Assembly (NCBI GenBank): GCA_028284865.1
Contig: JANQQV010000020.1
Span: forward strand, 310,001-374,000
Length of the DNA stretch: 64,000 nucleotides
Direction of reading: 5' to 3'
DNA from: Rhodothermales bacterium
GTDB lineage: Bacteria; Bacteroidota; Rhodothermia; Rhodothermales; UBA10348
Notes under the pieces: generated by a model
What the model was told of the DNA's origin: nothing
Database searches by the model: none
The model's input: only the letters and a program-made list of their open reading frames with translations
Shown here: one piece after another, positions 1-64,000 of the stretch
How positions within the stretch are numbered: position 1 is the stretch's first letter
How the letters are laid out: the number at the start of each line of letters is the position of its first letter
Program-made: the position numbers and the translations under genes

Positions 1-88
1 GAATCGGATCCCCTCGAGTGATTCGACACCGAATTTCCCCGGCGCCCCGAGGTCGTTTTCCCCCGCTCATCGCAATCCGTCAACGGCA

Positions 89-119
89 GTTGACCGCAAG
101 CGGTGACAATGTATCTTTG
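89..119 (+). promoter_or_regulatory. Candidate Bacteroidota-type promoter for the first oxidoreductase gene
   Basis: GTTG at 89-92 and TATCTTTG at 112-119 fit the Bacteroidota -33/-7 consensus (TTTG, about 19-21 bases, TAnnTTTG). The spacer here is 19 bases. It lies about 80 bases upstream of the ATG at 200. The match is by eye only. The rest of bases 1-199 shows no gene I can support. Confidence 0.45.
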
Positions 120-199
120 GGGGTTGTCCGTTTAACGATGCCACCGGTGGCAGGCAAGGCACCTGACACTCTCCTGCATCCCCTACCAGACTCTCTGAT

Positions 200-1630
200 A
201 TGAAAAAACAGTCCGATAGCCAGAATGCGGCCCCGGATTCACGTCGCAGCTTCTTGAAGAAAGGTGCACTTGCCGCTGGTGCGATCGTAACGGGCGTCTC
301 CGGCGCAGAAGCCGCTCCAAAGGTTCGCCGTTACTCTGGAGCGCCTGCCAAGGGCAGTGTCCTGGGAGCTAACGACCGTCTGGTAGTGGGCCACGTCGGT
401 GTGGGTGGACAGGGATATACGCATGTGCGTGCGGTGACCAACCTGAACATGGACGGCTCCAGCTGGCACAACTACGAATACAACACGCAGGTCGTAGCAG
501 GTTGTGACCTGTTCTCGGGACGTCGTGATCGCGTAAAGAGCCATCTTGAAATGGTTCGCGACGCCAAGAACCAGGACTTCCAGGTGGAGGTGTACGAGGA
601 CCACCGCAAAATGATGGAGAATGACGACATCGACGTCATCTTTATCGGTACAGTGGACCACTGGCATGCACAGATTGCGATCGATGCCCTCGAATCGGGC
701 AAGCACGTGTATTGCGAAAAGCCAATGACGCGCTACCTGCCGGAAGCGTTCGACGTGTATGATGCGGTCAAGCGAACGGGCAACAAGTTTCAGATCGGCT
801 CCCAGTACACCTCAGAAGCCAAATGGCACAAGGCCGCTGAGCTGGTCAAGGCCGGCAAGATTGGTCCTGCCACGTTTGCGCAGAACTCGTACATGCGCAA
901 CAACCCCAATGGCGAGTGGAATTATTACCGTCTCGAAGAGGAAGTGACTCCTGAGACGATGAATTGGGATCACTGGCTGGGTCAGGTCGCCAATCGTCCG
1001 GACTTCAATCGCGAACACTACCACCGCTGGCGCAAGTACTATCGCTACTGTGCAGGAATCATGGGCGACCTTCTTGCCCACATGATCCACCCGCTCATCA
1101 TTGCCGCCAACGTCACCGAGCTGCCCAAGCGCGTTGTGGCCATCGGCAACAAGGCGGTGACCGACATGTACCTCGGCCCCGATGACCGATCGGTTGACGA
1201 CAACACGCAGCTACTGGTCGAATTCCCGTCCGGGCTCTGCATGATGATCGCGGGCTCGACAGTCAATGAGCAGGGTGTTCAGCAGGTAATCCGCGGCCAC
1301 GAAGCCACCCTCTATTTCGGTGGTGGATCGGTTGAACTGCGTCCCGAACGTCCGTTTGCTGACCTGGTCGATGCCGAGATCTACGAGAACCTGACGCCAG
1401 GGCCGGAAATTCCTGCCCATGTGGATGATCTCTTCTCTGCCATCCGCAACGACCATGACACAAATGGTAACATCGACGTCGCCATCATTGCCCAGGCTAT
1501 CATCTCGATGGCCGAAGCGTCAAACCGGTATGGGGAAGCCATCTTCCTGAATCCGGAGACGCGCGAATTCCACACGGGTGGCGGCACGAAGCTCGTTGTA
1601 CCGACCTACGGGACATTCGACCTGTCCTGA
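200..1630 (+). CDS. Tat-exported Gfo/Idh/MocA family oxidoreductase
   Basis: A 476-residue protein with a twin-arginine signal (RRSFLKKG, RR at 15-16) followed by an alanine-rich stretch, so it is probably exported folded with its cofactor. The Rossmann motif around residues 63-75 (VGHVGVGGQG) and the EKP motif at 173-175, whose lysine is the family's usual catalytic/cofactor residue, place it in the NAD(P)-dependent Gfo/Idh/MocA family. The C-terminal half matches the family's substrate-binding sheet domain. These exported members are common in Bacteroidota and are thought to act on sugars or cyclitols; the substrate cannot be read from the sequence. The ATG at 200 puts the RR motif at a normal distance. 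A related Tat protein follows two genes downstream. Confidence 0.9.
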   Translation: MKKQSDSQNAAPDSRRSFLKKGALAAGAIVTGVSGAEAAPKVRRYSGAPAKGSVLGANDRLVVGHVGVGGQGYTHVRAVTNLNMDGSSWHNYEYNTQVVAGCDLFSGRRDRVKSHLEMVRDAKNQDFQVEVYEDHRKMMENDDIDVIFIGTVDHWHAQIAIDALESGKHVYCEKPMTRYLPEAFDVYDAVKRTGNKFQIGSQYTSEAKWHKAAELVKAGKIGPATFAQNSYMRNNPNGEWNYYRLEEEVTPETMNWDHWLGQVANRPDFNREHYHRWRKYYRYCAGIMGDLLAHMIHPLIIAANVTELPKRVVAIGNKAVTDMYLGPDDRSVDDNTQLLVEFPSGLCMMIAGSTVNEQGVQQVIRGHEATLYFGGGSVELRPERPFADLVDAEIYENLTPGPEIPAHVDDLFSAIRNDHDTNGNIDVAIIAQAIISMAEASNRYGEAIFLNPETREFHTGGGTKLVVPTYGTFDLS

Positions 1631-1791
1631 CCCGAACGTGAGCTGATTGAATACGCTTCGGTCTGCTGCTTTGACGTCCAAGGGGCGGTTGGCTCGCCAA
1701 TCGCCCCTTCTCGTATCCGGGCCTTCGGTCACATCATTGGCTGGCACCCTCCTTCCTGCTCCCCACCCTCAGTCACATCTTGTCTTGATTC

Positions 1792-2787
1792 ATGGAGACT
1801 GTCCGTCTGGCATTCAAGGCGATGGCAACTCGGTTCGAGTTCATGTTGCTCGGAGACGACCCGGTGCATCTTCGCGCAGCCGCGGAAGAGGCCATGCGCG
1901 AGGTTCAGCGTGTGGAGCGCAATTGCAATTTCTACGCGAAGTCCAGCGAGCTGAGCAGAATCAATCGGGAAGCGGCCCAGTCACCGGTCCGACTGAGCGG
2001 TCTGATGCTGCGCCTGCTATCGGCCTCCGAGGATCTCTTCCATGAGACGTCGGGCCTGTTCGACCCTTCCGTTGCGCCTGCTCTCGCGTCATGGGGACTG
2101 AGACACCAAACCGATTCCGGCCGGATTCCGCGTCCTGATCAATTGCAGACCCTTATCAAGCAGATTGGCCTCGATGGCTTGTCTTTGGATCGCTCCAACA
2201 GAACCATTCGATTCAACAAACCTGGACTGCAGCTGGATCTGGGGGGTATCGCCAAGGGTTGGGCTCTCGATGAGGCCCGAATGGTACTGGAGGAGTCTGG
2301 TATTGAGCGCGCACTTCTCCATGGAGGGACCAGCACAGCGGTTACGATCGGTTCAGACGCCGAGGATGTGCCGTGGAAAATTGGTGTCGAGGACCCCTAT
2401 CTCACCGCTCGGTCCAAAGACGAAGATGCATCGGAGGAACGGGCCTGGATCGCAACCATTCCGCTGAGGGGTGGGGCCATGTCGGTATCAGGCGTGCAAG
2501 GCAAGTCTTTCATCAGGGATGACGGTACCGAAACAATAGAGTATGGCCACATCATTCACCCTCGTACAGGCCGGGCCGTTTCGGGTCCGAGGCTATCCCT
2601 GGTCGTTGGCGAATCAGCAACGGCGTGCGATGCCTGGTCCACTGCCTTGCTGGCTGCACCCGAGCAGGATCCCCCAGTCCGCATACAGGGAACCGCTTTC
2701 CTGAAAACCGATTCAGGATGGATCCAGACTGCCGGGCGCGTCCCGGAGACTTGGCTCGATCGTCCCGCTTCCGCCCCTTCCCCTTGA
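1792..2787 (+). CDS. apbE: FAD:protein FMN transferase (ApbE family)
   Basis: The 331-residue protein has the ApbE signatures: an N-terminal MATRFEF segment, DLGGIAKGWALDEA near 149-162, HIIHPRTG, and a DAWSTAL metal-binding motif near the C-terminus. ApbE enzymes use FAD and Mg2+ to attach FMN covalently to Thr/Ser of partner flavoproteins such as Nqr and Rnf subunits. Most are periplasmic lipoproteins, but no signal peptide or lipobox is visible from the ATG at 1792 and no convincing upstream start supplies one. The next gene begins 10 bases after its stop, so the two are probably co-transcribed. No obvious FMN-acceptor protein is encoded in the window. Confidence 0.9.
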   Translation: METVRLAFKAMATRFEFMLLGDDPVHLRAAAEEAMREVQRVERNCNFYAKSSELSRINREAAQSPVRLSGLMLRLLSASEDLFHETSGLFDPSVAPALASWGLRHQTDSGRIPRPDQLQTLIKQIGLDGLSLDRSNRTIRFNKPGLQLDLGGIAKGWALDEARMVLEESGIERALLHGGTSTAVTIGSDAEDVPWKIGVEDPYLTARSKDEDASEERAWIATIPLRGGAMSVSGVQGKSFIRDDGTETIEYGHIIHPRTGRAVSGPRLSLVVGESATACDAWSTALLAAPEQDPPVRIQGTAFLKTDSGWIQTAGRVPETWLDRPASAPSP

Positions 2788-2797
2788 ATTCAGCTGT

Positions 2798-4072
2798 TTG
2801 AGTACCGTGGCTCCAAAAGGATTCTCCCGACGCAATTTCATCAAGACCGGCTCAATGGGAACGCTTGCTGGCGTTCTGGCTGCAGGCCAACGCATTCCTG
2901 CTGAAGCAGCGGCGCTTTCCTCCTCCTTCAAAGACGAGCCGTTCCCTTGCGCCGTCATTGGATTCGGTGAATGGGGTCGTGAGATTGCCGCAGCCATTGA
3001 TGATATCGAGGAGCTCGAGCTGTCGGTCATCTGCGACAACTTCCCTTTGATGCTGCGTCGGGCCCAACGTGCCCATCCGCAGGCGGCACGCGTTGGCGAT
3101 TACCGCGAGGTCCTGGACAACCCGGACATCTCGGCGGTGTTCATCGCCACCGCCACGCACGACCACAAGGAGGTGGTTCTGGATGCGCTTCAGGCGGGCA
3201 AGCATGTGTATTGCGAAGCGCCGCTGGCCAACAACATTGATGACGCCCGCGAGATCGCACGCGCCGGAATGGCCGCAACCGATCAGGTATTCCAGACCGG
3301 AATGCTGTACCGTACCGAACCCCAGTACCGCTCAGTATTCGGCTTCATTCGCAGTGGCGCCATTGGCCGACCAGCCATGAGCCGTTCGCAGTGGCACCAG
3401 AAGACTTCCTGGCGACGCTCTTCCTCCTCGGCGGAACGGGCCCGAGCACTGAACTGGCGGCTTGACAAGGACCTTTCACTCGGATTGATCGGCGAGATTG
3501 GCATCCAGCAGATTGATGTGACCAGCTGGGTCCTGGGTCAGCGTCCGAAAGCCGTCAGTGGATTCGGCGGTATCATGTTCTGGGACGACGGCCGGACCGT
3601 CAAAGACACCATTCAGGCCATCATTGAGTACCCGGGAGGCGAAAACATGATGTACGACGCCACGCTCGTGAGTGGATTCGATGCGGCCTATGATCTCCTG
3701 TTCGGGAATGATGCCACGATCATTCTCCGCGATGAGAAAGCCTGGATGTTCAAGGAGGTAGATGCGCCGATGCTGGGCTGGGAGGTCTATGCCCGCAAGG
3801 ACAAGTTCTACAAGGAGACCGGTATCGCCCTGTTGGCCAATGCGACCCAGCTCGATGCCCTGGGTCAGGATCCGGCGGAAGACGATCCGAATGCAAAGCC
3901 CCCCATCTGGCACGCCCTGAAGGCGTTTGCTGACAACCTGATTTACGGCCCCTTCCCTGCTGTCTCGGATGCACAGCTGGGGTATGAGTCGACCGTTGTC
4001 GCCATCAAGGCCAACGAGGCGGTCCAGAACAACACGCGCGTCGAGATTCCGAACGAACTCTACACACTGTAG
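2798..4072 (+). CDS. Tat-exported Gfo/Idh/MocA family oxidoreductase, EAP variant
   Basis: A 424-residue protein reading from a TTG codon; RR at residues 11-12 (SRRNFIKTG) begins a Tat signal ending near an AEAAA cleavage region. A GFGEWGREIA Rossmann loop and the typical alpha/beta layout show the Gfo/Idh/MocA fold. The usual EKP motif reads CEAPLA (140-142), so the conserved lysine is alanine, while the paralogue at 200-1630 keeps EKP. It may belong to a subfamily with a different active site or may bind cofactor without the standard chemistry. It probably forms an operon with the ApbE gene 10 bases upstream. Substrate unknown. Confidence 0.85.
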   Translation: MSTVAPKGFSRRNFIKTGSMGTLAGVLAAGQRIPAEAAALSSSFKDEPFPCAVIGFGEWGREIAAAIDDIEELELSVICDNFPLMLRRAQRAHPQAARVGDYREVLDNPDISAVFIATATHDHKEVVLDALQAGKHVYCEAPLANNIDDAREIARAGMAATDQVFQTGMLYRTEPQYRSVFGFIRSGAIGRPAMSRSQWHQKTSWRRSSSSAERARALNWRLDKDLSLGLIGEIGIQQIDVTSWVLGQRPKAVSGFGGIMFWDDGRTVKDTIQAIIEYPGGENMMYDATLVSGFDAAYDLLFGNDATIILRDEKAWMFKEVDAPMLGWEVYARKDKFYKETGIALLANATQLDALGQDPAEDDPNAKPPIWHALKAFADNLIYGPFPAVSDAQLGYESTVVAIKANEAVQNNTRVEIPNELYTL

Positions 4073-4116
4073 CCTTTGCGCTTTAGCTCTTCACGCCTCC
4101 TGGTCGTGGAAGTGAG

Positions 4117-4917
4117 TCAGTCGGCAAGCCCGAACAGTTGCTTGGCATTGTTAGTCGTAATGCGAGTCACCTCGTCGACGGACAATCCACGTACTTCGGC
4201 AAGTTTCTCAGCGACCAATCGCACGTAGGATGGCTCATTACGCTTGCCGCGGTGAGGAGCCGGCGTCAAGTACGGGGAGTCCGTCTCCAGGATGATGCGA
4301 TCCAAGGGTACGGTCGCCGTGGCATCCGGGACACCGCCATTCTTGAAGGTGTACGTCCCTCCGATCCCCATGTGGAATCCAAGCTGTTTCACGCGGCTGG
4401 TGTGATCCGCCGGGCCGCCAAAGCAGTGGAACACGCCGCGAATCCGTTCAGGGTGTGGAGATCGCTCCTTCTCCTCCGCCACAATCCGGACCAGGTCGTC
4501 CGAAGCCTCTCTGTCATGAAATACGAGCGGTTTGTCCACCTCGGCCGCCAGGCGGATATGCTCCCGCAGGAATGCATGCTGCTTGTCGTCGAACGATCGG
4601 TCCCAATAGTAGTCCAGCCCTGTCTCGCCGATGGCGATGATGCGAGGGTCTGTTGCCCATTCTCGCACGGCCTGCATGTCCTCGTCAGTCGCAGCCTGAA
4701 CGGATGACGGGTGTATGCCGGCCATCGCCTTCAAAACCGGCCCATTGTGTGGGTCACCGTGCTTGTCAGCCAGATCGACGCAAAACTGAATCGACGTCAC
4801 GTCGATGGCCGGCATCAGGATATGCGAAATTCCGGCCCCATTCGCCCGCTCCAGCACCTGATCAAAGTCCGTTTCAAACTGTTCGAGGAAAATATGGGCG
4901 TGGGTGTCGATCAGCAT
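4117..4917 (-). CDS. TatD family metal-dependent hydrolase/DNase
   Basis: Taking the ATG at 4917, which places the metal-binding THAH at residues 4-7, the protein is 266 residues, normal for TatD. An alternative start lies six codons upstream at 4935. Other family landmarks are GETGLDYYWD, FHDREA, FHCFGG and ETDSPYLTP, supplying the His, Glu and Asp ligands of the two-metal TIM barrel. TatD proteins are cytosolic 3'-5' exonucleases or related hydrolases; despite the name they are not needed for Tat transport. The gene converges on the upstream oxidoreductase and is divergent from the histidine kinase, with about 210 bases between them that should hold both promoters. Confidence 0.92.
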   Translation of the reverse strand: MLIDTHAHIFLEQFETDFDQVLERANGAGISHILMPAIDVTSIQFCVDLADKHGDPHNGPVLKAMAGIHPSSVQAATDEDMQAVREWATDPRIIAIGETGLDYYWDRSFDDKQHAFLREHIRLAAEVDKPLVFHDREASDDLVRIVAEEKERSPHPERIRGVFHCFGGPADHTSRVKQLGFHMGIGGTYTFKNGGVPDATATVPLDRIILETDSPYLTPAPHRGKRNEPSYVRLVAEKLAEVRGLSVDEVTRITTNNAKQLFGLAD

Positions 4918-5130
4918 GGAGCCGTTTGGGTACATTCACTTAGACGAGTTCGCCGCGGTGGCATCGTGACCGGTCTAAACCTCCAGTCGTATGCCTCTTG
5001 CAATCTGGTCTTGATTCGGTCGCAGCAGACCGCTTGAAAGGCCTGCGCACCGCAGCGTTCCACCCCATTCGCAATTCCGTTCCGGCAGCCCACCGCCCTG
5101 AAACGAATTCGAGCCATATCACATGTTCTG

Positions 5131-7605
5131 GTGCTGCTGGCAGCACTCCTGGCCGCTCTCCCGCTGGCCGAGGCGATCATGGAATGGCGTGAGATCCGCA
5201 AATTCGAAGCGGGTCTGGTTGTGCTCCAACGTCCGTCTGCGCGTGGCTCCGACTGGGTCGTGTGGGAAGATCGCGATGGATCGATCACAGCCTCCCATGT
5301 GTTTCCCGAGGGACCGGGTCATGAGGGTGGAATCCGTGCCGGCGATGAGTTCTACGCGCTTGAGTTCCAGCAGTACTTCAACGCGGAGGACTTGAACAAC
5401 GCCATTGCAGGCATTCAGCCGGGGCAAACCCGGGACATGATCCTTGTCCGATCAGGCAAGCCGATTGATGTCTCCGTCACGTTCGCACGGCATCCCACCT
5501 TCCTCTATCCGGGCTCAACGGGTGTATGGCAGTTCGCGCTATGGGCCTTCACCATCGGTGCTTTCTTCCACGTCCTGGGTTTGGTCATTGCCACGCCCCT
5601 GGCTCGACACTCTCCCCGGTCCCGTGGGGATCTGGTGATGATCGGTATCTCAGCCCTGTGGATCATCGGCAACACGCTGCGTCTCGCTCTGGTCGAGTTG
5701 TTCGGTCCACCGGATGCAGGCACCACCTATGACGTGTTGTTCCAGTCGCTGACCATTGCTGGCCTTGTCGGTTGGATCGGGTTTCCCGCCGTGCTTCTGC
5801 AAACCCTGATCAGGGACGCAAAGCTGTTCACTTTCACGGGGGGTCGCATCCATCTGCTGATCCATCTGGTACCCGTGACATTGCTGGTGGGCGTTCTGGT
5901 CGCGGCCGCGCAGGGACATGTCGGACCCTTCACGCTGGAGAAGATGCTGGTCCCGATTCTGTTTTACGCATCCAGCTTTATCGGTGGTGCCGCGGTTGTC
6001 GCACTCTCCATGGGCCTTTCCGGAACAGAGGCTGGTGAATTGCCCTGGGGGCGATTCGAAAGCTTGTTCATTCTGCTGTTTGCGCTCCTTGCCGGTCTGG
6101 CGGTCACGGATGTGATTCCTGTTTTCACGTCGATGAGCGAGTCCATGGCCGCGTGGACAATCGTTTCCGCGCAGTTGCTGGCCGTGGTCCCGGTCACCTT
6201 GTATACGATCGGCACACTGCGCTATGGTAAAGTCGACGAGGTCCTGAACAGGACGATCGTCTACTCGCTCAGCCTCGGGCTCATCTTCTTCGCGTTTGTC
6301 GGGGGGATGACCATCCTGAATCGATTCGTGGACGCGTCCGGTACGACGCAGGTCGTGCTTGAAGGACTGTTCGTCGTTGTCCTGCTCGTCATTTTCGAGC
6401 GTGTATCGCGGCGCATTCGCACCCTTACCTCTACGCTGTTCAGTACGGAGCGTCAGCGGGGTCGCCAGGTCATCAACCGTTTCCAGGAAACGGCCTCCGA
6501 AATCATGGACATCGACGCGCTGGCCCAGAAGGCGATCGATGTCGCTGGCCGCGTATTCGATGCGCGAAGCTCAATCATCTTCCTTCGCTCGCCCGCAGAC
6601 GACAGCTGGATCGTAAAGCGTCATCGTCCGGAGCCGCCCTACCTCACCGAACAGGTGTTCGAGTCCATCTGGTCGCATTTCGAGTTTGCGCCCACAATCT
6701 GGGCACGCAACCCGGAATTGAATGAACACCGGATTTCTGACTCCCATGAACAGGAGCTCAAACGCTACCATGCCGCTCTTGCCGTCCCGATCCGTGGCGA
6801 AGGACGGGCGACGGGCTTGATGATCCTCAGCTACAAAGCCCGGCGCGGATCCGTATACAATCTAGATGACCTGGACCAGCTGCGAAGCCTGGCAGGAAAC
6901 CTGGCCTTGGCCGTCGAGCGACTGTCGCTGGTCGAGCGGGAGAAATCACTGGCTGCTGAGAGCTCGGAAGCTCATCTCGTGGCATTGCGCTCGCAGATCA
7001 ATCCCCACTTCCTGTTCAACGCGCTCAATACCCTTCTCGCCCTCATCGGCGAGAAGCCCGAGGAAGCCGAGGAGGTGGTCGAGCACCTGGCCGCCATTTT
7101 CCGCCACACCCTTCAGACCGGTAGCAAGCCGTTCGTCACCATGGATGAAGAGACATCGCTGGTGGAACATTACTTGGCTATCGAACAGGCGCGATTCGGT
7201 GATCGACTCAGGTTGACATGCGATATTGATGAGTCACTCCGAAGCCATCCAGTCCCAGCGTTTGCGATTCAAACCCTCGTTGAGAACGCAATCAAGCATG
7301 GTCTGGAACGATCTCGCAAGCAATGTGCACTAACCATTGAAGTCGAGCCCGTCGAAGGCCCGGCATCCGCGACCCCCTGGGCTCGTGTGACGGTCAGTGA
7401 TACCGGTGTCGGCATCCCCTATTTATTCGGAGAGCGTCACCGCAAGACCGACCGACATCCGTTCTTCGGTATTGGACTCTCCAATGTGTATGATCGCCTG
7501 GAGCGCCTTTATCAGCGGGACGACCTGCTGGGATACGTGAGCGATCCCGAATCCGGCACACAAGCTTCCATCTTGATACCGGCGAACCGACTCTCGCCAG
7601 ACTGA
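5131..7605 (+). CDS. Membrane sensor histidine kinase, PDZ-multiTM-GAF-His_kinase (LytS-like)
   Basis: Reading from the GTG at 5131 gives 824 residues. A hydrophobic N-terminus precedes a PDZ-like domain (about 28-115), then eight or nine membrane segments to about residue 425, a GAF domain (about 450-610), and a LytS/YehU-type kinase core. INPHFLFN carries the phospho-accepting His626; VENAIKHG, DTGVGIP and GIGLSN are the ATP-binding motifs. The kinase should phosphorylate the LytTR regulator encoded 39 bases downstream. The PDZ domain sits before the membrane block, so it is probably outside the cytoplasm and may bind protein C-termini or misfolded chains. The true start may lie slightly upstream, since the frame is open back to 5038 without an ATG. 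Confidence 0.88.
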   Translation: MLLAALLAALPLAEAIMEWREIRKFEAGLVVLQRPSARGSDWVVWEDRDGSITASHVFPEGPGHEGGIRAGDEFYALEFQQYFNAEDLNNAIAGIQPGQTRDMILVRSGKPIDVSVTFARHPTFLYPGSTGVWQFALWAFTIGAFFHVLGLVIATPLARHSPRSRGDLVMIGISALWIIGNTLRLALVELFGPPDAGTTYDVLFQSLTIAGLVGWIGFPAVLLQTLIRDAKLFTFTGGRIHLLIHLVPVTLLVGVLVAAAQGHVGPFTLEKMLVPILFYASSFIGGAAVVALSMGLSGTEAGELPWGRFESLFILLFALLAGLAVTDVIPVFTSMSESMAAWTIVSAQLLAVVPVTLYTIGTLRYGKVDEVLNRTIVYSLSLGLIFFAFVGGMTILNRFVDASGTTQVVLEGLFVVVLLVIFERVSRRIRTLTSTLFSTERQRGRQVINRFQETASEIMDIDALAQKAIDVAGRVFDARSSIIFLRSPADDSWIVKRHRPEPPYLTEQVFESIWSHFEFAPTIWARNPELNEHRISDSHEQELKRYHAALAVPIRGEGRATGLMILSYKARRGSVYNLDDLDQLRSLAGNLALAVERLSLVEREKSLAAESSEAHLVALRSQINPHFLFNALNTLLALIGEKPEEAEEVVEHLAAIFRHTLQTGSKPFVTMDEETSLVEHYLAIEQARFGDRLRLTCDIDESLRSHPVPAFAIQTLVENAIKHGLERSRKQCALTIEVEPVEGPASATPWARVTVSDTGVGIPYLFGERHRKTDRHPFFGIGLSNVYDRLERLYQRDDLLGYVSDPESGTQASILIPANRLSPD

Positions 7606-7644
7606 TCCCACCTTTCACAATCCCTGAAAACCTCCCAGAACATC

Positions 7645-8469
7645 ATGGCACGCATCCTGATCGTTGATGATGAAGCTCCTGCCCGCAAGCGCATGCAGAA
7701 ATTGCTGGCTGATGACGCAGTGGCCCAACTGGTAACCGACGTGGACACCGCTGAAGATGGCGTTGAAGCGCTCGAGAAACTGAAAGGTGGCTCGGTGGAC
7801 ATCCTGCTGTTGGATATCCAGATGCCCGGAATGGACGGGTTCGATGTGCTCGATCGAATCGAGCCGACAGATCGTCCGGTGGTGATCTTCACGACAGCGT
7901 TTGACGAATACGCCATCCGCGCCTTTGACGCTAATGCAGTCGACTACCTGCTCAAGCCCGTACCATCGGATCGGCTCAAAGAGGCGTTGGAGCGCGCACA
8001 TCGCATCATCGGTCAGACAGAGCCACAAGATGACCGGTTCGGCAAGCTGCTGGAATGGATGGACGCCAACGCCATGAACCAGGCAGAAAGCCCTTCATCC
8101 TCAGAGGATTGGCTCGAACAACTTTCCATTCCGTATCGGGACCGCATCCTGATCATCCCCATTCCTGACGTGGTTTCAATTGAAATCTCCGAAGGCATCA
8201 CTCGGGTCTACATCCTGGAAGACGATCCCGGTGCGCCCCGTCCTCGTTTGCGGCAACACATCGTCAATTACACGCTGGACCAGCTTGGATCCATGCTGAA
8301 TCCTGACGACTTCATGCGTGTCCATCGCTCGGCCATCGTGCAGTTCAACCACATCAAGGAGCTCATCCCGTGGTTCAGCGGCCGCTACAAGCTTGCGCTG
8401 ACCGGTGGGCACGAAGTGATTGCTTCGCGAGAACGGTCCAAAGCAGTGAAAGAGCGGCTCAAAATCTGA
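7645..8469 (+). CDS. LytTR-family response regulator
   Basis: The 274-residue protein has a receiver domain (RILIVDDEAPA at the N-terminus, phospho-acceptor Asp57 in LLLDIQMPG, conserved FTTAFDEYA and KP pair) followed by a LytTR DNA-binding domain from about 165 (PIPDVVSIEISEG, FMRVHRSAIV, LTGGHEV). LytTR proteins bind direct-repeat promoter elements. It lies 39 bases after the kinase gene, a standard pair. The target genes cannot be deduced, though the adjacent surface-protein island is a reasonable place to look. Confidence 0.95.
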   Translation: MARILIVDDEAPARKRMQKLLADDAVAQLVTDVDTAEDGVEALEKLKGGSVDILLLDIQMPGMDGFDVLDRIEPTDRPVVIFTTAFDEYAIRAFDANAVDYLLKPVPSDRLKEALERAHRIIGQTEPQDDRFGKLLEWMDANAMNQAESPSSSEDWLEQLSIPYRDRILIIPIPDVVSIEISEGITRVYILEDDPGAPRPRLRQHIVNYTLDQLGSMLNPDDFMRVHRSAIVQFNHIKELIPWFSGRYKLALTGGHEVIASRERSKAVKERLKI

Positions 8470-8505
8470 TTCCGCTCGATCTCAAGTCCACACGTTCGGC
8501 TCAGG

Positions 8506-10404
8506 TCACCTCAGGACCACGAGCGACCGCACTTCTTTCTGACGTTCGGTCCGGATGACGACCTGATACATTCCGGGAGCAACACGCGCACCACCCAAAT
8601 TGGTCAGGTCCCAGGACACTTCCAGCGAGCCTACCGACTGCCGGGAGGTTGAACCCAATGGACGCGCGACTTCCCTACCGAGGATATCGTAGATCCGAAT
8701 ATCCACTTCTGCGGCAACAGCCATATCCAACTGAATCCGGGCTCGATGGGTGACAGGGTTGGGATAGATCTGGATGTCTGATACGGCAGGCACCTCTGCG
8801 AATGCCTCGACATGGGTGCTCTGGACCTGGAAGCTGGCCAATACCGGGTCGACGCTTTCGATGGAGTTGGGCGTCAACCCAGTAACGACATAGTGATACG
8901 TAGCCCCTACTTCGAGTGCTTCTGTATCCGTCCACTCCGGCTCCCAGGAGATATGGATCAGGTTGGCAGCATCATTCGTGATCGACAGGGCATCTGGATC
9001 CAAGCCATCATCCTTGACTCTATAGATGGCAAAGCGGTTGGCGAATGTGAACCCGGTGATCGGGGGATCCCATCTGAGGAAACGGCCAGCGTCGGAAAGA
9101 TTGACCTGCAAGTTGGTTGGCGGGTCTGGTGGCCAGGTATCCTCATACTGCATGAACGGCGTGATCGCCTTGGTCGTGTAGAAATCAGACATCAGGCGCT
9201 CCGTAAGTCCCTGATTGTTGGCCGGACCCAGGCTCCTGGATCGGAAGAATATGTTGCCTTGGATACCGGCCGTGGTCCGGCTGTACGAAAGCTGCGCTGG
9301 AATCTCGTTCGCATCGAACAGGTTCGTTGCCATTGACGGAACAGCCTGATACGCTGCGATTCCCGGGTAAATGTGGAACCCTTCTGCTTCTTCAGCCCAC
9401 CAATCGGCGAGCGTTCCAAAATCCTGCCCTCCCCCGAATGGCCAATACAACTGTGGAACGAGGTAGTCGATGCTCTCTTCGAAAATCCAGGTCAGCGGAT
9501 CAGCATAGATCACGTTGTAGGCGTCGAGGCCAACAATCCCGCTCGGGACACCGTCTTTCCAGATGCCAAAGGGACTGACGCCGAATTTGACTCCGGGGTC
9601 GATGTCCTCGATGGCATCAGACACGTCGAGCATGAACAGATTGATATTGTCCCGTCGCCAGGCCTCGATAGAGCCACCCGACCCGTGCTCGTTGAATGTC
9701 GCTTCGTCCTCCAGGATGATGGCGTTCGGTGGATACGGATAGAAGTAATCGTCGAAGTGAATGCCGTCAACGGCATAGCGACCGACGATGTCGCGAATCA
9801 CATCCACGATGAACTCCCTGGCATCTGGAATGCCCGGATTGATGATCGTGACGTCATTCACGTCCAGCACCCATTCCGGATGCTGGTTCACGATGTGGTT
9901 GAAGGCCAGTCCATCCTTTCCCAGCGCAGAAACAGCTCGGAACGGATTCAGCCAGGCATGCAATTCCATCCCCCGTTCGTGTGCCAATCGAATCGCCTCT
10001 TCAAGCGGATCCCAGAAAGGCTGAGGCTCCTGACCTTGCGTTCCCGTCAGGAATCGGGACCAGGGCTCATGAGAAGAGGCGTACATGGCATCCGCCTCCG
10101 AACGGACCTGAAAGAACACAGCGTTGATACCCGTGCGGGCCAGTTCATCGAAAAGATTGGCCATGTCCGCTTGCTGGGCAGATGGTGGCAATCCACGCTG
10201 AAGCGGCCAGTCCAAGTTATATACGGTGGTGACCCAGGCACCCCGCATCTCATACTTCGGATTCTGAGCATGGGCTCTGCTCCCGGCGAGTCCGCCCAAG
10301 AGCATCAAGATCGCCGCCAATTGAGCGATGTAACCGCTTACATGACAGCCTGCTGAACTGTCGTTGCATCTCCTTCCCGCAGAAGGCTTTAGCCTGATCC
10401 CCAT
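8506..10404 (-). CDS. GHL10-type glycosyl hydrolase with FnIII-like region and T9SS sorting domain
   Basis: I prefer the ATG at 10404; a GTG at 10428 is in frame. A long basic N-region and hydrophobic stretch end at SRAHAQ, a signal peptide. The catalytic part begins MRGAWVTTVYN and has FFQVRSEADA, HAWLNPFRA and GIHFDDYFYPY, typical of the GHL10/DUF187 (FenI-like) family of TIM-barrel hydrolases linked to cell-wall or polysaccharide breakdown. An FnIII-like segment (about 430-540) follows, and the last 80 or so residues (YPNPVTHRARIQ to RSLVVLR) form a type-A T9SS sorting domain, so the enzyme should be secreted or surface-bound. It converges with the regulator gene and is divergent from the FG-GAP gene. 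Confidence 0.88.
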   Translation of the reverse strand: MGIRLKPSAGRRCNDSSAGCHVSGYIAQLAAILMLLGGLAGSRAHAQNPKYEMRGAWVTTVYNLDWPLQRGLPPSAQQADMANLFDELARTGINAVFFQVRSEADAMYASSHEPWSRFLTGTQGQEPQPFWDPLEEAIRLAHERGMELHAWLNPFRAVSALGKDGLAFNHIVNQHPEWVLDVNDVTIINPGIPDAREFIVDVIRDIVGRYAVDGIHFDDYFYPYPPNAIILEDEATFNEHGSGGSIEAWRRDNINLFMLDVSDAIEDIDPGVKFGVSPFGIWKDGVPSGIVGLDAYNVIYADPLTWIFEESIDYLVPQLYWPFGGGQDFGTLADWWAEEAEGFHIYPGIAAYQAVPSMATNLFDANEIPAQLSYSRTTAGIQGNIFFRSRSLGPANNQGLTERLMSDFYTTKAITPFMQYEDTWPPDPPTNLQVNLSDAGRFLRWDPPITGFTFANRFAIYRVKDDGLDPDALSITNDAANLIHISWEPEWTDTEALEVGATYHYVVTGLTPNSIESVDPVLASFQVQSTHVEAFAEVPAVSDIQIYPNPVTHRARIQLDMAVAAEVDIRIYDILGREVARPLGSTSRQSVGSLEVSWDLTNLGGARVAPGMYQVVIRTERQKEVRSLVVLR

Positions 10405-10421
10405 CCTTTTCGTTTTCCCTG

Positions 10422-10450
10422 TTGACACGTCAATTACGATTGTTTACACT
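10422..10450 (+). promoter_or_regulatory. Candidate promoter of the FG-GAP protein gene
   Basis: TTGACA at 10422-10427 and TACACT at 10445-10450 are separated by exactly 17 bases, a strong sigma70-like arrangement about 95 bases upstream of the ATG at 10546. It is not the Bacteroidota -33/-7 form, so the assignment is tentative. It overlaps the 5' end of the divergent hydrolase gene if the GTG start of that gene is used. Confidence 0.35.
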
Positions 10451-10536
10451 GCTGTTTCAGTGTTTTCACGATCGGGGTGACGATTCCACCCGGCGTCACC
10501 AATATCCGATCTGAGAGATCAAATCACATCCTATTT

Positions 10537-10541
10537 GGAGG
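10537..10541 (+). promoter_or_regulatory. Ribosome binding site fixing the start of the FG-GAP gene
   Basis: GGAGG lies four bases before the ATG at 10546. This is notable because most genes in the window have no clear Shine-Dalgarno sequence, and it supports this ATG over the in-frame codon at 10477. Confidence 0.6.
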
Positions 10542-10545
10542 CCCC

Positions 10546-12411
10546 ATGCGCAGAGTTACAAGTCTTTTGATGTTAGCTGCTTTCGTGCTCGTCGGAAGCG
10601 CTTTCGGTCAGAGCACTGATTATTCGTGGACCGTCCCGCTTTCTGATGAAGCTGAGCGTCCCTATTCCGCTTTCCATTCCGGCACCCGTACCGTGATGGG
10701 TCCTTATGACCTGGACGGCGACGGCATGCAGGAAATCCTCGTTTCCGACTACACCGGCGGTACCCGCGTCCACGTTCTCGAAACCGTTGGTGCTGACACC
10801 TGGGAGCACGTCTATTCCACCCCATGGTTGGATGTCACAGGCAGCACGATCAACGGTCGCGCCATTGCCGGTGGCGACCTCGACGGTGATGGCCGAGGAG
10901 AGATCGTATTCTTCTCCGGAGACGGTTTCGCCGACGGCTCTCCGTTCCCATACGGCATGTACGTGTTCGAGCACACAGGAACGGACAACGACTACGGCAC
11001 GGAGCCAACTACGGTATACGAACTGCCCAATGCCCCGAATCGCTGGCGCATGGAGCAGATCGTTATCACTGATGTCGATAATGACGGCAAGCAGGAATTG
11101 ATGACCGGTAACAACGGTAACAACGACGGTGACAACTGGTGGATCATTTCTGTTGAAGGCGACATCGGATCCGGCTTTGAGACCTGGGTCCAGGAAGCCT
11201 ACCTCAACTCCCGCGTCCGGGATTGGGACCCTGTTGACCGCGGTGGCGGATCTCCTTACGGTATTGTAGCAGCTGACCTCGACGGCAATGGCATCAACGA
11301 GATCGTCATGAGCTCGTGGAACAGCCTCAACGTTGCCATCGGTCAGGCCACTGGCCCCAACGTGTACTTCTTCCCTGATGGCACCCAAGGCCCTCAGAAC
11401 CAGCAGCTGAGCGCCGGCGTCGGTGATCACGTTGCCTTCTTTGGTCTGGATGTTGTCGACATCAACGGTGATGGCGACGATGAAGTCTTCGGTTCCGTTC
11501 TCCAGACTGGCGACGTATTCGTGGTCAACTACGAGATCGGCGAAAGCACGACGCAGATCCTTCCGGAGAATGCGAAAGTTGCTGTTGTACCCGGCCTCTC
11601 CTCCCTCGGTCTTACCGCAGGTGACCTGGACGGCGACGGCAACATGGACCTCATCGGTACAGGCTCGTCATACACCGCCAACCAGTTCAACAACAACCTG
11701 GCTCCAAACTGGGTGAACATTGTAGAGTATGTCGGTGGTGCGAACAGCGATCCAGAGGATCCTGCCAACTACTCCGATCTCGTTCAGGTCTTCTTCCCCA
11801 ACGATCAGCTTGACGACTTCGATCGCGTGACGCGCGACTCCGCAGGTGTCATCACGGAGTACCGTGAAGATGGTCAGCAAGGCCCTCAGTTCGTCTCAAA
11901 GCTTGCCTTCCTGGGTGACATTGACGGTGACATGAATAATGAGGTTGCTCTCGGTATCCAGGGTGTTGATGATTCTCTGTACACATACACGGAAGTCTTC
12001 AACCCTGCCGACTCGACGTACACGCGTTCGCTCGTTTCCGTTGAGGCAGGTCCACAGCGCGTGTTCATGCGCGTTCTCTCGGCTGGTGCCTCAGGCATCA
12101 ACATTGAAGAGGATCGGATCATCATACCGACGGACTATGTCCTCGAGCAGAACTATCCGAACCCATTCAACCCGACGACGAACATCCGCTTCGAACTGCC
12201 TCGCGACAAAGCGGTCTCCTTGACCATCTTTGACGTTTCGGGACGTGTCGTCAAGCGACTGGTAGACAATCAGTACCTGTCACAAGGCGTACACGAGTTC
12301 CAGTGGGACGGAACCAGTGATGCAGGCGGCCAAGTGGCCAGCGGTACGTATCTGTATCAGCTGAAGTTTGGCAACTTCGCGCATACCAAGACCATGGTAT
12401 TGCTGAAGTAA
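10546..12411 (+). CDS. Secreted FG-GAP/VCBS-repeat protein with T9SS sorting domain
   Basis: The 621-residue product starts with a signal peptide ending at GSAFGQ. At least seven calcium-loop repeats follow (DLDGDGMQE, DLDGDGRGE, DVDNDGKQE, DLDGNGINE, DINGDGDDE, DLDGDGNMD, DIDGDMNNE), the pattern of an integrin-like beta-propeller. The C-terminus (LEQNYPNPFNPTTNIRF through MVLLK) is a textbook type-A T9SS sorting domain. The protein is therefore likely a calcium-stabilised surface adhesin or matrix protein; the ligand is unknown. It has a strong ribosome binding site and its own terminator, so it is probably monocistronic and well expressed. Confidence 0.9.
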   Translation: MRRVTSLLMLAAFVLVGSAFGQSTDYSWTVPLSDEAERPYSAFHSGTRTVMGPYDLDGDGMQEILVSDYTGGTRVHVLETVGADTWEHVYSTPWLDVTGSTINGRAIAGGDLDGDGRGEIVFFSGDGFADGSPFPYGMYVFEHTGTDNDYGTEPTTVYELPNAPNRWRMEQIVITDVDNDGKQELMTGNNGNNDGDNWWIISVEGDIGSGFETWVQEAYLNSRVRDWDPVDRGGGSPYGIVAADLDGNGINEIVMSSWNSLNVAIGQATGPNVYFFPDGTQGPQNQQLSAGVGDHVAFFGLDVVDINGDGDDEVFGSVLQTGDVFVVNYEIGESTTQILPENAKVAVVPGLSSLGLTAGDLDGDGNMDLIGTGSSYTANQFNNNLAPNWVNIVEYVGGANSDPEDPANYSDLVQVFFPNDQLDDFDRVTRDSAGVITEYREDGQQGPQFVSKLAFLGDIDGDMNNEVALGIQGVDDSLYTYTEVFNPADSTYTRSLVSVEAGPQRVFMRVLSAGASGINIEEDRIIIPTDYVLEQNYPNPFNPTTNIRFELPRDKAVSLTIFDVSGRVVKRLVDNQYLSQGVHEFQWDGTSDAGGQVASGTYLYQLKFGNFAHTKTMVLLK

Positions 12412-12431
12412 TTCGGCCTGCCTTCGATTAT

Positions 12432-12463
12432 GGGGAGGCCCGCGAGGGCCTCCCCATTTTTTT
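12432..12463 (+). terminator. Rho-independent terminator after the FG-GAP gene
   Basis: A perfect 10-bp GC-rich stem (12432-12441 with 12446-12455) with a GCGA tetraloop is followed by A and a run of seven T (12457-12463). It lies 20 bases after the stop codon. Confidence 0.92.
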
Positions 12464-12627
12464 GCTCCTGACACGCCGTCAGGCAGTATTTTCGGGGTTC
12501 ATTCGATCAGAAAGGGGGTTCATTATTGCGACCACCGGCCTGATCAAAAACCCACGATCCCAGTTGTGATCATCGGACCAGGCAACGCGATGCCTGGTAT
12601 TCGAGCCAGAACCTTTCCGCAGAATCC

Positions 12628-15399
12628 ATGCGCAAAACGCCACTTTTCTTTCTGCTCCTCCTCTTTGTCGCCCACCTGGGGCACGCACAGGGCAAGATTG
12701 CCGGTCGTGTCACCGATGCAACAACAGGCGAAGCCCTTATCGGGGTGAATGTCTCGATCGATGGCACGACTCAGGGGACATCGACCGACATCGATGGGAA
12801 CTACATCATCCTGAATGTCCGACCGGGCGAGTATGCGCTCCGCTTCTCGTATATCGGATTCTCCACGCAGGTGGTGTCGGGTATCCGGGTCACAACCGGG
12901 CAGACTACCCGATACGATATCGAGCTGGCCGAAGAGGTCATTGAAGGCGAAGAAATCGTCATCCAGGCGGAGCGTCCGCTGGTCCAAAAGGATTTGACCT
13001 CGTCCAAGAAGACCGTCGTGGCCGAGGAAATAGATGCCCTCCCCGTGGAAGGATTCTTTGGTGTTCTGGTCACCCAGGCCGGGGTCAATCAGGGTCCGGA
13101 CGGAGCCATCCATATCCGTGGGGGTCGCTCGAATGAAGTGTCCTACCTCGTTGACGGCATGAGCGTCGGTAACCCGTTTGACACCAACGGATTGGCGACT
13201 ACCGTAGCGGCCGATGCCATCCAGGAAATGACCGTGATCTCGGGTGCGTTCAATGCCGAGTATGGTAAAGCCATGTCCGGCATCGTGAACCTGGTCACAA
13301 AGGAAGGTGATGAGCGCTACCGCGGCTCTTTCAGCTTCTACGGCGGTGACAACGTCACCAAGCATTCTGACATCTTCGGAGATCCCACAAGCACGTCGAA
13401 CCTTGGCGTGAATGTGTACACGGCAGAAGGTACCCTTTCCGGTCCCCTGCCCTTCTACAAAAAGGTGCGGTTCTTCCTGTCCGGTCGCTACGATGAGAAC
13501 AAAGGCACGATTTACGGCCGCGATCTCTTCCTCCCTTCCGACTCCGCCAACTTCAATGGCAGCCCGCAGCTTCTCGAAACGATTCGGGAGTACCGCCCGG
13601 ATTACGAGGGTCCCGCATGGTATTACGAAATGCACGGAAAGCCGTGGTATGAGTACGGCGAGAATGAGCCCCTTCCCGGTCAGGACCGGGCCCTGAATCC
13701 CCGTGAGAGCGGCAACTTCATTGCCAAACTCTCCATGCGCCCGACGAACAGCGGAAAACTCGAGTACTCGTTCATGACGGACGGTGCAAAGAGCAAGCTG
13801 TACAGCTTCGCCTACAAGTACAATCCGAACGGAACGGCGTCGAACCGCAATCGCAGCTATAACCACAGCCTGCACTGGACGCAGACTTTGAGTGATCGCG
13901 CGTTCTACACGTTGCGTGTTTCCCACGCCACCAACGAATCCCGCACGTTCCTCTATGAGGATCCGCTGAGCGACTTCTACGTGTCCTCTGGCAACATCAT
14001 CGGATTCCCGGGCAACCAATTCCTCTTCGGTGGCGATCAGAAAGGCAACACGCGCGAAGCCTCCCGCTCGATCCGGATCAAGGGTGACCTGACCCAGCAG
14101 CTGGGGATCATCCATGAGACGAAAGTCGGATTCGAGATCAACCAGCACTCGCTGGATCGCCGCAACTTTGTGACCCTTTTCGACGGTGACACGTATCGGG
14201 TGCCCACGGTGCCTGACGTCGATACTCCTGCTCACGACGTCTACGAAGACCAGACCGTATTCGAGTTCAGTGCCTATGCCCAGGACAAGCTCGAATTCGA
14301 TGATTTCATCATCAACGCCGGTCTTCGCTACGAGTACTTCCAGCCCAACGGGCTGTACTTCCCGGATATCCTCAATCCGCCAGTTGCCGAAGGTGAGTTC
14401 GAAGAGATAGCCCGCGATGCGGAAGCCACGCAGCTTCTCATGCCGCGATTGGGCGTGTCCTTCCCCATCACCGAGACGGGAATCATCCACTTCTCGTACG
14501 GTCACTTCGCCCAGATGCCACGCTTGCGGAATCTGTACCTGAACCCCGAGTTCGAGTTCAGCCTCTCCTCTGCTCCGACGTTCGGTAACACGAACATGCG
14601 TCCTGAGCGCACGGTGCAGTACGAAATCGGGCTGCAGCAGGGAATCACGAGCGAGTTGGCGTTCAACATCACTGGATTCTACAAGGATATCCGGGATTAC
14701 CTGGCGCTGCAGACCATCCGCTTCAGCACAATCGCTGGTGAGGATGTCTATAACATCTACCTGAACCGCGACTACGCGAACGTGAAGGGCGTGACGTTTG
14801 CCCTCACCAAGCGCCGCGGTCGCGACGGCATGCTTTCGGCAACGATGGACTACACGTTTCAGATCGCCGAAGGCAACAACAACCAAACGAACGCCTTCTT
14901 CTTCAACTCGATTTCTGGTCGCGAGAACGAACTGGAGCTTATCCCGCTCTCCTTCGATCAGCGTCACGTGATTTCAAGCACGGTCACCTTGACTGATCCC
15001 GGCCGCTGGGGCGCGTCTCTGATTACGTCGTACTCGACCGGATATCCATACACGCCACAGTTGTTCGACCAGAAGATTGACCAGCTTCCGAACCAGGAAC
15101 GCAAGCCGAATCTGTTCAAGATGGATGCCCACCTGTACTACGACGTGCCCGTCCAGGGTAATGCATCGATTCGGCTGTTTGCCAAAGTCTTCAATGTGTT
15201 CGACATCCTGAACGAACGGTCGGTGTTCTCAGACACCGGTCGTGCCACGTATTCGCTGAACGGTCAGCGCGGCGTTCACGCCTCGTGGGAGCCTGCTTAC
15301 GGCCTCCCGGGCATTGCTGACCTCGACGAATACAACACACGCCCACACTTTTACAGCTCGCCGCGTGAAGTGCGGCTTGGTGCCACGGTAAACTTCTGA
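12628..15399 (+). CDS. TonB-dependent receptor with carboxypeptidase-regulatory-like domain
   Basis: A 923-residue outer-membrane protein. After a signal peptide (cleavage near GHAQ) comes a carboxypeptidase-regulatory-like domain (about 24-105, starting KIAGRVTDATTGEALIGVNV), then a plug domain (IHIRGGRSNEVSYLVDG, GAFNAEYGKAMSGIVNLVT), then a long beta-barrel ending in the terminal phenylalanine expected for BAM-assembled barrels (RLGATVNF). It is not a SusC/RagA pair because no SusD gene follows; instead the next two genes encode a large exported protein and a PorV-like barrel. Substrate unknown. The 216 bases upstream contain the terminator of the previous gene and should hold the promoter of this three-gene unit. 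Confidence 0.92.
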   Translation: MRKTPLFFLLLLFVAHLGHAQGKIAGRVTDATTGEALIGVNVSIDGTTQGTSTDIDGNYIILNVRPGEYALRFSYIGFSTQVVSGIRVTTGQTTRYDIELAEEVIEGEEIVIQAERPLVQKDLTSSKKTVVAEEIDALPVEGFFGVLVTQAGVNQGPDGAIHIRGGRSNEVSYLVDGMSVGNPFDTNGLATTVAADAIQEMTVISGAFNAEYGKAMSGIVNLVTKEGDERYRGSFSFYGGDNVTKHSDIFGDPTSTSNLGVNVYTAEGTLSGPLPFYKKVRFFLSGRYDENKGTIYGRDLFLPSDSANFNGSPQLLETIREYRPDYEGPAWYYEMHGKPWYEYGENEPLPGQDRALNPRESGNFIAKLSMRPTNSGKLEYSFMTDGAKSKLYSFAYKYNPNGTASNRNRSYNHSLHWTQTLSDRAFYTLRVSHATNESRTFLYEDPLSDFYVSSGNIIGFPGNQFLFGGDQKGNTREASRSIRIKGDLTQQLGIIHETKVGFEINQHSLDRRNFVTLFDGDTYRVPTVPDVDTPAHDVYEDQTVFEFSAYAQDKLEFDDFIINAGLRYEYFQPNGLYFPDILNPPVAEGEFEEIARDAEATQLLMPRLGVSFPITETGIIHFSYGHFAQMPRLRNLYLNPEFEFSLSSAPTFGNTNMRPERTVQYEIGLQQGITSELAFNITGFYKDIRDYLALQTIRFSTIAGEDVYNIYLNRDYANVKGVTFALTKRRGRDGMLSATMDYTFQIAEGNNNQTNAFFFNSISGRENELELIPLSFDQRHVISSTVTLTDPGRWGASLITSYSTGYPYTPQLFDQKIDQLPNQERKPNLFKMDAHLYYDVPVQGNASIRLFAKVFNVFDILNERSVFSDTGRATYSLNGQRGVHASWEPAYGLPGIADLDEYNTRPHFYSSPREVRLGATVNF

Positions 15400-15518
15400 T
15401 CGAAGCCTTTCCTGACTTCCGACAGTCCGTTTAAATCGGCGCACCACCGCTACAACCTGAAGCTGAAAACGCTATCCCGGCGACCATGAAACCAAACCGT
15501 CAACGCGATACGAGTCGT

Positions 15519-18500
15519 ATGAACCCTCGCGCAGCACTTCTGCTATTTCTTGCATTCCTGCTTTCATTCCCGATTGCCCTGCAGGCCCAGGACCGGGAAC
15601 GGGGCATGGAATATGATGACGTTCGGAACTGGCTGAATCGGCAGTCCAACAAAGGCGGCGAAACCGTTGTGACCGACTGTTTCGAAGATTCAACCGACCG
15701 CAGGGACGTCATCCTGAACGGAAACCGCATCACCACCCAGATCCTGAACTTCGGATCCATCTCCGCTCCGGGAAACGTGATCACGGATATCGTCTGGAAC
15801 GGTCTGGGCTACGGATACGAATTCGGTCCTTTTGTAGCGGCTGAGATCGTGGATGAGGGTCGTCAAGACCCGAAAAGCGTCATCAAGGTTGACGAACAAG
15901 GAAACCCGGTTCTGGATGAGAATGGCGATCCGATCTACGTGATGCACATCATATCCGATGGGATTGCGTCGAACGGTGGTGAAGTCTCCCCCGATGGCTC
16001 CGAGCGTTGGGGGTGGCATCCGATTCCATGCGCCCAGCCCGTGGGATCGTTCGCGGGTATCGAGGTGGTCAGCGACGAATCAAATCTGATTCCAACTTCA
16101 GACGCTGTCGATGACAACCTGGACGGACGTCCCGACTCGTGGCCAGACAGCTGGTTCAATGAGAACCTGAAAGAGTACGTCTGGCCCGGCGCCTTGCAGC
16201 AGGGAGCTTCCAATGCGGACAAGGAAGCGCTCTACTTCATGAATGACTACGTGAACCGGGAGTTTGCGTACTACCCCTTCCCTTCTGACTCGACCAAACG
16301 CGGCCTTGGACTGGAAGTGGAAGTGCGTCTCTATCAGTGGGCCAACCCGTTGGCCGAAGATGCCATCTTCCTGGTCTACAAAATTGCGAACAAGAGTGAG
16401 AAAGACCTCGAGAAGGTCACATTCGGCATGTGGGGGGATCCGCACGTAGGTGGCCCTGGTGACTGGGCGGATGACAAGGCGGCCTTCGACACCGAGCGCA
16501 ATATGGTCTTCGCCTGGGACAACAACCTGGTTGGCGACGTCCCTGGACGAATTCCGGGATACTTCGGCTACAAATTCCTGGAAAGCCCCGGCCTTGGTAA
16601 CGAGATCATCAACGGCACCTTCTACGCCGGTGATGGCATCGATAACGATGGCGATGGCATGATCGATGAGTCCTGGACGGACGGCATCGACAATGACAAC
16701 GACTGGAATCCAGAGCGCGACGATGTTGGAATCGACGGTATCCCGGGTACTGGCGACTTTGGCGAGGACGATGGATTCCCGACCGCCGGTGACCAGTTCG
16801 ACATCACCAAGCCCGGTGAGCCGAACTTCGAGTTCACCGATATCGATGAGTCGGACATGATCGGTCTGACCTCCTTCGCCTCTCCCCGATTTGCTGGATC
16901 GCGCATCAGTGATGATGAACGCGTTTATCAGTGGGTCCGCCCTGGGCGTTTCGACGAGATTCCTTCCGAGCCGGGCGACTATGTCTTCCTGTACGGATCG
17001 GGGGACTTTCCGCTGCGTGCCGGGGAAACGAAGCGTTTCTCGATCGCCTTGCTCGTAGGTGAGAACCTGGCTGACCTCCGCCTGAATGCCGAGACGGTTC
17101 AGCAGATTTTCGATGTCGGTTACCGCTTTGCGCGTCCGCCTGAGAAGCCAACGCTTCGCGCAGTCGCTGGCGACGACAAAGTGACGCTGTATTGGGACGA
17201 TCTGGCTGAGGCCTCGGTCGATCCCCTGTCACGTGATCGGGACTTTGAGGGCTACGCGATCTATCGCTCTACGGACCACGAGTTCAGCGATCAGCAGGTC
17301 ATCACGGATATCAACGGATCCCGTTTCCTCTTCCAGCCGCTGCAGAATGAAGTTGGTGTTGAAGCCAAGTTCGACCTGGACAACGGCCTCTCCGGTCCGA
17401 GTCCCATTCCATTCCAGAATCGCGGTGTGTCCTTCGACCTCGGCGATGATACCGGGCTCTTCCACACGTACGAAGACACCGATGTCATCAACGGTCAGAC
17501 CTACTACTACGCTGTGACGGCCTACGATCGCGGATACGCACCTGGCGGCGAAGGCGACTTTGCCAACGGTATTCCGCCATCGGAAACAGCCAAAACCATC
17601 ACCTACAACCCGGTGACGGACAGCTACATTTTCGATGTCAACACGGCCAGCGTCGTGCCGCGTCCGCGCGTTGCCGGTTACGTGGCCCCGACGATCGAGG
17701 CTGCCGGCGGCATCCAGAGGGAAAGCGGATTCGGAACGGGTGACATCACGATCCGGATCATCGACGAACTGGCCGTCAAGGACGGTGGTCGATATCGCAT
17801 CTCGTTCGATGACTCGGGGTCGAGCACACGCTATTCGGTGGAAGATCAGAACACGATCATGACCCGAATCCGCGCTCTGGTGGGCAAGACCAGCTCGCTT
17901 GGCTTCCGGAATATCAGCGAGGAGACGTTCGTGCTGGCTCGCTCGGATGGTTCGGTTCTGACGGACGGCGTGGATTACCTGCTGGTCCCTGAGACAGGAG
18001 CTGTCCAGGTGATCGGTACCAATGTGGCGGACGGCGATTCGCTGACGGCCATGTTCCGATACAAGCCGATTTCCGACAGCCCCCTCATGAATGGTGAAGA
18101 AGCCAACCCCGTTTTTGACGGCATGCACTTCTTCGTCACGGACGATGCGCTTGAGATCCGCGAGGATGGAACCGGCTGGGCAGACGGAGGCCAGGGCATC
18201 ACGTATACCGTGGAGACCGCCAAAGCGGGCCCAGGACGAACGAGACAACCATTTGACTACGAGATCACGTTCTCAAACGATATCGTGGCGACGGGCTTCT
18301 CCAACAACCTGCCCCTTCCCTTCCAGGTCGTAAACGTCACGAATGGAAATCAGCCCATTGATGTGTTCGTCACTGACCTCGATCGCGACGGCGAATGGGA
18401 CGTCAATGAAGCCATCATTTTCCTGGACGTGGTCGATGATCGGTTGATCGCTTCCTGGCAAATCACTTTTGATGACATCGGTGCCTACCCAGGCAACGGC

Positions 18501-18917
18501 GACGTTTTCTTCGTGGAAACGAGCAAGCCGTTCAAGTCCAACGACATCTTCGAATTTGGTACGATGGCAGCGGCAACGGACGCGGAGTTGCTCGAGCAGG
18601 AGCTGCGCGACATTTACGTGGTGCCCAACCCGTACGTCGCTACCAACGCCCTGGAGCCGCGCAACCCGGTTTCCCGCTCCGAGCGTGGCGACCGGCGATT
18701 GTACTTCGCCAACGTACCGGCCAATTGCACCATCCGCATCTACACGCTTGCTGGCGAACTGGTTGACACGATCAATCACAACAGCACGCTCGACGACGGG
18801 AAGGCCTTCTGGGACCTTCGCACCAAGGACAACATGAACATCGCCTACGGCCTCTACATCTATCATGTGGAGTCTGAAGAAGGAACGTTCATCGGAAAAT
18901 TCGCGGTGATCAAATGA
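15519..18917 (+). CDS. Large exported surface protein with FnIII-like and C-terminal sorting-like domain
   Basis: About 1,130 residues from the ATG at 15519, which starts a clean signal peptide (MNPRAALLLFLAFLL to QAQ); an in-frame ATG at 15486 adds 11 residues. Visible parts are an acidic calcium-loop segment (GIDNDGDGMIDES), a fibronectin-III-like region (KPTLRAVAGDDKVTLYWDD, GYAIYRSTDHEF) and a C-terminal beta domain (VVPNPYVATN, IRIYTLAGELVD, YGLYIYHV, GKFAVIK) resembling T9SS sorting domains. I do not recognise a catalytic family. It lies between a TonB-dependent receptor and a PorV-like protein, so it is probably a surface partner of one of them. Its stop overlaps a possible ATG of the next gene. 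Confidence 0.75.
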   Translation: MNPRAALLLFLAFLLSFPIALQAQDRERGMEYDDVRNWLNRQSNKGGETVVTDCFEDSTDRRDVILNGNRITTQILNFGSISAPGNVITDIVWNGLGYGYEFGPFVAAEIVDEGRQDPKSVIKVDEQGNPVLDENGDPIYVMHIISDGIASNGGEVSPDGSERWGWHPIPCAQPVGSFAGIEVVSDESNLIPTSDAVDDNLDGRPDSWPDSWFNENLKEYVWPGALQQGASNADKEALYFMNDYVNREFAYYPFPSDSTKRGLGLEVEVRLYQWANPLAEDAIFLVYKIANKSEKDLEKVTFGMWGDPHVGGPGDWADDKAAFDTERNMVFAWDNNLVGDVPGRIPGYFGYKFLESPGLGNEIINGTFYAGDGIDNDGDGMIDESWTDGIDNDNDWNPERDDVGIDGIPGTGDFGEDDGFPTAGDQFDITKPGEPNFEFTDIDESDMIGLTSFASPRFAGSRISDDERVYQWVRPGRFDEIPSEPGDYVFLYGSGDFPLRAGETKRFSIALLVGENLADLRLNAETVQQIFDVGYRFARPPEKPTLRAVAGDDKVTLYWDDLAEASVDPLSRDRDFEGYAIYRSTDHEFSDQQVITDINGSRFLFQPLQNEVGVEAKFDLDNGLSGPSPIPFQNRGVSFDLGDDTGLFHTYEDTDVINGQTYYYAVTAYDRGYAPGGEGDFANGIPPSETAKTITYNPVTDSYIFDVNTASVVPRPRVAGYVAPTIEAAGGIQRESGFGTGDITIRIIDELAVKDGGRYRISFDDSGSSTRYSVEDQNTIMTRIRALVGKTSSLGFRNISEETFVLARSDGSVLTDGVDYLLVPETGAVQVIGTNVADGDSLTAMFRYKPISDSPLMNGEEANPVFDGMHFFVTDDALEIREDGTGWADGGQGITYTVETAKAGPGRTRQPFDYEITFSNDIVATGFSNNLPLPFQVVNVTNGNQPIDVFVTDLDRDGEWDVNEAIIFLDVVDDRLIASWQITFDDIGAYPGNGDVFFVETSKPFKSNDIFEFGTMAAATDAELLEQELRDIYVVPNPYVATNALEPRNPVSRSERGDRRLYFANVPANCTIRIYTLAGELVDTINHNSTLDDGKAFWDLRTKDNMNIAYGLYIYHVESEEGTFIGKFAVIK

Positions 18918-18949
18918 GCGGCATCCAATTCAACCCAACACAGCTCATG

Positions 18950-19987
18950 AAAACGCTGTCCACTCTCCTGCTCGCCGTTCTGTTTGTGCTTCCCGCACAA
19001 GCCCAGGATTCAGGCGACGATGTTGGTTCAGAAACGATTACCAAGGTCGGAACGACAGCTGCGCAGTTCCTGAAACTGGGAGTTGGCGCTCGGGCCATTG
19101 GCATGGGTGGCAGTTTTGCTGCTGAAGCCAATGACCTCTCCGCTCTCTATTGGAATCCGGCTGGACTCAGCAAAATCCGGGGAGGAGCCCTTCAGCTCTC
19201 GACCACACAATACCTGGCCGACATTACGTACAGCCATGCTGCTGTCGGTTTCGGGCTCGGATCGATGGGTACGATGGCTGCCAGTATCCTCTTTCTGGAT
19301 TCAGGCGACATGGAAGTGCGCACGATCAATGAGCCCGAAGGCACGGGAGAGCGATTCAACAAGCAGGACCTGGCGCTGCAGGTCTCGTATGCGCGTGCTC
19401 TGACGGACCGCTTCTCGATCGGGACGACGATCAAGTACATCCGGGAGAAGATCTGGCACAGCTCTGCCACGGCTACGGCATTTGATATCGGCATCCTGTT
19501 CACCACACCGTACGAGGACCTCCGTCTCGCGGCCAGCATGTCGAACTTCGGTCCGAAAATGCAGATGAGTGGTCGCGACATCATTTTCAGCGTCGATCCG
19601 GCGCAGAATCAGGAAGGAAACGTCGAAGTGGTCAACACCGAGTATCTGCTAGATAGATTTCCGCTTCCGCTCGCCTTCCGCGTAGGTCTGGCCTGGGATG
19701 CGGTGACCACAGCGGATCATCGCGTGCTCGTCACCGTCGACACGGCTACGCCAAACGACAACAGTCAGTACGTCAACTCTGGAGCCGAGTACTCATTCCG
19801 TAATCTCCTGTCCTTGCGCGCTGGATATCGCAATCAGTTTGAGCGCGACGGCGAACAGGGACTCACGTGGGGAGCAGGACTCAACATGCGAGTGGACCGG
19901 ACAACGCGTGCAAGCTTCGACTATGCCTACGCCGATTTCGGCCGACTGGAACAGACGCATTGGTACACGTTCAATTTGACGTTCTGA
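18950..19987 (+). CDS. PorV/PorQ family outer-membrane protein (UPF0164)
   Basis: I use the ATG at 18950, which begins a normal signal peptide (MKTLSTLLLAVLFVLPAQAQ), giving 345 residues. An ATG at 18914 overlaps the previous stop as ATGA and would add 12 residues. The signature LKLGVGARAIGMGGSFAA followed by ALYWNPAGLS is diagnostic of the PorV/PorQ/UPF0164 barrels, which are FadL-like. The protein ends YTFNLTF with an outer-membrane C-terminal Phe. PorV shuttles T9SS cargo to the attachment complex; this paralogue may serve the large protein encoded just upstream, but that is inference. Confidence 0.9.
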   Translation, partial: KTLSTLLLAVLFVLPAQAQDSGDDVGSETITKVGTTAAQFLKLGVGARAIGMGGSFAAEANDLSALYWNPAGLSKIRGGALQLSTTQYLADITYSHAAVGFGLGSMGTMAASILFLDSGDMEVRTINEPEGTGERFNKQDLALQVSYARALTDRFSIGTTIKYIREKIWHSSATATAFDIGILFTTPYEDLRLAASMSNFGPKMQMSGRDIIFSVDPAQNQEGNVEVVNTEYLLDRFPLPLAFRVGLAWDAVTTADHRVLVTVDTATPNDNSQYVNSGAEYSFRNLLSLRAGYRNQFERDGEQGLTWGAGLNMRVDRTTRASFDYAYADFGRLEQTHWYTFNLTF

Positions 19988-20042
19988 CGCGCGCTGACAG
20001 GCCTCTTCCTCCCCGACCGAATCCATCAACAGGATCTTTTTG

Positions 20043-21683
20043 ATGCAGCTGCGGACTCTGTGCAAGGCGATACTGTTCGCCGGTTTCTGCTCGTTTTTTC
20101 TGATCACTCCTGTATCTGCGCAGGCACTCGGTGATCTGGTCGATGTTACCGTCCAGACCCGGAATCTGGAGACTGTTCGGGCCGAGAAACGCCTATCTGT
20201 CGGTGTGTTTGGTCCAGTCCCATTCACGGCTGTGAACGGGATCGCCGTCGAGATTGGCTTCGAGGAAAACATTGAACAGGTGTTGGTCCGGTTCGGATCA
20301 CCGGGGAACACCTCAGATTGGCAGGAGATGGTGATCGTGCCCTCAGCAACTGGAGGAACAGCGGTTGCCGGATTCAGGCAGGACGAAGCCTTTCAGGGAC
20401 CAGCATTCGAAATCAGGGCATTCGGCCCCGAGGAAAGCAGCCTCGTCATCAGGGATGTCGGATTCTTTGATACGACGGCCTTCGCTGAGGAGAATGAACC
20501 GTCGACGGTTCGCTCGATCGAAGGTCGGAAAACCGGTACCATCATCCCTCCTCCGCTGATCACACGAGCGGAGTGGGGCGCGCGGCCCTTCATCGGTACG
20601 CCCGTCAATCTGGCCCGTCCCAACTATCAGTACATGACCTGGCACCATGCCGCTGGGTACTCGGCTGAGACCGAGGACGAAGGGAAAGCGCAAATGCGTG
20701 CCATGCAGGATCTGCATCAGAACGTCCGCGGCTGGAGTGATATCGGATACCAATTCGGCATCGACCGGGGTGGCCGCCTCTATCAAGGACGCCCTTTCAT
20801 GGACAACAGCACGTCCCTTTCACAGGTGCCGGTCCTTGCCCAAGGGGCGCATGTTGGGGGCGCGAATACCGGCAACATCGGCGTCGTCATCATGGGGTGC
20901 TACCACCCACCAGAGGGGACCCGTTGTGAGCAGGAAATCACTCCCGAAGCCTTTGCCACTTACATCAACCTGTTCGCCTTCCTGAGCGAACGGTATGGCA
21001 TCGAGCCCGAGCTCATTCGCGGGCACCGGGATTTCAGCGCTACCTCCTGCCCGGGTGACAACAACTATGTCCTCATTCCGGAATTGATCACGCGCGTCAG
21101 TCAGGTCCTCGTTACCGGAAACGAGCCTCTGGGTGAGGCGGTCATGTCCGGTTCGGTCGATAGCGAAGGTGCTGTCAGCTTGCAATGGTCGATCACCGAG
21201 AACTTCGGATTCGACACGGTAGAGATCCAGCGGATCACAGATGCCGGTACCTACACCCTTCAGCTTGATCCTGCAGCGGTTTCGTCTTACACCGACGCCT
21301 CACTTGCAGGTGAAACAAACGTCACGTACCTGTTGGTCGCATCCAGCTCCGATGGCAGGAGTCAGGAATTGGCCCGCGTCGAGTTGATGATCGACGATCC
21401 CAGTCGATTCATCATGACAAGCGCGTTTCCCAATCCAGCCTCAACCTCATTCCAGGTTCGCTACTACATGTCTTCCGACGGGGTAGCCACGCTGAGTCTC
21501 CACGATGCGCGCGGTCGTCAATTGTCCATTCAGGAGTCCGGCTTCCAGGAAGACGGTCAATGGATTTCGCACACGTACGATGTGAGCGGATTCGCAGCGG
21601 GAGTCTACTACCTGCGACTGAGAGTTGAGAGCTTCGGGGGTACGGCATTCGACCGTACAATCCCCATCGTGGTGACCAAGTAG
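20043..21683 (+). CDS. Secreted PGRP-type N-acetylmuramoyl-L-alanine amidase with T9SS sorting domain
   Basis: A 546-residue protein from the ATG at 20043. A signal peptide (ending PVSAQA) leads to a beta-rich N-terminal module, then a peptidoglycan-recognition/amidase domain from about 180: RAEWGARP, WHHAAGYS with His201/202, GYQFGIDRGG, GGANTGNIGVVIMG, and GHRDF with His328 followed by Cys336 (TSCPGDN). These are the zinc ligands of the PGRP/amidase_2 fold, so it should cleave the bond between muramic acid and the stem peptide. A fibronectin-like segment and a T9SS type-A sorting domain (AFPNPASTSFQVRY to IPIVVTK) complete it. Export to the outside suggests action on foreign or shed peptidoglycan. 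Confidence 0.9.
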   Translation: MQLRTLCKAILFAGFCSFFLITPVSAQALGDLVDVTVQTRNLETVRAEKRLSVGVFGPVPFTAVNGIAVEIGFEENIEQVLVRFGSPGNTSDWQEMVIVPSATGGTAVAGFRQDEAFQGPAFEIRAFGPEESSLVIRDVGFFDTTAFAEENEPSTVRSIEGRKTGTIIPPPLITRAEWGARPFIGTPVNLARPNYQYMTWHHAAGYSAETEDEGKAQMRAMQDLHQNVRGWSDIGYQFGIDRGGRLYQGRPFMDNSTSLSQVPVLAQGAHVGGANTGNIGVVIMGCYHPPEGTRCEQEITPEAFATYINLFAFLSERYGIEPELIRGHRDFSATSCPGDNNYVLIPELITRVSQVLVTGNEPLGEAVMSGSVDSEGAVSLQWSITENFGFDTVEIQRITDAGTYTLQLDPAAVSSYTDASLAGETNVTYLLVASSSDGRSQELARVELMIDDPSRFIMTSAFPNPASTSFQVRYYMSSDGVATLSLHDARGRQLSIQESGFQEDGQWISHTYDVSGFAAGVYYLRLRVESFGGTAFDRTIPIVVTK

Positions 21684-22040
21684 GGATTTCCTCCCCACTT
21701 CCCTGATAAAAGCATGCCCGGCCTCCTGCGGAGACCGGGCAGCTTCACCCAGAACCAATCATCACTGAGAGGTGATGTGCCGACTCGGTCACTGCAATCG
21801 GCAGTTCCGATCGGCGTCGGGACTATTCTACCCCATTGGCTTTTTGAGGGATGTAGGTGTTTTTTCGAAGCCCTCGTAAGGCGAAACCCTACCTAATTGG
21901 TGCCCATCTGCACTTATGGAATAGTTGTTGCGGTCGATAATTCGATTTGAGAGCGGACTCTCCAACCGATCCGGAAACCTGTTTGGGAGGATTGTACCGC
22001 GCAAATCTCACCAATTGAATCTCATATCGATACTGATCGC
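21684..22040 (+). other. 357-base gene-free leader upstream of the exopolysaccharide cluster, with two hairpins
   Basis: No coding gene is supportable here. A near-perfect inverted repeat at 21716-21740 (GCCCGG-CTCC arms, one mismatch) could end the amidase transcript but has no T-run. A second structure at 21853-21892 nests GTAGG/CCTAC, TTTC/GAAA and GCC/GGC around a CTCGTAA loop. The remaining 150 bases before the ATG at 22041 are AT-richer than the surroundings and probably include the cluster promoter, though I find no clear -33/-7 pair. I do not recognise a known riboswitch. Confidence 0.4.
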
Positions 22041-23144
22041 ATGGGCTCCCCTACCAAGCAGCCGAAAACATTGATAGCCGGCGGTGCCGGTTTTCTTGGC
22101 TCACATCTGTGTGACCGATTCCTTCGTGAAGGTCACCAGGTCACCTGTGTAGACAATCTTCTGACGGGCCGTCTGGAGAATGTCGATCATCTCCTGGGCA
22201 ATTCCGGGTTCACCTTCCTCCACCAGGACATCTCGACGTCCACGGATCTGGGTGATGACTATGACTACATCCTGAATTTCGCCTGCCCGGCCTCTCCGAT
22301 CGACTATCTCAAATACCCGATGGAGACCCTGGACGTGGGGTCATTCGGAATGAAGAACCTGCTGGACATTGCGATGCGCTCTGGTGCCCGCATCCTGCAG
22401 GCTTCCACCAGTGAAGTCTATGGCGATCCGCTGGTTCATCCGCAAAGTGAATCCTATTGGGGCCACGTCAATCCAATCGGTCCCCGTAGTGTGTACGATG
22501 AATCCAAGCGATTCGCTGAAGCGCTGATGGCATCTTATCACCGCGAGTTCGGTGTAGAGACCCGCATTGTGCGCATTTTCAACACCTACGGCCCGCGCAT
22601 GCGACTCGACGATGGGCGCGTGCTGCCCACCTTCATGAAACAGGCCCTCTCGGGCGAACCCATCTCCATTTTCGGTGATGGTTCACAGACGCGATCATTC
22701 TGCTATGTGGACGACCTGATTGAAGGTATCGTTCGGCTTCTGCACTCCGATGAGTCCGATCCGGTGAATGTCGGCAATCCTGACGAAGTCACCATCGGTC
22801 AATTTGCCGAAGAAATCGTCGCGTTGACAAACAGCGGAAGCACGATCAGCTATCACCCGCTTCCAAAGGACGATCCCAAAGTTCGCCAGCCTGACATCAC
22901 AAAAGCGAAGCGGGTCCTTGGCTGGTCACCTCAGATGAACCGGACGGAAGGACTCAAGGCAACCCTGGGCTATTTCGAAGAGGAAGTTGCAAAACTTGGG
23001 CTCACAAGCTCTCAGCCCGTCGTCCAGCACCGTCCTCTTGGTCGCATGGGCAATCGAGGAGCCATCCAGCGCCGTCGTCGGCAGAGTGATGCATTTCGTC
23101 ATCGCGCCTGGAAGAAAATCAAGATTACCGATCCACGCACATGA
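22041..23144 (+). CDS. UDP-glucuronate decarboxylase (UDP-xylose synthase), SDR family
   Basis: The enzyme converts UDP-glucuronate to UDP-xylose, a sugar donor for the polymer. Evidence: [13 protein letters not shown]-binding loop near the N-terminus, the family-specific [13 protein letters not shown] segment, STSEVYGD, and the catalytic pair Tyr152/Lys156 in YDESK preceded by [12 protein letters not shown]. The core is about 320 residues; this protein has 367, the extra being an arginine-rich tail (about 320-367) with no recognised domain. The stop overlaps the next start by four bases (ATGA), so translation is coupled to the copolymerase gene. No UDP-glucose dehydrogenase gene is present in the window to make the substrate. 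Confidence 0.88.
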
Positions 23145-25789
23145 ACTGGCCATCTCCACAGGACGAAGCTGGTAAGCGGACCGGGGCGCCTCAGAATCGC
23201 CCGTCCCGAACAACCGACCGTACGGATTCCGAACGGAAGCCTGCCGAGCGCCTGCCCAACAGGGCCGGGCGAAGGGGTGCAGGACGCCCTCCTGTGGACC
23301 CGGATTTCGAACGTTTTCTGACTTCTGCAGATTCATCGGGAACGCGATGGGCTTCGCCAACACCTTCGCCAGAAAAAGTGGAAGTGATCATTCCGGAAGA
23401 AGTCGAGGAGTATGAGCTCCCGACCTGGAAACGAATCGGTGAGGCCAGTCCGGATCGGGCCGCCCACCCGCATCCAAATCGGACGCAACAGGCGGCCGAT
23501 CAGCAGATCGTGCACATGCCGCATCCGCAGCCGCTGTTCCCGGGAGCAGGGGCGAGTGTGGAACGGGATGCAACCAATACCGAAAAGCATGTCCGATTCC
23601 TTTTCCGCCGATTCCCGTTGTTTCTGTTGGTCGCCATCGTCATATGGTCCATGGTGGCCATTTATCTGGCTGCTGTCCCTTCTACCTACCAGTCCGAGAC
23701 GACCCTGCTGATTGATATTGATGCATTCGAAAGCGAATTGGACGATCTGCCTCGTTTGAGCGCAGCAGGAGCCGGGTTTGGCAGCGGTAAGCTGGCCAAC
23801 CAGGTTCTCATTCTTCAGTCATCTCCTGAGTTGAGTCAGGGTGTGGCAACCGAGCTTGCCAGACTACGCTCGGAGTCTTCCGAACTGGCCAACTGGACCA
23901 TTTTCGATCGCCTGACTTCCTACTCGCGGGAAGGCGGATCGCTGGCCACCCTCCTGCTCGATGAGTACATCTCCGTGCAAGGTCGCTCAAGCGATGAGGA
24001 CGAGCCGGATGCCATTTCGATCGCGGCCACGAGTACGGATCCGGCTGAAGCCGCGCTGATCGCCAACATTTTTGGACAGAACTACGTGGACAAGGTCGAC
24101 CGTCTGGTCACTGATCAATTCACGGAAGCTCTGGGATTCTATCGCGATCGTCACGCCATCCAGCAGGCCCGCGTGGACGAGGTCTCCGATGACATCAAGA
24201 ATTTCATCCGTCAGGAAGGCGGATTTGCCTCTGAAGCGGATGCCGATCACATCCTTCAACAGATCGCGGCCCTCAACTCTTCGCTCGACGGCACAGCGAT
24301 CGATATCGAAGAGTTGAAGGCATCCATCGCCTCCCTGGAACAGGAAGTGGAATTGATGGACGGACAGCTGGTTGCAGAGCGTGCCGCGCACGGAATCGAA
24401 GACCAGCTGGACCAGACCTATGAGCGTATTGCCGAGCTCAACCTTGAGGTGGAGAAGTTCTACGTCAAGAATCCCGAGTTGCGCGCGGATCCCAGCCCCA
24501 GCAAGGACCTGACAGACATGGTCAACGAACGCACTGTTCTGTTGGCACAAGTAGACTCGCTGTCCCAGCTGTATTCCTCGGAAATCACGGCGGTAGGCGG
24601 CGTGGACCTGCGCTCGTACGACGGCGGAATCTCCTACATGGCATCGCTGCGTCGCGATCTCATCAAGAACCGGGTTCTGCTCAACGCAGCTGAGGCCAAA
24701 CAGCAGGCAACACTTGTTCGCCTTGCAGACTACGAGCGCATGCGGCGTACCCTGCCTGAGCGTGCGGTCGAATATCGCGAGCTGACGACACGCCATGAGC
24801 GTGCCATCAGAGAGGTCGACGATCTCGACGAGAAGATCCAGAAGATCGAAGAGGCTGCTGACGGACGTCGTGCCTTCGTTCGCATCCTCCATCCCGCTGT
24901 TGAGGCCACCAGTCCGAAGGTGCCTCCGATGATGATCGGGATCCTCGGGACGATCCTGGGCCTCCTGGCGGGTATCGGAGCCGCATTCACGGCTGAGAAG
25001 GCTGACCGCCGACTCTATGAGAAGTCTGACATCGAGCAGTTTGACGCAGAAGTGATTGCTTCCATCCCTCGTTTCCGTGGTGTCTCCCGCAAGCAGAAGG
25101 CATCGTTCTACGAGCGTACCATTTCGACAGAACTGCTGACCATTCTGCATCCGGAGTCACCGGTCTCGCGCTCTTTGCGCTCCATCCCGCTCCGCATCGC
25201 TGGCGATACGCTCAATCAAAGCGTGTTCGTCTTCACCGGTGTTGATCCGAAGGCTGGCACGAGTTTCCTGGCTGTGAACACGGCTGCTGCCCTTGCCCGC
25301 TCCGGTGCCCGTGTATTGCTGGTTGACGCACGACTGGTTAATCCCTCGGTCATTCCGATGCTCGGTCTCAGCGATCAAGCCCGATTTGATATGGCATCGA
25401 ACTCGTTTGCAGCCGGAAAGGGAATCGAAGCCTTTTCGGGTCGCATGCCGAACCTGTACGCCATGTCGCTTGAAGCTCCCAAAGGAGAGAATCCTGAATT
25501 CCTCCTGAGCTCTCACCTTGGTACGTTCATTCAGCGCGTCAAGAAGCAGTTTGATGCGGTCGTCATTGATGCTCCTCCGCTTTCGAATTCCACGGCCGCT
25601 CTGGGGCTATCGCGACTGGCCGATGAAATGGTGGTGACCGTCAAAGCCGGAATGACCCATGCCAATCGACTGGCCGATGCCATCGAAGACATCCGCAGTA
25701 CATCAGGGACCCACGCAAAAGTGGTTCTCAATGGCTCCGGAGCCAAGAAGGTTCGCTCTGGCGCAACGAGGGCAACAAGCCATGCTTGA
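23141..25789 (+). CDS. Wzz/GumC-like polysaccharide copolymerase with degenerate BY-kinase-like ATPase domain
   Basis: An 882-residue inner-membrane protein that should set polymer length. It has an unusual disordered, proline/arginine-rich N-terminus of about 150 residues, then TM1 (about 155-180), a periplasmic coiled-coil Wzz region, TM2 near 610-630 ([19 protein letters not shown]), and a Wzc/CapB-like cytoplasmic domain. In that domain the Walker A reads GVDPKAGTS (700-708), so the lysine of GK[ST] is Thr707. The A' motif reads VDARL instead of DxD. Walker B VIDAPP (Asp810) is intact. There is no C-terminal tyrosine cluster. ATPase and tyrosine-kinase activity are therefore doubtful. No outer-membrane export (OPX) gene is seen nearby. 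Confidence 0.88.
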
Positions 25790-25819
25790 TGAGACCCAGG
25801 TCCAGGATTATTCAGCCAG

Positions 25820-27151
25820 GTGAAAACACGCATTCGTCATATCGCCCGTCGCATCGGAGGCGCCGCCCGTCACGCAGGGAGCGGCGCTTTCGTGGATCAA
25901 GGGATCATCAGTGGACTGAACTTTCTGACATTCCTGATTCTGGCCCGCTGGCTGGTTACGGAGGCCTTCGGCGCCTACGTCCTGGCATTCTCAGCGCTCA
26001 TGTTTTTTCAGACATTCCAGCATGCGCTGGTGACCCGCGCACACAATGTGCTTGGTGCTCGAAAAGAGGGCGCGACATACGACGCATTTACCCGTACGGC
26101 TCTGTTGTTGGTGACGGGCGGCGCAGCAAGTCTGGCGCTGTTGCTCGGAGCCACTTCGGGAGCGTTTGCTCTCCTCGGTCTCGATGCCTGGGCGGGAGCA
26201 ACTGCCGGGCTCGCGGTCGCGGTCCTGCCCTGGCTCGTACAGGATGCCATGCGCCGATTGTTGTACACGGCGGAGCGCATCAAGGCGGCGACGGTGAATG
26301 ATGCCGTCTCCTATCTGCTTCAATTCGGGGCCATCCTTGCACTCTTTCAACTGGATGTCTCGAGCAGCGTATTTCTCGTCTTCAGCGTACTGGGAGCTTC
26401 GTCCTTGGCCGCCTGTCTGGTTGGATGGTTCCAACTGAGGGACGTTCTCGCACAGCCTACGGATCGATCGTCATTCGTAGAAGACACCAAAGCCGTCTGG
26501 CACTATGGCAAGTGGCTGTCGTCTGGCGAATTGGTAGGATGGATTGGCCAGAATGGAAATACCTGGTTGATTGGTGGGTTGTTGGGTGCGCCATTGGTAG
26601 CAGGCTACCGTGCGGCTTCTTACGTGACCAACCTGCTGAATCCGTTCGACCTCGCGGTCTCCAACTATCTGCCCGTACGGGCCTCACGTGTTCGTGAATC
26701 GGAAGGACAGTCCGGCATGAACCGGTGGCTGTTTCGTCAGGGCTTGATGCTGTGTGTTCCGTACGCCCTTCTAGCTGTCGCGATCACCGTGTTCGCCGGA
26801 GATCTGCTTAGACTCTTCTACGACGCCCGGTATGCTACCGACTTACTGGCACTCGTGTTGGCCGTAACGGTCTGGGCTCGATTTTTTGGTTTCGTGGTGA
26901 ACTTCGCTCGATTGGGCTTGATGGCTTCCGAACGGAATCTGCCCATCTTCGTCTCGCAGATCATGGGGCTCGTCGTGTTTGCGGTCGTCTCCACGATCCT
27001 GATTTCGTCCATCGGCATTGTCGGTGCACCTCTTGGACGCATTGTCCTGCATATCATTGTTGGTGTCTACCTCGCGCAACGCCTGATATCGACGTCTCGT
27101 GACAAGGCTGTCAAGCCAGCTTTCTGGAAGCCATCGGAGGTCTCGTCATGA
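25820..27151 (+). CDS. Polysaccharide flippase (Wzx/MATE-like)
   Basis: A 443-residue polytopic protein starting at a GTG 30 bases after the copolymerase gene. Roughly 12 hydrophobic segments are visible, with the early motif FVDQGIISGLNFLTFLILAR typical of the polysaccharide-synthase (PST/MOP) flippases, and later pairs of helices near the C-terminus (FVSQIMGLVVFAVVSTILI). It should move lipid-linked repeat units across the inner membrane. Its last codons overlap the next gene by four bases. Its position between the copolymerase and glycosyltransferases supports the Wzx role; specificity cannot be read. Confidence 0.85.
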   Translation: MKTRIRHIARRIGGAARHAGSGAFVDQGIISGLNFLTFLILARWLVTEAFGAYVLAFSALMFFQTFQHALVTRAHNVLGARKEGATYDAFTRTALLLVTGGAASLALLLGATSGAFALLGLDAWAGATAGLAVAVLPWLVQDAMRRLLYTAERIKAATVNDAVSYLLQFGAILALFQLDVSSSVFLVFSVLGASSLAACLVGWFQLRDVLAQPTDRSSFVEDTKAVWHYGKWLSSGELVGWIGQNGNTWLIGGLLGAPLVAGYRAASYVTNLLNPFDLAVSNYLPVRASRVRESEGQSGMNRWLFRQGLMLCVPYALLAVAITVFAGDLLRLFYDARYATDLLALVLAVTVWARFFGFVVNFARLGLMASERNLPIFVSQIMGLVVFAVVSTILISSIGIVGAPLGRIVLHIIVGVYLAQRLISTSRDKAVKPAFWKPSEVSS

Positions 27152-29178
27152 CCCGGATTCCGGAAACATCGGCTTCCTCGCCTGCTTCGACAATGCGGGT
27201 GCTAGGAAAAGGATCGGAGGCGACGGTTTACCTCGATGCGCGTGCGAACCGTGCTGTCAAGCAGTTTGACCGTGCACCCATCGCTATCGCCCGGAGCAAG
27301 GCACGTTCGGAGTTTGCGCGCCTGCAGCGCGCACACAACCTGACGCACTCGAGCCGTAGTGTAAACGTGCCAGCTCCGGGTACATTGAATGAGCCTGCTG
27401 CATCATTCTCCATGGGTATTGTTCATGGCCCGTCGTTGCTGACCCAACTACTGGGTGGCTCCATTGCCGACGAGCTCATGCGCACACTCGCCGCCTTCAC
27501 AGCCGAAGGATTCCAGCTCTTCCGTGAGATCCTGTCCGACTTCACGCTGGATCACCTTTTTCCAATCGGGAATGAGCGGATCACGTTTGTCGACTTCGGA
27601 AACGGATCTGCAAGCGAAGAGGGACTGACGCCTGAAGGCACACGAGCGACGTTCATTGAGGCGGCAGGTGCCACGCTGTACGAATGCACACGCCCTGCAC
27701 GGTTCTTCAATCGATCCGGCATGGAACGTTGTGCCGATTTCCTGGCCTACGTCGCTGTAGAGTTAGGAATCAATTGGGACCAAGCTCTCCAGCATGCCAT
27801 TGACGCGCGATTCAATGAGCGAGGTAAGGGTGGTTCTGCGACCCGCATCGCTTGGTATGCATTTGCGGGACGAATCAACCGAAAGCGGTTCTTTTCCCGA
27901 TTGAGTCAGACCATCGAACTGAACACCTTGACTAAAGGGGTCTCGGTCGACTCGGCCAGTATTGCAGATTCCGAATCTGCAGAGGTGACTTCCTCACGCG
28001 CCGAAACCGAGTCGATCGCTATAGCTGATTCAGTCGCAACAACCGATTCAGGCGCACTAACCGAAATCATCTCTTTTGTCTGGGACTTCCCAGAAGAAGA
28101 CGGTGCGTTCACCAACGGCATTCACAAAGTTGTGGACGGCATGATGGCGGCCATGGTGCGCCAAGGCACATCCGCCACTGTACTTGCTCTCGGATCCCAG
28201 CCCTCTACGCATACCAGAAAGGGCTATCGCGTCGAGCATCTACGTGCTGGCCGCATCCCTCCCATCCAGACTATCAGGCAGCGCATTCAGCGTGCTGGAC
28301 CAGGCGCAGTGACGTTTTTCCACGGCACCTTCAACCCCAGGTATACGCTGCTCGCTCGTGCATTGCGCCGTCATCAACTTCCGTATGTGGTCGTGCCGCA
28401 CACGTTGATGGACGATGGCTTTTTCTCAGTCAGTCGTCTGAAGAAGGCGATTTACTGGAAGGCGTTTGAACGGAAATTCCTGGACCAGGCTTCCTGTATC
28501 TGCTCCTACGATTTGGGTCAGAAGAAGAACCTGGCGTCTCGAGGTGTGCATGCTCCCATGATCGAGTCCTGGAACGGCATCTGTGATCCGGTCGTCCCGA
28601 AAACGGATCGCTATTCCACAGAAGGGTCCGTGCGATTCCACTTTTTCGGTCGTATCGCGACAGGCACCAAGGGACTGGACATGTTGCTGGACGCAACGGC
28701 TAGAGTTTCAAAGACCAAGGACATTGAGGTCATCATCCAAGGCCCAGGTACTGAAGATCTCGACGACCTGAAGCAGTGCGCTTCTGATCTCGGTATTGCA
28801 CAGGTGGTCCGTTTTGAACCGCCAGCCTCTTCGCCGAATCCCATCCTCATCATGGCGGAATATGATGTCAGCATCCTGTCGTCCCGCTACGAAGGATTCC
28901 CCACGGCGTTGGTCGAGGCCATGATGGCCGGACGACCCATCGTGACAACGAGAGTCGGCACCCTGGCTCCCGTCCTTGAGCGTGAAGGAATCGCAGAAGT
29001 GGTCGATACCACCAGTGAGTCCATCGCTCAGGGCATGCTGAACGTGATCAAAGCGCGCAGCCAGTGGCCTGAAATCGGCCTGAACGGCCGGCAGTGGGCG
29101 ATGAATCACTTGCAATGGGACCCGATCGTTCAGCGGCTACTTGCCGATCTGAACGCGTGTCTCAATCGTCCGTCATGA
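27148..29178 (+). CDS. Kinase-like domain fused to GT4 glycosyltransferase
   Basis: One 676-residue chain with two unrelated domains. Residues about 16-245 look like a protein/sugar-kinase fold: glycine-rich GKGSEATVY (20-28), VKQ lysine (Lys38), a possible alpha-C Glu55, and VDFGNG with Asp149 as the DFG metal residue. The catalytic loop reads SDFTLD (131-136) in place of the GDxxxxN of kinases, so His136 replaces the Asn. A Ser/Ala/Asp/Thr-rich linker (about 265-305) leads to a GT4 glycosyltransferase with E-x7-E in EGFPTALVE (582-590). The C-terminal part should transfer a sugar to the lipid-linked repeat unit. The N-terminal part may phosphorylate a sugar such as Kdo or heptose, or regulate the enzyme; both are inference. 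Confidence 0.8.
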   Translation: MTRIPETSASSPASTMRVLGKGSEATVYLDARANRAVKQFDRAPIAIARSKARSEFARLQRAHNLTHSSRSVNVPAPGTLNEPAASFSMGIVHGPSLLTQLLGGSIADELMRTLAAFTAEGFQLFREILSDFTLDHLFPIGNERITFVDFGNGSASEEGLTPEGTRATFIEAAGATLYECTRPARFFNRSGMERCADFLAYVAVELGINWDQALQHAIDARFNERGKGGSATRIAWYAFAGRINRKRFFSRLSQTIELNTLTKGVSVDSASIADSESAEVTSSRAETESIAIADSVATTDSGALTEIISFVWDFPEEDGAFTNGIHKVVDGMMAAMVRQGTSATVLALGSQPSTHTRKGYRVEHLRAGRIPPIQTIRQRIQRAGPGAVTFFHGTFNPRYTLLARALRRHQLPYVVVPHTLMDDGFFSVSRLKKAIYWKAFERKFLDQASCICSYDLGQKKNLASRGVHAPMIESWNGICDPVVPKTDRYSTEGSVRFHFFGRIATGTKGLDMLLDATARVSKTKDIEVIIQGPGTEDLDDLKQCASDLGIAQVVRFEPPASSPNPILIMAEYDVSILSSRYEGFPTALVEAMMAGRPIVTTRVGTLAPVLEREGIAEVVDTTSESIAQGMLNVIKARSQWPEIGLNGRQWAMNHLQWDPIVQRLLADLNACLNRPS

Positions 29179-29188
29179 ACGATGAATC

Positions 29189-30703
29189 GTGAGCATCACA
29201 ACAGCACATAGCGTCCCCTCGTCAACGAATTCCGGCGTTGCGCAGCGAATGAATAAGTCCGCGACCACTTCGCGCATTCTATTGGTCGCCTACGCGTGTA
29301 GTCCGGGGCGCGGTTCGGAGGAATCTGTTGGATGGGATACGGCAGAAGCATTGTGCGGACTTGGGCATGAAGTTACTGTTCTCACGAGAACGGCTGAGAG
29401 GAACGCGTGCCCATCTCCATCAGAACGACATCCATCGCTATCCATCGTCTGTCACGACAATCCTTCCTCGTGGCAGAGGCGCTTTGACGGAATCGGTAAG
29501 CTTGGTGTTGAGTTCGGCTACATGATGTGGCTGCGCTCTGCACGGCGCGTCGTAATTGATCTGCAGACCCGAATCGGGTTCGATTCTGCGCAGCACGTCA
29601 CGTACGCCCGCTACTGGATGCCATCGCCCCTCCAGGTTCTGGATATCCCCTGGATATTGGGCCCCGTAGGCGGTGGCGAATCCATCCCTCCTTCTCTGCG
29701 CAAGACCCTCAGTCGGGCCGGGCGTGTTTTCGAAGGCGTACGTGACATCATGCGATATGTCGGCGAAGCCTCACCTGCTGTTCGCCTGGCTGCTCGAAGC
29801 GCCTCTGTTTGCCTGGCGAACACCTCTGAAACTGAAGAACGGTTGCGGTACCTGGGAGCCCGTCGCACAGAAATCATCAACTCTGCTGCTCTTGCAGACA
29901 CAGAGTTTGCTCGACTTGCGTCCGGCGACGCTTCTGATGCTGCTCCGTCGCCCCGCAGAGGGTTTGTAAGTGTAGGCCGGCTGCTGGACTGGAAAGGATT
30001 CCATCTGGGGCTGGAAGCATTTGCGGCATCCGGATTGGCCGGCAGCGAGATCTACACCATCATTGGAACGGGCCCTTTCGAAGCTCAACTTCGTGCCAAG
30101 GCCAACGAACTTGGAATTACTGGATCGGTCGAATTCACAGGCATGCTGCCCCGTCAGGAAGTATTCCGACGGATAGCCCAGGCACGTGCGCTCATTCATC
30201 CGAGTTTGCATGAATCGGGCGGATTCGTGTGTCTTGAGGCCATGGCTTCTGGTACGCCTGTGGTCTGTATCGATACTGGTGGACCGGGACTGTTCGTCCT
30301 TCCAGAATGCGGTTATCCCGTGCCTGCATCTAGCCCCGCAGTGACCGTCGAGGCGCTTGCCGAAGCAATGCAAAGTGCGGCTCTCGATTCGTCTGACTTC
30401 ACATCGAAGAGTGTGTACGGCAAGGAGCACGTACAAAAGCATCACATCATGAGCGTGAAGGCGAACAGACTGGACGCGCTGCACAGGGATATACAGCGAG
30501 GCGATATTCGGCAACGCGATATGCTGCATCGTGATATGTTGCAAAGCGATAAACAGAATCGGGAGACGAACGAGCGCGGTTTGCAGACGCATTTATCGCC
30601 ATTGGCGCTGGTCGACCGGGATCCGCTGAACGCGACATTGCCTTCTCCTCGCGCGACTGCGCTGGATTCCGTGCATGGTATCGCTGAGGATCACAAGTCG
30701 TGA
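29189..30703 (+). CDS. GT4 glycosyltransferase with repeat-encoded C-terminal tail
   Basis: A 504-residue protein from a GTG at 29189; a later ATG at 29249 begins just before the Rossmann strand RILLVAYACSPGRGSE and is a credible alternative. GSEESVGWD, LGPVGGGE, VGRLLDWKGF and ESGGFVCLE (E342 and E350) are GT4 landmarks, so it is a retaining GT-B transferase using a nucleotide sugar. The catalytic part ends near residue 410. The last 90 or so residues are hydrophilic and contain five copies of a D-(I/M/K)-x-x-(R/G/S) pentapeptide encoded by 15-base repeats. The stop overlaps the next gene. Confidence 0.85.
   Translation: MSITTAHSVPSSTNSGVAQRMNKSATTSRILLVAYACSPGRGSEESVGWDTAEALCGLGHEVTVLTRTAERNACPSPSERHPSLSIVCHDNPSSWQRRFDGIGKLGVEFGYMMWLRSARRVVIDLQTRIGFDSAQHVTYARYWMPSPLQVLDIPWILGPVGGGESIPPSLRKTLSRAGRVFEGVRDIMRYVGEASPAVRLAARSASVCLANTSETEERLRYLGARRTEIINSAALADTEFARLASGDASDAAPSPRRGFVSVGRLLDWKGFHLGLEAFAASGLAGSEIYTIIGTGPFEAQLRAKANELGITGSVEFTGMLPRQEVFRRIAQARALIHPSLHESGGFVCLEAMASGTPVVCIDTGGPGLFVLPECGYPVPASSPAVTVEALAEAMQSAALDSSDFTSKSVYGKEHVQKHHIMSVKANRLDALHRDIQRGDIRQRDMLHRDMLQSDKQNRETNERGLQTHLSPLALVDRDPLNATLPSPRATALDSVHGIAEDHKS
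30488..30562 (+). repeat. Five 15-base in-frame tandem repeats in the GT4 tail
   Basis: Units start GATAT (last one GATAA) and encode DIQRG, DIRQR, DMLHR, DMLQS and DKQNR. The period is exactly 15 bases, so gain or loss of units keeps the frame. This suggests slippage expansion in a non-catalytic tail. Confidence 0.85.
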
Positions 30704-32310
30704 TGCGCAGCGCAGCGACAACATATCATGACGCTTCGGAAGCGATAGGTACGTCTGGATCCAAATCCGGTCGAGCGACGCGGACGCATTCCATGCCTTC
30801 TCAGCCGTGGACACCGGATCCCGCCATGATGAGGAAAGGCTTGGACGGTCTTTCGCCTCTTTTTCGTCTGTTCGCACGGAGTCTCGCATTCATCCTGCTT
30901 GGTTATGGGGTGATCGGGCGCGGATTCGCTTACCTCGGATTCAACCCGCTGTTTGTTGGTGAGATGGTCCTCGGGCTGGGCCTGATCGCGATGATGTCAT
31001 CACGACACATGGGAGCAGCCTTGAAAACGTGGACCGGGCGCTGGTTGCTGATCTTCATCGGCTGGAGCGCCCTCATGACGCTTCCCTACCTCCCGATATA
31101 CGGCATGATGGCTCTCAGGGACGGCGTTCTCTGGGGCTATGCCTTGTTTGGGTTGATCGTGGCCTCCGTAGTCATGGCAGCTCCACAGATCATGCGCTGG
31201 ATGCTGGTCAGATATCGCCTATTCGCGCTCGCCTTCCTGTGCACCGCCTGGGCCATGTGGACGATTTCTTCCATGGAACTACTCACGTGGATCAAGGCAC
31301 CTGGCTCGGATGTCGGATTTTTCAATATCAAGGGCGGAGACCAGCTGGTTCATCTGGCCGCGATCGCGGCATTCGTGTCTGTCGGCATGAGCCGTCACCG
31401 GATCCTGATGCTTGCCGGTATCCTCTTCAATTTTGCCTTCCTGCTCACGTCGAAGCGTGCCGGAATGGTAGCCTTCGCGTTGGCATTCGGATTCCTCGTC
31501 TTGATGAATCCGCCAAAGCTGAAACTCAGTGGCATCGTCTATGCCGGTATCCTGGGTGTCACGCTGCTCTTGCTCATCAACCCCAAGATCGATCTCGGGG
31601 GTGACAGGGAGATCTCCGTCGAGCAGATGACGGACAATGTAGTCAGCACGTTCGACCGCTCGGGAACGTCTACTCTCGATGATACCAAGTCCTGGCGCCT
31701 GGATTGGTGGACCAAAATCGTCCAGTATTCGCTCACGCCGCGCTACGTCTTCACGGGTAAAGGCTACGGCATCAACCTGGCCACCGATGATGGTTTTCAG
31801 GTTCGTGAGGACGATTCCCTGCGCAGCCCGCACAATGCCCATTTGAACATCATGGCGCGATCCGGAATTCCCGGATTTCTCCTGTGGGTCATGGTCCATG
31901 CGTCCTGGTTCTTTGCCATGCTCGGAGGTGCTCGCAGCGCCAAGAAACAGGGCTTTGTCAACTGGCATGGCATTTTCTGTTTCCTGATCTGCTACTGGAT
32001 TGCACTCATGGCCAACGCCTCGTTCGACGTCTTTCTGGAAGGACCGATGGGAGGCGTCTGGCTGTGGTCCGTCATGGGCTTCGGCATTGCGGCCCGTTAC
32101 CATTTTGATCGCAATCCAGAGTGGGCCATGGACGCCATCGCGATTCCTGGTGGCTCCGGAATGACTATGACGTCATCTGGTAACGAGAATTCATTGAACG
32201 ACCTGTCCGCCCGCCCCGAGAGCCGCCGTTTCCGCAATGGCAGTCCATCTGTGAGTCGCTCCGATTCGCAGCGGCCGCCCGTTCGCCACTACACGGACCT
32301 TCGTCGATGA
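30700..32310 (+). CDS. O-antigen polymerase/ligase-like membrane protein (Wzy)
   Basis: A 536-residue polytopic protein starting GTG ATG and overlapping the previous stop by four bases. After a 45-residue hydrophilic N-terminus there are about 10-11 membrane segments. The Wzy_C-type periplasmic loop is marked by TSKRAGMVAF and, near residue 385, SPHNAHLNIMARSGIPGFLL, the HN-x-HLNxxxxxGIPG signature of polymerases and WaaL ligases. In this position it most likely polymerises the repeat units flipped by the upstream Wzx. A soluble tail of about 65 residues ends the protein and overlaps the next gene by four bases. Confidence 0.85.
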   Translation: MMRSAATTYHDASEAIGTSGSKSGRATRTHSMPSQPWTPDPAMMRKGLDGLSPLFRLFARSLAFILLGYGVIGRGFAYLGFNPLFVGEMVLGLGLIAMMSSRHMGAALKTWTGRWLLIFIGWSALMTLPYLPIYGMMALRDGVLWGYALFGLIVASVVMAAPQIMRWMLVRYRLFALAFLCTAWAMWTISSMELLTWIKAPGSDVGFFNIKGGDQLVHLAAIAAFVSVGMSRHRILMLAGILFNFAFLLTSKRAGMVAFALAFGFLVLMNPPKLKLSGIVYAGILGVTLLLLINPKIDLGGDREISVEQMTDNVVSTFDRSGTSTLDDTKSWRLDWWTKIVQYSLTPRYVFTGKGYGINLATDDGFQVREDDSLRSPHNAHLNIMARSGIPGFLLWVMVHASWFFAMLGGARSAKKQGFVNWHGIFCFLICYWIALMANASFDVFLEGPMGGVWLWSVMGFGIAARYHFDRNPEWAMDAIAIPGGSGMTMTSSGNENSLNDLSARPESRRFRNGSPSVSRSDSQRPPVRHYTDLRR

Positions 32311-34643
32311 GTATGCCCCATCGACATATACTTGGCATGCGTGTGGACTCGGGCAACTATGACACGATGTCGACCCGCATATGTGGCTGGGCCGAAAAGG
32401 CCGAGAACCGGTATGTCTGTGTCTCGAATGTGCACATGACGATGGAAACGGTCGATTCCGAAGCGTTCAGGGATGTTGTGAATGGGGCGGACATGGTGAC
32501 CTCGGATGGGATGCCGTTGGTCTGGATGCTCCGAAAGCTCGGACTGCCAGAATCCGAACGGGTTTACGGACCAGAGCTCGTTCTCCACGTCTGCGAACGT
32601 GCAGAGAATGCAGGCATCCCGATCGGTTTGTACGGCGGTACAGACGAGAGTCTGGCTCGATTCACGGCATTTCTGGCTGAAAAGTATCCCGACTTGAAGG
32701 TCGCCTACCAGTGGGCCCCTCCTTTCAGGCCGCTGACCGATGAAGAAGACGTAGCGATGGTCAACGAACTTGCGGAAAGTGGGGCTCGCATCCTGTTAGT
32801 GGGCATCGGATGTCCAAAGCAAGAGCGATTCATGGCGGCGCACAAGGATAGCATTCAGGCGGTCCAGCTCGGCGTCGGTGCAGCGTTCGATTTCCACAGC
32901 GGTGCCGTCAAACAGGCCCCAGAGTGGATGGGGCGTTCCGGTCTCGAATGGCTGTTCCGCCTGGCAATGGAGCCCAAGCGTCTGTGGCGACGCTATGTCA
33001 TCCACAACCCGCGATTCATGGTTCGAGCTGCTTGGCAACTCGCCACCCAACGACAAAAAGCCGTTTCCGCTGTCGTCGGAGCGCTGGTTGTAGCCTTCGG
33101 TTTGTTGCTGAGTGGCTTCCATCAAAGCGACGATCATCACAGCGGAATCCATCAGAGCAACGATCATCACGACGGGATCCGTTACAGCGACGACTATCGG
33201 AGCGAAGTCCGCTCGGGCGAATTGGCCTTCGAGACCTTCTTTGTCGATCAGGCGCATCCCGACGCTTCCGACAGCAATCCGGGTACCTCAACGCTGCCGT
33301 TTCGAACGATCTCAGCGGCTCTGGCGGCCGATGGAATCAGTGCTGGGGATACCGTGCTCGTTGGAGGCGGGATATACAGGGAAAGGCTCAATCCCCAGGT
33401 CGGTGGAGATGGGCGGCATGCTCGCCTCGTCATTCAAGCCAGAAAGGGCGACGAAGTAATCGTTACTGGTGCAGACCCGATCGGATACCCGGAACACCTC
33501 TCAGGCACCACCTGGGTAGTCAACAACTACGTCCCGCTGGACTACTTCGGTGACGACTACGTGTACCAGCGTGAGTTGGTCGTGGCCGATGGTGAAACCC
33601 TGAAGCCGGTATTTGCCCAAGCAGACTTGGTAGCGGGTACGTTTTTCGTAGACCGGTATTCTGCCACGTCAGGACGCATCCTGATCGATTCGGGTTCAAC
33701 CGAAGCGCCTTCGCTTGAGGTCGCGCGACGCGGGGCCTTGTTCTTTCCGGGCAATCGGTACGCGAACTGCGGCGATCCAGAGCAGCCATCAGCTTTTCAT
33801 CTTATCGGTCTGACCTTCCGTCACGCCGCAAACGCGGCTCAGTATGGAGCCGTTTGCGTTGGTGGCCGGGACTCCTTACTCGAGCACGTCACCGTTGAGT
33901 GGACCATCGGAACGGGAATCCAGGTCATCGGATCGGGACATCGCCTCTGGAATGTCACGTCCAATAATCACGGTCAAACAGGCATCAACGGGAGATGCAC
34001 GGGATGTGCGTTGGTCGATACCGAAACGTCATTCAACAATTTCGTGGGGCATGATGTCTTTTGGGAAGCTGGTGGAGGCAAATGGGCCTATTCGACCGAT
34101 GTTCAGTTCCTGCGACACACGTCCATCGGCAATGACGGTCCTGGTCTGTGGTTTGACGGCGACAATGTCCGCATGACGGTCTCGTACAGCCTATTCGACA
34201 ATAACCTTGCAGCAGGCGTCTTCATCGAACTCGATTCGCATGACGTCCTTGTGGAGCGTGTGACGATCAAAAATACCCGGCGACTGGGCTGGACTGGAGC
34301 GGGCGTTCTCATTCAGGCGACCGGGGGCGCGACTCTTCGCGACAATCTGCTGGAAGGCAATGAAGGCGCCGGCATCTGGATGCGCCGTGATGACCGATCG
34401 GAGCCTGGATTCAACACAGTGACAGGAAACGTCTTCAGCGGGAATGCGACGGTTCCCGATCAGGACCGTGCCGATCTCCAGATTGATGCTGAGACGCAGA
34501 TTGAGCTCTGCAGCAATCAACTGGTCGACAACCAATTCATGGAGAGCGCCCATTTTCGATTCACAGTCGACACCAATGGCGACACGTTCAAAGGCAACGA
34601 CCTGGATCACTTCAAGTGCCTGGTTGACTATTCGGGTCGTTGA
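32307..34643 (+). CDS. WecG/TagA/CpsF (GT26) glycosyltransferase fused through a TM segment to a parallel beta-helix domain
   Basis: Residues 1 to about 245 are a GT26 transferase: SNVHMTMETVDS, TSDGMPLVWM, GIGCPKQE (166-173) and FDFHSG are family signatures; such enzymes add N-acetylmannosaminuronate or similar sugars to undecaprenyl-PP-linked acceptors in the cytoplasm. A single membrane helix (about 252-271) follows a positively charged stretch, so the rest should be periplasmic. Next is a His/Asp-rich linker of three 10-residue repeats (270-299), then a DUF1565-like start (DASDSNPGTSTLPFRTISAA) and a right-handed beta-helix with many NN/GN turn motifs, as in polysaccharide lyases and AlgG-type epimerases. 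No lyase or epimerase active site is certain. I know of no standard family with this architecture. Confidence 0.85.
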   Translation: MSMPHRHILGMRVDSGNYDTMSTRICGWAEKAENRYVCVSNVHMTMETVDSEAFRDVVNGADMVTSDGMPLVWMLRKLGLPESERVYGPELVLHVCERAENAGIPIGLYGGTDESLARFTAFLAEKYPDLKVAYQWAPPFRPLTDEEDVAMVNELAESGARILLVGIGCPKQERFMAAHKDSIQAVQLGVGAAFDFHSGAVKQAPEWMGRSGLEWLFRLAMEPKRLWRRYVIHNPRFMVRAAWQLATQRQKAVSAVVGALVVAFGLLLSGFHQSDDHHSGIHQSNDHHDGIRYSDDYRSEVRSGELAFETFFVDQAHPDASDSNPGTSTLPFRTISAALAADGISAGDTVLVGGGIYRERLNPQVGGDGRHARLVIQARKGDEVIVTGADPIGYPEHLSGTTWVVNNYVPLDYFGDDYVYQRELVVADGETLKPVFAQADLVAGTFFVDRYSATSGRILIDSGSTEAPSLEVARRGALFFPGNRYANCGDPEQPSAFHLIGLTFRHAANAAQYGAVCVGGRDSLLEHVTVEWTIGTGIQVIGSGHRLWNVTSNNHGQTGINGRCTGCALVDTETSFNNFVGHDVFWEAGGGKWAYSTDVQFLRHTSIGNDGPGLWFDGDNVRMTVSYSLFDNNLAAGVFIELDSHDVLVERVTIKNTRRLGWTGAGVLIQATGGATLRDNLLEGNEGAGIWMRRDDRSEPGFNTVTGNVFSGNATVPDQDRADLQIDAETQIELCSNQLVDNQFMESAHFRFTVDTNGDTFKGNDLDHFKCLVDYSGR
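33114..33203 (+). repeat. Three 30-base in-frame repeats encoding a His/Asp-rich linker
   Basis: Units read GFHQSDDHHS, GIHQSNDHHD and GIRYSDDYRS, immediately after the membrane segment of the GT26-beta-helix fusion. Clustered His and Asp could bind metal ions in the periplasm; this is inference. Confidence 0.8.
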
Positions 34644-34736
34644 TCCTGAAATGACCTTTCCAGCCTCATAACTGCACGAAACTGGTACCGAAATGAATCC
34701 AACAATGAGTCACTTCTCACTTCCAAAAGCCAAAAA

Positions 34737-34751
34737 GGCCCTTTCCGGGCC
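34737..34751. other. Small GC hairpin before the WbaP-type gene
   Basis: GGCCC-TTTCC-GGGCC is preceded by five A (34732-34736). Read on the minus strand it would be a short terminator, but no minus-strand gene points into it. On the plus strand there is no T-run. It lies in the only sizeable gap (168 bases) inside the polysaccharide cluster and may be an attenuator or coincidence. Confidence 0.3.
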
Positions 34752-34811
34752 ATTACTGAAGCCTTGATGACTTTGGTACGATAACTGCACTGTCACCTGA
34801 TACACCCTACC

Positions 34812-36359
34812 GTGCCTGAGCAATCTGACAATCCCATGCAATTGGTTGGCAACCGTCCGGCATCCCGAATCCGTGGAACGGACTGCCTCATGGAGAACAT
34901 GGAAATCTCCGACCATATGGTCGGGGAAACTGTGCTCGCCCATGAAACACGTGGCCATTACGTGTCCGCCCGCGCGTTCGAAACGCGTCGGATCTACAAT
35001 GCGATTGCGTTGATGCTCGGCGACATGCTCGCCTTGACCGGTGTGCTGTACCTGACAGGCGTTCTCAGGAGCGCCGTGGTGGGTCAACCGCTGTTCCAGT
35101 GGTGGATCGAACTCGTTCTTCCCGTCTGGATTATCGGTGCCCTTGGCGGCAAGCTGTATCCAGGCTGGGGACTTGGCGCTGTCGAGGAATTGCGTCGTCA
35201 AACGCTAACTCTGGTGGGCGTCTTCTCGTTTGCTGCGGTCCTGCTTTTCTGGTTCCAAATGGGCGAGGAAACCAGTCGATTCGCCTTGACGGTGGCCTTT
35301 TTGCTCTCCCTGGTCGCCGTTCCAGCCATGCGAAGGGTCGTGAAAACCCTTCTGATCAAAGCCGGTCTCTATGGACTGCCGGTGGTGATCTATGGCGCTT
35401 CCAAACTGGGACGCGAACTGGTCGATCATCTTGAGGATGAAAAAGGACTGGGGTATAAGCCCATCGCCTTCCTTGACGATCATCCCTCCTATTGGGGTGC
35501 GCGATTGCGTGGAGTCCCAGTACTGGGTGACACGAATCTGGTCCTGCCAGAAGCCCAAGTGGCCATTCTCGCCATGCCCAATGTTGAACCCGAATTCAGA
35601 CAGCACCTGCTTGAAGGACCACTCTCCTACTACCGCAGCGTCATCATCATTCCCGACATCTCTGAGCTGCCTTCTCTCTGGGTAGGCACGATAGATCTCG
35701 GTGGGACGCTTGGGTTGAAGCTGAGTATGAATCTGGCCGACCCGATTTCACGCTTCGTGAAGCGGTCGTTTGATCTGGCTGCCTCGTTATTGGCTGGGCC
35801 GCTCTGGCTCCCCATGGTAGGCTTTTTTGCAGCACTGATCTGGCTGGAAGATCGCAAGAACCCCTTCTTCGTCCAGAAACGGGTCGGGAGTAATGGCGAC
35901 GAGTTCGGTACCTGGAAATTCAGAACCATGGTGCCCGATGCCGAAGCCACGCTTCAGCAGGCTCTCGAAAACGACGCGGAATTGAAGGCCGAATGGGAGC
36001 GCGATTTCAAGCTGAAGAACGACCCGCGCATCACACGCATCGGAAGATTCCTGCGCAAGTTCTCCATCGATGAGATTCCGCAGCTGTTCAATGTGGTTTC
36101 AGGAACGATGTCGCTCGTCGGCCCGCGCCCACTGCCGGCTTATCACGAGGAAGAACTCAATGATCGCGTGCTTTCCATGCGTCGTCGCGTACGGCCCGGA
36201 ATGACGGGCCTCTGGCAGGTTTCTGGGCGCTCTGATGCAGGGACGGACGGCATGGAGCAGTTTGACTCGTATTACGTGCGCAACTGGTCCCTGTGGCTGG
36301 ACATCGTCATTCTGGTCCGCACGTTCCGCGCTGTCTCGCGATCTGCAGGGGCTTACTAG
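34812..36359 (+). CDS. Polyprenyl-phosphate sugar-1-phosphate transferase (WbaP family), initiating enzyme
   Basis: A 515-residue protein from a GTG. Four or five N-terminal membrane segments, a central nucleotide-binding-like domain (VVIYGASKLGRELVDHL) and the C-terminal catalytic domain give the full-length WbaP/PglC layout. The catalytic part (from about 315) has KRSFDLAASL, PFFVQKRVGSNG, WKFRTM, DPRITRIGRFLRKFSIDEIP and GPRPLPAYH. The enzyme transfers a hexose-1-phosphate, often Gal or Glc, from a UDP-sugar to undecaprenyl phosphate and so starts each repeat unit. It is the last gene of the cluster and is separated from the rest by 168 bases, so it may have its own promoter. Confidence 0.92.
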   Translation: MPEQSDNPMQLVGNRPASRIRGTDCLMENMEISDHMVGETVLAHETRGHYVSARAFETRRIYNAIALMLGDMLALTGVLYLTGVLRSAVVGQPLFQWWIELVLPVWIIGALGGKLYPGWGLGAVEELRRQTLTLVGVFSFAAVLLFWFQMGEETSRFALTVAFLLSLVAVPAMRRVVKTLLIKAGLYGLPVVIYGASKLGRELVDHLEDEKGLGYKPIAFLDDHPSYWGARLRGVPVLGDTNLVLPEAQVAILAMPNVEPEFRQHLLEGPLSYYRSVIIIPDISELPSLWVGTIDLGGTLGLKLSMNLADPISRFVKRSFDLAASLLAGPLWLPMVGFFAALIWLEDRKNPFFVQKRVGSNGDEFGTWKFRTMVPDAEATLQQALENDAELKAEWERDFKLKNDPRITRIGRFLRKFSIDEIPQLFNVVSGTMSLVGPRPLPAYHEEELNDRVLSMRRRVRPGMTGLWQVSGRSDAGTDGMEQFDSYYVRNWSLWLDIVILVRTFRAVSRSAGAY

Positions 36360-36418
36360 CGTTCTGGCTGCGATGAGAGGCCTGGTCCGCCGAAGCGGCT
36401 TGCCGTATCTTTCAAGAT

Positions 36419-36439
36419 GATCTCCACATGTGGATGATC
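36419..36439. promoter_or_regulatory. Inverted repeat upstream of the desaturase gene
   Basis: TCCACATGTGGA (36423-36434) is a perfect 12-base palindrome and is flanked by GATC at 36419-36422 and 36436-36439, extending the symmetry with one extra base. It is 47 bases before the desaturase ATG, a plausible place for a regulator site. No T-run follows, so it is not an obvious terminator. Confidence 0.3.
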
Positions 36440-36485
36440 CCTCCCGCCTTGATCGCCAAGCCCTCGCATCTCGACTTTCGCCTTC

Positions 36486-37847
36486 ATGTCTCAGGCAACC
36501 AACGCTCCTGCGCGTTCCTGGTCCGTTGATTGGACCAATACCCTCTTTCTCGGTGGTTATCACCTCCTCCTGATCATCCTGCTGCCGATCTATCTCATCC
36601 AATCGGATGTATCGGCCAGCTTGGTATGGAGCACAGCAGGATTGTGGACGCTGTGTTTGCTGGCTATCACGATGGGCTACCATCGGCTTTATGCCCACGT
36701 AACCTACAAGACGCACCCGGTAATCGAAGCCTTCTTGGCCTTCTGGGGCACGGTTGCCACGCAGGGTAGCATCTTCTCCTGGGCCCACGACCATCGGATC
36801 CACCATCGCCATGTCGATACAGATCTGGATCCCTACAGCGCTCCGAAGGGGTTCTGGCACTCCCACGTCCTGTGGATGCTGAAAAAACGGCCAGACATCA
36901 ATCCTCGCATCATCAAGGATCTGTGGAAGCGTCCCGAGCTTCAGTTTCAGCACAAGCATTTCGCCAGCCTCATGGTGGGCGCAAACGCGATTGCTTTTGC
37001 CGGAGTGTGGGCTATTACGGGAGATGCATTTGGTGCATTCGTGATCGGTGTCCTTCTCCGCTTGTTCCTTGTCCACCACTGCACATGGTTCATCAACTCG
37101 CTGGCCCACATGTGGGGATCCCAGCCCTACAGCACGGAGCACACGGCGGTCAACAACTTCATCCTGTCCATCCTGACCTTCGGCGAAGGCTACCACAACT
37201 ATCACCATACGTTTGCAGGCGATTACCGCAACGGCGTCCGCTGGTGGCAGTTTGACCCGGCCAAAATTGTCATCTGGACGTTGAGCAAAATCGGTCTGGC
37301 GCACGACCTCAAGAAGGTGAACAACCTCACGATCAAGCGTCGTCTGGTTGCGGCTGATCGACACCTGATGATGGAGCGGATCGAAGAGCTGCGCCACCGC
37401 ATTGACGTAGACGCCTGGAGCCTCAAAGTCGAGGAAGCAGCTGCTTCACTGACGGAGAACCTGAATGGCTTGAAAACCGCCTCGGACAAGCTCCAGCGCA
37501 TGAAGAACGAGACTATCGAACAGATGCGCACGGTCCGGGACGAAAAGGTCCAGGAAATGCGCGTTGCCCGCGATGTCAAAATGCAGGAGTTGCGCACTGC
37601 ACGTGACGAGAAAATGGCGGAGATGCGAACGGCTCGTGACGAGACCATCCAGCAGATGCGTGACGCTCGCGACGAGACCCTGGAGCAGATGCGCGCTCGC
37701 CGCGATGAGGAGCTCGAAGTCTTGAATCGCCGCATTGCCGAACTGAAGCAGACAGTCGCCGAAGAGATGGATGCCTGGAAGGAAATGGTCCACCTCGTCC
37801 TCGAGACTCCAGAGTCCCGGCTGGCTGCGATTCCGGTTCGCGCCTGA
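36486..37847 (+). CDS. Acyl-CoA/fatty acid desaturase with C-terminal hendecad coiled coil
   Basis: Residues 1 to about 290 form a membrane di-iron delta-9-type desaturase: four hydrophobic segments and the three histidine boxes HRLYAH, HDHRIHHRH and GYHNYHH, with HTAVNN between. It should introduce a double bond into membrane fatty acids, using a redox partner not encoded nearby. Most bacterial members end soon after this point. Here another 165 residues follow: a linker and, from 336, seven clear 11-residue repeats with consensus MRTARDEKMQE, then a weaker eighth. Hydrophobic residues at positions 1, 4 and 9 predict a right-handed hendecad coiled coil or an amphipathic lipid-binding helix, on the cytoplasmic side. 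Confidence 0.9.
   Translation: MSQATNAPARSWSVDWTNTLFLGGYHLLLIILLPIYLIQSDVSASLVWSTAGLWTLCLLAITMGYHRLYAHVTYKTHPVIEAFLAFWGTVATQGSIFSWAHDHRIHHRHVDTDLDPYSAPKGFWHSHVLWMLKKRPDINPRIIKDLWKRPELQFQHKHFASLMVGANAIAFAGVWAITGDAFGAFVIGVLLRLFLVHHCTWFINSLAHMWGSQPYSTEHTAVNNFILSILTFGEGYHNYHHTFAGDYRNGVRWWQFDPAKIVIWTLSKIGLAHDLKKVNNLTIKRRLVAADRHLMMERIEELRHRIDVDAWSLKVEEAAASLTENLNGLKTASDKLQRMKNETIEQMRTVRDEKVQEMRVARDVKMQELRTARDEKMAEMRTARDETIQQMRDARDETLEQMRARRDEELEVLNRRIAELKQTVAEEMDAWKEMVHLVLETPESRLAAIPVRA
37491..37721 (+). repeat. Seven 33-base repeats encoding 11-residue helices in the desaturase tail
   Basis: The units begin with LQRMKNETIEQ and continue MRTVRDEKVQE, MRVARDVKMQE, LRTARDEKMAE, MRTARDETIQQ, MRDARDETLEQ and MRARRDEELEV. 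The 33-base period is kept without interruption, indicating tandem duplication. Confidence 0.85.
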
Positions 37848-37866
37848 CCCGAGTCTTACAGCGCGC

Positions 37867-39210
37867 TCAGTCCTCTTCTCCTGCCCCAAGTTCAAGCTGT
37901 CGGGGCGCTCCCTCGACCTGAGTCACCTCTGGTAGCTCTGCAGACGTCGAGGAGCCGAGCTCCTTGAACTTGCGAGCGGATACCAGTACCCGGCGTTCCA
38001 TGGACGAAACAGCACTGTTGTAGCTGTTCATCGCGGAATTGAGGCCGCGACCCACCTTGTTGATGTGCTCCGCGAGAACACGTAGACGATCGTACAGCTC
38101 CTGACCCAACTGGGAGATCTTTTGGGCATTCTCGGCGAGCTGCTCCTGGCGCCAACCATAAGCAACGGCCTTGAGCAAGGTGATCAACGTCGTAGGCGTG
38201 GCAATGACCACGTTGTTCTCCACTCCTTGCTCAATCAGGGATGGGTCCATCTCCTGGGCGGCGTAATAAAAGGACTCTCCGGGCAAAAACAGGACCACCA
38301 TGTCAGGCGTGCTGGCAAACTGATCCTGATAGGCCTTGGTGGAGAGCTGACGTATATGCGTCTTTACTTGCTCAGCATGTTTGGCCATGTATTGTTCACG
38401 CAGGGCCTCATCATCGGTTGAGATAGCATCCAGATACGCTGATAGCGGCGCTTTCGCGTCCACAACGATGGTTCGTCCACCAGCCAGGTGGACAATCATA
38501 TCCGGTCTGAGACGACCGTTGTCCGAATGCACGGTAGTCTGCTCCTCGAAGTCGCAATGATCCAGCATGCCGGCCATTTCCACGACTCGCTTCAACTGCA
38601 TCTCTCCCCAGCGACCGCGTACAGATGGGCGGCGTAGAGCATTCACGAGGTTGCTGGCCTCTTTGCGGATGGCTAGCTGAGCCTCTGAAAGGCCTTTCAC
38701 CTGCTCCGTGATGGACGCGTACGCTTTCTCCCGATCCTTCTCTACTTCCCGCACGTGTTTGGACACGTCTTCCAGGGACTTTGAGAGCGGCTGAACCAGC
38801 TTCTCAAGCTCCAATTTCCGCTTGGTCTCTTTCTGGTCCACATCGGTAATCATTTTCTCCATCTGGGTCTTGGCCAGTTCGAGAAAACTCTTGCTGTTCA
38901 GGTCCAGGGCCTTGCGGGACAACGCGTCGAATTGCTTCATGAGCTCTTCCTGAGCTTTGATCAGCGTGTCCTGCTTCTCCTGCCATCCCTTGATCTCCTG
39001 TTCCCGGGCGGCCTTCTCGGCAGACAGGTCGGCGCGCAGCGAGGAGTTGGCCTCACGCAAGCCGGAGAGCTCCTGTTGAGCCTCGTCCCTGGTTCTCTGA
39101 AGCTCCTCGCTGCGCGCCTCCAGAGACGCCGTTCTGGACTTCAAGAACAGGTACACAGCACCTGCACCCACAAGCAAACCGCCAATAGCAGCCAAGATGG
39201 TGGTAGTCAT
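37867..39210 (-). CDS. rmuC: RmuC-family DNA recombination protein
   Basis: The 447-residue protein has an N-terminal membrane helix (TTTILAAIGGLLVGAGAVYLF), a long coiled coil (about 25-170) and the RmuC core: RGRWGEMQLKRVVEMAGM, RPDMIVHLAGGRTIVVDAKAPL and VLFLPGESFYYAA, which includes the PD-(D/E)xK-like VVDAK motif. RmuC limits inversions at short inverted repeats and is a predicted nuclease anchored to the membrane. It follows the AddA-like gene after 12 bases and probably belongs to the same operon. It converges with the desaturase gene, 19 bases away, with no visible terminator. Confidence 0.93.
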   Translation of the reverse strand: MTTTILAAIGGLLVGAGAVYLFLKSRTASLEARSEELQRTRDEAQQELSGLREANSSLRADLSAEKAAREQEIKGWQEKQDTLIKAQEELMKQFDALSRKALDLNSKSFLELAKTQMEKMITDVDQKETKRKLELEKLVQPLSKSLEDVSKHVREVEKDREKAYASITEQVKGLSEAQLAIRKEASNLVNALRRPSVRGRWGEMQLKRVVEMAGMLDHCDFEEQTTVHSDNGRLRPDMIVHLAGGRTIVVDAKAPLSAYLDAISTDDEALREQYMAKHAEQVKTHIRQLSTKAYQDQFASTPDMVVLFLPGESFYYAAQEMDPSLIEQGVENNVVIATPTTLITLLKAVAYGWRQEQLAENAQKISQLGQELYDRLRVLAEHINKVGRGLNSAMNSYNSAVSSMERRVLVSARKFKELGSSTSAELPEVTQVEGAPRQLELGAGEED

Positions 39211-39222
39211 TCGTCCCCTCTC

Positions 39223-42200
39223 CTATTCAACCGTTTGATCTCCAGATGATGATACGTCGACGGCTCGATCCAGAGCTGTCGACCAGATGATGCCATTCAC
39301 CGTGTTGCCGGCGAATAGCGACCGCCAGGCTGCGACGTAGTCCGAAACCTGCGACGCATGCCGATCCCGTATGGTTTCTTCGTCCGCCCGATCCGTCTTG
39401 TAGTCCACAACGGTCCAGTGCTGGCCCTCACGGAAAGCGAGATCGACAATCCCTGATGCCAGCACCTCTTCTCCGGCTTCCTCCATGCGAACGGTGAAAG
39501 GCACCTCCGTCAAGACCCGATCCGCACGACCCAATGACCTCCACAGCGGGGATGACACAAACGCCTGTACATGTGATTCGGCTCTGTGTTTTGCCGTTGG
39601 GTCGTCCTCGAATCCGTGCTCAAAAACGTTTGTCACGAGTTCGTTGATCAAGGAAGCTTCAATGGACTTCTTGCGAAACGCGGTCAGGGCCTCGAAAAGG
39701 GTGTGCATCGCCGATCCGAAACGCCGACCCGCTGTCCCTGTTTGCGCGCGATGATCGTCGATGTTGTGCGACGCAAGTGCGTCAACGCCCATAGCATGCT
39801 CAGAATCGTGATCACTGGGGCGGCGCACGCGCCATTTGCTCTTGGCCAATTCGCTGATGACTCGCGATGGGTCTTGCCATTCAGAATACGGAGCGCCCTC
39901 ACCTGCCACCGAAACACCGCTGGAGGCTTCGCGAAGCGCAAACTTGGGAGGAACGTCGTCAAGTGTGGGTTCGACCGTAATTGTAGGCGTCTCCAGAGCC
40001 TCAAGTGCCAGAATGAGCAAGTCCCACGTTCCTCGCCCCTCAGAAGCGTGTGTGCACACGACGAGGCGCTCCTGCGCACGAGTGGCTGCCACGTACAAGA
40101 GCCTGATCTCCTCGGCGGCCTCGTACAGCTTTTCCTGGTCCACCGCTTTCTGCCATCCTGCTGGCTCCAGAAGCTTCTTGCCAAAACGACCCGTTCGCGT
40201 GCGGACCGGGGCTCGACCGAGCAACCGGGGTCCTTCCCTCCAAATGTGCCGCTCCGGTTCTCGATCCTTATTGGGAGACACATCGGCAAGAATGACATTC
40301 CGGGCTTGTAGGCCTTTCGAACCGTGAACGGTCATGATGCGCACGCTGTCGCGATACGGCACGTTGTCCGAGTACAGCTCCGACTTCAACTCACCGCGTC
40401 GAAAACGGCCCAATTCCCTGGCACAACCAGCGAAACTCAATCCATTGCTCTGCATGCCAGTGAGCCACTCGCCAATCATCTCGAGCATGCCGACTGCCAC
40501 GTCCCCGTCCGTACGCTGTCGAAGGGCGCCTGCAATACCGCTGTCCGCGAGAATGCGCTCGTAAGCAACGAGGGGCGGTACGGTATGGACCAACTCACTC
40601 CACCCAGATAACCGGGTGCTCGCTTCGATCAGGTTGTCCGGGATGCCCTGTAGATCCCTGGTGTCGGCCATCCAGTCCTGCCATTGTCCACCGGCCTGTC
40701 GGTACTGAAGCAGCTCAGCGTCCGAAATACCGAACCAGATACCGGTGATAGTGGCGACGAGTGCGATGTGATCCGATGGATTCGCCAAACAACTGAGGAG
40801 GTCATGCACGTCCGCAATCGTATCAACGACCTGGTCTCCTTTCCCTCCCTCGAGGGCTACGGGTATTCCGGCATCAGTCAGCATCCGCATCAACACAGGA
40901 ACGCGAGTGTGATTCCGAACGAGAATCATCCAGTCTCCAAAACTGGAGTCGCCATGCTGCAGGATCACGTCGGCAATGGCCCGCCCCTCGGCTACCGTTC
41001 GAGGCATGTCAGAACGGCCCTTGGCTTGTTTGTCTACTGCAAGCCGCCGAACGGGCGGGTCGCTGTGCAGCACGTCCTTGAATGGCTGAAGATCTTGCCA
41101 TTCCGCCTGATACGGCATGGTCTGGTTCGCAAACAGGGGCCCGATGGCCTGATTGACCCACTCGCAAATGCGTGTATCGGATCGAAAGTTGGCTGAAAGC
41201 TTCAGGTGGAGCCCACCTTGCGATTCAATAGCTTCGCAAACGGTGTAAAACGCCTGGAAATCTGCCTTTCTGAAGCGATAGATGGACTGCTTGTCGTCTC
41301 CAACGACGAATAGACGACCCGGAATCAACGCGTCCTTTCTCCAATCCGTCCCATGTAGTTGCGATGCACACAGAGCGAACAGGAATGACGCCTGTTCAGG
41401 GTCCGTATCCTGGAATTCGTCCACGAGAATCCTGCTGAATCGATCCTGCAAGGCCGATCGCACACCGGCATGCTTACGGACCAATCCGCCCGCTTCTCGC
41501 AGCAGATCATCATAGGTGACCTGGCCGGTTCGGATTCGCTGCAATCGGTACGAGTTGACAACAGGCGTGACGAACGCAAGCGCATGGTCATGAAGCCAGT
41601 GCTGCCATGATGCCAACACCGGAAGAACGTCCTGCAGGAATACGTCAAGCAGGGGCTTTCCGCTGACCGATTCATCCTTGCCATCACGAAGCGCGTAGGC
41701 CAGCTGGCCGGCAGGCGACGACTTCGCACCCCATTTGGTCACCTTGATATCAAACGGCCCTTCTGTCCGTTTTTTGAGCGAAGACGCCATCAACTCAAGT
41801 AATTCGACCCGCTGGGAATCAGCCCACTCCTGCCTGGCCCGCAACAAGAGCACCGCCCTTTCAAGTGCCAGTTGAAAAGGGTCTGGATTGTTTGACGGGG
41901 GCACCTGTCCAGAAATAGTTTCGAGTGCCTCTGCAATCGGGTCGAATACCGTCCTAATGTCAGGGCGCTGAGAATGACTGCGCTCATGGATGACACCCTC
42001 GGTGTCCACGCAGGTCGAGAACAGCTGGAACAAGGCCTCATCAGCAACCTCCATGTCCCGCAACACGCTCAGCGATCCATTATCCTGCCCAGATGCCTCG
42101 GCCAGGGTATCCTGCCAGAATTGTCTTCGCATCAGCAATTCGTCGGCTTCCTCAATCTGAGCGAAGTCGGCGGGCAGTCCGGCTGCAGCTGGATACAACC

Positions 42201-42672
42201 GTAGCAAGCGCGCGCAGAACGAGTGGATCGTCCCAATGAATGCATCCTCGCTTGATCGCAACGCGACCCCGATCCGATCACGCTCAATCGCCCATTCCAT
42301 ATTGCGCTCGCCCGCATCCTCACTCCCGTTCGACAGCCGGGCATCCATTTCCCGACGGACTTCCAGCAGTCGGGAGAAGAATCGCTCTTGTAGCTCCCCG
42401 GCCGCCTTTCGCGTAAAGGTGATCGCTACGAGCTCGTTCACCTTGACACCGGCCCGGATCAGTACGACGAGACGTTCAATCAAGAGACTGGTTTTTCCCG
42501 AACCTGCACCGGCGCTGACAATGATGTTTTTATCCAGTTCCAGAGAATGCTCCTCAGAAACGCTCCGGCGCATGCCGTAAGAACCACGGATGGCTTCCCG
42601 GACCGCGGAATCTTCTGGCATGCGCGTCTCTGACGCATCATTCGGGATGTTATGGGAAGGAGTGTGCGTCAT
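39223..42672 (-). CDS. addA: AddA/RecB-like UvrD-type helicase-nuclease
   Basis: A 1,149-residue SF1A helicase with a C-terminal nuclease. Walker A is SAGAGSGKTS (Lys60); Walker B is VDEFQDTDPEQ; further motifs are GDDKQSIYRFRKAD, LSANFRSD, MTVHGSKGLQ and LYVAATRAQERL. The C-terminus has GSAMHTLFEAL, SGIVDLAF and VVDYKTD, the PD-(D/E)xK nuclease of the AddA/RecB group. With the AddB-like protein it should unwind and resect double-strand breaks and degrade foreign linear DNA. The gene overlaps the upstream addB-like gene by four bases (42669-42672), implying coupled translation and a stable heterodimer. Confidence 0.93.
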   Translation of the reverse strand: MTHTPSHNIPNDASETRMPEDSAVREAIRGSYGMRRSVSEEHSLELDKNIIVSAGAGSGKTSLLIERLVVLIRAGVKVNELVAITFTRKAAGELQERFFSRLLEVRREMDARLSNGSEDAGERNMEWAIERDRIGVALRSSEDAFIGTIHSFCARLLRLYPAAAGLPADFAQIEEADELLMRRQFWQDTLAEASGQDNGSLSVLRDMEVADEALFQLFSTCVDTEGVIHERSHSQRPDIRTVFDPIAEALETISGQVPPSNNPDPFQLALERAVLLLRARQEWADSQRVELLELMASSLKKRTEGPFDIKVTKWGAKSSPAGQLAYALRDGKDESVSGKPLLDVFLQDVLPVLASWQHWLHDHALAFVTPVVNSYRLQRIRTGQVTYDDLLREAGGLVRKHAGVRSALQDRFSRILVDEFQDTDPEQASFLFALCASQLHGTDWRKDALIPGRLFVVGDDKQSIYRFRKADFQAFYTVCEAIESQGGLHLKLSANFRSDTRICEWVNQAIGPLFANQTMPYQAEWQDLQPFKDVLHSDPPVRRLAVDKQAKGRSDMPRTVAEGRAIADVILQHGDSSFGDWMILVRNHTRVPVLMRMLTDAGIPVALEGGKGDQVVDTIADVHDLLSCLANPSDHIALVATITGIWFGISDAELLQYRQAGGQWQDWMADTRDLQGIPDNLIEASTRLSGWSELVHTVPPLVAYERILADSGIAGALRQRTDGDVAVGMLEMIGEWLTGMQSNGLSFAGCARELGRFRRGELKSELYSDNVPYRDSVRIMTVHGSKGLQARNVILADVSPNKDREPERHIWREGPRLLGRAPVRTRTGRFGKKLLEPAGWQKAVDQEKLYEAAEEIRLLYVAATRAQERLVVCTHASEGRGTWDLLILALEALETPTITVEPTLDDVPPKFALREASSGVSVAGEGAPYSEWQDPSRVISELAKSKWRVRRPSDHDSEHAMGVDALASHNIDDHRAQTGTAGRRFGSAMHTLFEALTAFRKKSIEASLINELVTNVFEHGFEDDPTAKHRAESHVQAFVSSPLWRSLGRADRVLTEVPFTVRMEEAGEEVLASGIVDLAFREGQHWTVVDYKTDRADEETIRDRHASQVSDYVAAWRSLFAGNTVNGIIWSTALDRAVDVSSSGDQTVE

Positions 42673-45587
42673 GAGCCAGGTACGTTCTTGTCCCTCATGG
42701 CCCAGCCTTCGTAGGCCTGCGTCTCATCGGGGTCCGCAGATGCGAACTTGTTCTTGATGGCGGATTGCCGCTCGCGCAAGTCCCCACACACCGACTTGAA
42801 ATCGCACCAGGTACACGTCTTCTGCTCATCCGGGGCCGGAATGAAGTGGCCTGACCGCAATCGTCGAAGGACTGACTCAAAAAGCGGCGCGACCTGCTCC
42901 GTTGCGGGTGAAGCAACCCGACTGGACCAACCTGCCCCTATCTTGGAGGTAAACACGTACTCCGCGGCTTCAACTGATTTCCCGCTGACTTGAGCGATGG
43001 CCCAGGTGTAGAGCGCCCATTGGAGTTTATCGTCCATCTTGAGCAGCTTTTCCGGAACGAAGGCTTCGGGCTTGCCGGTTTTGTAGTCAACGACAATCCA
43101 GTTTCCTTCGCGCGTTTCATCAATCCTGTCCACCCGTCCGGTCAACATCAGACGTCCTTCCACACCCGAGTATTCTGCTGGTGGTGCGTCTGCCCGCTCG
43201 TTGTCGGAAAAGGCAAACTCTGCAAACAAGGGCGTTCGATCGGCTTCCAGATTGCGCTCCCGTTCAAAGTATCGCTCGATACCATGAGACAGATCGCGGT
43301 ATCTGGCTTCCAGGAATGCGTCGGGAGCAGCTCCTGTCCTGGCTGCCTGACGGTCGAGCGATCGCCTCAACTCATCCAGCATGCGGGACTCGTCTTCGCG
43401 TGTAGTCCCCGCCTCGTTGCGTGACCGTTTTCGGGTGTGATCCTCAAACAAGTCGTGCAGAATATTGCCTTCTGCGGCACGGTCCAGCCATTCTCCCTCG
43501 TCTTCTCCAGGACCAGCGATTCCCAGAACAGAGCCCAGGAAATAGCGATATGGACAGCTGATGAATTGCTCCAGCCTGGAAGGCGAAAACCGGACGTTTG
43601 GCCTTTCAGCGGTCGCTTGGGTCTTGCCATCGAAAGCGGTCCAGTGTTCACTGGCACGTGCTTGCCGAGCCTTGAGTCCGTTTTCTACGTTGTTGAATGA
43701 ACCCCTGTAGTACGTCGGCGCGATGCGGCTCTGATCCGCTCGGTCAAGCCGATTGAATCGTCTGGCCGGCTTGATTCCCTCCATGGTGGATATCTCGACG
43801 AGCGCACTGACCGGAAAAAGCCCCCGAGAGGCGCGCACATCCCAGGCGGGCACCGAAACGGTCAAACGTGAACCGAATCGGGCCATCAATTCGCGCATGC
43901 GGCGACGAACCGGTATGGCACGTCCATACCCGTCGGGTAGTGCATTCTGTAATCCCGCGACATGGGAAGGGTCGTCAGTTGAAATGCTGCCAGCCGCTTG
44001 ATCATCCAGTCCCAGGACGAATGCATGCTGTCGGGGGCCATATCCGGCTTCGTCCCAGTGTGTGACATGGACCCCATTCCCGAAGTCCTGAGAAGGGCGC
44101 TTTTTCTCGATCTTGCTGACGAGATACCCGGCCAGCCAATGCGACTCCAGCGTCTGGGGAATAGGGTCCATGGACTCCGACAGTCGCTCCAACCACGCCT
44201 TCGACTCGGTACGCTCAAATGCTGTGCGCAGATAGAATGAAGCCAGGCGTTCAATGGACTGGGCTAGATCCTGAGGTCGAATCTCGGCGCGAGGCACCAC
44301 TTCGCGAAAGGATCGCAACCAGGTAACGAGCTGAATGGCCTCGCCGTAACGGATTCGTTCTCGGCGGGCTCCCTCTTCCATGATCTCGTCCAGGTCTGAT
44401 CGCGAGAGCATGGCTGGCGTCAGTCGGAATATCTCCAATAGGTCGGCGATCCGATGAGGTGGCAACGACGCTTCCCCTTCTTGAAAGGCGGGATTGCGGA
44501 TCAGATCGATCAGGTGCTGAGCCTGATACCCGGATGCAATCCATCGAAGGAAGTCAAGTACCGCCAGGACGAAGGCGCGTTCATCATGATGCAGACGGGA
44601 ATCCTGGGTAGTTGGTATTCCCAATCGCGAACAGGCTGCCTCAATCAAGGGGGCATACGTTTCGCGCGACGAAACGACGATCTCGACGCTGTCAAATGAA
44701 AGTCGACGATCGACGATTTTTCCAAGGACGCTCCACACCTCTTCCCTTCGTGTCGCTGACTCCACGATACGCGGGGCCGACGCATCGTCTCCAGAATCCG
44801 GAGCGGCGAATGACCACCCGGCCAGCACGCGGGCGGCAAACGGTCCTTCGAGGTCATCAACAAGGTCGGCTTGTCCAAGTAAAGCTCGCACTTGCGCTGC
44901 ATCTCCCAGTTCGGCGAAGAGTGGAATCTGCTGAGGAAGGATGAGGGTCTCTCCTGCAACGATCAGCCCTCCCAGGTCGCGCTCTTGACAAAACCTCGGC
45001 GACAATGACACGGCCTCACCAAGAATGTCGGCCATATCCAACAGGTGCGATTCCGCCAGATCCCGTTCGTACTCAGCGAAAAGGGACGCATACGCACGCT
45101 GCGAACTGGTTCGTGCAGACTCCGCGGCCCACCCCGCATCCCTTCCTGCCACTCGATCTGACTCGATCGACGCGATTACTTGAGGAATCGAAGACAGGAA
45201 GTGCTCGCGCTCAACCCGGGGAAGCATACGAGAATGTGAGGCAAGCACACTGGCCATCCGATCCCGACTGACGAGCCGGCCCGCCTCGAATGGTCGCATC
45301 GAACGCCAGACGTGGAGTGCCAAACCGTTCACCGTGACCGCCTCTACATTCACCAACGGTACATCCATACGTGCTGCTGCCGTTCGCAGCGATAGAGCCG
45401 CACCGGACGTGGGCGCCACGATGATCTGAAGCCGCGATGCATCGTCGCCGGATGTCAGGACCTGCGCAAGCTGACGATGCAGATATGATGTCGGGAGGTC
45501 GGTGGACACGAACGTCGTGAATGTGGAAAACCGGAGCGATTCCAGTGATGAATGACCTGAGCGAGGGTCGTAAGTTCGCCAACACAA
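42669..45587 (-). CDS. addB: AddB-like PD-(D/E)xK nuclease with four-cysteine Fe-S staple
   Basis: Up to 972 residues from a TTG at 45587; an in-frame GTG at 45509 lies nearer the conserved start. The nuclease is clear: RFSPSRLEQFISCPYRYFLG, GNILHDLFEDH, TGRVDRID, VVDYKTGKPEAF, and CTWCDFKSVC near the end, giving the 1+3 cysteines that hold an Fe-S cluster in AddB. The N-terminal domain reads IVAPTSGAAL where a Walker A would be, so the helicase-like half probably does not bind ATP, as in some AddB/RexB proteins. It is the first gene of an addB-addA-rmuC operon. Confidence 0.88.
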   Translation of the reverse strand: MCWRTYDPRSGHSSLESLRFSTFTTFVSTDLPTSYLHRQLAQVLTSGDDASRLQIIVAPTSGAALSLRTAAARMDVPLVNVEAVTVNGLALHVWRSMRPFEAGRLVSRDRMASVLASHSRMLPRVEREHFLSSIPQVIASIESDRVAGRDAGWAAESARTSSQRAYASLFAEYERDLAESHLLDMADILGEAVSLSPRFCQERDLGGLIVAGETLILPQQIPLFAELGDAAQVRALLGQADLVDDLEGPFAARVLAGWSFAAPDSGDDASAPRIVESATRREEVWSVLGKIVDRRLSFDSVEIVVSSRETYAPLIEAACSRLGIPTTQDSRLHHDERAFVLAVLDFLRWIASGYQAQHLIDLIRNPAFQEGEASLPPHRIADLLEIFRLTPAMLSRSDLDEIMEEGARRERIRYGEAIQLVTWLRSFREVVPRAEIRPQDLAQSIERLASFYLRTAFERTESKAWLERLSESMDPIPQTLESHWLAGYLVSKIEKKRPSQDFGNGVHVTHWDEAGYGPRQHAFVLGLDDQAAGSISTDDPSHVAGLQNALPDGYGRAIPVRRRMRELMARFGSRLTVSVPAWDVRASRGLFPVSALVEISTMEGIKPARRFNRLDRADQSRIAPTYYRGSFNNVENGLKARQARASEHWTAFDGKTQATAERPNVRFSPSRLEQFISCPYRYFLGSVLGIAGPGEDEGEWLDRAAEGNILHDLFEDHTRKRSRNEAGTTREDESRMLDELRRSLDRQAARTGAAPDAFLEARYRDLSHGIERYFERERNLEADRTPLFAEFAFSDNERADAPPAEYSGVEGRLMLTGRVDRIDETREGNWIVVDYKTGKPEAFVPEKLLKMDDKLQWALYTWAIAQVSGKSVEAAEYVFTSKIGAGWSSRVASPATEQVAPLFESVLRRLRSGHFIPAPDEQKTCTWCDFKSVCGDLRERQSAIKNKFASADPDETQAYEGWAMRDKNVPGS

Positions 45588-45617
45588 GCAAGGTATTCAC
45601 TGCCTATGACACAGGTT

Positions 45618-45633
45618 TGTCACACGTGTCACA
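45618..45633. promoter_or_regulatory. TGTCACA direct repeat in the divergent promoter region of the repair genes
   Basis: TGTCACA-CG-TGTCACA lies between the divergent addB-like and exonuclease genes, with a related TGACACA just upstream near 45607. The centre contains the palindrome ACACGTGT. This 170-base interval must contain both promoters; the repeat could be an operator. I do not recognise a known SOS box. Confidence 0.35.
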
Positions 45634-45760
45634 TACCTTTGTTTACATCGCGACTCTCATTGGCGTCTGGATGCCTCAACCATCCAGACAAAGATGAAAT
45701 CGCACGTGTCGCCTTAGTGGCATGAACTCTTCCACGAAGCCATCTCCAATCGCAGCTGCC

Positions 45761-46591
45761 ATGAGCAAAATAATGATCGCTTTCGACGTTGAAACGACGG
45801 GGCGAAATCCGGATACCGATCAGATCGTGGAACTGTCGATGTGCCTGTACGAAGGCGGTCGGGAAGAAACCTTTTATCAGCTTTACAAGCCGGAAGTACC
45901 CATCGCAAAAGGTGCAGAAGCCGTTCACGGGATTTCGATGGCCGATGTGGCCGACAAACCTGTTTTCGCTGAGAAGGCTGATGATGTCGAAGCCTTTCTT
46001 GATCGGGCTGACGTGATTGTGGGTTACAACGTGCGCTTCGATATCCGATGCGTCGAGAAGGAATTCGAGCGCCTTGGTCGCACGATTGATCTGGCGTCAC
46101 GTCTGGTTGTTGACCCCTACCGGATCTGGCAGTCTCTGGAACCACGAAGCCTCACGGACGCCTATCGGCGATTCGTCGGTGGTGAGCTCGAAAATGCCCA
46201 CTCGGCAGAAGCTGACGTCCAGGCTGCTGTCGAAGTGCTTCGCGGGATACGTCGTACGTTCAATCTTGAGGAGACGTCCTGGGAAGAGCTGGCTCACATG
46301 ACCAATCCGGAAAAGGACTACTGGGTGGGCCCGTCCAACCATTTCACGTGGTCAGCCGGAGAGGTGGTATTCGGATTCGGTAAGTACAACGGAAGGCCGG
46401 TGATGGAAGTCGCCCGCCGCGATGATGGGTACCTGCGATGGATCATGAAGGCCGATTTCCCGCCACATGTGCAGAGCATTTGCAAAGGCGCAACATCGGG
46501 TATGGCTGAATCTGACTTCAACCAGAAGCTGCTGGACCATTTCGGCCACCCGCCGGAGGATGCCATGAAGGGGCCTGAGAGCGCTGGTTGA
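45761..46591 (+). CDS. DnaQ-like (DEDDh) 3'-5' exonuclease with ExoX-like C-terminal region
   Basis: From the ATG at 45761 the protein has 276 residues; an ATG at 45722 would add 13. The DEDDh residues are Asp9/Glu11 in FDVETTG, the aspartate of GYNVRFDI, and His147/Asp152 in HSAEAD, so it should digest DNA or RNA from the 3' end with two metals. After the exonuclease domain a short C-terminal module (FGKYNGRPVMEVARRDDGYL) matches the DUF3820-type segment found in ExoX-like proteins. It is divergent from addB-addA-rmuC, so the two units may share regulation. Confidence 0.9.
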   Translation: MSKIMIAFDVETTGRNPDTDQIVELSMCLYEGGREETFYQLYKPEVPIAKGAEAVHGISMADVADKPVFAEKADDVEAFLDRADVIVGYNVRFDIRCVEKEFERLGRTIDLASRLVVDPYRIWQSLEPRSLTDAYRRFVGGELENAHSAEADVQAAVEVLRGIRRTFNLEETSWEELAHMTNPEKDYWVGPSNHFTWSAGEVVFGFGKYNGRPVMEVARRDDGYLRWIMKADFPPHVQSICKGATSGMAESDFNQKLLDHFGHPPEDAMKGPESAG

Positions 46592-46738
46592 TCGAAGGAG
46601 TGAGTGAGAGCGCGATGGTCAATGAGGTGTCCGATTATGGACTCCCGTTGCGCATCCACCGGGAACCGGTTTTATTTGTGGCATGCGAAGGGCTAAAGTC
46701 CTTCCTGCAACCCGTTCTTCAACCAATCCCGCTGAACG

Positions 46739-47155
46739 ATGTACCCTGACATCAACTATCTGGCCGTATTTGTGGCCAGCCTACTCCCCATGGTCACCGG
46801 CGCTCTTTGGTATGGCCCGCTGTTCGGACAGAAATGGATGGACATGATCGGAAAAACCGAAGAGGACCTGAGGGCAAATTTCAATCCTCTAAAGAGCTAC
46901 GGAATCACCTGGGTGTTCGCCCTGATCATGGCTTTTGTACTCGCCCATGTTCTCGGCGCTTGGTATGACGCGTATGGATCCGAAGGCTGGATGGCCGGCA
47001 TTCAGGCTGGATTCTGGATCTGGCTGGGCTTCGTCCTGACCATCGGATGGCAGCGTGTCGCCTTCGAGGACATCAGTCTCGGCCTTTGGGGACTCAACAC
47101 GCTGTACAACCTGGTCACGTTGATGGCCATGGGCGCTGTGCTGGCAGCATGGTAG
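46739..47155 (+). CDS. DUF1761 family small membrane protein
   Basis: A 138-residue protein with four predicted membrane helices and the DUF1761 pattern: an N-terminal AVFVASLLPMVTGALWYGPLFGQKWM and a later IQAGFWIWLGFVLTIGWQ. Function is unknown for the family. The ATG at 46739 begins directly before the first helix. A strong terminator follows, so the gene is probably transcribed alone. Confidence 0.85.
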   Translation: MYPDINYLAVFVASLLPMVTGALWYGPLFGQKWMDMIGKTEEDLRANFNPLKSYGITWVFALIMAFVLAHVLGAWYDAYGSEGWMAGIQAGFWIWLGFVLTIGWQRVAFEDISLGLWGLNTLYNLVTLMAMGAVLAAW

Positions 47156-47225
47156 GTCACGGAGGTTCTTGAGCTTCTTTTCTACAATCAAGAATCCCGG
47201 GTCTGCTTGGGATTCATCTCGATTT

Positions 47226-47257
47226 GCGGGCCCCGGGTAACCCGGGGCCCGCTTTTT
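47226..47257 (+). terminator. Rho-independent terminator after the DUF1761 gene
   Basis: A perfect 12-bp GC stem (47226-47237 with 47241-47252), TAA loop, then five T. It is about 70 bases after the stop codon. Confidence 0.92.
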
Positions 47258-47295
47258 CGTAGGCCATGTCACGCAACCACTTCCCGTACAGCGCC

Positions 47296-47502
47296 ATGGC
47301 TTCCGAATATCAGACCGCGATCTACACGAAAGAGCAGCTCGAGAATGCCCGCACCAAGGGACAGATCGTTGGATGGGCCCAGGGAGGACTGGCCGTCGGC
47401 GCTTTGATGTTTCTGTTGCAGTTCGTTGGCTGGATTCCACTCATCCTGATCGCCGGCCTTTTGGCCTTTCTCGGATTCAAGGTGGCCAATCGAAACAAGT
47501 AG
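47296..47502 (+). CDS. Small hypothetical membrane protein
   Basis: I use the ATG at 47296, giving 68 residues; an ATG at 47266 lies only nine bases after the terminator T-run and is less likely. A soluble N-terminal third (IYTKEQLENARTKGQIVGWA) is followed by two adjoining hydrophobic helices and a basic end (VANRNK). No family is recognised. It may be monocistronic, since the next gene starts 62 bases later with its own signal sequence. Confidence 0.6.
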   Translation: MASEYQTAIYTKEQLENARTKGQIVGWAQGGLAVGALMFLLQFVGWIPLILIAGLLAFLGFKVANRNK

Positions 47503-47564
47503 CGCCTGGTCCTTAGGTAATGGAGTGGTAAAGGTCCGATATTCGGTCAACCAATCCGAAACCC

Positions 47565-48101
47565 ATGGACCGACGTACTGCCATTTCCAGACTGGGGATC
47601 ATGCTTGGAGGCATGCTGACTGCTTCCACGCTCTCTGCCCTCGTCTCCGGATGCCAAGCCCCTCCTGCCTCTGATTTCCGTCCACAACTGCTGGACGACG
47701 ACCAACTGGATCTGCTGGCTCGGATAGCCGAAGCCATCATCCCGGAAACCGACACACCCGGTGCCCGGGCTGCAGGGGTCCATCGATTCATCGATACGAT
47801 GCTGGCCGAGTACTATCGCCCTGAAGACAGCTCCCGCTTTCTTTCCGCACTTGACGGTTGGGTGGCCAATCTGGACCTGGCCGGAATGACCGATGAGCAA
47901 TTGGTCGCCGTACTGTCTGAAGCGGATGCGGCATGGGCCTCGGGCCAAGAAGATCCCGTTTGGGCCCGACTAAAGGAATGGACGATTTCGGGTTACTACA
48001 CGTCTGAGATTGGAATGACGCAGGAGCTGCGCTTGATGCCTTACACGCAGGCTCGCATGGATATTCCTCGATCCGACGTTGAACGAACCTGGGCAACCTG
48101 A
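47565..48101 (+). CDS. Gluconate 2-dehydrogenase subunit 3-like protein
   Basis: A 178-residue partner of the following GMC oxidoreductase. The N-terminus MDRRTAISRLGIML has an RR followed by a hydrophobic region and a lipobox-like LVSGC (Cys30), so it may be a Tat-exported lipoprotein. The body shows the family pattern: LLDDDQLDLLARIAEAIIPETDTPGARAAGVHRFID. Subunit 3 proteins help export or mature the flavin subunit. Its stop is two bases before the GMC start codon, indicating one operon; a cytochrome c subunit, often the third partner, is not seen. Confidence 0.85.
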   Translation: MDRRTAISRLGIMLGGMLTASTLSALVSGCQAPPASDFRPQLLDDDQLDLLARIAEAIIPETDTPGARAAGVHRFIDTMLAEYYRPEDSSRFLSALDGWVANLDLAGMTDEQLVAVLSEADAAWASGQEDPVWARLKEWTISGYYTSEIGMTQELRLMPYTQARMDIPRSDVERTWAT

Positions 48102-48102
48102 C

Positions 48103-49815
48103 ATGATGAATACTTCAAACGGTGGCCCTTCCGTTCACCTCCGGAGCGAATACGATGCCATTGTAGTCGGATCGGGAATGAGCGGAGGGATGGCCGCAAA
48201 AGAGCTTTGTGAGCGTGGTCTCAAAACACTCGTCCTCGATCGTGGCGTCCCCTTCGAGCATGGGAGCAGCTTTGTCACGGAGCACAAACGCGATTGGGAG
48301 CTACCGCGCCGAGGACAGGTGCCAGAGGAGGAGCAGGCGTCGACTTACGCCACGCAGTCGAAAGTCTATCTGTTTGACGAAGCCACCAAGCACCTGTTCG
48401 TCAAGGACAGCGAACAGCCTTACATCCAGGAGAAGCCTTACGACTGGATCCGGGCCAACCAGGTCGGCGGTCGAAGCTTGATGTGGGCTCGGCAGACCTA
48501 TCGCTGGGGTCCTCAGGACTTCACGGCCAACCTGGAAGACGGGCACGGAAACGACTGGCCCATCCGCTACGAAGATCTGGCACCCTGGTATGATCATGTC
48601 GAACGCTTCGCCGGGATCAGTGGACAAGCCGAGGGGCTCCCCCACTTGCCGGACGGCCAGTTCCTCCCGCCGATGGAAATGACGGCAGTGGAAAAGCACA
48701 TGAAGGCCCGGATCGAGTCGACCTTCCCGGATCGCCTGATGACCATCGGCCGATGCGCCGTTTTGACGGAATCCCTGAACGGCCGCTTCGGTTGCCACTA
48801 CTGCGGTACGTGTGAACGCGGCTGCTCTACCCGATCATTTTTCTCTGCTGTTTCCGTCTCCCTTCCGGCTGCGGCCGCTACGGGCAATATGACGTTGCGG
48901 GCCAACAGCATCGTACACAGCGTCATTCATGATCCAGAGACCAATCGGGCAACCGGAGTCCGGGTGATCGACGCCGAATCTGGTGAGATGACCGAAGTAC
49001 ACGCAAAACTGGTCTTCCTGTGCGCGTCCACCCTGGGTACGACCCAGATCATGCTGAACTCAACGAGCTCAGCCTTTCCCGATGGCATCGCCAATTCCAG
49101 CGGCGTTTTGGGGCGCTACTTGATGGATCATCACATGGGCGTTGACGCCGCGGGGTACACGGACGACTTCGACGATCGATTCTACAACGTATCTCGCCCC
49201 AACGGCATCTACATTCCCCGATTCAGGAATCTGGACGCCCGGTCCAAGCGAACGGATTACGTTCGCGGATTTGCCTATCAGGGCTCTTCGTGGCGAATCG
49301 GACCGTCACGAGGCGCATCCATGGCAGGAATCGGTGCTGATTTCAAGCACAGTCTGAGGGATCCAGGGCCCTGGCGCATGGAGTTGTGGGGATTTGGTGA
49401 GTGCCTGCCGAACTACGACAACCATTGCCGCCTTTCCGAGACGGAAACCGATCAATGGGGAGTTCCGCAGTTGATCGTCAGCGCCGAGTGGGGTGAGAAC
49501 GAGAAGGCTATGCGACGTGATTGCGCAGCGTGCGCTGGAGAGATGATGGAAGCAGCGGGATTCCGCGATATCACGGTGACTGACGATATCGAAGGCAACC
49601 CGCAGGGACTGGCCATTCACGAAATGGGTACGGCCCGCATGGGACGCGATCCACAGACTAGTGTGCTCAACGGGTATTGCCAGTCACATGATGTACCGAA
49701 CCTCTTCGTGACCGACGGTGCTTGCATGGCCAGCACGGCCGTTCAGAACCCGTCCATCACCTACATGGCGCTGACGGCTCGCGCTGTCGACTATGCGGTT
49801 CGAACCAATCCGTAG
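48103..49815 (+). CDS. GMC-family FAD oxidoreductase with a four-cysteine motif
   Basis: About 570 residues from the ATG at 48103 (ATGATG; TTG 48079 also in frame). The FAD-binding motif is VVGSGMSGGMAAKEL, followed by an acidic strand end LVLDRG; the C-terminal GMC signature is HEMGTARMG and later NPSITYMALTARA. It probably oxidises a sugar or alcohol and passes electrons to a periplasmic carrier, exported with the subunit 3 partner. An insertion at residues 231-241 reads CHYCGTCERGC, a CxxCxxCxxxC spacing like that of Fe-S ligands; related membrane FAD-glucose dehydrogenases carry a 3Fe-4S cluster, so a cluster here is plausible but unproven. Confidence 0.9.
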   Translation: MMNTSNGGPSVHLRSEYDAIVVGSGMSGGMAAKELCERGLKTLVLDRGVPFEHGSSFVTEHKRDWELPRRGQVPEEEQASTYATQSKVYLFDEATKHLFVKDSEQPYIQEKPYDWIRANQVGGRSLMWARQTYRWGPQDFTANLEDGHGNDWPIRYEDLAPWYDHVERFAGISGQAEGLPHLPDGQFLPPMEMTAVEKHMKARIESTFPDRLMTIGRCAVLTESLNGRFGCHYCGTCERGCSTRSFFSAVSVSLPAAAATGNMTLRANSIVHSVIHDPETNRATGVRVIDAESGEMTEVHAKLVFLCASTLGTTQIMLNSTSSAFPDGIANSSGVLGRYLMDHHMGVDAAGYTDDFDDRFYNVSRPNGIYIPRFRNLDARSKRTDYVRGFAYQGSSWRIGPSRGASMAGIGADFKHSLRDPGPWRMELWGFGECLPNYDNHCRLSETETDQWGVPQLIVSAEWGENEKAMRRDCAACAGEMMEAAGFRDITVTDDIEGNPQGLAIHEMGTARMGRDPQTSVLNGYCQSHDVPNLFVTDGACMASTAVQNPSITYMALTARAVDYAVRTNP

Positions 49816-49841
49816 CCTCGATCGCCTCGTCAGCCGGTACG

Positions 49842-50486
49842 CTAGCTGACTTCGCGGCCCAACAAGGAATTGATGTCTGCCTTCAGCAGGTTGATTTCCG
49901 ACTGCAAGGTGCCATTGTACATACCTCGGATATGGCCGTCTCCGTCGACAAGGAATACGGTCTCGGTATGCAGGAATTCGGTGCCAGCTGCATCAAGCGC
50001 TGAGAAATTGCGCAGTTCGGCGCCGTAGCTCTCCCTGGCCAGATCAAGGATCGTCTCCCGTTCTCCTGTCAGCAGCTTCCACTGGTCCGGCTCAATGTTG
50101 TTGATGGTGCTGTACGCTGCCAGGCGTTCCACCGTGTCGAGCTCAGGTGTGACCGAGTGGGACAGGATCATTACGTCGTTCGCATCGAAGGTCTCGGCGA
50201 CCGAAGTCAATCTCGAGCGCAGGGTCGGACAGATGTTGGTGCAGGAGACGAAAAAGAAACTTGCTACATACGGCTTCCCCTTCATGATCGCATTGGAAAC
50301 CGAGCGACCTTCCTGGTCAGTCAATTCAAAAGGTGCGACCATTCGCACCTCGTGATCATCCGTATCCCATACAGGCGTGTTTGACACGGTCGTGAAGTAC
50401 GGAAGTCCTGTACTCCCACTGCTGCATCCGCTGGCCGAAATGAAGGCCAAAACAATGATGCCAAGCCATTTGGTGTGATTACTCAT
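49842..50486 (-). CDS. SCO1/SenC family copper/thioredoxin-fold lipoprotein
   Basis: I set the start at the ATG at 50486, which yields a lipoprotein signal (SASGC, Cys21) and 214 residues; the frame is open further upstream but lacks a signal there. The copper-binding CTNIC (Cys82, Cys86) and His173 in FLHTETVFLVD are the three ligands that deliver copper to the CuA site of cytochrome oxidase. The start overlaps the end of the MORN-like gene by eight bases, so the two are translated together. No oxidase subunit genes are in the window. Confidence 0.92.
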   Translation of the reverse strand: MSNHTKWLGIIVLAFISASGCSSGSTGLPYFTTVSNTPVWDTDDHEVRMVAPFELTDQEGRSVSNAIMKGKPYVASFFFVSCTNICPTLRSRLTSVAETFDANDVMILSHSVTPELDTVERLAAYSTINNIEPDQWKLLTGERETILDLARESYGAELRNFSALDAAGTEFLHTETVFLVDGDGHIRGMYNGTLQSEINLLKADINSLLGREVS

Positions 50487-51084
50487 TGCTTGTCTCCGTA
50501 CTTGTGCAGCCTTTGGTACCGTTGGACCCATACCTGCGGCCATCAATGACGACGTAATTGGCGCGGATCGTACCATCCTCGTACCACATGATTTGTGAGC
50601 CGTCTTCCTGTCCCGCGCGATACATGAACGCGCTGGCAGACTGACCGTCGGCGAACCATCGCTTGGATTCACCCTCCAGCACGTCGCCCTCGTAATGTGA
50701 GATCTCCTGGATGGAGCCATCCGGCCACCAGGCTCGCATCTCCCCTTCACGATGCCCCTGAATCCATTTGCGATCGGATTTCATCGATCCATCTGTAAAT
50801 CGCGCGATCTCCCGACCATGACGCAGGCCGTCGACGTACGGCGTCCAGACCGTTCCATCGTCAATGTTCGCCACCACGATTCCGTGAACCAGCGAGTCTC
50901 CCAGATACAGATGTCCCTCTACCTTGCGAAGATTCGGCTCAATTGCTGAGATCAAGGACTCGGCGGGATCGACCTGATTGCCGCTTGACGGCGACAGGTC
51001 GATCCCGCCGATGACTGCGAAGAGGAGCCATCCTGAGAGCGCGATGAATGGGAATGAGAGCGTCTTCATGGGATTGTCCAGCAT
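50479..51084 (-). CDS. MORN-like/YwqK-type repeat protein, exported
   Basis: A 201-residue protein with an N-terminal hydrophobic segment (LSFPFIALSGWLLFAVIGG), a signal or anchor. The body has four or five copies of a roughly 20-residue repeat of the kind G-x-x-x-W-x-x-DG-x-x-x-x-x-x-Y (for example GEMRAWWPDGSIQEISHY, GSQIMWYEDGTIRANYV), the MORN-like pattern annotated as YwqK antitoxin-type. No toxin gene is nearby, so that label carries little meaning; a periplasmic structural or binding role is as likely. Start codons at 51084 and 51069 are both possible. It overlaps the SCO1 gene. Confidence 0.75.
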   Translation of the reverse strand: MLDNPMKTLSFPFIALSGWLLFAVIGGIDLSPSSGNQVDPAESLISAIEPNLRKVEGHLYLGDSLVHGIVVANIDDGTVWTPYVDGLRHGREIARFTDGSMKSDRKWIQGHREGEMRAWWPDGSIQEISHYEGDVLEGESKRWFADGQSASAFMYRAGQEDGSQIMWYEDGTIRANYVVIDGRRYGSNGTKGCTSTETSNE

Positions 51085-51125
51085 GGTTGCGACACGTTCG
51101 CGTCGAGGTCGTGTCCCGGTTGCGC

Positions 51126-51169
51126 CATGTTCGCGTCATGGTCGCGTCATGGTCGCGTCATGGTTGTGT
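51126..51169. repeat. Four 11-base tandem repeats between the YHYH and MORN-like genes
   Basis: Units on the + strand are CATGTTCGCGT, CATGGTCGCGT (twice) and CATGGTTGTGT. They begin at the stop codon of the YHYH gene and run into the leader of the next gene on the minus strand. The period is not a multiple of three, so the repeat is noncoding. Length changes could alter coupling between the two genes. Confidence 0.75.
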
Positions 51170-51906
51170 TATTGTGAAACGGTGCCTGCGACACCGAAGA
51201 ACCCGTTGCCATTCAGGTAGGGGTCTTCTGCCGTGATGTGGTAGTGATAGATGCCGTCAGGGTATTCGGCTGTCGCATGGCTGTGACCGTGCCACTCATC
51301 CAGGTCCCGATTGGTCACGTTCTGCCCGCTTTCAACGGGCCCATAGACCGGGAAACCATCCAGCAGGTAACCGATCAGTCCGTCCTTACCCACTATGTCC
51401 GTGATGTAAACCGGCTCCATGTGGTAGTGGTAGCCACCAAACTGCTGAGGATGACCGAGGTACTGGTCGAATGAGTTGATCTCGAATGTCAGAGGCTGGT
51501 CAGGACCCGCATACTGGTTGTAGAACGGAACGCCATTGAGGGAGACTCCGATTGGTCCAAGCGGTGTGGCCTGCTTGTTGGTCGCTTCCTGCGGATAGAG
51601 CGGAATCCGGAAGGTCAGATTCTGAGCCGCAATCCTATTCGGATTGAGACGGAATTCCGGGTTGTCCCCATTGTAGGCTTCATAAAGATCATCGCTCGTT
51701 GAGAAATACGGACTTCCATGGTTCGGGACGCCTGTCGACTCGACAATCACGAATTCGCCATCCACATAGGCATTCATGCCTTCAGCGAATTGGCCAAAGG
51801 TGGCCGGCGTGTCTTCGGGGATTTCTGCCTGGACAGATGCGGCATCCTCCGAGCACCCGGATGTGACAACGGCAATGGCAAAGAGAAAAGGAATGAGTGA
51901 TTTCAT
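51169..51906 (-). CDS. YHYH-domain lipoprotein
   Basis: From the ATG at 51906 there is a lipoprotein signal (VVTSGC, Cys18) and 245 residues in total. The YHYH motif appears twice (GGYHYHMEP and GIYHYHITAED), with additional histidines in DEWHGHSHATAEYPDG, all in the arrangement of the YHYH family, whose function is not established; the clustered histidines suggest metal binding. It sits in a minus-strand group with the MORN-like and SCO1 copper protein genes, which supports a role in metal handling or redox at the cell surface, as inference. Confidence 0.85.
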   Translation of the reverse strand: MKSLIPFLFAIAVVTSGCSEDAASVQAEIPEDTPATFGQFAEGMNAYVDGEFVIVESTGVPNHGSPYFSTSDDLYEAYNGDNPEFRLNPNRIAAQNLTFRIPLYPQEATNKQATPLGPIGVSLNGVPFYNQYAGPDQPLTFEINSFDQYLGHPQQFGGYHYHMEPVYITDIVGKDGLIGYLLDGFPVYGPVESGQNVTNRDLDEWHGHSHATAEYPDGIYHYHITAEDPYLNGNGFFGVAGTVSQ

Positions 51907-52107
51907 GGCGCAGCACCCGTATGAATCAAAGTGGTGAGTCGACGTAGGAAGTCGAGGTGTTGGGGCGTCGATTTGATCGATGGTTGACATCGAAGCCTCG
52001 CCGCCTCGGGGAGGAATCATGTTCTCCCGAAGCTTACCTCGATTCGCGTAGGTCAGATGTCACAGAGATGTGACGATCCCATGTCGATCAGATCCTTCTT
52101 CCGACTT

Positions 52108-52860
52108 TCAGCCCGTCAGCAATCGGTGTGCGAGCAAGACGATGGCAGCGAGGATCACCACTCCCAAAACCCGCTGAATCGTTCTGGATGGCCATTTTGA
52201 GGAGCCATAGTGGGATCCTGCCAGGCCGGCAATGGCCACCGTGATCCCCAGGGGAATAAGCCAATCCCACGGCACGTCACTCCAGGAGGCCCGCGCCACG
52301 ATACCGGTTATCGAATTGAACAGGATGAAGGCTGCTCCGGTGGCAGCGGCCTCCCTCGTCGTGCCGATTCCTGCCATGATGAGCACAGGAACGAGATAAA
52401 TACCACCTCCGATTCCCACTGCTCCCGCAATGAACCCCAATATGCCGCCCAGCACGAGTGAAGCGCTCACCCGGAAGCCCGTGGTTTGGGGCACATCAAA
52501 TGTGGGGTCCGACCAGAAATAGATCCGCACGGCCACAGCCGTCAGGGTGACCAGCAGCAGTACTTGGAAGGTGGTTTCCGGTAGGTGCATCCGCCCCCCT
52601 ATCCAGGCGGCCGGTATGGACGTCACCAGGAGAGGAAGGAGTATGCGGGCACGCAAATGACCGTTGCGCACAAACTGCAACGTGGCCCCCGTCGTCACGA
52701 TGATGTTCAACGTCAATGAAACGGTTGGAATCATCACGTACGTCAGCCCCACGATGGTGAGCAAAGCCGTGTACGACGATCCTCCCCCGAGTCCTACCGA
52801 GGAGTAAACGAATGCAATAAGGGCAAACGCAGGGATCAGAATGAACAGCTCTGGGGGCAT
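52108..52860 (-). CDS. TauE/SafE (TSUP) family membrane transporter
   Basis: From the ATG at 52860 the protein has 250 residues with seven or eight membrane helices. SSVGLGGGSSYTALL near the N-terminus and GAVGIGGGIYLVPVLI in the second half are the two inverted TSUP signature repeats. Family members export or import sulfite, sulfoacetate, taurine breakdown products or related anions; the substrate is not predictable. It is divergent from the nuclease gene (about 96 bases between) and about 200 bases upstream of the YHYH gene on the same strand, so co-transcription is possible but not certain. Confidence 0.9.
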   Translation of the reverse strand: MPPELFILIPAFALIAFVYSSVGLGGGSSYTALLTIVGLTYVMIPTVSLTLNIIVTTGATLQFVRNGHLRARILLPLLVTSIPAAWIGGRMHLPETTFQVLLLVTLTAVAVRIYFWSDPTFDVPQTTGFRVSASLVLGGILGFIAGAVGIGGGIYLVPVLIMAGIGTTREAAATGAAFILFNSITGIVARASWSDVPWDWLIPLGITVAIAGLAGSHYGSSKWPSRTIQRVLGVVILAAIVLLAHRLLTG

Positions 52861-52956
52861 GAACCGACCGGAAGGCACAAGAGGACCCAAAGATAGCGCC
52901 TGGTCGTTGATCTCCTCCTTTACGCTTCCGATCGGTCCATCCTGCCTTTCTTCACC

Positions 52957-53829
52957 ATGCGCTATCTGCTTCCCAGCCTGGTCTGCTTCGTATTACTTCC
53001 CATCGCTGCTTCCGCTGGCGCCACTACAGTGGTATCCAATGATGAGCACCCATGGGCCGAAGGCACGAGTATCGAGACGGAAGGGCCGGGGCTTTGGGGA
53101 TTCCGTGCGCACAAGATGATCTGCGCCATCGCCTGGTGGGATATGGAGGATGACACCCGGGCCGCCATCCATGACTTGCTCGACGTTGACGATCGCTATG
53201 AGCGATTCATCGAGAGCTGCCTGTGGGCCGACGAAGTGCGCGGTCGCGTGGCCCTCTATGATCGCTGGACCACAGCCCACTACGTGAATCTGCCGCGCGG
53301 GGCTACAGCATTCAGCGTTGAGCGAGACTGTGCGAATACGTTTTGCGTGGTGGAAGGCATCCTTGAGGCCAGAGACGTGCTCTCTGGCTCGGATGAAGTG
53401 AACGAAGAGCGGCTCGACGCCCTGCGATTCCTCAGTCACATGATGAGCGACATCCATCAGCCCCTCCATGCGGGCTACGCCGATGATCGAGGGGGCAACG
53501 ATACCAAAATCACCTTCTTCGGCCGGGAGACCAACTTGCACGCCGCGTGGGACTGGGGCTTCACGGAGCACACCGGAAAGCAGTGGATGGATTATGCATC
53601 CGAGTTGTATTTCGGCATTTCGGACGAGGATCGGGCCGAGTGGGCCTCGGATGATCCGGGAAGCTGGTCGTTTGAATCATTCGAGATAGTCTACGCCAGC
53701 GCTTACGACATTGGAAATGGCGATGTCGGGCAAGAGTACTTCGACCGCCACATCGACGTGGTCGAGTTGCGTATCCAGCAGGCAGGTGTTCGCCTGGCTG
53801 ATTGGCTGGATGCGTTGCTCGGGGATTGA
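52957..53829 (+). CDS. S1/P1-type zinc nuclease, exported
   Basis: A 290-residue protein with a signal peptide (MRYLLPSLVCFVLLPIAASA). The three-zinc active-site residues are present: WGFRAHK (Trp47, His52), then DRWTTAHYVNLP, FLSHMMSDIHQPLH, DDRGGNDTKI and NLHAAWDWGF. These enzymes cut single-stranded DNA and RNA outside the cell. In characterised members the zinc-binding Trp is the very first residue after signal cleavage; here about 26 residues separate the predicted cleavage site from Trp47, so either a second cut occurs or the N-terminal zinc ligand differs. Confidence 0.9.
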   Translation: MRYLLPSLVCFVLLPIAASAGATTVVSNDEHPWAEGTSIETEGPGLWGFRAHKMICAIAWWDMEDDTRAAIHDLLDVDDRYERFIESCLWADEVRGRVALYDRWTTAHYVNLPRGATAFSVERDCANTFCVVEGILEARDVLSGSDEVNEERLDALRFLSHMMSDIHQPLHAGYADDRGGNDTKITFFGRETNLHAAWDWGFTEHTGKQWMDYASELYFGISDEDRAEWASDDPGSWSFESFEIVYASAYDIGNGDVGQEYFDRHIDVVELRIQQAGVRLADWLDALLGD

Positions 53830-53878
53830 TTTCGCCCTCCGGCTGCGGTAGGATGGGGCAGTCGCACCTACCCCGCCC

Positions 53879-54379
53879 ATGCCAGATACCCTTCGCTTTG
53901 ATTTTCCTGCTCCCGTCCTGAAAGACGATAGCAATCCGAAATGGACCTTCCATTACGTGCCCATCCCCGATGATGTCGCGGACACGTTGGTTGAGAACAA
54001 GACCCGGCGTGTGATCCTGGAGGTCAACGACAAGACGGCCAAGCGGTACATGTACCAGCACCGTGATGGGGAATTCCGGGTGATTGTGGGCCTTTCCACC
54101 CTCAGGGAATTGGGACATCGCCCCGGAGATGTGATGCTCATGTCGCTTTTCCCGGATCCGGATCCCGACGCTATAGACGTCCCGGAAGAGTTTGAAGAGG
54201 CCCTGGCCGAGCATCCGGAAGCCCGAAAGCGTTTCGACTCCTGGACACCAGGCAGGAAACGATCTGCGGTGAGCTATATCACCCAGGCAAAAAGACCGCA
54301 AACACGAGTCAAACGGGCGTTCGAGTTGGCCTACAAGATGGAAACGTACACCCTCCACGGAGACAAGAATCACGACTGA
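53879..54379 (+). CDS. YdeI/OmpD-associated (DUF1905 + OmdA) family protein
   Basis: The 166-residue protein has a DUF1905-like beta domain (WTFHYVPIPDDVADTL, RVIVGLSTLRELGHRPGD) followed by a helical OmdA-type C-terminus (HPEARKRFDSWTPGRKRSAV, ITQAKRPQTRVKRAFE). The family is cytoplasmic, described as bacteriocin-protection or OmpD-associated; the biochemical role is unknown. The next gene follows after four bases, so the two are probably one transcript. Confidence 0.85.
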   Translation: MPDTLRFDFPAPVLKDDSNPKWTFHYVPIPDDVADTLVENKTRRVILEVNDKTAKRYMYQHRDGEFRVIVGLSTLRELGHRPGDVMLMSLFPDPDPDAIDVPEEFEEALAEHPEARKRFDSWTPGRKRSAVSYITQAKRPQTRVKRAFELAYKMETYTLHGDKNHD

Positions 54380-54383
54380 CCCC

Positions 54384-56042
54384 ATGCGCACCTCCCACCT
54401 GCTGCCCATCCTTTTGGCCGTCACACTGCTTGGAAGCTCCTGTACTCCGGCTGCTTCCCAACTCGACATGCCAACGTCATCCTACGAGGATCTCGTGGAC
54501 TATTTCGAAGCTTGGCGCGATTACCGCGTGCCGCCACGTGCGGACGGCGTTCCGGATTTCAGCGCTGATGCGATTGCTACCCAATGGGCGGATTTTCCAG
54601 CCTGGCGTGCTACGCTGGATACGTTCGAGATCGATGATTGGCCCGTGTCACAACAGGTGGACTGGCATTTGGTCAATGCAGAATTGAACGGCCTCCGCTT
54701 TGATCATGAGGTGCTGAAACCTTGGGAAAGAGACCCCGCCTACTACGTCTATTTCTACCCCAACGACACGGACGTTCCAAACCGGGAAGGTCCGATGATC
54801 GAAGGCTCTCTCCAGGTCTCATACTACGACTATCCGCTATCTGAGGAAGACGCTGCCCACATCGAGGCCGGATTGCGCATCATGCCAGCACTCTACGAAT
54901 CGGCCCGCACGAATCTTACAGGCAATGCTCGCGATCTCTGGAACAAGGGAATCGTCAGCATTCGCCGTCAATCGGGCTCCCTGGCAGCGTATGCTTCACG
55001 TCTGGAGACAGAATCACCGGCGGTGGCTGAAGCAGCGCTGGTTGCCAAAGAAGCCAGCGATGCCTTTGCCGATTGGCTTGAGTCGCAAGCGGACCAGAAA
55101 ACAGGCCTTTCCGGCGTCGGAAAGGAGAACATGACTTGGGTACTCCAGAACGTGCACTACCTGCCCTACACGTGGGAGGAGGAAGTGACGATGGTGAAGC
55201 GCGAACTGGCGCGTTCGCACGCCGCGTTGCGACTGGAAGAGCACCGCAACCGGGATCTGCCTGAACTGGAGCGCATCAACAATCCGGCTGACTATGACCG
55301 GCGACTGAATGCCGCTGTCGATGAGTACCTCGAATTCCTCGAGGAGGAAGAGATCCTTCCAATGAAGGACTACATGGATTTGGCTTTGCGCGAACGCATC
55401 GGCTCGTATCAACCCCTCGCCAATCCCGACGACCTGAGAGGCTTCTTCTCGGAAATTGGGTATCGGGATGAATTGGTCATGCGAACACACGCCTACCATT
55501 GGCTGGACCTGGCCAGGAACCGCGAAGAGCCTACGGCCTCCCCCATCCGCAACACGCCCCTCTGGTACAACATCTTTGACGGCCGTGCCGAAGGAGTCGC
55601 TACCGGCATGGAGGAGATGATGATGCATGCCGGGCTTTTTGACGACCGACCGCAAGCCCGTGAACTCGTCTGGATCCTGCTTGCCCAGCGCGCAGCGCGG
55701 GCCTTGGGCGGTTTGTATCAGCATGCCAACCTGATGACGCTCGAAGAAGCCACCCAGTTTGCCGACAAGTGGACGCCTCGGGGATACCTGCCATGGCAAG
55801 GCTCAACCATTCAGAATGAGCAGCATTTCTACCTGCGTCAGCCGGTTTATGGAGAGAGCTATGTGATCGGCAAGATTGAGATCGAGAAGCTCTTGGCTGA
55901 ATACGCGCGTCAACGGGGAGATGACTTCACCCTGTATCAGTTCATGGATGACATGAACGGCATGGGCGTGATTCCAGTCTCACTCATCAACTGGGAACTC
56001 AACGGAGACGACTCGGAAATCCGCATGATGATGGGCGAATAA
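54384..56042 (+). CDS. DUF885-family lipoprotein, putative peptidase-like
   Basis: A 552-residue protein with a lipobox (LLGSSC, Cys20), so likely anchored in the envelope. The largely helical body matches DUF885: an N-terminal DLVDYFEAWRDYRVP region, NVHYLPYTWEEEVTM, and near residue 400 GRAEGVATGMEEMMMHAGLF, then GLYQHANLMTLEEA. DUF885 proteins resemble metallopeptidases with an HExxH-like motif; in this protein I do not find a clear HExxH, so catalytic activity is uncertain. It is four bases after the OmdA-like gene and converges with the AlkD-like gene after three bases. Confidence 0.8.
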   Translation: MRTSHLLPILLAVTLLGSSCTPAASQLDMPTSSYEDLVDYFEAWRDYRVPPRADGVPDFSADAIATQWADFPAWRATLDTFEIDDWPVSQQVDWHLVNAELNGLRFDHEVLKPWERDPAYYVYFYPNDTDVPNREGPMIEGSLQVSYYDYPLSEEDAAHIEAGLRIMPALYESARTNLTGNARDLWNKGIVSIRRQSGSLAAYASRLETESPAVAEAALVAKEASDAFADWLESQADQKTGLSGVGKENMTWVLQNVHYLPYTWEEEVTMVKRELARSHAALRLEEHRNRDLPELERINNPADYDRRLNAAVDEYLEFLEEEEILPMKDYMDLALRERIGSYQPLANPDDLRGFFSEIGYRDELVMRTHAYHWLDLARNREEPTASPIRNTPLWYNIFDGRAEGVATGMEEMMMHAGLFDDRPQARELVWILLAQRAARALGGLYQHANLMTLEEATQFADKWTPRGYLPWQGSTIQNEQHFYLRQPVYGESYVIGKIEIEKLLAEYARQRGDDFTLYQFMDDMNGMGVIPVSLINWELNGDDSEIRMMMGE

Positions 56043-56045
56043 CCG

Positions 56046-56747
56046 CTAGTCCAGGTCGAACTTCTTCCGCACGTAATCACTGGTCAGGTTCTTCTCCGCG
56101 CTGAACGGATCGCATTTGCCCCGGGGGTCGAAATCTATCGGACCGATCTCCCGGGCCAATGCCAATGAAGGGCCGTGAAGCTCCTTGTTCCGCACCCCAA
56201 TGCCTTGGATGGCTCCGGCCATGGCCATCAAGACAGGAATGGATTGATCCTTCCAGGTCGCGGCGATGCCTTCAAGGTGGCCCTCGAAAAAGCGGTTGTC
56301 AGGGGCGCTCTTTCGCTTGTCCTTGGATAGCTCGTACAGCAATCCATACCCACACCGGCGTCGGTTCTCGTCATCGCTGGCGATCCACTCCTCCATCATC
56401 TCGCGAACGAATGACGTTTTGGCCAGGGTCGCGCCACAAGATGAGAACACGTGGGCCAGGTAGCCGCCATCCAGTTCATCCACCTGCCGGTCGACCTGCT
56501 CTTTCGTCATCGTTTTGGGATCGTCAACAAGCAGCGAAATGACCTTCATTTCGTAGATATCTGAGTCCCAAAGGTCCCGAGCCAGTCCGGCGTCTTTGCC
56601 GAGCCCTTTGGCATACTTCCTGAGTTTGGTAAGGCCAATTCCGAAGCTCTTCAGACCGCCTGATTTTCCTTCATGCTCTTGCCAATGCGCCATGCCGCGT
56701 TCATCCTTGTTCGCTTCCAGATGGGAAAGGACCTGTGCCTTGGTCAT
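56046..56747 (-). CDS. AlkD-like DNA alkylation repair protein
   Basis: From the ATG at 56747 the protein has 233 residues, about the length of AlkD; the frame remains open upstream to 56930 but without recognisable family sequence. It is almost all helical with the HEAT-like repeat character of the family: FGIGLTKLRKYAKGLG, DLWDSDIYEMKVISLLVDD, and FVREMMEEWIASDDENRRRCGYGLLYELSKD. AlkD glycosylases excise N3- and N7-alkylpurines without base flipping. I could not place the catalytic Asp with certainty, so a non-catalytic relative is possible. Confidence 0.85.
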   Translation of the reverse strand: MTKAQVLSHLEANKDERGMAHWQEHEGKSGGLKSFGIGLTKLRKYAKGLGKDAGLARDLWDSDIYEMKVISLLVDDPKTMTKEQVDRQVDELDGGYLAHVFSSCGATLAKTSFVREMMEEWIASDDENRRRCGYGLLYELSKDKRKSAPDNRFFEGHLEGIAATWKDQSIPVLMAMAGAIQGIGVRNKELHGPSLALAREIGPIDFDPRGKCDPFSAEKNLTSDYVRKKFDLD

Positions 56748-56910
56748 GGGATTGAGGGAATCTGGTGAGTAGGAAATGGATTCAGGTACTGCCAACAGGT
56801 TTCCTGTGTAACCTCGCCGGACAATATTCGTGTCCATGGATGGACAAAGGCAATGATTCCCCTCCTTGGATCGTTGTTCAGTCATCCCAGAACAAACCCG
56901 CCTGCCCGTC

Positions 56911-59328
56911 ATGTTCTCGAACAATGTCACTGTCTTCTGGCGTCACGTCCGTCGCCAGCCCGTATACGCATTCATCAACATTTTCGGGCTTGCCGCCGGA
57001 ATGGCAGCGTGCATGCTCATTCTCCTCTTCCTGAACCGGGAGCTGTCTTTCGAGGAGATGCACGGGGACGCGGATCGCATTGTCAGGGTTCTGACCATTG
57101 ACAGCGCTCTTGGAACGAACAATCAACGCGTGGGCATCACGCAGCCAGCTGTGGGTGGCAACATCGCCGACTCCATGCCCGAGATTGAGTCGGCCATGCG
57201 GCTGACGTTCCAGAACCAGATGCTGCTCAGACGCGGCGCGGAGACGCCGATCTACGCGGAGAATCTTCGGAATGCCGACGCCAATTTTTTCGACTTCTTT
57301 GACTTTCCGCTTCTGCTCGGCGATCCGGAAACGGCACTGGTTCAACCCTACAGCCTGGTATTGACTGAGTCCCTCGCGGAAAGCCTGTTCAAAGGCGACG
57401 ATCCGCTGGGCGAGGTCCTGACCAACGGGAACGGTGTCGACTTCACGGTAACGGGTGTCCTTGCGGACCTTCCAGAGAACACGCACCTGGACATGGATGC
57501 GCTGGGGACGATCGAAACGGCCAGGGCACAAGCCGCTGCGAACCAACCTGAGGGCTCGAATCAACCGGCGTGGGTGGACTCATGGAATATGGTCGCCATG
57601 CCGACCTATGCCAAGCTGGCTCCTGGGACCAGCCTCGAAGGTCTCGATGAGCGCGGGACTCAGTTCGTGCGCGACAACGGCGTCCCCGAGAACTTCGCAC
57701 TGACGTTCCAGCCGTTGACGGATGTCCATCTGGGTTCGACCGACGTCATCTTTGACCCCGTCCAGAACAAGGGTGACCGAAGCACCGTCGTCGTATTCGC
57801 CGCCATTGCGCTGCTGATCCTTCTTATCGCGATCGTCAATTATTTGAACCTGTCCACCGCCAGAAGCACGGACCGTGCCCGCGAGGTTGGATTACGGAAG
57901 GTCGTCGGCTCCACCAAGCAGCAGCTGGTGCGTCAATTCCTGAGTGAGTCGATCTTCACGGCCTTCATCGGTCTGTTGCTGGCATTCGTAGTCGCGCGCG
58001 TCGCCCTCCCCTTCCTCAATGACATCACAGGAGCCACGTTGACCATGGGAGGCGCCAATCTGCCCATGCTCCTCGGACTGGCACTGGGCATGATTCTCGT
58101 GGTCGGTGTGCTCGCGGGGCTGTATCCGGCGTTTGCCCTCTCGTCTTTCCAGCCCATTGCCGTCCTGAAAGGACGATTTCGGGCCACAAAGTCCGGACAG
58201 CGTCTTCGAGTCGGGCTCGTGGTTTTCCAATTTGCCCTCTCAATCGCGTTGATCGGGGCAACGGGAATGGTTCAAAAGCAGCTTACGTACATCCAGGAAC
58301 GCGACATGGGGTATGATCGCGAGCAGGTCCTGTTGTTCGACATGACCGATCAGTCGATGTCCCAGAGTCAGCAGCTGTTCAGGGAGCAACTCCTTGACCA
58401 TTCTGCCTTTGCGGCCGTTTCCCAGACTGGGGGCGTCCCCGGGCGGACGTTTGGCCGAACCGGTCTGTTGCCTGAAGGAGCTGCCGAAGACGATATCTGG
58501 ATCTGGAGCGTCATGCAAGCCGCGCCAGAGACTTTCCCGACGTTCGGTATCGAGATGGCTTCCGGTCGCAATTTTGACGCGGAACGACCCGCAGATGGAC
58601 AAGGGGTCGTGTTGATTAATGAGACTGCCGTCAATCAGTTGGGTTGGGACGACCCACTCGAGCGACGCATTTTCCAGGGTGCGCAGGATTCTGTGGGTTC
58701 GCAGGTGATCGGAGTCATCAAGGACTTCCACTTTGCGGGTATACATCAAAATATCGAGCCGCTGATCGTCTATCCGATGGCATCGAATCCCGGCCCAACC
58801 GTGGTCGCCCGGGTATTGCCAGGCCGGATTCCGGATGCGTTGGCTGCTGCCGAATCGATCTGGTCCACGGTCTACCCGGACTACCCATTCGGATATTCAT
58901 TCCTGGACGAGGAATTCCAACAGATCTATCAGCGTGATCAGACCACCGGTCAAGTGGTCAATATTTTCGCCACGCTGGCCATCCTGATCGCGTGTTTGGG
59001 ACTGTTTGGTCTGGCGTCCTACGCGACGTCACAACGTATCAAGGAAATCGGCGTCAGGAAGGTCCTCGGTGCTTCTGCGCCATCCGTAGTGCGTCTGCTG
59101 GTCGTCGACTTCGCCAAGTGGGTCCTGGTCGCAAATGTCTTTGCATGGCCGCTGGCGTGGTACATGTCGTCCCGCTGGTTGGAAGGCTTCGCTTACCGGA
59201 TAGATGTCGATCCCGTGCTGCTGTTGATTGGCAGCCTGATCGCCCTGGCCATTTCGGTACTGACTGTCTTATCGCAGACGCTGTCTGCGGCGCGGATGAA
59301 TCCAGCCGTGGCACTTCGATACGAGTAG
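56911..59328 (+). CDS. FtsX/MacB-type ABC transporter permease
   Basis: Starting at the ATG at 56911 (a TTG at 56866 is less convincing) the protein has 805 residues, the double-length permease common in Bacteroidota. TM1 (FINIFGLAAGMAACMLILLFL) is followed by a MacB-type periplasmic core, three TM helices with the FtsX motif (ARSTDRAREVGLRKVVGSTK), a second periplasmic domain, and three more helices with a matching motif (ATSQRIKEIGVRKVLGAS). No ATP-binding subunit is encoded beside it, so the partner is elsewhere. Such permeases act in lipoprotein release, peptide or drug efflux, or mechanotransmission. Confidence 0.92.
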   Translation: MFSNNVTVFWRHVRRQPVYAFINIFGLAAGMAACMLILLFLNRELSFEEMHGDADRIVRVLTIDSALGTNNQRVGITQPAVGGNIADSMPEIESAMRLTFQNQMLLRRGAETPIYAENLRNADANFFDFFDFPLLLGDPETALVQPYSLVLTESLAESLFKGDDPLGEVLTNGNGVDFTVTGVLADLPENTHLDMDALGTIETARAQAAANQPEGSNQPAWVDSWNMVAMPTYAKLAPGTSLEGLDERGTQFVRDNGVPENFALTFQPLTDVHLGSTDVIFDPVQNKGDRSTVVVFAAIALLILLIAIVNYLNLSTARSTDRAREVGLRKVVGSTKQQLVRQFLSESIFTAFIGLLLAFVVARVALPFLNDITGATLTMGGANLPMLLGLALGMILVVGVLAGLYPAFALSSFQPIAVLKGRFRATKSGQRLRVGLVVFQFALSIALIGATGMVQKQLTYIQERDMGYDREQVLLFDMTDQSMSQSQQLFREQLLDHSAFAAVSQTGGVPGRTFGRTGLLPEGAAEDDIWIWSVMQAAPETFPTFGIEMASGRNFDAERPADGQGVVLINETAVNQLGWDDPLERRIFQGAQDSVGSQVIGVIKDFHFAGIHQNIEPLIVYPMASNPGPTVVARVLPGRIPDALAAAESIWSTVYPDYPFGYSFLDEEFQQIYQRDQTTGQVVNIFATLAILIACLGLFGLASYATSQRIKEIGVRKVLGASAPSVVRLLVVDFAKWVLVANVFAWPLAWYMSSRWLEGFAYRIDVDPVLLLIGSLIALAISVLTVLSQTLSAARMNPAVALRYE

Positions 59329-59338
59329 TTTCCGCGAG

Positions 59339-60226
59339 CTACCGTTGGAAACCGGGCGCTTCGAACAAATGCTTCACATCATCCGGAGTGAGTACTCGGT
59401 CGAAAAACGCCAAGTCGTCGAGCGCCCCCGCGAAAAAAAGAGGGTGCTGGCCCTCTGATGCGACACGCTTACCCAAGACGACCGGGCCGAATCCGTAATC
59501 CAACGCCTCTGCGCCTCCCGAATAACTCGGTCTCGGGGCTGGTAGGCCATTGACATATATGGTCATGACGATCACGGACTCAACAGAGTCCACAACCGCC
59601 ACAACATGATGCCATTCCCTTGCTTCGAGCGGGATATTCGAGTGCAAGGTTTTACGGGAGCCAGACCCCATCAGACCACCGTCACCCACACTCACCGCTG
59701 GCGCTCCGGTGTGACTATCGAATGTCAAAAAGACACCGGTATTGTGGCTGTCCTGGAAACTCGTGGTAATCAATCCAGCAGTCTGCCGAGTTTGGTCCAG
59801 ACTCACCCAATACGAAACGGAAATTGGAAGTGGAATCTGAAGTGCTCGACCTTGGGAGATCGTAGCGAAGTCATCCACACCATCAAACCAGAGAGCCCCA
59901 GCACTATTTCCGTGACGATCGGGTACGTAGTGAGGCCCCTCCAATATGGCAAAATGCTGACCACCAGCTGCGTCCTCGGGAGATCCGTCGAAAGGCAGCC
60001 ACGCCAACAGGTCATCTTCGTAGACGCTTGTCAAGTCCTCTTCCTGGTCGCCTGACCGCTCTCCTCGAGTACTTCGGTCAGCGTCGCGACTCGGAGAATA
60101 GATGGTGGTCGAATCGCAACCACCAAATAGAATGGCGCTACCCAGGACCAGAATGAGGAAACTGAGACGACCCACAGGAACTCGACCGTGAAAACAACAG
60201 GCAGGATACCTCTTCAAACTAGACAA
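59339..60226 (-). CDS. LamG-domain lipoprotein
   Basis: Up to 295 residues from a TTG at 60226; an in-frame GTG at 60175 would give a shorter, cleaner lipoprotein signal (GRLSFLILVLGSAILFGGC). After an acidic Ser/Asp/Glu linker comes a concanavalin-like LamG domain: LLAWLPFDGSPEDAAG, ALWFDGVDDFATI, SVSYWVSLDQ, EWHHVVAVVDS, YVNGLPAP and GALDDLAFFDRVL. LamG modules bind glycans or proteins; no catalytic domain is attached. It converges with the permease gene after ten bases and is followed upstream by the HmuY-like gene on the same strand. Confidence 0.88.
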   Translation of the reverse strand: MSSLKRYPACCFHGRVPVGRLSFLILVLGSAILFGGCDSTTIYSPSRDADRSTRGERSGDQEEDLTSVYEDDLLAWLPFDGSPEDAAGGQHFAILEGPHYVPDRHGNSAGALWFDGVDDFATISQGRALQIPLPISVSYWVSLDQTRQTAGLITTSFQDSHNTGVFLTFDSHTGAPAVSVGDGGLMGSGSRKTLHSNIPLEAREWHHVVAVVDSVESVIVMTIYVNGLPAPRPSYSGGAEALDYGFGPVVLGKRVASEGQHPLFFAGALDDLAFFDRVLTPDDVKHLFEAPGFQR

Positions 60227-60282
60227 CCGCCTGAACTCTCAAAAGGCATCAATCCCGGCCCCTCCGGACCTTCGACAATGAC

Positions 60283-60819
60283 CTACTCGAACGAGCGCGA
60301 GTCTGCTTCGGCAATTACCCAACGGAAGGACAGCATCCGTGGAATCGGGTCCTCTCCGAAGACCACTTTGTAGTAGTCCGTAATGTTCAATTTGCCCCAA
60401 TGACCATCCCGTGTCTGGAAGACAGCGGTGCGTGAAGGAAGCGCAGTGATGATGTGCGAATTGAAGTCGTAGTGGAACCAGCGAGACTCTGCGTCACTGG
60501 GCAACTGCGACGTTCCATCCTCGTCTTCCGAATACCCTTCTTCTGGCGCTGCGTCAACACCGTCGAAAGCCGAGTCCAGCATCTGGGACGGGCCATTGAA
60601 CTTGACCGATGTGCCCTGGAAGGCTACATCCCAGGCACCAAAGCTCGCTTCCTGCTCAGAGGCGACACGGTTCTCAGCCAGATTGTAAAACACCCAGCCA
60701 TCGTCAGAAACGTCCACATGCTGGGCAAACTGGGCATCCTGGGCCTGGGCGATTCCTGCGAGTGCAAACAGAATCGCGAACAATGAAGCGTTGATTCGTG
60801 TGATGGAACGTGCAATCAT
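60283..60819 (-). CDS. HmuY-like exported protein
   Basis: The ATG at 60819 begins a signal peptide (SLFAILFALAGIAQAQ) and gives 178 residues; further in-frame starts upstream add only non-signal sequence. The pattern VFYNLAENRV followed by FGAWDVAFQG and later WFHYDFNSH, TGLP-like ITALPSRT and a YYKVVF strand is that of the HmuY family of Bacteroidota heme-binding proteins. The two heme-ligand histidines of Porphyromonas HmuY cannot be assigned here with confidence, and no heme receptor is adjacent, so another ligand is possible. About 56 bases separate it from the LamG gene downstream. Confidence 0.7.
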   Translation of the reverse strand: MIARSITRINASLFAILFALAGIAQAQDAQFAQHVDVSDDGWVFYNLAENRVASEQEASFGAWDVAFQGTSVKFNGPSQMLDSAFDGVDAAPEEGYSEDEDGTSQLPSDAESRWFHYDFNSHIITALPSRTAVFQTRDGHWGKLNITDYYKVVFGEDPIPRMLSFRWVIAEADSRSFE

Positions 60820-60909
60820 GACGTCGATCGGAAGGTTGAAGTAATTGATTCCCAACTCCGTGACTGGGATCATGGCATATTACCTCCCCCCGCCAGCAGG
60901 TTCCGAATC

Positions 60910-62304
60910 TTGAATCGCCTTCACCGATATTTTGGGCTGCTACTCCTCGTAGCAATCAGCTTCGTGGCAGCCAGCTGTTCGCCAGCTCCGCAATCTCCCA
61001 ACCTCATCATCCTGTTTTCGGATGATGCCGGCTATGCCGACTTCGGATTCCACGGCAGCGACCTCATCCGAACGCCGCATCTGGATCGACTTGCGTCCTC
61101 CGGTGTCCAGTTCAGCAATGGCTATGTCACGGCATCGGTCTGCTCCCCTTCCCGAGCCGGTCTCATGACAGGTCGCTATCAGCAGCGCTTCGGACACGAA
61201 TTGAATCTGCCCGGAAAGCCTGACCCCACGGTCCCGGATTCAATGAGGGGGCTACCGCTTTCCGAGAGAACGATCGCCGACTGGTTGTCCGACGCTGGCT
61301 ATGCGACCGGTCTGATCGGTAAATGGCACTTGGGCCTGGAGGACCACTTCCACCCCATCAACCGGGGCTTTGACGAGTTCTTCGGGATGCGAAAAGGAAG
61401 CGGTCCTTACTACACGGGGCGTAATCAAACGATCGAGGACGGCATGACGCGGGTTCATGCGGATTCACTCGATTATCTGACGGATGAGTTCGGTACGCGC
61501 GCCATCGATTTCATCGATCGGAACCAGGAGGATCCATTTTTTCTTTTCGTCTCGTTTACCACTCCTCACACGCCCATGCATGCTCCCGAGGCCATGATGC
61601 CTGAGGAGCGACCTCGATTCGAAACCCAGGTCCGAGCACGATACAGCGCCATGATGCGATCCCTGGATGACAATGTGGGGCGCATCCTGGAGGCGCTGGA
61701 TACCAGAGGCCTCCGAGAGAACACGCTGATCTTCTTCGCGAACGATAACGGAGGCGCCATGCCATTCAATGGATCGTTGAATGCGCCCCTTCGAGGCGCC
61801 AAAGGGACAGCGCTGGAAGGTGGTAACCGGGTGCCTTTCGTCATGTCGTGGCCGGGAACGGTTCCGGGCAATCGCATCGTGCACGACCCGGTCATCACGC
61901 TCGACATTCTACCGACCTTCTTAGCTGCGGCTGGCGCGCCGATGCCTGCCGATCGAACGCTGGACGGCGCGGACCTGATGCCCCTCCTGACGGGCGTCTC
62001 TGAGACCGCACCACACGACACCCTTTTCTGGAAGATGCAGTGGGGTGCTGCTGTCCGCGCTGGAAAATGGAAGCTCGTTCGCACCCCGTCCGAAGAGCAC
62101 TGGCTGTTCAATCTGGATGAGGACGTCGCAGAAGCCAATGACCTGTCCGAGGATCATCCGGAAATCTTGGAACGTCTTCGATCATCACTGGAAGCCTGGG
62201 AAACGACGCATCCGGCGCCCATTTGGCTAATCGACGATGGCTGGCACGCTCGAACCCTCGAGCGGTACGACCAGACGGTGGTGGACGGCTTCGTCAGGAA
62301 CTGA
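60910..62304 (+). CDS. Type I sulfatase (formylglycine-dependent) lipoprotein
   Basis: A 464-residue enzyme from a TTG at 60910. Lipobox VAASC (Cys23) anchors it in the envelope. The metal-binding start LFSDDAGYADFGFHG and the sulfatase signature CSPSRAGLMTG (Cys78) are present; Cys78 must be converted to formylglycine. LIGKWHLG, FANDNGG and LRGAKGTALEGG (with the active-site Lys) follow. It should remove sulfate from a glycan or aryl ester. Substrate and subfamily are not determined, and no formylglycine-generating enzyme gene is in the window. It is divergent from the HmuY-like gene, 90 bases apart. Confidence 0.93.
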   Translation: MNRLHRYFGLLLLVAISFVAASCSPAPQSPNLIILFSDDAGYADFGFHGSDLIRTPHLDRLASSGVQFSNGYVTASVCSPSRAGLMTGRYQQRFGHELNLPGKPDPTVPDSMRGLPLSERTIADWLSDAGYATGLIGKWHLGLEDHFHPINRGFDEFFGMRKGSGPYYTGRNQTIEDGMTRVHADSLDYLTDEFGTRAIDFIDRNQEDPFFLFVSFTTPHTPMHAPEAMMPEERPRFETQVRARYSAMMRSLDDNVGRILEALDTRGLRENTLIFFANDNGGAMPFNGSLNAPLRGAKGTALEGGNRVPFVMSWPGTVPGNRIVHDPVITLDILPTFLAAAGAPMPADRTLDGADLMPLLTGVSETAPHDTLFWKMQWGAAVRAGKWKLVRTPSEEHWLFNLDEDVAEANDLSEDHPEILERLRSSLEAWETTHPAPIWLIDDGWHARTLERYDQTVVDGFVRN

Positions 62305-62347
62305 TCGGTCAGGAAGCGAGGTCGGCGCGCCGTACACCTAGGACCAT

Positions 62348-64000
62348 CTACTCCTCGAGGTCCGACCCGTTCATCGCCAAACGATGGGCATCGTGGTAGT
62401 GATGGATCAGCTGCGCCCAATCAAAATGCTGGGCGAAGTTCTCGGCACGGTTTCGCTGCGCGATTCGTTGGCGCTGACTCTGCTGGCAGAACTTGAACAT
62501 CATGTCCGCCAACTGCCGAGCAGATTCGTCGCGCTCTTTTCCTTTCCGATCAACTACATACAGGCCCGCCCGTTGATGCAGGCGACGATACTCAGCTGCG
62601 TACGCACCGAATCCTGCCAGGTCTGAGCTGATCGCAGGAATACCCAGAGCCAGTGTCTCCAAAGGCGTGTAGCCCCATGGCTCGTACGAACTCGGGAAGA
62701 CACCCAGGTGGCAACCGCGGATGAGCTCTTCGTAGTCCATTCCGAACAAGGGGTTGGCTGAGTCAACGAAATCGGGGTGGTAAACGATTTTGACCTTGTC
62801 GTGGGCATTGTTGAACAGCTCCAGCTCTCGAAGCTTGTTCAATACTTCGTCTCCTCCATCGTCCAATACGTCATGGGTAACAATGGGCGGAAGCCAGTCC
62901 CGATTCCAGGCATGCTGCGCACGGCGAATACGCAGCTTCCAGTAGTCAGGCACCATCTCATTCAAGTCGATATTTCCTCCCGACGCCAGCCGCTCCGTCA
63001 GCGTTTTCTGCACCTCATCCGTGACGCTTCGGGCAATGACTTCGAATTCCCTGAACATGTTTGCATATTCCAGCGAATGGACGGCCATGTTCCGAACCGG
63101 GCGCTTGGTGATCAGGAGGAAAATCACCGTTTTGGGCGACTTGAGATCCTGGAGACGTTGATTGAGCATGGACAGCGCCTCGAGCGTGAGGTCCATGCCC
63201 TTGTTCTTGAACTCGAATCGACCCGATGTGAAGAAGTACAGCGTTTGGGAAAGGTCGAAGGAGTACGATGGAAAGAAGTATCCCATCGTGAATTTGTGCA
63301 GCTTGGAGCGATTCTCTGCATGGCGCTGCTGCAGGTAGTGCAGCGCCTGGAAACGTTTGGTATTCAGCCCGTTCGGAACCAACACATCGGGCTTTCTTTC
63401 CAGGAGATGGATGCATTCCTGACCCGTGATACCCGAGACGGTCGTGAACACATCTGCGCTCTGTGCCGCGGCTTTTTCCAGTCCATGCTGAGCCGCGATC
63501 CCGAATTCCTCTGCAGAGGCCTCGGCGTCAAATTCAGGTAGCCGGCTGTAGAAACGCTCCTCGTTCATTGCCAGATAGCGTCCGATGAGCGTGGCGTGCG
63601 TGGTGAATACCGTCCCCCCCTTCCATCCCGCATCTTTCATCAGAGGTAGGGCGACAGCCGCCATCCACTCATGGAAGTGCGCAAGAATCTCGGATTCATC
63701 GTGGCAGGCAGCAAAATGTTTGAAAAAGGCCTCGACGCCCACCGACAACGCGACGACGTCCATCACCAGTTCATCATTCCTGGGGATCTCGATTCCAAGA
63801 AGGGTCTCGATGCGTTGTGCCTGCGATTCGGCTTGAGGCCGCAGCGGGTCCAATCCGAGGAGAATCGCACGTGGTTGACCGGAGACCTGCCATCGCCCGA
63901 CCCTCACTTCAAGCCCATCGTTGCGAAGGGCTTCGGCAGCCGTGTCAATCGCGTCCCCAAGGATCTCGTCTTCGAACTCGATGGCGGCTTGCGAGTCGTT
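62348..64000 (-). CDS. Eukaryotic-type (GT3) glycogen synthase, partial
   Basis: The reading frame is open to the right edge, so the N-terminus is missing; at least 550 residues are seen. HFHEWMAAVALPL, FTTHATLIGRYLA, VPNGLNTKRFQ, FTSGRFEFKNKGMDLTLEAL and FPSSYEPWGYTPLETLALG are signatures of GT3 synthases, the animal/fungal type, which also occur in some Bacteroidota. It transfers glucose from UDP-glucose or ADP-glucose to growing alpha-1,4-glucan. The two glutamates of the E-x7-E active site lie in the EPWGYTPLE segment. Phosphorylation sites of the eukaryotic tail are not expected. Confidence 0.9.
   Translation of the reverse strand, partial: NDSQAAIEFEDEILGDAIDTAAEALRNDGLEVRVGRWQVSGQPRAILLGLDPLRPQAESQAQRIETLLGIEIPRNDELVMDVVALSVGVEAFFKHFAACHDESEILAHFHEWMAAVALPLMKDAGWKGGTVFTTHATLIGRYLAMNEERFYSRLPEFDAEASAEEFGIAAQHGLEKAAAQSADVFTTVSGITGQECIHLLERKPDVLVPNGLNTKRFQALHYLQQRHAENRSKLHKFTMGYFFPSYSFDLSQTLYFFTSGRFEFKNKGMDLTLEALSMLNQRLQDLKSPKTVIFLLITKRPVRNMAVHSLEYANMFREFEVIARSVTDEVQKTLTERLASGGNIDLNEMVPDYWKLRIRRAQHAWNRDWLPPIVTHDVLDDGGDEVLNKLRELELFNNAHDKVKIVYHPDFVDSANPLFGMDYEELIRGCHLGVFPSSYEPWGYTPLETLALGIPAISSDLAGFGAYAAEYRRLHQRAGLYVVDRKGKERDESARQLADMMFKFCQQSQRQRIAQRNRAENFAQHFDWAQLIHHYHDAHRLAMNGSDLEE

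Follow-up and report, generated by a model that had tools for sequence, protein, structure and literature searches.

A protein-kinase-like domain joined to a GT4 glycosyltransferase, and in relatives to a Wzx-type flippase, in a putative polysaccharide cluster of a Rhodothermales bacterium

Gene organization of the locus

We analyzed a 64,000-nucleotide stretch of one contig of a Rhodothermales bacterium, hereafter the window. Judged from the predicted products, the genes of a polysaccharide cluster, apparently of the Wzx/Wzy type, lie closely packed on its + strand. They are listed here, with the parts of the gene under study:

22041..23144, + strand: NAD-dependent sugar epimerase/dehydratase family protein (Pfam Epimerase, 1.1e-50), presumably UDP-glucuronate decarboxylase-like
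23141..25789, + strand: Wzc-type polysaccharide co-polymerase with a BY-kinase-like domain (Pfam AAA_31 over its cut-off; the more specific models of Pfam and NCBIfam fall short of theirs)
25820..27151, + strand: Wzx-type flippase (Pfam Polysacc_synt, 1e-10)
27148..29178, + strand: kinase-GT4 ORF, 676 aa
27148..27915, + strand: protein-kinase-like domain, residues 1-256 (translation, PDB-kinase profile, AlphaFold2 model, PRPK match), with Gly loop 20-28, K38, E55, D131/H136 and D149FG
27922..28056, + strand: Ser/Ala/Thr-rich linker, residues 259-303 (composition)
28063..29175, + strand: GT4 glycosyltransferase domain, residues about 306-676 (Pfam, motif)
29189..30703, + strand: second GT4 glycosyltransferase (Pfam)
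30700..32310, + strand: Wzy-type polymerase / O-antigen ligase family protein (Pfam Wzy_C, 4.4e-15)
32307..34643, + strand: WecG/TagA glycosyltransferase fused to a right-handed beta-helix (Pfam)
34812..36359, + strand: WbaP-type initiating sugar-phosphate transferase (NCBIfam TIGR03022, 5.7e-129, over cut-off)

The kinase-GT4 gene is one open frame, and the strand opposite it contains many stops. Its protein joins the protein-kinase-like domain and the GT4 domain in one chain. This fusion, proposed in the initial annotation, is confirmed by profile matches to solved kinases, by the structural matches of two predicted models, and by Pfam in the GT4 half (Glyco_trans_1_4, 4e-21; Glyco_trans_4_4, 3.4e-11), where the EX7E motif of the GT-B donor domain is found as EGFPTALVE at residue 582. 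Pfam sees the GT4 half only, returning no match for the window's kinase-like domain by itself and no methyltransferase domain anywhere in the protein. The low-complexity linker that had also been proposed is evident in the composition (45 residues, 71% S/T/A/D/E vs. 34% in the rest of the protein), and it seems to be a feature of the window protein alone, since the distance from DFG to the NGIHK motif, 174 residues here, is shorter in both orthologues (145 and 127).

Family spread, architectures and association with Wzx

In a first search with the N-terminal domain, 8 of 60 relative genomes had matches, the window's own genome included. Weak matches in G045 and G046 (L020 and L021) were dropped and left out of the family, the former being by eye a Hanks-type kinase and the latter (E = 0.0012) an unrelated, RNA methyltransferase-like protein. 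A profile built from an alignment of 8 family domains (A1) matched 43 of the 244 genomes of the class at E <= 1e-5, with strong matches (E <= 1.1e-18) in eight genomes (G000, G008, G011, G014, G015, G017, G019 and G022), all within the window's own taxonomic family (8/27 genomes there). The remaining matches start at about 1e-10 and are apparently Hanks-type kinases by their length and partial coverage; everything weaker than 1.1e-18 was left out of the family. Across 394 genomes of the phylum, five had matches below 1e-12, again all in the window's taxonomic family, and a scan of genome contigs with a three-sequence alignment returned two loci, L055 (identical to L014) and L056 (identical to L013). 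Among the 20 of 127 plasmid records listed by tblastn, coverage began only at query residue 296, in the GT4 part. The domain belongs to a family that is small and, among the genomes searched, confined to the window's taxonomic family. The papers listed in our literature search on kinase-glycosyltransferase and Wzx/flippase-kinase fusions included no description of it.

The ten members fall into four architectures:

Kinase-GT4: the window protein, L014/L055 and L013/L056
Wzx-kinase: L019, L052 and L053
Wzx-kinase-GT4 (triple fusion): L015 and L018
Kinase alone: L016 and L017

Half of them (5/10; three Wzx-kinase and two Wzx-kinase-GT4) carry the domain at the C-terminus of Wzx; the initial annotation made no mention that relatives have it fused to the adjacent flippase. 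In a tree of the ten domains the kinase-GT4 proteins (support 100/99), the triple fusions (100/100) and the standalone members (98/95) each group together, and the deep branches are without resolution. Genome G022 carries both a triple fusion (L018, 1440-4949) and, about 12 kb apart, an intact standalone member (L017, 8216-9058) that heads the cluster also holding L018. The genome with the other triple fusion (G019) has one family member only, on a 10.8-kb contig of a fragmented assembly.

Association with Wzx extends beyond the fusions. The wzx stop and the kinase-GT4 start share the bases ATGA (27148-27151), a 4-base overlap present at all three kinase-GT4 loci. The window and L013 have ten genes in one order (amidase, epimerase, Wzc, Wzx, kinase-GT4, GT4, Wzy, WecG/beta-helix, WbaP, desaturase), and L053 keeps most of this order with the domain placed on Wzx; no relative of the GT4 domain under study was found within its 20 kb. 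At a threshold of 1e-8, the Wzx subfamily occurs in 8/27 genomes, identical to the eight with the domain (chance probability 4.5e-7 if genomes were independent, which they are not). One extra Wzx copy, in G014 (C30), has no family domain within the 18 kb examined.

Kinase fold of the N-terminal domain

Searching PDB sequences with A1 produced 325 distinct matches at E <= 1, of which the best 60 are all kinases. The top match was the KEOPS subunit Bud32 (8k20_B, 1.5e-6), in an alignment that spans the Gly loop, the Lys, the catalytic Asp and the DFG Asp, and in which QGAEA of Bud32 resembles GxGSEA of the family. A profile from the three kinase-GT4 domains alone gave a best E-value of 3.7e-6. 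The glycine-rich loop, beta3 Lys, helix-C Glu, catalytic Asp, metal ligand and DFG Asp expected of a protein-kinase-like fold are all found, in order.

Structure comparison, which the initial annotation had named as the test of a kinase fold, also returned kinases. AlphaFold2 models, built with three sequences each, reached pLDDT 69 and pTM 0.70 for the window domain and pLDDT 76 and pTM 0.75 for L055; the remaining four models per set scored lower in confidence (49-57 and 52-63, respectively). With VIA-align, PRPK was the best match of both (window: 7szc_C, Z = 14.2, rmsd 3.4, 181 aligned; L055: Z = 15.0, rmsd 3.3, 185 aligned), yet its Z lies within about 1 to 2 of other kinases, APH(2''), B-Raf and JAK2 following at about 12.5-13.5 for both models. 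Foldseek's own ranking placed Hanks-type kinases first, with large rmsd. No WaaP or MviN structure is among the best 50 structural matches listed, which excludes nothing.

Pfam assignments among the ten members are similarly divided (APH 4, Pkinase 3, ABC1 2, RIO 1). Membership in the LPS kinase family Kdo/WaaP (PF06293) was rejected at the sequence level, none of the ten members matching that profile at E up to 10 with HMMER filters on; the window locus is also absent among the five places listed in a PF06293 search of its own genome. A single weak phmmer match of the domain to the arabinosyltransferase AftB (E = 0.0018) is absent among the listed profile matches. On profiles and predicted models together, we regard the kinase fold as firm and the subfamily as not. 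PRPK/Bud32 and APH are the best structural and profile matches, but their partners and setting differ, the window group is set apart by its D-x4-H loop, and identity to PRPK in structure alignments is 12-16%.

These neighbours raise the question of whether the domain is a protein kinase with targets among the cluster's own products, for example Wzx, Wzc or the GT4 to which it is joined. The nearest structures, PRPK/Bud32 and Hanks-type kinases, speak for such a role, as do the family profile's matches of up to about 1e-10 to longer, apparently Hanks-type proteins of the class. However, in the window model the next helix follows DFG after only about 13 residues, which leaves little room for an activation segment, and both the His and the Arg of an HRD motif are absent (the former is L129 in the window protein and Q in the two orthologues). 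APH phosphotransferases (PF01636) match 4/10 members, the window domain not among them, with a best E-value of 3.3e-7, and Pkinase 3/10, more weakly (best 8.4e-5); fusion to enzymes of lipid-linked sugars would likewise favour a glycan substrate. We consider a protein substrate unlikely.

Catalytic residues and the SDFTLDH loop

The translation places every motif listed in the initial annotation at the residues given there: a glycine-rich stretch (G20-K-G-S-E-A-T-V-Y28), K38 in AVKQF, the loop S130-D131-F-T-L-D-H136, and D149-F-G151. Nor did the second test it named, conservation of Lys38, Asp131 and Asp149, turn up the random variation that would have counted against its reading. G22, K38 and D149 occur in 10/10 members; D131 in 8/10, including 3/3 kinase-GT4 proteins, with T and G instead in L015 and L018; E55 in 8/10, with Y in both of these; and G20 in 7/10, with E, D and T in L015, L052 and L053. 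Among the three kinase-GT4 proteins, which share 32-46% identity, G22, K38, E55, D131, H136 and D149 are all identical (65/246 columns invariant; chance of all six catalytic positions, P = 3e-4). This conservation at such identity, together with retention of the domain in four architectures and in eight genomes with a matching flippase, argues against a decayed domain riding passively on a glycosyltransferase; the members' low identity to one another and their non-canonical motifs are what that reading has in its favour, and we hold it to be very improbable.

Five residues after the catalytic Asp, the three kinase-GT4 proteins have His, whereas Asn occupies this position in the seven other members; the standalone members keep the loop HDFAPVN. 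From catalytic Asp to DFG Asp there are 18 residues in kinase-GT4 proteins and 19 in the others. Counted without gaps, D131-x4-H136 and D149 give +5/+18, the spacing of D166, N171 and D184 described for PKA (PMC1821047). Our MAFFT alignment (A4) opens a one-residue gap within the loop, placing D135 opposite Asn; from the spacing, the ungapped register seems more likely, if not proved. In the account of WaaP in PMC6147952, H168 (D163+5) takes over from PKA N171 as ligand of the second Mg, and growth was not supported by mutants H168A, D163A, K51A and D188N, nor by H161A, which alters the HRD histidine.

The initial annotation called the catalytic loop altered. Its reading of the letters stands, but the D-x4-H spacing is normal and the His is that of WaaP, and we rejected the idea that SDFTLDH marks a dead kinase. 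By this analogy, the altered loop probably does not mean that the window protein is inactive; the protein appears to keep every ATP and metal ligand, in a configuration known from an active kinase. None of the losses that define a pseudokinase (catalytic Asp, Lys or DFG Asp) is seen in it. The catalytic Asp is lost only in L015 and L018, together with the helix-C Glu, so that the triple fusions look like pseudokinases. The choice between sugar kinase and pseudokinase, which had been left open, may thus differ by architecture: the window protein leans toward an active kinase because its Asn-to-His change is the same as in WaaP, and the Wzx-kinase-GT4 relatives lean toward a pseudokinase.

The main alternative is a regulatory role, in which the domain would bind nucleotide or substrate and gate or couple GT4 and Wzx, with no phosphorylation of the glycan. 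The triple fusions lose the equivalents of D131 and E55 and keep those of K38 and D149, and therefore the role there would need no catalysis. Fusion to a MOP-type flippase in 5/10 members points the same way, and there is a precedent in mycobacterial MurJ (MviN), which PMC6180346 describes as having a non-essential intracellular pseudokinase domain with a proposed regulatory function, exerted through FhaA. The five flippase-fused members (L015, L018, L019, L052 and L053) resemble it in linking a MOP-type flippase to a kinase-fold domain; the window protein differs, its domain sitting on a GT4 and its catalytic residues being kept. Against regulation stand the six catalytic positions retained throughout the kinase-GT4 group, the HDFAPVN loop of the standalone members, and genome G022, where an intact standalone member accompanies the degenerate triple fusion, as though a working copy were still required; the two copies fit a division of labour. 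We rate regulation as a possible but less favoured explanation.

A possible glycan kinase before flipping

In Wzx/Wzy pathways, GT4 enzymes work at the cytoplasmic face, where their substrate is the lipid-linked unit. With GT4, Wzx or both as its fusion partners, the domain would most simply act on what moves between the two. On the sequences and models, we put at about even the chance that it is an ATP-dependent glycan kinase that takes the lipid-linked repeat unit as substrate after glycosyl transfer and before flipping. The kinase-GT4 protein would then be bifunctional and belong to a Wzx/Wzy-type polysaccharide pathway. Its C-terminal GT4 would extend the lipid-linked repeat unit by a sugar on the cytoplasmic side; its N-terminal domain, a compact phosphotransferase with a WaaP-type D-x4-H loop, would phosphorylate that unit or the acceptor sugar with ATP, and the product would pass to the Wzx flippase of the translationally coupled upstream gene. 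In the triple fusions a binding or scaffolding role has probably outlasted catalysis. Counted against a glycan kinase are the missing HRD histidine, the replacement of G20 in three members, the lack of a Pfam match for the window domain and of any PF06293 match, the retention of the domain in the triple fusions (2/10) without catalytic Asp and helix-C Glu, and a top structural neighbour, PRPK/Bud32, that is not a sugar kinase.

Known systems offer partial parallels. The WaaP/Kdo LPS core kinases (PF06293), as described in PMC6147952, share a kinase-like fold acting on a lipid-linked saccharide and, with the kinase-GT4 group, a D-x4-H loop in which His replaces Asn. The window protein is unlike WaaP in having no match to the profile, no HRD histidine and a fused GT4, and its DFG Asp lies at +18 rather than the +25 given by the residue numbers in that paper. 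In Klebsiella pneumoniae O7, ORF6 is reported to combine methyltransferase, APH-like kinase and glycosyltransferase modules in one chain and to phosphorylate the glycan end, its D441A variant leaving a glycan mimic unphosphorylated (PMC11231755); WbdD of E. coli is reported to phosphorylate the terminal mannose (PMC3482155). As those accounts present them, both are O-antigen terminators that have a glycan kinase in one chain with other glycan-assembly modules. They differ in belonging to ABC-transporter pathways and in having a methyltransferase and a coiled coil, whereas the window has a GT4 domain and what appears to be a Wzx/Wzy-type cluster.

Proteins in which kinase and glycosyltransferase modules share a chain are thus known, and what appears new, judged from the sequences, is the kinase-GT4/Wzx variant in a Wzx/Wzy-type cluster. 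A catalytic loop with His in place of Asn should not automatically be taken to mark a pseudokinase. The finding is more interesting at the level of the family than for the single protein. Partner swapping suggests phosphorylation or checking of the sugar unit immediately ahead of its transfer across the membrane. More tentatively still, and with some doubt, the domain could be a lineage-restricted module that moves between GT4, Wzx, both or a free form as a phosphorylation step or checkpoint before flipping, and that changes from an enzyme to a pseudokinase regulator once fused to both. Little is understood of how the cell judges a lipid-linked repeat unit to be finished before Wzx flips it. 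One kinase-like domain found on a late-acting enzyme, on the flippase or on both is a natural construct set for studying the control of flipping, and could test phosphorylation against sensing by a kinase fold as the control of this step.

Domain partners of the kinase-GT4 protein and its relatives

Fusion of a WecG-type glycosyltransferase with a right-handed beta-helix: window 32307-34643; kinase-GT4 locus L013 3053-5320
Standalone kinase-family member: L016 8655-9542 (genome G022)
Second Wzx flippase from the subfamily of the window's Wzx, lacking the kinase domain: L072 7720-9030 (genome G014, contig C30)

By eye, the two parts of the WecG/beta-helix fusion are joined, in both the window and L013, by a stretch of hydrophobic residues and a repeat rich in His, Asp and Ser. 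The fusion partner of the beta-helix is a GT4 instead of the WecG-type enzyme in the Wzx-kinase locus L053, and the beta-helix is a separate protein in L015 and L017. At L019 8894-11395, the relative of the GT4 that bears the kinase domain in the window is extended at its N-terminus by some 450 other residues containing a P-loop, GPDGVGKTT (Pfam AAA, 0.0014, below the cut-off); in that genome the kinase domain is on Wzx. The second Wzx is followed by genes for a GT2-like protein and for sugar dehydratase/dehydrogenase enzymes (names assigned partly by eye). No matches to polysaccharide cluster genes were found in the 18 kb surrounding the standalone L016 member.

C-terminal helix of the kinase domain

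In several relatives the kinase domain ends in a hydrophobic helix (residues 657-675 in the L019 Wzx-kinase; judged by eye in the standalone L016 and L017 domains), whereas this helix is Arg/Lys-rich, also by eye, in the window protein. The hydrophobic helix of these relatives is perhaps associated with the membrane.

Follow-up and report, generated by a model that had tools for sequence, protein, structure and literature searches.

A predicted GT26 glycosyltransferase joined through a membrane helix to a GH120-like beta-helix in uncultured Rhodothermales

In a few uncultured bacteria of Rhodothermales type, an enzyme that builds surface polysaccharide seems to be physically linked to one that probably trims it. 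The gene concerned (32307..34643) was found in the window, i.e., the analyzed stretch of 64,000 nucleotides of contig JANQQV010000020.1; like all features described here, it lies on the + strand. Its product is a single chain of 778 aa in which a GT26 (WecG/TagA/CpsF) glycosyltransferase is followed by a single hydrophobic helix, then by a spacer that is disordered and rich in His/Asp, and lastly by a right-handed beta-helix. Both halves belong to known kinds of protein, and their joint architecture appears to be undescribed so far; no paper on a fusion of a periplasmic hydrolase with a glycosyltransferase was found in the open-access literature. The preferred reading, held with slightly better than even confidence, is that a GT26 in the cytoplasm and a GH120-like retaining glycosidase in the periplasm are tethered at the inner membrane via a former signal peptide and serve the Wzy pathway.

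Frame, recurrence and descent of the fusion

The reading frame runs uninterrupted from the ATG at 32307 to the stop codon at 34641-34643, and the ATG overlaps the stop of the preceding Wzy-type gene (ATGA, 32307-32310). Pfam matches on the product are Glyco_tran_WecG (aa 61-230, E 7.9e-57), Beta_helix (aa 516-657, E 5.6e-15) and DUF1565 (aa 648-714, E 7e-9). The full-length AlphaFold2 model contains two confident domains and a helix (224-269); residues 272-304 are disordered (pLDDT < 50), and the beta-helix spans approximately 309 to 770. The preliminary description of this DNA had claimed a fusion of GT26, transmembrane segment and beta-helix in one frame, which is confirmed here. The same fusion is conserved in three further MAGs of the same family, with lengths of 755 aa (L031) and 745 aa (L032), while the third (L033) runs to the contig end and is cut off there. 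Identity is 48-52% in the beta-helix and 67-70% in the GT26 part. All four fusions are monophyletic in the beta-helix tree (100/100), as are the three with a full GT26 in the GT26 tree (99/99); the fusion is of single origin.

No second copy of the GT26 or the beta-helix part was found in the four fusion genomes. Outside family f1, no GT26::beta-helix fusion was found in the phylum samples, which comprised 394 genomes for the beta-helix profile and 296 for PF03808. One relative (L034) has the same beta-helix enzyme joined to a GT4 transferase instead. Two candidates were rejected: a long frame of 850 aa in genome G014, which is a GC-rich overlapping frame, and long GT26 frames in family f27, in which the partner is an initiating-transferase-like domain.

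The surrounding polysaccharide cluster

The first gene of the cluster encodes a UDP-glucuronate decarboxylase (UDP-xylose synthase; 22041..23144), and the top matches of this protein among solved structures are UXS1 without exception (E about 1e-106). It is followed by genes for a Wzc-type chain-length / tyrosine autokinase (23141..25789; NCBIfam and synteny), a putative Wzx-type flippase (25820..27151), a GT4 glycosyltransferase with a fused kinase-like N-terminus (27148..29178; GT4 by Pfam, kinase-like by motif only), a second GT4 glycosyltransferase (29189..30703; Pfam) and a Wzy-type polymerase / O-antigen ligase family protein (30700..32310; PF04932, E 4.4e-15). Behind the fusion gene lies a WbaP/WcaJ-type initiating sugar-phosphate transferase (34812..36359; TIGR03022, E 5.7e-129, above cut-off, and synteny). 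The Wzx-type gene has no direct family match in NCBIfam and was assigned by orthology, its homologue within another fusion (L036) matching Polysacc_synt. Further gene fusions, such as this one, exist in the operon. An initiating transferase, Wzx (by orthology only), Wzy, Wzc and glycosyltransferases are all present near the fusion gene, as in a Wzy-dependent cluster. Gene order was read in 19 genomes; 13 have the beta-helix gene immediately before the WbaP/WcaJ-type gene, and 2 more have it in the same cluster. Where relatives have split genes, the two lie side by side or share 4 nt, so that a small change would be enough for fusion.

UDP-xylose synthase occurs widely in the order (90 of 114 genomes), and several beta-helix clusters have none nearby; a link to xylose is therefore weak. 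The same wide distribution led to the rejection of genome co-occurrence as uninformative about xylose specificity.

The two enzyme halves and the membrane helix

The GT26 catalytic domain, including its C-terminal appendage, occupies aa 1-250 (32307..33056) and scores 192.2 bits with PF03808 (curated cut-off 27.4) and 186.2 bits with TIGR00696 (curated cut-off 69). It matches TagA (7mpk) with E 9.5e-26, and the TagA-type residues are retained, D65, R214, R221 and R224 of TagA corresponding in the alignment to D67, R218, R225 and R228. On the basis of these matches, it is predicted to be a transferase that adds one sugar to an Und-PP-linked repeat unit. Thr37 of TagA is aligned to Val39, so the donor sugar is probably other than that of TagA.

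The beta-helix domain (aa 306-778, 33222..34640) was modeled with a pLDDT of 93.1. Its best Foldseek match is XylC (3vst, E 2.2e-18, TM 0.68 by query), with GH141 as runner-up (E 1e-10). A profile search also led to 3vst (E 1e-23) and placed D617 on D382 and E641 on E405, which are the nucleophile and the acid/base, respectively, of XylC (PMC8954004). In hhalign, the beta-helix group matched Bacteroidota GH120-type proteins at 99.6% and E 3.4e-24; most of these proteins share 53-58% identity with a fragment of XylC. D617 (codon 34155..34157) and E641 (34227..34229) are invariant in 42 homologues drawn from several phyla, as is K592 (34080..34082) in the motif FWEAGGGKW; at the position aligned with K592, the GH120-type proteins also have a Lys. 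With the likeness to GH120 and the conserved catalytic pair, the best reading of the domain is a predicted GH120-like retaining glycosidase; as only some 18% of its residues are identical to XylC when aligned by Foldseek, specificity is not transferable. The group matches GH120 at the profile level only and falls outside it as a sequence family, having WFDGDN/WLDGDN in place of the WLDW.AQGTR carried by the GH120-type proteins L107-L110, and a length of approximately 470 aa versus about 600 aa. Matches to PF13229, PF07602 and PF05048 (55.7, 35.7 and 33.1 bits) are all above the gathering cut-off and at the level of repeats. The DUF1565, Beta_helix and NosD models describe repeats without a defined function. 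The domain had been described earlier as a DUF1565-like beta-helix with possible roles as lyase, epimerase or scaffold; the fold and the DUF1565 match hold, and a GH120-like enzyme with its catalytic pair conserved is a better reading than the functions proposed.

The chain has a single hydrophobic segment, 20 residues long (aa 252-271, 33060..33119), with positive residues (QRQK) on its N-side. In the AlphaFold2 model it forms one continuous helix with the C-terminal helix of GT26. It occupies the position at which stand-alone beta-helix homologues have a signal-peptide-like N-terminus or a lipobox. Most likely the fusion is single-pass with the beta-helix outside; the periplasmic placement derived in the preliminary description is supported by these N-termini and by four Cys that are invariant among 11 Rhodothermales homologues. 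Signal-peptidase cleavage was assessed by the (-3,-1) rule alone. Three of the four GT26 fusions have a hydrophobic core of 16-21 residues without a canonical site behind it (window fusion, L031 and L032; the candidate triplets of the window fusion lie within the core), as would fit a fusion that stays uncleaved. The L033 fusion has a borderline site (GLS|SP), and the GT4::beta-helix fusion L034 a good one (AQA|AP), so cleavage may separate the parts of some such fusions. The idea that an internal start might yield the beta-helix by itself was rejected; the internal ATG, GTG and TTG codons lack a Shine-Dalgarno-like sequence, and none is common to all fusions.

The His/Asp-rich spacer, noted earlier as a repeat linker, is indeed encoded by a 30-bp tandem repeat of 2.5 copies (33118..33193), but is confined to this genome and incidental; the other three GT26 fusions have different, shorter spacers without it. 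A role of the repeat as a metal-binding element was rejected for the same reason.

Proposed mechanism, alternatives and known systems

The fusion is best read as an enzyme working on both sides of the inner membrane, in a Wzy-dependent pathway for exopolysaccharide or capsule. GT26 would act at the cytoplasmic face on the undecaprenyl-diphosphate-linked repeat unit, and should remain membrane-bound because its C-terminal helices run on into a permanent anchor. This anchor, derived from or substituting for the signal peptide of a once-separate secreted enzyme, would export the beta-helix to the periplasm and hold it, presumably to advantage, beside the site at which repeat units emerge and are polymerized. 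There the glycosidase, with D617 as nucleophile and E641 as acid/base, would trim, edit or clear the polymer as it forms; xylose residues are a possible target, given that a UDP-xylose synthase opens the cluster. The cluster context agrees with the earlier suggestion that synthesis inside may be linked with the handling of polymer outside; a specific coupling of GT26 and beta-helix cannot be assumed, however, as the same enzyme is fused to GT4 in L034. Activity of TagA depends on membrane binding or insertion of its C-terminal appendage helices. Since it is this very appendage whose insertion activates TagA, polymer bound by the periplasmic glycosidase might, by analogy, control the membrane-active form of GT26 via the continuous helix. 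Such a transmembrane synthase-editor, to which we give very little credence, would mechanically couple trimming outside and Wzy-dependent synthesis inside in one chain.

It is possible, if doubtful, that one chain is made and then cleaved during export, by signal peptidase or a different protease, leaving a separate GT26 and glycosidase that share their expression, the fusion being neutral or stoichiometric. The position of the membrane helix, the sites in L034 and, more weakly, L033, and the variation of the partner by lineage (GT26 or GT4) agree with this, as do the adjacent or overlapping genes of relatives and the other fusions in the operon for a neutral event. The lack of a canonical site after the core in the window fusion, L031 and L032 argues for an intact chain, as do cores at the long end for cleavable signals and a frame preserved in four genomes whose identity has fallen to about 50%. 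In the order, the homologues are mostly encoded as two separate genes, as would be expected if an assembly error, or a chance open frame in a GC-rich genome, had joined two genes here. This is extremely improbable: the same junction, continuous or to the contig end and homologous on both sides, exists in three other MAGs, and the fusions are monophyletic. Homologues are thus not always split, as they would be if the earlier claim of a fusion were wrong; four genomes have them fused.

As to the beta-helix, AlgG is a periplasmic polysaccharide-modifying enzyme of this fold. Mannuronan C5-epimerases and PL6 lyases gave weaker matches in profile and Foldseek searches, and K592, being invariant, might have a function in a lyase. 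It is nevertheless unlikely that the domain is a lyase, a C5-epimerase or a scaffold that binds polymer without catalysis, as GH120 came first by large margins in sequence, profile-profile and fold comparisons, both GH120 carboxylates are in register and invariant, and the K592-equivalent Lys occurs in GH120-type proteins as well. Less probable still is a retaining enzyme that works mainly as a transglycosylase, moving segments of glycan onto an acceptor at the periplasmic face. GH120 relatives catalyze transxylosylation (PMC8954004), and tethering beside Wzy would put a transferase in a good position for grafting or capping chains; against this, no acceptor or acceptor site is known, and sequence does not tell hydrolase from transglycosylase.

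Many polysaccharide operons encode a cutter of their own polymer, for reasons still debated. If the glycosidase reading of the beta-helix is correct, its fusion to GT26, and a second fusion to a different transferase, suggest that the cutter acts at the inner membrane during assembly and not later outside the cell. The reading also offers a candidate function for a beta-helix group of several phyla that is annotated only as Beta_helix, NosD or DUF1565.

WcaM of the E. coli colanic acid cluster, which we take to be a beta-helix (no paper to this effect was found in the open-access literature), is likewise encoded in a Wzy-type cluster, but by a separate gene, with a Tat-like start and no Pfam beta-helix match. 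PslG, PelA, BcsZ and AlgL are periplasmic polymer-cutting enzymes encoded with exopolysaccharide synthesis machinery, as is the predicted cutter described here; each of them stands alone or is joined to further periplasmic domains, and we know of none that is linked through the membrane to a glycosyltransferase in the cytoplasm. In the fusions of family f27 (L121-L125), GT26 is also covalently linked to an enzyme of the same pathway, but there the initiating transferase (bacterial-sugar-transferase-like, assigned by eye) is N-terminal, GT26 is C-terminal, and no partner is exported. XylC of Thermoanaerobacterium saccharolyticum (3vst, 3vsu) shares the right-handed beta-helix, the catalytic Asp/Glu in register and an N-terminal segment (DSNPGT..P..TI..A...GD.v.v..G.YRE). 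The fusion-type beta-helix differs by its GGGKW motif, by WLDGDN/WFDGDN instead of WLDW.AQGTR and by four Cys conserved in Rhodothermales, and in being exported, encoded in polysaccharide-synthesis clusters and here joined to a glycosyltransferase. TagA of T. italicus resembles the GT26 half in its full domain, catalytic Asp, appendage arginines and C-terminal membrane-binding helices; its appendage is peripheral and binds reversibly, whereas that of the fusion passes into a helix that spans the membrane and leads to an exported enzyme.

Fusion gene and its recurrence

The genome carrying the window (G000; 3.48 Mb) was compared with those of its relatives, which are Rhodothermales MAGs. The fusion ORF (32307-34643, + strand) encodes 778 aa, and its start codon overlaps the stop of the preceding Wzy-type gene. 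In the 778-aa protein, Pfam places Glyco_tran_WecG at aa 61-230 and beta-helix families from aa 516 onward. A full-length AlphaFold2 model, built with 36 aligned sequences as input, has a mean pLDDT of 89.7; the GT26 domain is modelled confidently and is followed by a helix (224-269), a disordered stretch (272-304) and the beta-helix (about 309-770). At a pTM of 0.64, the model does not define how the two domains sit relative to each other.

Fusions were searched for in 60 relatives and then in 114 genomes of the order. The same GT26–beta-helix fusion is present in continuous frames in three genomes of one other genus of the same family (G011, G017 and G026, the last copy stopping at a contig end), with identities of 48-52% for the beta-helix and 67-70% for the GT26 part. 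The four fusion genomes yielded no second GT26 or beta-helix copy. The four fusions form a single clade in the beta-helix tree (100/100), and the three with complete GT26 form one in the GT26 tree (99/99). The fusion through a membrane segment claimed in the preliminary description is thereby confirmed; it is real and of single origin. The nearest same-family relatives (G014, G019, G022) carry a separate beta-helix gene. In another relative, G008, the beta-helix is joined to a GT4 transferase (L034:9121-11898, 925 aa), the GT4 part being 37-40% identical to the GT4 gene adjoining the separate beta-helix gene in those three genomes. The exported beta-helix was thus joined twice, each time to an upstream transferase. 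Phylum-wide samples yielded no further GT26–beta-helix fusions.

Cluster context, other fusions and repeats

The cluster proteins encoded in the window served as queries for comparing clusters. Those of the family share UDP-xylose synthase, Wzc, Wzx, a kinase-like GT4, Wzy, GT26, GT4, the beta-helix and a WbaP/WcaJ-type transferase, with rearrangements. The beta-helix gene lies immediately 5' of the WbaP/WcaJ-type gene in G000, G011, G017, G026, G008, G014, G022, G019, G056, G081, G082, G084 and G085, and both lie within one cluster in G033 and G045. In G030, G037 and G083 the stretch read contained no WbaP/WcaJ-type neighbour; the sole copy seen in G054 is outside the cluster. The window cluster opens with the UDP-xylose synthase gene, but this enzyme is present in 90 of the 114 genomes of the order, so the link to xylose as the glycosidase target is weak.

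The GT4 protein at 27148-29178 (+) has about 230 additional N-terminal residues resembling a small protein-kinase/RIO fold (GKGSEATVYL..., HLFPIGNERITFVDFGNG). Its residues 1-301 match no Pfam family, and the homologous region of L036, from G022, gives only a sub-threshold Pkinase match (E 0.26). In the window this gene and the Wzx-type gene (25820-27151) are separate, with a 4-nt overlap; in G022 (L036:15340-18849) and G019 (L045:2000-5479) a single frame of about 1160 aa comprises both. Elsewhere in the phylum, in family f27, an initiating-transferase-like N-terminal domain is fused to GT26 (L121-L125). A fatty-acid desaturase (36486-37847, +; PF00487, E 1.4e-20) has a long, charged C-terminal tail of repeats (RDEKMQEMRTA...), encoded by a 33-bp tandem repeat. 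The GT4 gene at 29189-30703 contains a 15-bp repeat (RDMLHRDMLQ...; 30501-30551, +) close to its 3' end. Together with the linker repeat of the fusion, these suggest short repeat expansions in G000 coding sequence.

Export and anchoring

Stand-alone homologues, whose start codons are mechanical guesses, have an N-terminal hydrophobic segment, and in nearly all of them a signal-peptidase-I-like site or a lipobox comes after it; the simple rule scored no site in the L036 homologue. In the fusions the membrane helix takes the place of this segment, immediately after the GT26 C-terminal appendage. By the same rule, a canonical cleavage site after the hydrophobic core is absent in the window protein and in the fusions L031 and L032, weak in L033 and good in the GT4 fusion L034, where a signal peptidase I site separates the two halves. 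Judged by this rule rather than by SignalP, we therefore think that the GT26 fusions for the most part stay uncleaved as anchors and that the GT4 fusion may be processed. Four cysteines are invariant across the 11 Rhodothermales beta-helices, which fits an oxidising compartment. Related enzymes differ in destination (periplasm, lipoprotein, outside or inner membrane), since one stand-alone homologue, L048:4406-7039, has a C-terminal sorting domain for type IX secretion (PF18962).

Beta-helix identity and proposed role

What was initially described as an unspecified beta-helix is better read as a GH120-like glycosidase. A profile of 11 Rhodothermales sequences had a single strong match among solved proteins, the GH120 beta-xylosidase XylC (3vst; E 1e-23), ahead of mannuronan C5-epimerases (E 6e-6). 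The N-terminal segment contributes most of this score; the catalytic segment, whose own score is weak, aligns D617 with XylC D382, the GH120 nucleophile, and E641 with E405, the acid/base. Mutation of the equivalent residues in other GH120 enzymes abolishes activity (PMC8954004). Modelled alone (AlphaFold2, pLDDT 93.1), the domain retrieved XylC first in Foldseek (2.2e-18), then GH141 BT_1002 (1e-10). Against an independent Bacteroidota GH120-type set (L107-L110, 53-58% identical to a XylC fragment, and the more distant L111, 38%), hhalign gave 99.6% probability (E 3.4e-24), with D617, E641 and K592 all in register. The three residues are invariant in 42/42 homologues from Rhodothermales, Planctomycetota, Armatimonadota, Verrucomicrobiota and others.

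In TagA, the best-studied GT26, membrane binding of the C-terminal appendage puts Arg221 in the active site and so activates the enzyme (PMC6493773). The window GT26 keeps the TagA-equivalent residues D67, R218, R225 and R228, and its appendage runs into the anchor, so it should be at the membrane permanently. The glycosidase would lie on the opposite face, at the site of Wzx delivery and Wzy joining of repeat units. Trimming or clearing the polymer during its assembly would be the most economical role for the predicted enzyme, and has been proposed for other operon-encoded hydrolases. GT26 and glycosidase may be functionally coupled; since the fusion partner varies by lineage, inner-membrane tethering, or shared expression alone, is a safer reading than a specific partnership. 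Compared with GH120 itself, the beta-helix group differs in length and motif and is therefore filed as GH120-like, not as GH120.
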